Shown here in pieces: positions 1-11,664 of a DNA stretch of 11,664 nucleotides. Within the stretch, counting starts at the first letter, position 1, and each line of letters starts with the position of its first letter. The notes under the pieces were generated by a model. It searched no databases, was not told the origin of the DNA, and saw only the letters and a list, made by a program, of their open reading frames with translations. Source of the DNA: Pseudomonadota bacterium (GTDB taxonomy: Bacteria; CALINM01); the NCBI GenBank assembly GCA_026415985.1, contig JAOAGA010000057.1, forward strand, positions 1 to 11,664, given 5' to 3'. The position numbers were made by a program, and so were the translations under genes.

Positions 1-1087
1 GTCCCAATGAGTATCCAAGCAAGGCAAAATAGGTCTCCCGCAGTGAAACTTCATCGAAGGCCTTTCTTTGGAAAAGCGTAGATAAAATTGGTTTACCAAA
101 AGAGATAAACACTATCATTGTCGGCAAAACAAAAAGTAAACACATTTTTAAAACCCTTTTGAACTGCCTTCCTGATTCATTTATGTCTCCTGCCCTTGCA
201 CTCTCTGAAATTGACGGAAGTATGGCGGTCGCAAAGGAAACAACTATTACACCTATAGGGATCTCGAGAATTCTGTCTGCATAATATAAATAAGAAACAG
301 TCCCTTCTTTCAAAAAAGAGGCTACAAGTGTATCTACCACGATATTAATCTGAGTTATTGCAAGCCCAAAGAAAGATGGCAATAGCATCTCATAGATAGA
401 CTTAGTAGATGGAGATATAAGGTTTAATCCGAGAGAGGGACTAATATCAATTTTTTTTAAGTAAGGTATCTGTAGCAGAAGCTGTAAAAGGCCACCTAAC
501 AATACTCCAAAGGCAAGGGCGTAAACGGGTAAAGAAAGTATTCCAGAAAGGGAAATAATTCCAAAAATCATCGAGATATTTAGCAAAACCGGAGAAAAGG
601 ATGGGGCAAAAAAATGATTATAGGCATTTAATATCCCCATAAAGATTGCCACCATACATACAAAAAAGAGATAGGGAAACATTAATCTGTTTAGATAAAC
701 AGTAAGATCATAGAGCTCTTTGTTTTTTGTATAGCCGTATGCGAGGAACTTGACAAGAAGAGGGCTTAAAAGGATGCCTAAAAATGTGATTATAAGCAGA
801 ATAAAGAATCCTGATGATATTATACTTTTTATCTCGCTATCCCTGATATCTTTTGGTTTATCCTTAAGATCCGAGACCACAGGAACTATAGCGGGAGTTA
901 GAGCTCCTTCTCCAAGCAATCGTCTGAACATGTTAGGTATGCGAAAGGCCACGAAAAAGGCGTCTGCATAGAAGGAAGTTCCTATAAAACCTGCTATTAC
1001 TGCATCCCTTATATAACCGGTCAATCTACTTAAAAGTGTTGTTGATCCCAAAACACCTACCGCTCTTAAAATGCCTGTTTTTTTCAT
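1..1087 (-). CDS. murJ: MurJ (MviN) lipid II flippase, 3' end cut by window edge
   Basis: This is an inner-membrane MOP-superfamily flippase that moves lipid II across the cytoplasmic membrane for peptidoglycan synthesis. I translated the minus strand from the ATG at 1085-1087. It stays open for 362 codons to the window edge, out of about 500-520 usual for the family. The N-terminus carries MurJ hallmarks: SRLTGYIRD at residues 20-28, then RIPNMFRRLLGEGALTPA at about 49-66. These are followed by successive hydrophobic helices, about ten of the usual fourteen. No in-frame start lies upstream before a stop, so the ATG is secure, although its Shine-Dalgarno is weak (an AAGG about 13 nt upstream). 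It lies 52 bp downstream of the TIG-protein gene on the same strand and may be co-transcribed with it. I see no frameshift in the visible part. Confidence 0.95.
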   Translation of the reverse strand, partial: MKKTGILRAVGVLGSTTLLSRLTGYIRDAVIAGFIGTSFYADAFFVAFRIPNMFRRLLGEGALTPAIVPVVSDLKDKPKDIRDSEIKSIISSGFFILLIITFLGILLSPLLVKFLAYGYTKNKELYDLTVYLNRLMFPYLFFVCMVAIFMGILNAYNHFFAPSFSPVLLNISMIFGIISLSGILSLPVYALAFGVLLGGLLQLLLQIPYLKKIDISPSLGLNLISPSTKSIYEMLLPSFFGLAITQINIVVDTLVASFLKEGTVSYLYYADRILEIPIGVIVVSFATAILPSISESARAGDINESGRQFKRVLKMCLLFVLPTMIVFISFGKPILSTLFQRKAFDEVSLRETYFALLGYSLG

Positions 1088-1139
1088 TTGTGAATGAGCC
1101 TTATCAACTAAAATTGATGTAATATTTCATAATAAATAA

Positions 1140-2027
1140 TCAGGGGATAGTTATGCTATAGGTGTTACTTCTTTCACCTGTTGGATTTTCTAAACTTATT
1201 AAGATATCCTTTGTATCAAAGGTTGTGGGATATATCTTATAGACTATCTCTTTGCAATTGAGGACCTCATATTTATCAAGATTTGGAGAGCTTTTATCCC
1301 TGTTATAGGTTCTGAAATCTTTGTCCTTTTCTCTAATTAACTCACCATTAACGAAAAGTTTTACAGGATATAAAAAATTTCTCCCTGTTATTTTCAAGGT
1401 AAGATTTGTAACCTCTTTTTCCACAATGCCAACTGATTCTATAAAGGGCTTGCTGGTTACCCTTACGGGAACAATATCTTTAATTTTTTCATTTTCATCG
1501 TATAGATAAATATTCAGATTGGAGCTTAAATTGATCAAACTATCTGAAGGTATGTTAATAGTAATCTTATTCTTGCTGGAGTAAAACTGCAAAGCCCCCA
1601 TATCGGGACTTGAAATTTTTTTAACTAAATTAAGATTATCTCCCTCAAGGCTAATGGTAAAATTACCATTGCCACATCTATCTATACTTTCCGGATAAAA
1701 TCTTTTTACACTAAACTCTTTTCTTTTTATAGCTAGGGGAATTGGAGGTAAAAGATCTTTTTTTTCTGACCTGATACGTAAAATATATATCCCTCCTTCC
1801 ATATCAGAAGGAATGCTGAACCTTAACCTATCATTATTTACATACAATGCCTTTAATTCCCTGTCGGCGATTGTAAGTGTGATATTTCCTGTTAAGTCTT
1901 TTCCCGAAAGGGTTATTTCACTACCGGGATAAATGTCTACAGGGCTGATGCTTTGTATTTCAATACCATAGGAAAGTTTTGCTGATATTAATAAGGAAAA
2001 TAAAAGGATTTGCCATTTTTTTTTCAT
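1140..2027 (-). CDS. Exported protein with three IPT/TIG-like Ig domains
   Basis: This 295-residue protein has a signal peptide (residues 1 to about 21: MKKK, a hydrophobic core, then LSYG) and is otherwise extracytoplasmic. The mature part reads as three Ig-like beta-sandwich units. The first, about 22-100, has the classic IPT/TIG opening SISPVDIYPGSEITLSG. The second is about 104-190 (VKRFYPESI... ISLEGDNL). The third is about 193-295 (FIESVG... LKITGRNF... VNGE). IPT/TIG domains bind partners or act as spacers in surface proteins; no catalytic motif is visible. Its ATG overlaps the stop of the upstream gene by 4 bp (ATGA), so translation is probably coupled. Its own Shine-Dalgarno is poor. 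The first codons after the ATG are AAA AAA AAA, an A9 run. The exact function is unknown; the domain call rests on motif pattern only. Confidence 0.8.
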   Translation of the reverse strand: MKKKWQILLFSLLISAKLSYGIEIQSISPVDIYPGSEITLSGKDLTGNITLTIADRELKALYVNNDRLRFSIPSDMEGGIYILRIRSEKKDLLPPIPLAIKRKEFSVKRFYPESIDRCGNGNFTISLEGDNLNLVKKISSPDMGALQFYSSKNKITINIPSDSLINLSSNLNIYLYDENEKIKDIVPVRVTSKPFIESVGIVEKEVTNLTLKITGRNFLYPVKLFVNGELIREKDKDFRTYNRDKSSPNLDKYEVLNCKEIVYKIYPTTFDTKDILISLENPTGERSNTYSITIP

Positions 2028-2638
2028 TTCGTGTCAGTTCTTATCTTGGCCGGGTATTTGAGGAAAAACATATAGTCTTCCATATCAGAGCCAATCTTGA
2101 TATAGGTTATCTCAAAACCTTCCTTTAAATATCTGAAAGTTACTCTGCCTGTGGGGGATTTTATCTTTTCATCTTCAATTCCTAAGAGAAAATGGCGGAG
2201 TTCATCGTCTGTGGCAAGCTGATGGGAAAGAAGTTTTTTTGTATTTCCAATTGCATACTTCGCCAAACCGGGAAACAAAACGATTCTTCTAACCATGTCA
2301 TCGTTATCAAAAACTACTGCAAACAGAGGATCTTTTTTATCCTTATAGAAATATATACCCATCTCGTTTATCTCATCCGGATGACCCAAAACCTTTAAAA
2401 GATATTCTTTAGCATCACCGATCTTAATACCCTTAACGGCAATTTTAAGAGAGTTTATGTTAGGTATTGCTGTTATATCAATCTTTGTAATCTCATACTC
2501 TTCGCCAGTCTTATAGATTAACGGAGATGTAAAATGGGGCTCCCTGTCCGGTTGTTTTTTTTGTTGAGCCACATCTACCAAACCATAAAGGTTGCCGTAT
2601 AAAAGAAGCAAAAAGAGTAAAATCTTTAAAAATTTCAT
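2024..2638 (-). CDS. Small exported protein with BamE/SmpA-like motif, function unknown
   Basis: This 204-residue protein has a hydrophobic signal peptide (residues 1 to about 19, MKFLKILLFLLLLYGNLYG). No cysteine follows the core, so it is not a lipoprotein. Residues about 70-125 read GIKIGDAKEYLLKVLGHPDE, then a YFY strand, FAVVFDNDDMVRRIVL. This helix followed by strands around an 'lGxPd' turn is seen in BamE/SmpA-OmlA-like and related small periplasmic domains. I cannot assign a function or say that it belongs to the Bam complex. The stop overlaps the start of the TIG-protein gene (ATGA), suggesting the two products are made together and may interact. There is no convincing Shine-Dalgarno before the ATG, and 41 bp separate it from the pncA stop. 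Confidence 0.75.
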   Translation of the reverse strand: MKFLKILLFLLLLYGNLYGLVDVAQQKKQPDREPHFTSPLIYKTGEEYEITKIDITAIPNINSLKIAVKGIKIGDAKEYLLKVLGHPDEINEMGIYFYKDKKDPLFAVVFDNDDMVRRIVLFPGLAKYAIGNTKKLLSHQLATDDELRHFLLGIEDEKIKSPTGRVTFRYLKEGFEITYIKIGSDMEDYMFFLKYPAKIRTDTK

Positions 2639-2665
2639 AAAACAATTAGTATGTTACACCATTTT

Positions 2666-2692
2666 AATAAAAAATCAAATTATAATTGATTT
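2666..2692 (-). terminator. Possible weak AT-rich terminator after pncA
   Basis: On the minus strand, AAATCAA (2686-2692) can pair with TTGATTT (2672-2678) over 7 bp with a 7-nt loop. The second arm runs into a T tract (2669-2674), then ATT. The stem has only one G-C pair and overlaps the pncA stop, so it would be weak and might allow read-through into the next gene. A competing hairpin (ATTGAT/ATCAAT, 2685-2700) overlaps it. Confidence 0.35.
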
Positions 2693-3213
2693 GAATCAAT
2701 AAAAATAACACCCCTCTTTGTTAACTCCTTGATAGTTTCTTCTTCCGTAGTTCTGCTTAAGGCCTTTGTAGCATCTTTGACAATATAAGTTTTAAACCCC
2801 CTTTGTATAGCATCTTTGGCAGTTTCCTTTACACAATAATCCAAGGCAAGTCCCGCAAGAAAAATTTCATCAACCTTTTTTCCCCGCAGGTAATCTTCCA
2901 AATCAAGATTCTCTGCCTCAAAGGCGGAATAACCTTTATCTTCATTAGTAGTTCCCTTATAAAAAACCTCATCTATCTTTTCCTGTCTTAACTCGTTAGG
3001 GAAGTCTGCTCCTTTTGTTTTTTCGATACAATGGGGTGGCCATCTGTTAAAATGTTTAGTGTCAGTTTTATGCCAATCTTTTGAAGCAACTACTATATCA
3101 AATTTATCCATAATTTTATTAATCACCGCAACGATTTTATCTCCTTCCGGCACAGGCAGTGCCCCATTAGGACAAAAATCATTTTGTAAATCAACTATTA
3201 AAAGTGCTTTCAT
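2680..3213 (-). CDS. pncA: Nicotinamidase
   Basis: This isochorismatase-family amidohydrolase deaminates nicotinamide to nicotinate in the cytoplasm, the first step of the PncA/PncB NAD salvage route. All expected active-site residues are visible in the 177-residue product. Asp8 (in LLIVDLQNDF), Lys86 (in FYKGT) and Cys127 (in LDYCVKET) form the catalytic triad. Asp46, His48 (KDWH) and His61 (PPHC) form the metal site. Length is typical of archaeal and bacterial PncA. The start is supported by an AGGAGG that overlaps the pncB stop codon (TAGGAGG, 3219-3225), only 9 bp after the end of pncB, so the two genes form one transcript and act consecutively. A possible AT-rich terminator overlaps the 3' end. 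Confidence 0.96.
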   Translation of the reverse strand: MKALLIVDLQNDFCPNGALPVPEGDKIVAVINKIMDKFDIVVASKDWHKTDTKHFNRWPPHCIEKTKGADFPNELRQEKIDEVFYKGTTNEDKGYSAFEAENLDLEDYLRGKKVDEIFLAGLALDYCVKETAKDAIQRGFKTYIVKDATKALSRTTEEETIKELTKRGVIFIDSNQL

Positions 3214-3222
3214 AACAGCCTC

Positions 3223-4647
3223 CTAATCATTTTTATCCCAACCTTGTTTTAATTCATTAATTATTTTTTCTCTCATAGCAAAAAGCTTTTCACTTATATA
3301 TATGTTATAAGGATTGCTAACTTTTAGTTTCAGAAGCCTCTTCGGCAACATTTCTATTCTTTTTTCAGAAAAACTGGCCATATATTCAAGAGGTTCTTTT
3401 TTAATTATTATTTTGCCATTGTCCAACACCTTTTTTAACAATCTCTCAGATCCTGATAAACCGGGATTTTTTATCTTTTTTTCACCGTCTAAACTATATA
3501 AAGTGTTAACAACTTTCTCATTTTCCAGAGATATTACGTCACATAAGAATTTTTCATCTTTTTTTAATCTTAATATGTTTTTTCTCCCGGGCAGTAAAAT
3601 CTTTTCCTTCTCTTCCGAAATTTTTAGCCTGTCCTTACCACCAAAATAGACAAGCTTATAGACACCGTCCAAGGCGGAATCGCCATGACCTGTTACAAGG
3701 TTTGTCCCTACACCAAAGACATCTACAGGGGCCTTTTTTCTGTTTAATTTGTCAATGACAAATTCATCAAGTTTATTTGATGCAATAATTTTTACATAGT
3801 CAAGACCTGCTTTATTTAGCATATTTCTTGAAATTTTACTTAGTTTTGCAATATCTCCGCTATCAATTCTAACACCTATTAGTTTGTGTCCTTCTTTTTC
3901 AAGCTTTTTTGCTATTTTTATGGCATTAGGTATCCCGCTTTTAACAGTGTTGTAAGTATCGACCAGTAAAATAGTCTTATCCGGATATATCTTTGAGTAG
4001 TTTAAGAAGGCTTCATACTCACTATCGAATGACTGGACAAAGGAATGTGCCATCGTCCCAACAGGCTTGATTCCGAACTTAAAGGCAGAATATAAGTTTG
4101 AAGTTTCCTTAATACCACCTATTACAGCAGATCGGGTAGCATATATACCCGCTAAGGACTGCGCCCTTCTCAACCCAAAATCAACTACAACCCTATCTCC
4201 TGCAACTAATTTAATTCTTCTTGCTTTCGTTGCAATAAGGGATTGAAAGTTAATTATATTAAGAAGTAATGTTTCAATAATTTGTGTTTCTATTATGTTA
4301 CCTTCTACTCTTATCACCGGTTCCTTTGGAAAAACGACCTCTCCCTCTTTGACAGAGTAAATTGTCCCCTTGAAATGAAAATTTTTTAGATAGGACAGAA
4401 AGTCATCTTTAAAACCTAAGGATTTCAGATAAACTAAATCTTCATTATCAAACTTAAACTCCGTAAGGGCATCTAAAAGAGTCTCCAGTCCTGCAAATAC
4501 AACAAAACCGCCCTCAAAAGGTGTTTTTCTGAAGAAATAATCAAAAATTGCATAATCTTTATCTCTTCCGGAAAGATAATAAATCTGAGCCATTGTAAGT
4601 TCGTAAAGGTCTGTAAACAGACCTGAATGCTTATCTAAATAGCTCAT
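3223..4647 (-). CDS. pncB: Nicotinate phosphoribosyltransferase
   Basis: This cytoplasmic enzyme joins nicotinate to PRPP, giving nicotinate mononucleotide and pyrophosphate, usually with ATP hydrolysis. The 474-residue protein opens with the family signature LFTDLYELTMAQ (10-21). It has the phosphoribosyl-site stretch VDFGLRRAQ (155-163), and GTMAHSFVQS (197-206), where His201 matches the histidine that is phosphorylated in characterised family members. Further family motifs are VDTYNT and IRIDSGD-like (VRIDSGDI), and FGVGTNLVT. The length matches the longer PncB2-like subgroup. It is followed directly by pncA, which produces its substrate. The ATG has no recognisable Shine-Dalgarno. A possible promoter (TTGCAA 4677-4682, TAATAA 4655-4660 on the minus strand) would start transcription at or next to the ATG. 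Confidence 0.96.
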   Translation of the reverse strand: MSYLDKHSGLFTDLYELTMAQIYYLSGRDKDYAIFDYFFRKTPFEGGFVVFAGLETLLDALTEFKFDNEDLVYLKSLGFKDDFLSYLKNFHFKGTIYSVKEGEVVFPKEPVIRVEGNIIETQIIETLLLNIINFQSLIATKARRIKLVAGDRVVVDFGLRRAQSLAGIYATRSAVIGGIKETSNLYSAFKFGIKPVGTMAHSFVQSFDSEYEAFLNYSKIYPDKTILLVDTYNTVKSGIPNAIKIAKKLEKEGHKLIGVRIDSGDIAKLSKISRNMLNKAGLDYVKIIASNKLDEFVIDKLNRKKAPVDVFGVGTNLVTGHGDSALDGVYKLVYFGGKDRLKISEEKEKILLPGRKNILRLKKDEKFLCDVISLENEKVVNTLYSLDGEKKIKNPGLSGSERLLKKVLDNGKIIIKKEPLEYMASFSEKRIEMLPKRLLKLKVSNPYNIYISEKLFAMREKIINELKQGWDKND

Positions 4648-4654
4648 AATTAAA

Positions 4655-4682
4655 TTATTATCATAAAATTAGATATTTGCAA
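4655..4682 (-). promoter_or_regulatory. Possible pncB promoter placing the transcript start at the ATG
   Basis: On the minus strand, TTGCAA (4677-4682) is followed after 16 nt by TAATAA (4655-4660), preceded by TGA that could act as an extended -10. The -10 lies 7 nt before the pncB ATG, so transcription would start at about the first codon, in line with the absence of a Shine-Dalgarno. The matches are moderate and the region is very AT-rich, so a chance match is quite possible. Confidence 0.3.
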
Positions 4683-4728
4683 TAATCCACATATATAAAT
4701 ATCTCTTCATTTTCTGTTTTAATTTTGG

Positions 4729-4757
4729 TTAACCTATTTTGTAAAAAATAATATAAT
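4729..4757 (+). promoter_or_regulatory. Possible promoter of the YchF-like gene
   Basis: TTAACC (4729-4734, four of six to TTGACA) is separated by 17 nt from a perfect TATAAT (4752-4757), predicting transcription from about 4764 and a leader of about 30 nt. The -35 overlaps an 8-bp palindrome GGTTAACC (4727-4734). The AT-rich surroundings make a -10 match less informative. Confidence 0.45.
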
Positions 4758-4784
4758 AATGTTACTAAACATATTTTAAACATT

Positions 4785-4790
4785 GGGAGG
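4785..4790 (+). promoter_or_regulatory. Shine-Dalgarno that fixes the YchF-like start at 4795
   Basis: GGGAGG sits 4 nt before the TTG at 4795. The in-frame TTG at 4783 overlaps this element and so cannot be served by it. The extra N-terminal residues it would add (Leu-Gly-Gly-Ile) have no counterpart in the family, whose P-loop strand starts within a few residues of the initiator. Confidence 0.8.
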
Positions 4791-4794
4791 TATT

Positions 4795-5862
4795 TTGAAA
4801 GTAGCAATTAGTGGTTTTGAAAAAACCGGAAAAACAACCCTTTTCTGTGCAGTAACAGGTCTAAACTTAAACATATCCTACGGACAAACCTCTGAAAATG
4901 AAATTAATGAAGGAATTGCAGTAGTTTACGACGAAAGGATTAATACACTTTCAGAGATTTTTAAACCTAAAAAGACCACTTACGCTGTAATTGACTATAA
5001 AGATCTGCCGGGTTTAAATCCTAACGATTCAAAAAGAAATCAAAAAATTTTAGACAATTTAAAAGATTCAGATTTGGTGATTAATGTAATCAGAGCATTT
5101 GAAGACTCTTTTACAGTTCACCCCTTCGGAACTATTAATATTGAACGTGATATGAAAAGTTTTGAGAGTGAGTTACAACTGGTAGATATGATTTTAGCCG
5201 AAAAAAGAATAGAAAGAATTGAGAACAATATAAAACGTGGAATTAAAGAAAAGGAAGAGGAGCTAACACTTTTCAAAAAAATATATGAGCACTTAAATAA
5301 TGATCTGCCAGTTAGAACATTGGAATTCAATGAAGAAGAAAAAAAAATACTTTCACCCTATAAGTTTCTTTCTGCAAAACCACTTATTCATTTAATAAAC
5401 TTAGGGGAAAAGGATGTAATAGACACAGTACGTTATAAAAACATGATTAAAGATAAACATTCTGACTTGATATATCTCTCTGCAAAGATTGAAAAGGAGC
5501 TTACAGAACTTCCCGAAAATGAAAGAATTAACTTTCTCAACGAATTAGGTATTACAGAGCCCGCATCTTATAAGCTTGTTAGAGCCTCATATTCTTTGTT
5601 AGGGCTGATATCATATTTTACCGTTGGAGAAGATGAGGTTAGGGCATGGACGATCAAAAAAGGAGCTAACGCTAAAGAAGCAGGGGGGAAGATTCATTCT
5701 GACATAGAGAGAGGATTTATAAGGGCAGAAGTGGTATCTTATGAGGATTTTATTAAACATGGTGGTTTAAAAAAGATTAAAGAGCTGGGTCTATTAAGAC
5801 TGGAGGGGAAGGACTATATAGTTAATGACGGTGATATAATGAATTTTCGTTTTAATGTTTAA
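4795..5862 (+). CDS. Divergent YchF/OLA1-family P-loop NTPase
   Basis: This is a 355-residue protein from the corrected TTG start, close to the length of E. coli YchF (about 363). The C-terminal TGS/DUF933 region is well preserved: SYFTVGEDEVRAWTIKKGA at about 273-291, IHSDIERGFIRAEVVSYEDF (300-319) and EGKDYIVNDGDIMNFRFNV to the end. The NTPase half is eroded. The P-loop reads GFEKTGKT (7-14) rather than the family's GLPNVGKS. The usual G3 DIAGL is replaced by DYKDL (67-71), with Asp where the Gly should be, and the switch-I FPF(C/T)TI-type motif is missing. The YchF-type G4 NxxE is kept as NLGE (202-205), which in YchF gives ATP preference. YchF proteins bind ribosomes and stress-linked partners. 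I infer a second, specialised paralogue rather than the housekeeping YchF. No terminator is clear after it. Confidence 0.85.
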   Translation: MKVAISGFEKTGKTTLFCAVTGLNLNISYGQTSENEINEGIAVVYDERINTLSEIFKPKKTTYAVIDYKDLPGLNPNDSKRNQKILDNLKDSDLVINVIRAFEDSFTVHPFGTINIERDMKSFESELQLVDMILAEKRIERIENNIKRGIKEKEEELTLFKKIYEHLNNDLPVRTLEFNEEEKKILSPYKFLSAKPLIHLINLGEKDVIDTVRYKNMIKDKHSDLIYLSAKIEKELTELPENERINFLNELGITEPASYKLVRASYSLLGLISYFTVGEDEVRAWTIKKGANAKEAGGKIHSDIERGFIRAEVVSYEDFIKHGGLKKIKELGLLRLEGKDYIVNDGDIMNFRFNV

Positions 5863-5909
5863 ATATTTAAAAAATTTTATACTGCTTTTTGGTTTATTTT
5901 TTAATTTAT

Positions 5910-5938
5910 TTGACAAAAAAATTTCATAAAAGTATGAT
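5910..5938 (+). promoter_or_regulatory. Strong sigma70-type promoter for the cytochrome operon
   Basis: A perfect TTGACA (5910-5915), an exact 17-nt spacer and TATGAT (5933-5938, five of six) give a near-consensus housekeeping promoter. Transcription would start at about 5945, leaving a leader of about 40 nt before the cytochrome ATG. It is the best promoter match in the window and probably serves the whole downstream gene run. Confidence 0.8.
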
Positions 5939-5967
5939 AAGTTTGTTTATCTATATAGAGTATAATG

Positions 5968-5977
5968 AAAGGAGGTG
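5968..5977 (+). promoter_or_regulatory. Consensus Shine-Dalgarno that fixes the cytochrome start at 5984
   Basis: AAAGGAGGTG is close to a perfect complement of the 16S 3' end and lies 6-7 nt before the ATG at 5984. The in-frame GTG at 5975 is part of this element and is therefore not the start. Strong promoter and strong ribosome site together suggest a highly expressed protein. Confidence 0.85.
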
Positions 5978-5983
5978 AATAAA

Positions 5984-6310
5984 ATGAAAAAGTTAATCAG
6001 TGCTATTTTGGTAGTATCAGTTATGGTTCTCTTCTCAAGCTTCGTGTCAGCAGAGATGAAAGATACCTATGAGTTTAAAGGTGGTTCAATGGGAAAGATA
6101 ACATTCAATCACAAAGCTCACCAGGATCTTTTGAAAGACTGCAAGATCTGTCATCATAAAGATGAGGCTGGTAAAGAAAATGCTTGTGGAACCTGTCACA
6201 CAAAGGACTCTAAGGTAAAGGCTAAAGATGCTTTCCATAACAATTGTCAGAAATGTCATAAAGAGATGAAGAAGGGACCAACAGGTTGTAAGGATTGTCA
6301 TAAGAAATAG
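5984..6310 (+). CDS. Small periplasmic tetraheme cytochrome, c3/c7 (PpcA-like) family
   Basis: This class III cytochrome would carry electrons through the periplasm between the inner membrane and outer-surface cytochromes. The product is 108 residues with a clear signal peptide (cleavage after VSA, residue 23), leaving a mature protein of about 85 residues. Four CxxCH sites are visible: CKICH, CGTCH, CQKCH and CKDCH. Candidate distal ligands are the two His in FNHKAH, the second His of CKICHH and the His of AFHNNC, which matches four bis-His haems. The C-terminal CHKEMKKGPTGCKDCHKK closely resembles the end of Geobacter PpcA as I recall it. PpcA, however, is a trihaem c7 lacking haem II, which is present here. 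It is the first gene of the cytochrome run, with its own strong promoter, and is followed by a hairpin before resB. Confidence 0.93.
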   Translation: MKKLISAILVVSVMVLFSSFVSAEMKDTYEFKGGSMGKITFNHKAHQDLLKDCKICHHKDEAGKENACGTCHTKDSKVKAKDAFHNNCQKCHKEMKKGPTGCKDCHKK

Positions 6311-6326
6311 TGTATCTTAAAAAGTA

Positions 6327-6350
6327 AGGGGGGGCATAAAAGCCTTCCCT
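6327..6350 (+). other. Intercistronic hairpin between the small cytochrome and resB
   Basis: AGGGGGGGC (6327-6335) pairs with GCCTTCCCT (6342-6350) over 9 bp, including two G-U pairs, around a 6-nt loop ATAAAA. No T-run follows, so it is unlikely to be a full intrinsic terminator. A 3'-end stabiliser, processing site or partial attenuator that lets the small cytochrome be made in excess over ResB/CcsA is more likely. It is unusually G-rich for this AT-rich sequence. Confidence 0.6.
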
Positions 6351-6377
6351 GTTCATACATCAAAGGAGCAAAATTTA

Positions 6378-7715
6378 ATGACAAAGAAAAAGTTTGATTT
6401 TTTTGACTTTCTTGCCTCAATTAAGTTAGCGGTAATATTATTGATAATTTTAGCGATTACCTCCATTTTTGGCACAGTTATTCCTCAAAATGAAAGCTTT
6501 GACAGATATGTCCATATGTATGGTGAGATATGGGCGAGAATTATAGCTACTTTCGAGTTGTATGATATGTATCACTCCTGGTGGTTCATCTTCTTGCTTG
6601 CCTTTTTTACATTGAACCTTATTGTCTGTTCAGTAAAACGGCTTCCTCCGGTTATAAATCAGATAAAAAGTCCTAACAAAATCCTTGATGAAAACCTCGA
6701 AAAGAGCTTAACCCTTGTAGATACATTAAAAAAGAAAGGTGATCCGGATAGTTGGATTAAGACAATAAAAGATTATCTATCAAAGAAATTTGGCACGGTA
6801 GAAGAACAAGAGATTGATGGCAAGACCTATTTTTACGTTGAAAAAGGAAGATACTCCCGTTTAGGGGTTTACATAACTCATTTAAGTATAATAATTATAA
6901 TGATCGGGGGAATGATTGGTGCAATATGGGGTTTCAGAGGATTCGTTCAGATACCTGAAGGTGAAGCGGTTAATTATGTTTTTATTCGTGGCAAAAATCA
7001 ACCTCACAATATTGACTTTATTATAAAATGTGATGATTTTTCATTGAGTTACTATCCAATGGGTATGGTTAAGGAATACAGATCCGATGTATCTATAATC
7101 GAAAACGGTAAAGTGGTAAAAAAAGATTATCTTATTGTAAATAAGCCACTAACTTACAAAGGGCTTACCTTCTATCAATCAAGCTACGGAGTTATTGACA
7201 GGCTGGGTAAAGTTGTAGCCTTCACCAAAGGAGGAAACTCTAAAATCTATGAATTATCTCTTTCTGAAAAGTTTACCAATATCCCCGGAAGTAATGACTA
7301 TGTGAGGATAATTGATTATTATCCAAACCTCGATAATGTAGGACCTGCTATAATTTTACAAGTTGCAGAAGAGGGCAAGATGCCCGTTAATTTACCTGTT
7401 TATAAAAACTTACCAGATAAAGATATGTATCCTGAAGGAAAATATTTTTTCAAATTCGGCGATTATAGCGAGACCCACTATACGGGCTTACAGGTAACTA
7501 AAGATCCAGGGGTATGGGTTGTTTGGATCGGATGTATTTTAATGATGATTGGGTTATATGTAAGTTTTTTTGTTAACAGAAAAAGGGTTTGGGCAAGGGT
7601 TTATTTTGAAGGAGACAGAACATCTATAACTATCGCAGGGCACTCTCCGCGAACAAGGCTTTTTGAAGAAGAGTTTGCCAAGATTTTAGAAGATATAAAA
7701 GAATTAAAAGTTTAG
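6378..7715 (+). CDS. resB: System II cytochrome c biogenesis protein ResB (Ccs1)
   Basis: ResB forms, with CcsA/ResC, the inner-membrane complex that exports haem and ligates it to CxxCH sites of apocytochromes. The 445-residue protein has the family layout: two N-terminal membrane segments (about 12-34 and 66-86), a third at about 162-186, a large periplasmic domain, and a fourth segment at about 378-398. His168 in the third segment (VYITHLS) matches the conserved membrane histidine proposed as a haem ligand. Family motifs include TVIPQ (33-37), NKPLTYKGLTFYQSSYG (255-271) and the KDPGVWVVWIGC lead into the last helix. An AAAGGAG (6362-6368) precedes the ATG by 9 nt. The gene sits between cytochrome genes, so it probably matures the products of this operon. 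The ccsA Shine-Dalgarno overlaps its stop. Confidence 0.96.
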   Translation: MTKKKFDFFDFLASIKLAVILLIILAITSIFGTVIPQNESFDRYVHMYGEIWARIIATFELYDMYHSWWFIFLLAFFTLNLIVCSVKRLPPVINQIKSPNKILDENLEKSLTLVDTLKKKGDPDSWIKTIKDYLSKKFGTVEEQEIDGKTYFYVEKGRYSRLGVYITHLSIIIIMIGGMIGAIWGFRGFVQIPEGEAVNYVFIRGKNQPHNIDFIIKCDDFSLSYYPMGMVKEYRSDVSIIENGKVVKKDYLIVNKPLTYKGLTFYQSSYGVIDRLGKVVAFTKGGNSKIYELSLSEKFTNIPGSNDYVRIIDYYPNLDNVGPAIILQVAEEGKMPVNLPVYKNLPDKDMYPEGKYFFKFGDYSETHYTGLQVTKDPGVWVVWIGCILMMIGLYVSFFVNRKRVWARVYFEGDRTSITIAGHSPRTRLFEEEFAKILEDIKELKV

Positions 7716-7723
7716 GAGGAGAT

Positions 7724-8587
7724 ATGGAAGGCTCCCTTTTTATAAGTGGGAAACTTTTATCAGTTACAACCTTTGTTTATTTTCTTGCTATGTTCTTCTA
7801 CTTCATTTATCTGGTATCAAAAAACAATACTGTCGGGCTGTTCGGAACTATCGCTACACTTGCCGGTTTTTTTGTTGAGACAGGTGGTTTGGTTCTGCGG
7901 TGGGTTGAGTCCTATCAGTTGGGTATTGGAAGACCACCTCTCACAAACCTGTATGAATCACTTGTGTTTTTTAGCTGGTGTACTGCGGGAATATACCTGG
8001 CCTTTGAGTTTTATTATAAAAACAGATTTATGGGGGCCTTTGTATTACCTTTTGTATCTGCATCAATGGCTTTTGCCTCTTTTTCGCCAAATATATCTCA
8101 GGAGATTCAACCCCTTGTTCCCGCACTGCAAAGTAACTGGTTAATTTATCATGTTATCACCTGTTTCTTTGCCTATGCTGCCTTTGCGGTTGCTGCGGGT
8201 GTAAGCATAATGTATGTAATTAAATTCAGAAAAGAAGAAAAAAAACTACCATTAGGACCGATACTTTCTCTTTTTCCAACTACACCAACCCTTGATGATA
8301 TAAATTATAAGGCAATTGCTGTCGGTTTCCCTATGCTCACTCTCGGTATAATTACTGGTGCTGCCTGGGCTAACTATGCATGGGGTAGCTACTGGAGTTG
8401 GGACCCTAAGGAGACCTGGTCCCTGATCACATGGTTTGTATACGCAGCATTTTTGCATGCAAGGTTTACCCGAGGCTGGAGAGGTAAAAAGGCAGCATGG
8501 TTGTCTATTGTGGGTTTTATTTCCGTTATTATCACATATTTAGGTGTAAATCTCCTCTTGTCCGGTTTACATAGCTATGCAAGTTAA
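7724..8587 (+). CDS. ccsA: System II cytochrome c biogenesis protein CcsA/ResC (also named CcsB)
   Basis: This polytopic inner-membrane haem-handling protein is the partner of ResB. The 287-residue product has about eight hydrophobic segments. It carries the signature tryptophan-rich WWD motif at residues 215-232 (WANYAWGSYWSWDPKETW), which binds haem facing the periplasm. Candidate conserved histidines are His143 (WLIYHVIT), His245 (FLHARF) and His283 (GLHSYA), of which the family uses two pairs to hold haem. The RPPLTNLYESL stretch (70-80) is also typical. The ATG follows an AGGAGGA (7714-7720) that overlaps the resB stop. Its end overlaps the next cytochrome gene by 11 bp, so the maturation factor and its likely substrate are translationally linked. 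The gene is intact, with no fusion to ResB. Confidence 0.96.
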   Translation: MEGSLFISGKLLSVTTFVYFLAMFFYFIYLVSKNNTVGLFGTIATLAGFFVETGGLVLRWVESYQLGIGRPPLTNLYESLVFFSWCTAGIYLAFEFYYKNRFMGAFVLPFVSASMAFASFSPNISQEIQPLVPALQSNWLIYHVITCFFAYAAFAVAAGVSIMYVIKFRKEEKKLPLGPILSLFPTTPTLDDINYKAIAVGFPMLTLGIITGAAWANYAWGSYWSWDPKETWSLITWFVYAAFLHARFTRGWRGKKAAWLSIVGFISVIITYLGVNLLLSGLHSYAS

Positions 8588-10259
8588 AAAAAGAGAAAGA
8601 TTATTTTTTTTATTACTACGTTCTTTAACAATAATAACTCTTTTTTTTCCTGTTTTTTTATGGAATGACTATCTCTATTCTCAGACAAACTGTTTAGAAA
8701 AGGGCTGTCATGATACTTTCTTAAAGGAAAAAAATATCCATGCTCCGGTCAGAGGTAGAAACTGTGAGAAGTGCCATATTGGTGATGATCACCCCTTTAA
8801 GTTAATAAAAGAAAAAAATGAACTTTGCAGTATATGCCACAAATCAGTGGGGAAGCAAAAAGAAAAGCATCCTCCGGTAAAAGACGGTGATTGCACTTCC
8901 TGTCATAACCCACATACATCTCGCCATGATAAACTTTTAATTAAGCCTCTTAACGATATCTGTTTTGAATGCCACGATAAAGCTCCCTTCTCAAAGAAGG
9001 TGATTCATCCTCCTCTTTCTGATAGTTGTCTCAGTTGCCACAACCCTCATGACAGTTCCCATAAAAAATTGCTTAAAGATAGCGGAAGTAGTCTCTGTTA
9101 TTCCTGCCATAACAGACAGGATGAACAAAAAACAGTCCATCCACCGGTAAAAGACGGTGACTGTCTGAGCTGTCATAACCCTCATTCACAGAACGTAAAG
9201 GGCTTGCTGATAGAGGACGGAAACAAGCTATGTTTTGTCTGCCATAGTGAAAAAGACTATGTTGGGAAAAAAATTAATCATAAACCCGTTTCTGATGACT
9301 GCAAAAATTGTCATTTCCCACACAGTGGCAAGTTTGGTAAGCTTCTTAAGTCAGAAAATGTATGTATCGACTGCCACGGCAGTATGGTCGATGGAAAGGT
9401 AGTCCATCCACCGGTAGGTAGTAAAGAATGCCTCTCCTGTCACACCCCTCACACATCGGAAAATAAAAATATTCTGTTAAAATCTGTTCCCGCTATATGC
9501 TTTGAGTGCCATGAAAAGGGTCCCTTTGTAAAAAAGTTTATACACAAACCTGTAAAGTCTGAATGTTATCTATGCCATAAATCTCACAGTGCCAAGAATG
9601 AAAAACTTTTAGCTGAAAAAAAGGAGAAACTATGCGAGGTCTGCCATACTGATTTTATGAAAAATATTGACAAAGCTACAGTAATGCATCCACCGGTAAA
9701 AAACAGAGAATGCGAAAGTTGTCATAATGTTCATTCAAGTGAGTATAAAAAGGTGTTAAACGATGACCCCGCCCTTTTATGCAATAAATGTCATAATATT
9801 GGAAACATAAAGTTGGCAAAATCTGTTCATGCTCCCGTTGAAGAAGGCTCCTGCGGTGCCTGCCACAGCGTTCACGGCGGTTCAATAAAAAAGCTTTTGA
9901 ACAAAAAATATCCCGAATCTAATTACTTAGCCTATAGCCCTAAACTTTTTGAACTATGTTTTGACTGTCATTCCCAGGATTTAGCAAAACATAGAAAAAC
10001 ACTCACCGCAACCGATTTCAGAAATGGTGATCTCAATCTCCATTTTGTCCATGTAAATAAAGAAAAGGGTAGAAACTGCAGATTCTGTCATAACCCCCAT
10101 ATGAGTGTTCAACCTAAATTAATAGTTCCAGAATTTAAGGGTTTTGGTATATGGAATATTCCTATTCAGTTTACAAAGACATTAACCGGTGGAAGTTGTG
10201 TTGTTGGTTGCCATAAGCCCTATTACTACGATAGGCTGAAACCCTTTAATAACAAGTAA
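8577..10259 (+). CDS. Large repetitive multiheme cytochrome c, 21 potential haem sites
   Basis: This 560-residue exported protein has 19 CxxCH motifs (first Cys at 63, 84, 106, 129, 151, 174, 196, 219, 242, 263, 285, 308, 330, 353, 379, 402, 426, 461 and 501). It also has a CX4CH (39-45) and a CX3CH (541-546). Many sites follow the doubled-CXXCH pattern, CxxCHNPH then LLxxxxxxxCxxCH. About nine units open with HxPV, recurring every 42-48 residues. The C-terminal part (about 466-560) departs from the repeat and is aromatic-rich (GFGIWNIPIQF, YYYDR). The N-terminus (basic KKRER, hydrophobic 9-29) is a signal peptide or anchor with no clear cleavage site. Start: an ATG overlapping ccsA by 11 bp with little Shine-Dalgarno; no other start lies near. 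The likely role is long-range electron transfer outside the inner membrane. Its location (periplasm or cell surface) is not settled by sequence. Confidence 0.93.
   Translation: MQVKKRERLFFLLLRSLTIITLFFPVFLWNDYLYSQTNCLEKGCHDTFLKEKNIHAPVRGRNCEKCHIGDDHPFKLIKEKNELCSICHKSVGKQKEKHPPVKDGDCTSCHNPHTSRHDKLLIKPLNDICFECHDKAPFSKKVIHPPLSDSCLSCHNPHDSSHKKLLKDSGSSLCYSCHNRQDEQKTVHPPVKDGDCLSCHNPHSQNVKGLLIEDGNKLCFVCHSEKDYVGKKINHKPVSDDCKNCHFPHSGKFGKLLKSENVCIDCHGSMVDGKVVHPPVGSKECLSCHTPHTSENKNILLKSVPAICFECHEKGPFVKKFIHKPVKSECYLCHKSHSAKNEKLLAEKKEKLCEVCHTDFMKNIDKATVMHPPVKNRECESCHNVHSSEYKKVLNDDPALLCNKCHNIGNIKLAKSVHAPVEEGSCGACHSVHGGSIKKLLNKKYPESNYLAYSPKLFELCFDCHSQDLAKHRKTLTATDFRNGDLNLHFVHVNKEKGRNCRFCHNPHMSVQPKLIVPEFKGFGIWNIPIQFTKTLTGGSCVVGCHKPYYYDRLKPFNNK
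8868..9181 (+). repeat. DNA-level trace of the cytochrome repeat (two copies, 270 bp apart)
   Basis: The 44 bases at 8868-8911 recur at 9138-9181 with 8 differences, and the first 23 bases differ at only one. Both encode HPPVKDGDC(T/L)SCHNPH. The 270-bp distance is two haem-pair units (90 residues). A weaker third match is at 9689 (CATCCACCGGTAAAA). This points to growth of the gene by tandem duplication of a double unit. Confidence 0.7.
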
Positions 10260-10263
10260 CATT

Positions 10264-11196
10264 ATGAAAAAGACTTTTTTCTTTTTGTTTTTTTTTATAT
10301 CATTATTAATAATTAAAAAATTGGAGGCCATTACTATTATTACGCCAGAAGACGGAAGTTACGTTAGTTCATCATTTTTTTATGTAGTAGGCAGGGTTCA
10401 AAACCCCTCTGCTACTCATATTGTTGTTACAGTCAACGATTTAAAGTCTCCGTTAATATATATTAAAGATCCTGAATACATTAGTCAGTTCAAAGATTTT
10501 TTTATAATAGATTTAGAGTTAGAGCAGGGAGAAAATCTTATTGGGATCAAGGCTTTTAAAGATAATGTTCAGATAGAGGAAAAAAAGATAAAGGTTAACA
10601 AAGTCGGTAAATATGAGGAACTTCCCAAAGGCAAGAAGAGGTACTTTTTCCACAGTCCCGTTAAGGAAGAAAGTTGCACCGACTGTCACAAAATTGACAA
10701 AGAAAGCTGTTTAGAATGCCACAAGGGTATTATTTCAAGGAAATATGTTCACGGTCCTGCAGGCTCTGGAGACTGTGATGTCTGCCATAGCTTCTCTGAA
10801 GTAAATGGCTATAAATATTCTCTGAAAGAAGATATAGAAAATATTTGTTTTGAATGTCATAGCGATATGAAAAAAGATAATTTTAAATATCTCCACGGTC
10901 CCTTTGCGGTAGGTAACTGTAATTTATGCCACAACGTTCACTCATCTGATTATCCTCAACAGTTACTCTTTTCGGTAAACGAGCTATGTAAGACCTGTCA
11001 TACAGAGTTTAAGGAAAAGGGGAAAGTTCATGTATTACCCAAACACCCCCTTGAGAATAGAAAGGATCCATCAAGACCCGGTAAGGATCTTTCCTGTGCC
11101 AGTTGCCATAACCCCCATGGACAGGAAGGAAACTTATTTTTCCCTCAGGGGAAAAAAAGCAGGATGGAAATATGCGGAATCTGCCATAAAAAATAA
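10264..11196 (+). CDS. Octaheme cytochrome c with N-terminal Ig-like domain
   Basis: This 310-residue exported protein has a signal peptide (1-22, cleavage after KLEA). An all-beta region at about 23-112 opens ITPEDGSYV, a start typical of Ig-like or glucodextranase-B-like domains, and ends in GENLIGIKAFKDNVQIEEKKIKV. It is followed by a haem region with eight CxxCH sites (first Cys at 138, 149, 171, 195, 219, 242, 278 and 304). Units again start HxPV/HGP and include CHNVHSS and CHNPHG, so it shares the doubled-CXXCH architecture with the upstream protein. The beta domain may dock the cytochrome onto an outer-membrane or surface partner. The gene begins 4 bp after the upstream stop with almost no Shine-Dalgarno, so translation is probably coupled. 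I do not recognise a named orthologue with certainty. Confidence 0.9.
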   Translation: MKKTFFFLFFFISLLIIKKLEAITIITPEDGSYVSSSFFYVVGRVQNPSATHIVVTVNDLKSPLIYIKDPEYISQFKDFFIIDLELEQGENLIGIKAFKDNVQIEEKKIKVNKVGKYEELPKGKKRYFFHSPVKEESCTDCHKIDKESCLECHKGIISRKYVHGPAGSGDCDVCHSFSEVNGYKYSLKEDIENICFECHSDMKKDNFKYLHGPFAVGNCNLCHNVHSSDYPQQLLFSVNELCKTCHTEFKEKGKVHVLPKHPLENRKDPSRPGKDLSCASCHNPHGQEGNLFFPQGKKSRMEICGICHKK

Positions 11197-11207
11197 GGAG
11201 TTTAAAA

Positions 11208-11664
11208 ATGAAAAAACTAATCTTACTATTATTTATTATCTTATTGTCTTCCTGTGCACCTAAACAACAGGAGGTTAAAAAACAGAGATACTTCTGGCCA
11301 CCACCTCCAAACGACCCCAAGATAGAGTTTATTGGAGTTTATAGCTCAAGCAGAGATCTGCCAAAAGAAACAAATTTTTTAAGAACACTTACCGGCGATA
11401 CGGAAGTGGAGATCAGATTGAGAAAGCCCCTTAATATAGCTTCAGATGGAGAAGGGATCGTCATTATTACAGATATGGTTCCGTGGGGTGGTTATATCTG
11501 GGATTTTAACCAAAATAAGGTTCAACAGATTACCGAAGATGCGGCTTTTCAGCTTACTACTGGTGTAGCCTTTGACAGCACAAGATTTTATATTTCTGAT
11601 GGTCGTGCAGGTGATATTAAAGTTTTTGCGAAAAAAGGCAGGAGTCCTCTATATACAATAGGAA
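11208..11664 (+). CDS. Outer-membrane-type lipoprotein, probable NHL/6-bladed beta-propeller, cut at window edge
   Basis: Translation from the ATG at 11208 (AAGGAG at 11195-11200, overlapping the upstream TAA) stays open to the window end, giving 152 codons. Residues 1-16 form a lipoprotein signal with the lipobox LSSC (Cys16). Ala follows the Cys, so there is no inner-membrane retention Asp. Next comes YFWPPPPNDPKIEFIGVY (28-45), a lead-in I associate with propeller lipoproteins found beside multiheme cytochromes. Then come blade-like repeats: LNIASDGEGIVIITDM and GVAFDSTRFYISDGRAGDIKVF, the latter matching NHL strands. A tethered propeller could serve as a scaffold or assembly partner for the neighbouring cytochromes; that is inference. 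The rest of the gene lies outside the window. Confidence 0.82.
   Translation, partial: MKKLILLLFIILLSSCAPKQQEVKKQRYFWPPPPNDPKIEFIGVYSSSRDLPKETNFLRTLTGDTEVEIRLRKPLNIASDGEGIVIITDMVPWGGYIWDFNQNKVQQITEDAAFQLTTGVAFDSTRFYISDGRAGDIKVFAKKGRSPLYTIG

Follow-up and report, generated by a model that had tools for sequence, protein, structure and literature searches.

A probable OmcE-type cytochrome filament operon in a lineage outside Geobacter's phylum

Six genes at the right end of the window, which is an entire contig of 11664 nt (G000:C114), are very probably the first three quarters, from the 5′ end, of an operon for an OmcE-type extracellular cytochrome filament, with a gene order orthologous to ppcA-resB-resC-GSU0615-GSU0616-GSU0617-omcE. 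The window genome, an 84%-complete assembly of 1.57 Mb, belongs to a thinly sampled phylum represented in the set searched by three genomes, all of one family, and it therefore lies outside the phylum of Geobacter. Its sister genus is represented by two genomes, G001 and G002 (the latter 92% complete). The block thus appears to be a known kind of system, the ppcA-omcE type of protein 'nanowires' for electron export, in a new lineage.

Six collinear genes for cytochromes and haem ligation

The six genes are collinear on the + strand (5984-11664), with intergenic distances of 67, 8, -11, 4 and 11 bp. Three of them encode cytochromes with 4, 21 and 8 haem motifs, 33 altogether, and the density of these motifs is far above chance, since 31 CXXCH are found in the three + frames and none in the three - frames. 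A preliminary description had listed six consecutive genes with gaps or overlaps of -11 to 67 bp and 33 potential haem sites, and had named the products as a tetrahaem shuttle, ResB, CcsA, a 21-site and an octahaem cytochrome and a propeller lipoprotein; ORF coordinates, motif counts and family searches agree with it on all of these points. The term operon is proposed from gene spacing and conservation, and the block is probably co-transcribed.

The first gene (5984..6310, + strand) encodes a PpcA-like periplasmic tetrahaem c-type cytochrome of the c3/c7 family (Pfam Cytochrom_CIII, 2.4e-13), which matches PpcA/c7 structures in the PDB and, at 7e-19, falls below the cut-off of the NCBIfam model CytC7_Geobact. 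It is preceded by a strong ribosome-binding site (GGAGGT, 5971-5976, + strand) and by a putative promoter (TTGACA-N17-TATGAT, 5910..5938, + strand), which lies 46 bp upstream of the gene and agrees with the consensus at 11 of 12 positions. Between the shuttle gene and resB, an RNA hairpin is predicted at 6327..6350 (+ strand; -18.5 kcal/mol, z -2.5), possibly a transcript stabiliser or attenuator; G002 has a different hairpin at the equivalent place. The ribosome-binding site, the promoter-like site and the hairpin in both genera would fit a higher expression of the shuttle. In G. sulfurreducens, ppcA is predicted to be a separate transcription unit (PMC1829397).

The next two genes encode ResB, a System II cytochrome c synthase subunit also called CcsB or Ccs1 (6378..7715, + strand; Pfam ResB, 1.6e-107), and CcsA/ResC, the System II subunit for haem export and ligation (7724..8587, + strand; Pfam Cytochrom_C_asm, 7e-62). 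CcsA scores 303 bits with the NCBIfam CcsB equivalog TIGR03144, over the cut-off, and its WWD motif reads WGSYWSWDPKE, so the pair holds both parts of a System II synthase, ResB and a CcsA with WWD domain.

The fourth gene (8577..10259, + strand) encodes a 21-haem cytochrome of the doubled-CXXCH type (Pfam Paired_CXXCH_1, 5e-101), 57% identical to its G002 ortholog, in which 19 CXXCH are flanked by an N-terminal CX4CH (CLEKGCH) and a C-terminal CX3CH (CVVGCH). Among family members scoring >200 bits, the C-terminal CX3CH is present in 44 of 44 and the N-terminal CX4CH in 38 of 44, while the number of sites between the two ends varies, giving 9 to 25 haems in total. A protein of this kind may be a periplasm-spanning wire of variable length. 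AlphaFold2 gave no usable structure for the 21-haem protein (mean pLDDT 38). Assignment to the DmsE decahaem family, the partner of a DMSO reductase with the porin DmsF, was rejected in view of the 21 haems and of the lack of an adjoining reductase in the sister genomes.

The fifth gene (10264..11196, + strand) encodes an octahaem cytochrome (8 CXXCH; Paired_CXXCH_1, 3e-29) with an N-terminal Ig/Fn3-like domain. This head, at about residues 20-115, was modelled by AlphaFold2 with pLDDT values of 61-93, and Foldseek related it to Fn3/Ig modules (best E 3.4e-5); the model of the haem part was unusable, and only the Ig-like head was read. Within the Desulfuromonadales order, 41 of 136 genomes encode the octahaem protein. 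The sixth gene (11208..11663, + strand) is open at the contig end and encodes the N-terminal 152 aa of an NHL beta-propeller lipoprotein. The fragment itself has no Pfam match and is 59% identical to a full-length ortholog of 360 aa in G002, where NHL repeats are detected at 1e-24. Because the fragment carries an LSSC lipobox with Ala after the Cys, the lipoprotein is likely sorted to the outer membrane, as judged by the E. coli sorting rule for the residue that follows the lipobox Cys.

Continuation in the sister genomes and conservation of the gene order

At the right edge of the window, the assembly breaks off within the propeller gene, and the remaining part of this gene is found on no other contig of the genome; the end of the contig at 11664 was taken from the window coordinates and the truncated propeller match. 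Neither the 3′ part of the propeller gene, nor an omcE ortholog, nor the barrel gene was found among the contigs of the 84%-complete assembly, where the search for omcE returned only a paralog (1.3e-11). That all three are missing points to a gap rather than to the end of the operon, and the window species probably carries omcE as well.

In both sister genomes, the operon continues from the propeller gene to an OmcE-like and then to a barrel-like protein. The series on contig C139 of G002 comprises a tetrahaem protein, ResB, CcsA, a 21-haem and an octahaem protein, the 360-aa NHL propeller lipoprotein, a 231-aa tetrahaem protein and a 789-aa protein, followed by the gene of a TMEM260-like membrane protein. 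G001 has the same order from the ResB end onward, with several reading-frame breaks that are possibly assembly errors; its barrel gene after omcE is fragmented, and the window contig stops before this place. The expectation that the operon would run on past the right edge, with a surface cytochrome or a porin downstream, is thus supported by G001 and G002.

The 231-aa OmcE-like protein matches the OmcE filament entry 7tfs of the PDB with E=3.6e-25 and entry 9yuq with E=5.5e-27, and the sister-genome proteins are 35-37% identical to 7tfs. OmcE builds a filament whose structure was determined by cryo-EM, and OmcE filaments are reported from G. sulfurreducens with omcS deleted (both in the review PMC12307469). 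Seven proteins were aligned, among them the OmcE-like proteins, paralogs, Desulfuromonadia counterparts and 7tfs; all share eight invariant His, of which four belong to CXXCH motifs and four lie elsewhere. The four outside the motifs, conserved as they are with 7tfs, would be the distal haem ligands, and the sister-genome protein is a candidate filament subunit. The 789-aa barrel-like protein of G002 has a signal peptide and a C-terminal Phe. Its profile matches the protein at the same position in several loci of the Desulfuromonadales order, and the C-terminal Phe is shared by all aligned members. The alignment of 12 members gave no PDB match and, in Pfam, a single weak Porin_4 match (E 0.002, in 1 of 12), in a search that divergent barrels can escape.

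We compared 12 loci of Geobacter relatives, selected by how closely their OmcE resembles that of 7tfs (44-64%); the G. sulfurreducens locus was compared via these relatives and published locus tags, the best OmcE match among the genomes searched being 64%. ResB-CcsA, the octahaem protein, the propeller and OmcE are present in all 12 loci, the multihaem protein in 10 and the shuttle, with three haems, in nine, and an ORF of 737-806 aa follows OmcE or a further propeller in 11. The order ppcA-resB-ccsA-multihaem-octahaem-propeller-omcE-barrel is shared by the Geobacter relatives and G002, and the window holds its first six genes. In G. sulfurreducens itself, GSU0612 is PpcA, GSU0613 ResB, GSU0614 ResC and GSU0618 omcE, and GSU0615-0617 are a predicted unit (PMC8691401, PMC1829397, PMC2700814). 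The statement in the preliminary description that the region from ppcA (GSU0612) to omcE (GSU0618) has a similar make-up was therefore correct, and its proposal of a conserved module in a non-Geobacter lineage is supported by the eight-gene order common to the sister genomes and the 12 loci. The same gene order as in the ppcA-omcE locus occurs here in a different phylum, with a shuttle of four haems instead of the three in Geobacter, and with a large cytochrome of 21 haems where the Geobacter relatives compared have about 9-11.

Close variants are found in loci of the Desulfuromonadales order, in which ResB-CcsA or a tetrahaem shuttle is followed by a multihaem protein, a propeller, an octahaem protein, a propeller, OmcE and a barrel. 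The propellers in these loci number one or two, and the barrel-like protein is about 750 aa long; the second propeller stands between both cytochromes, whereas the window has none there. By its description, the osc (omcS companion) operon is also similar, in that a cytochrome filament gene is accompanied by companion genes (Shen et al. 2025, to the extent cited in PMC13194489). Its OmcS is a hexahaem protein, unlike the tetrahaem OmcE-like protein of the sister genomes, and no OscH-type folding gene was seen in the window. The osc companion OscD is propeller-like. The OetABI and Mtr porin-cytochrome conduits likewise have multihaem cytochromes near an outer-membrane barrel; however, the sister-genome barrel gave no clear Pfam or PDB match to conduit porins.

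In a CcsA tree whose outgroup branches are long and whose root is uncertain, the window family is placed outside the Desulfuromonadales clade (95/94). A recent horizontal transfer from the sampled Desulfuromonadales is therefore not favoured; an older one may have occurred.

A second OmcE-like gene was observed in the window genome on contig C79, where genes for a propeller, for a tetrahaem protein of 285 aa and for a cytochrome with seven or eight haems are directly followed by type II secretion genes F, E and D and by pseudopilins. The 285-aa protein matches 7tfs at 5e-12 and has the same eight His as OmcE. The same order is found at the second OmcE-like locus of G002, as far as read, and the order propeller-tetrahaem-heptahaem-GspF-GspE-GspD occurs in eight of the 10 Desulfuromonadales-order genomes read there. 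The link between an OmcE-like gene and a type II secretion system thus spans two phyla. The Geobacter cytochromes OmcS and OmcZ need the pilin PilA-N for their export, and the pilus of PilA-N is similar to a type II pseudopilus (PMC12307469).

Alternative readings of the block

The lack of an omcE ortholog in the assembly would also be expected if the window species had lost its OmcE-like gene and the block were a periplasmic or outer-membrane electron conduit without a filament; one locus of the Desulfuromonadales order (L185) does have the octahaem gene and a barrel-sized ORF with no OmcE between them. We consider this improbable, as the contig stops before the expected place of omcE, the propeller gene lacks its 3′ half too, and omcE is kept in both sister genomes. 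It is more improbable still, to the point that we scarcely credit it, that the block serves respiration with a soluble acceptor, through DmsE/NrfB-like cytochromes that work with a reductase. The 21-haem protein passes the cut-off of the DmsE decahaem model (207 versus 192 bits), but this match reflects shared doubled-CXXCH repeats and is spread over five stretches, and the operon of the sister genomes contains no reductase gene.

Another question concerns one part of the block only, and either answer to it can hold together with the OmcE-operon explanation. ResB-CcsA could be the general cytochrome c synthase of the cell, merely located in a cytochrome operon and not dedicated to it, and we regard the chances of this as evenly balanced. 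The operon copy is the sole canonical ResB in the window genome and in G002 (283 and 266 bits). Because the remaining ResB- and CcsA-like genes of the genome are short or divergent (a ResB-like gene of 60 bits on C77; one of 39 bits on C11, adjoining a 232-aa CcsA-like gene), the window pair may be the general synthase; one CcsA-like protein stands among haem biosynthesis genes, in a HemX-like position. On the other hand, ResB-CcsA is part of this operon in both phyla, and in Geobacter all four ResB/ResC pairs lie next to multihaem cytochromes, for which a dedicated role of each pair has been suggested (PMC2700814). The preliminary description had spoken of the operon's own haem-ligation system: the ligation genes are indeed in the operon, but 'own' may overstate the case for the only canonical pair found in the genome.

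A model for electron export

As an OmcE-type filament operon, the block would work as follows. ResB-CcsA would export haem and ligate it at the CXXCH, CX3CH and CX4CH sites; electrons would cross the periplasm by way of the PpcA-like shuttle and the 21-haem protein; and the octahaem protein with its Ig-like head, the propeller lipoprotein and the barrel-like protein may form an outer-membrane station, which would pass electrons to an OmcE-like polymer outside the cell and help to assemble or anchor it. A bolder version, which we hold to be rather unlikely, takes the eight genes as one self-sufficient nanowire module that is older than, or has moved between, the two phyla. The large cytochrome would then be an adjustable wire across the periplasm (9 to 25 haems, with ends that are mostly CX4CH/CX3CH) handing electrons straight to the filament base, and the type II secretion system linked to the second OmcE-like gene in both lineages would export the subunits. 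How much OmcE matters in Geobacter for current and for the reduction of Fe(III) oxide is disputed (PMC13194489).

Taken together, the entire omcE operon, beyond the filament gene alone, has been kept in order outside Geobacter's phylum. Filament assembly and anchoring have been named as an open question (PMC12307469), and since the order is kept in a second phylum, the octahaem protein, the propeller lipoprotein and the barrel are good candidates for the station at which the filament would be assembled or anchored. In addition, the type II secretion genes linked to the second OmcE-like gene point to a possible route of export.

Signature of the large cytochrome and features around the operon

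The large-cytochrome family, comprising the 21-haem protein encoded at 8577-10259 of the window and its homologues, carries a CX3CH motif at the C-terminus in all 44 sequences and a CX4CH motif at the N-terminus in 38 of them. The number of CXXCH motifs between these terminal sites varies, giving 9-25 sites in all. Between the shuttle gene and resB lies a hairpin (6327-6350), and a different hairpin occupies the same position in the sister-genus genome G002. In the other sister-genus genome, G001 (contig C31, locus L034), the genes for the large cytochrome, the octahaem protein and the barrel have broken reading frames, and OmcE has CFSSH where its third CXXCH should stand; these changes reflect either decay or an assembly error.

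The left part of the window (1-5862) looks like a set of housekeeping genes. A fragment of a MurJ-like transporter, two small exported proteins and a nicotinamidase adjoining a nicotinate phosphoribosyltransferase were named by reading of the sequence, while profile searches identified the GTPase YchF and a TIG domain in one of the exported proteins.

Further cytochrome loci in the genome

A second OmcE-like tetrahaem gene, accompanied by a propeller of its own and by a heptahaem cytochrome, is found on contig C79 of the same genome, G000 (L054:1939-12392), with the type II secretion genes F, E and D and pseudopilins directly downstream. As far as it was read, the gene order is identical in G002 (L055), and this arrangement is kept in 8 of 10 loci from the order Desulfuromonadales (L229-L238).

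On contig C142 of G000 (L035:3333-6068), a multihaem lipoprotein of the doubled-CXXCH type adjoins a 594-aa protein with no match in Pfam. The latter may be a barrel, and the two together form a possible second outer-membrane conduit.

Propellers and cytochromes across phyla

In genome G011 (L040:7981-11091), an NHL propeller adjoins a 1036-aa protein bearing 42 CXXCH motifs.

We compared 79 loci (L057-L135) from many phyla, including Calditrichota, Bacteroidota, Gammaproteobacteria and others. At 60 of them, a cytochrome gene, OmcE-like or related, is no more than 1.5 kb away from an NHL propeller gene on the same strand; the two genes seem to travel as a pair.
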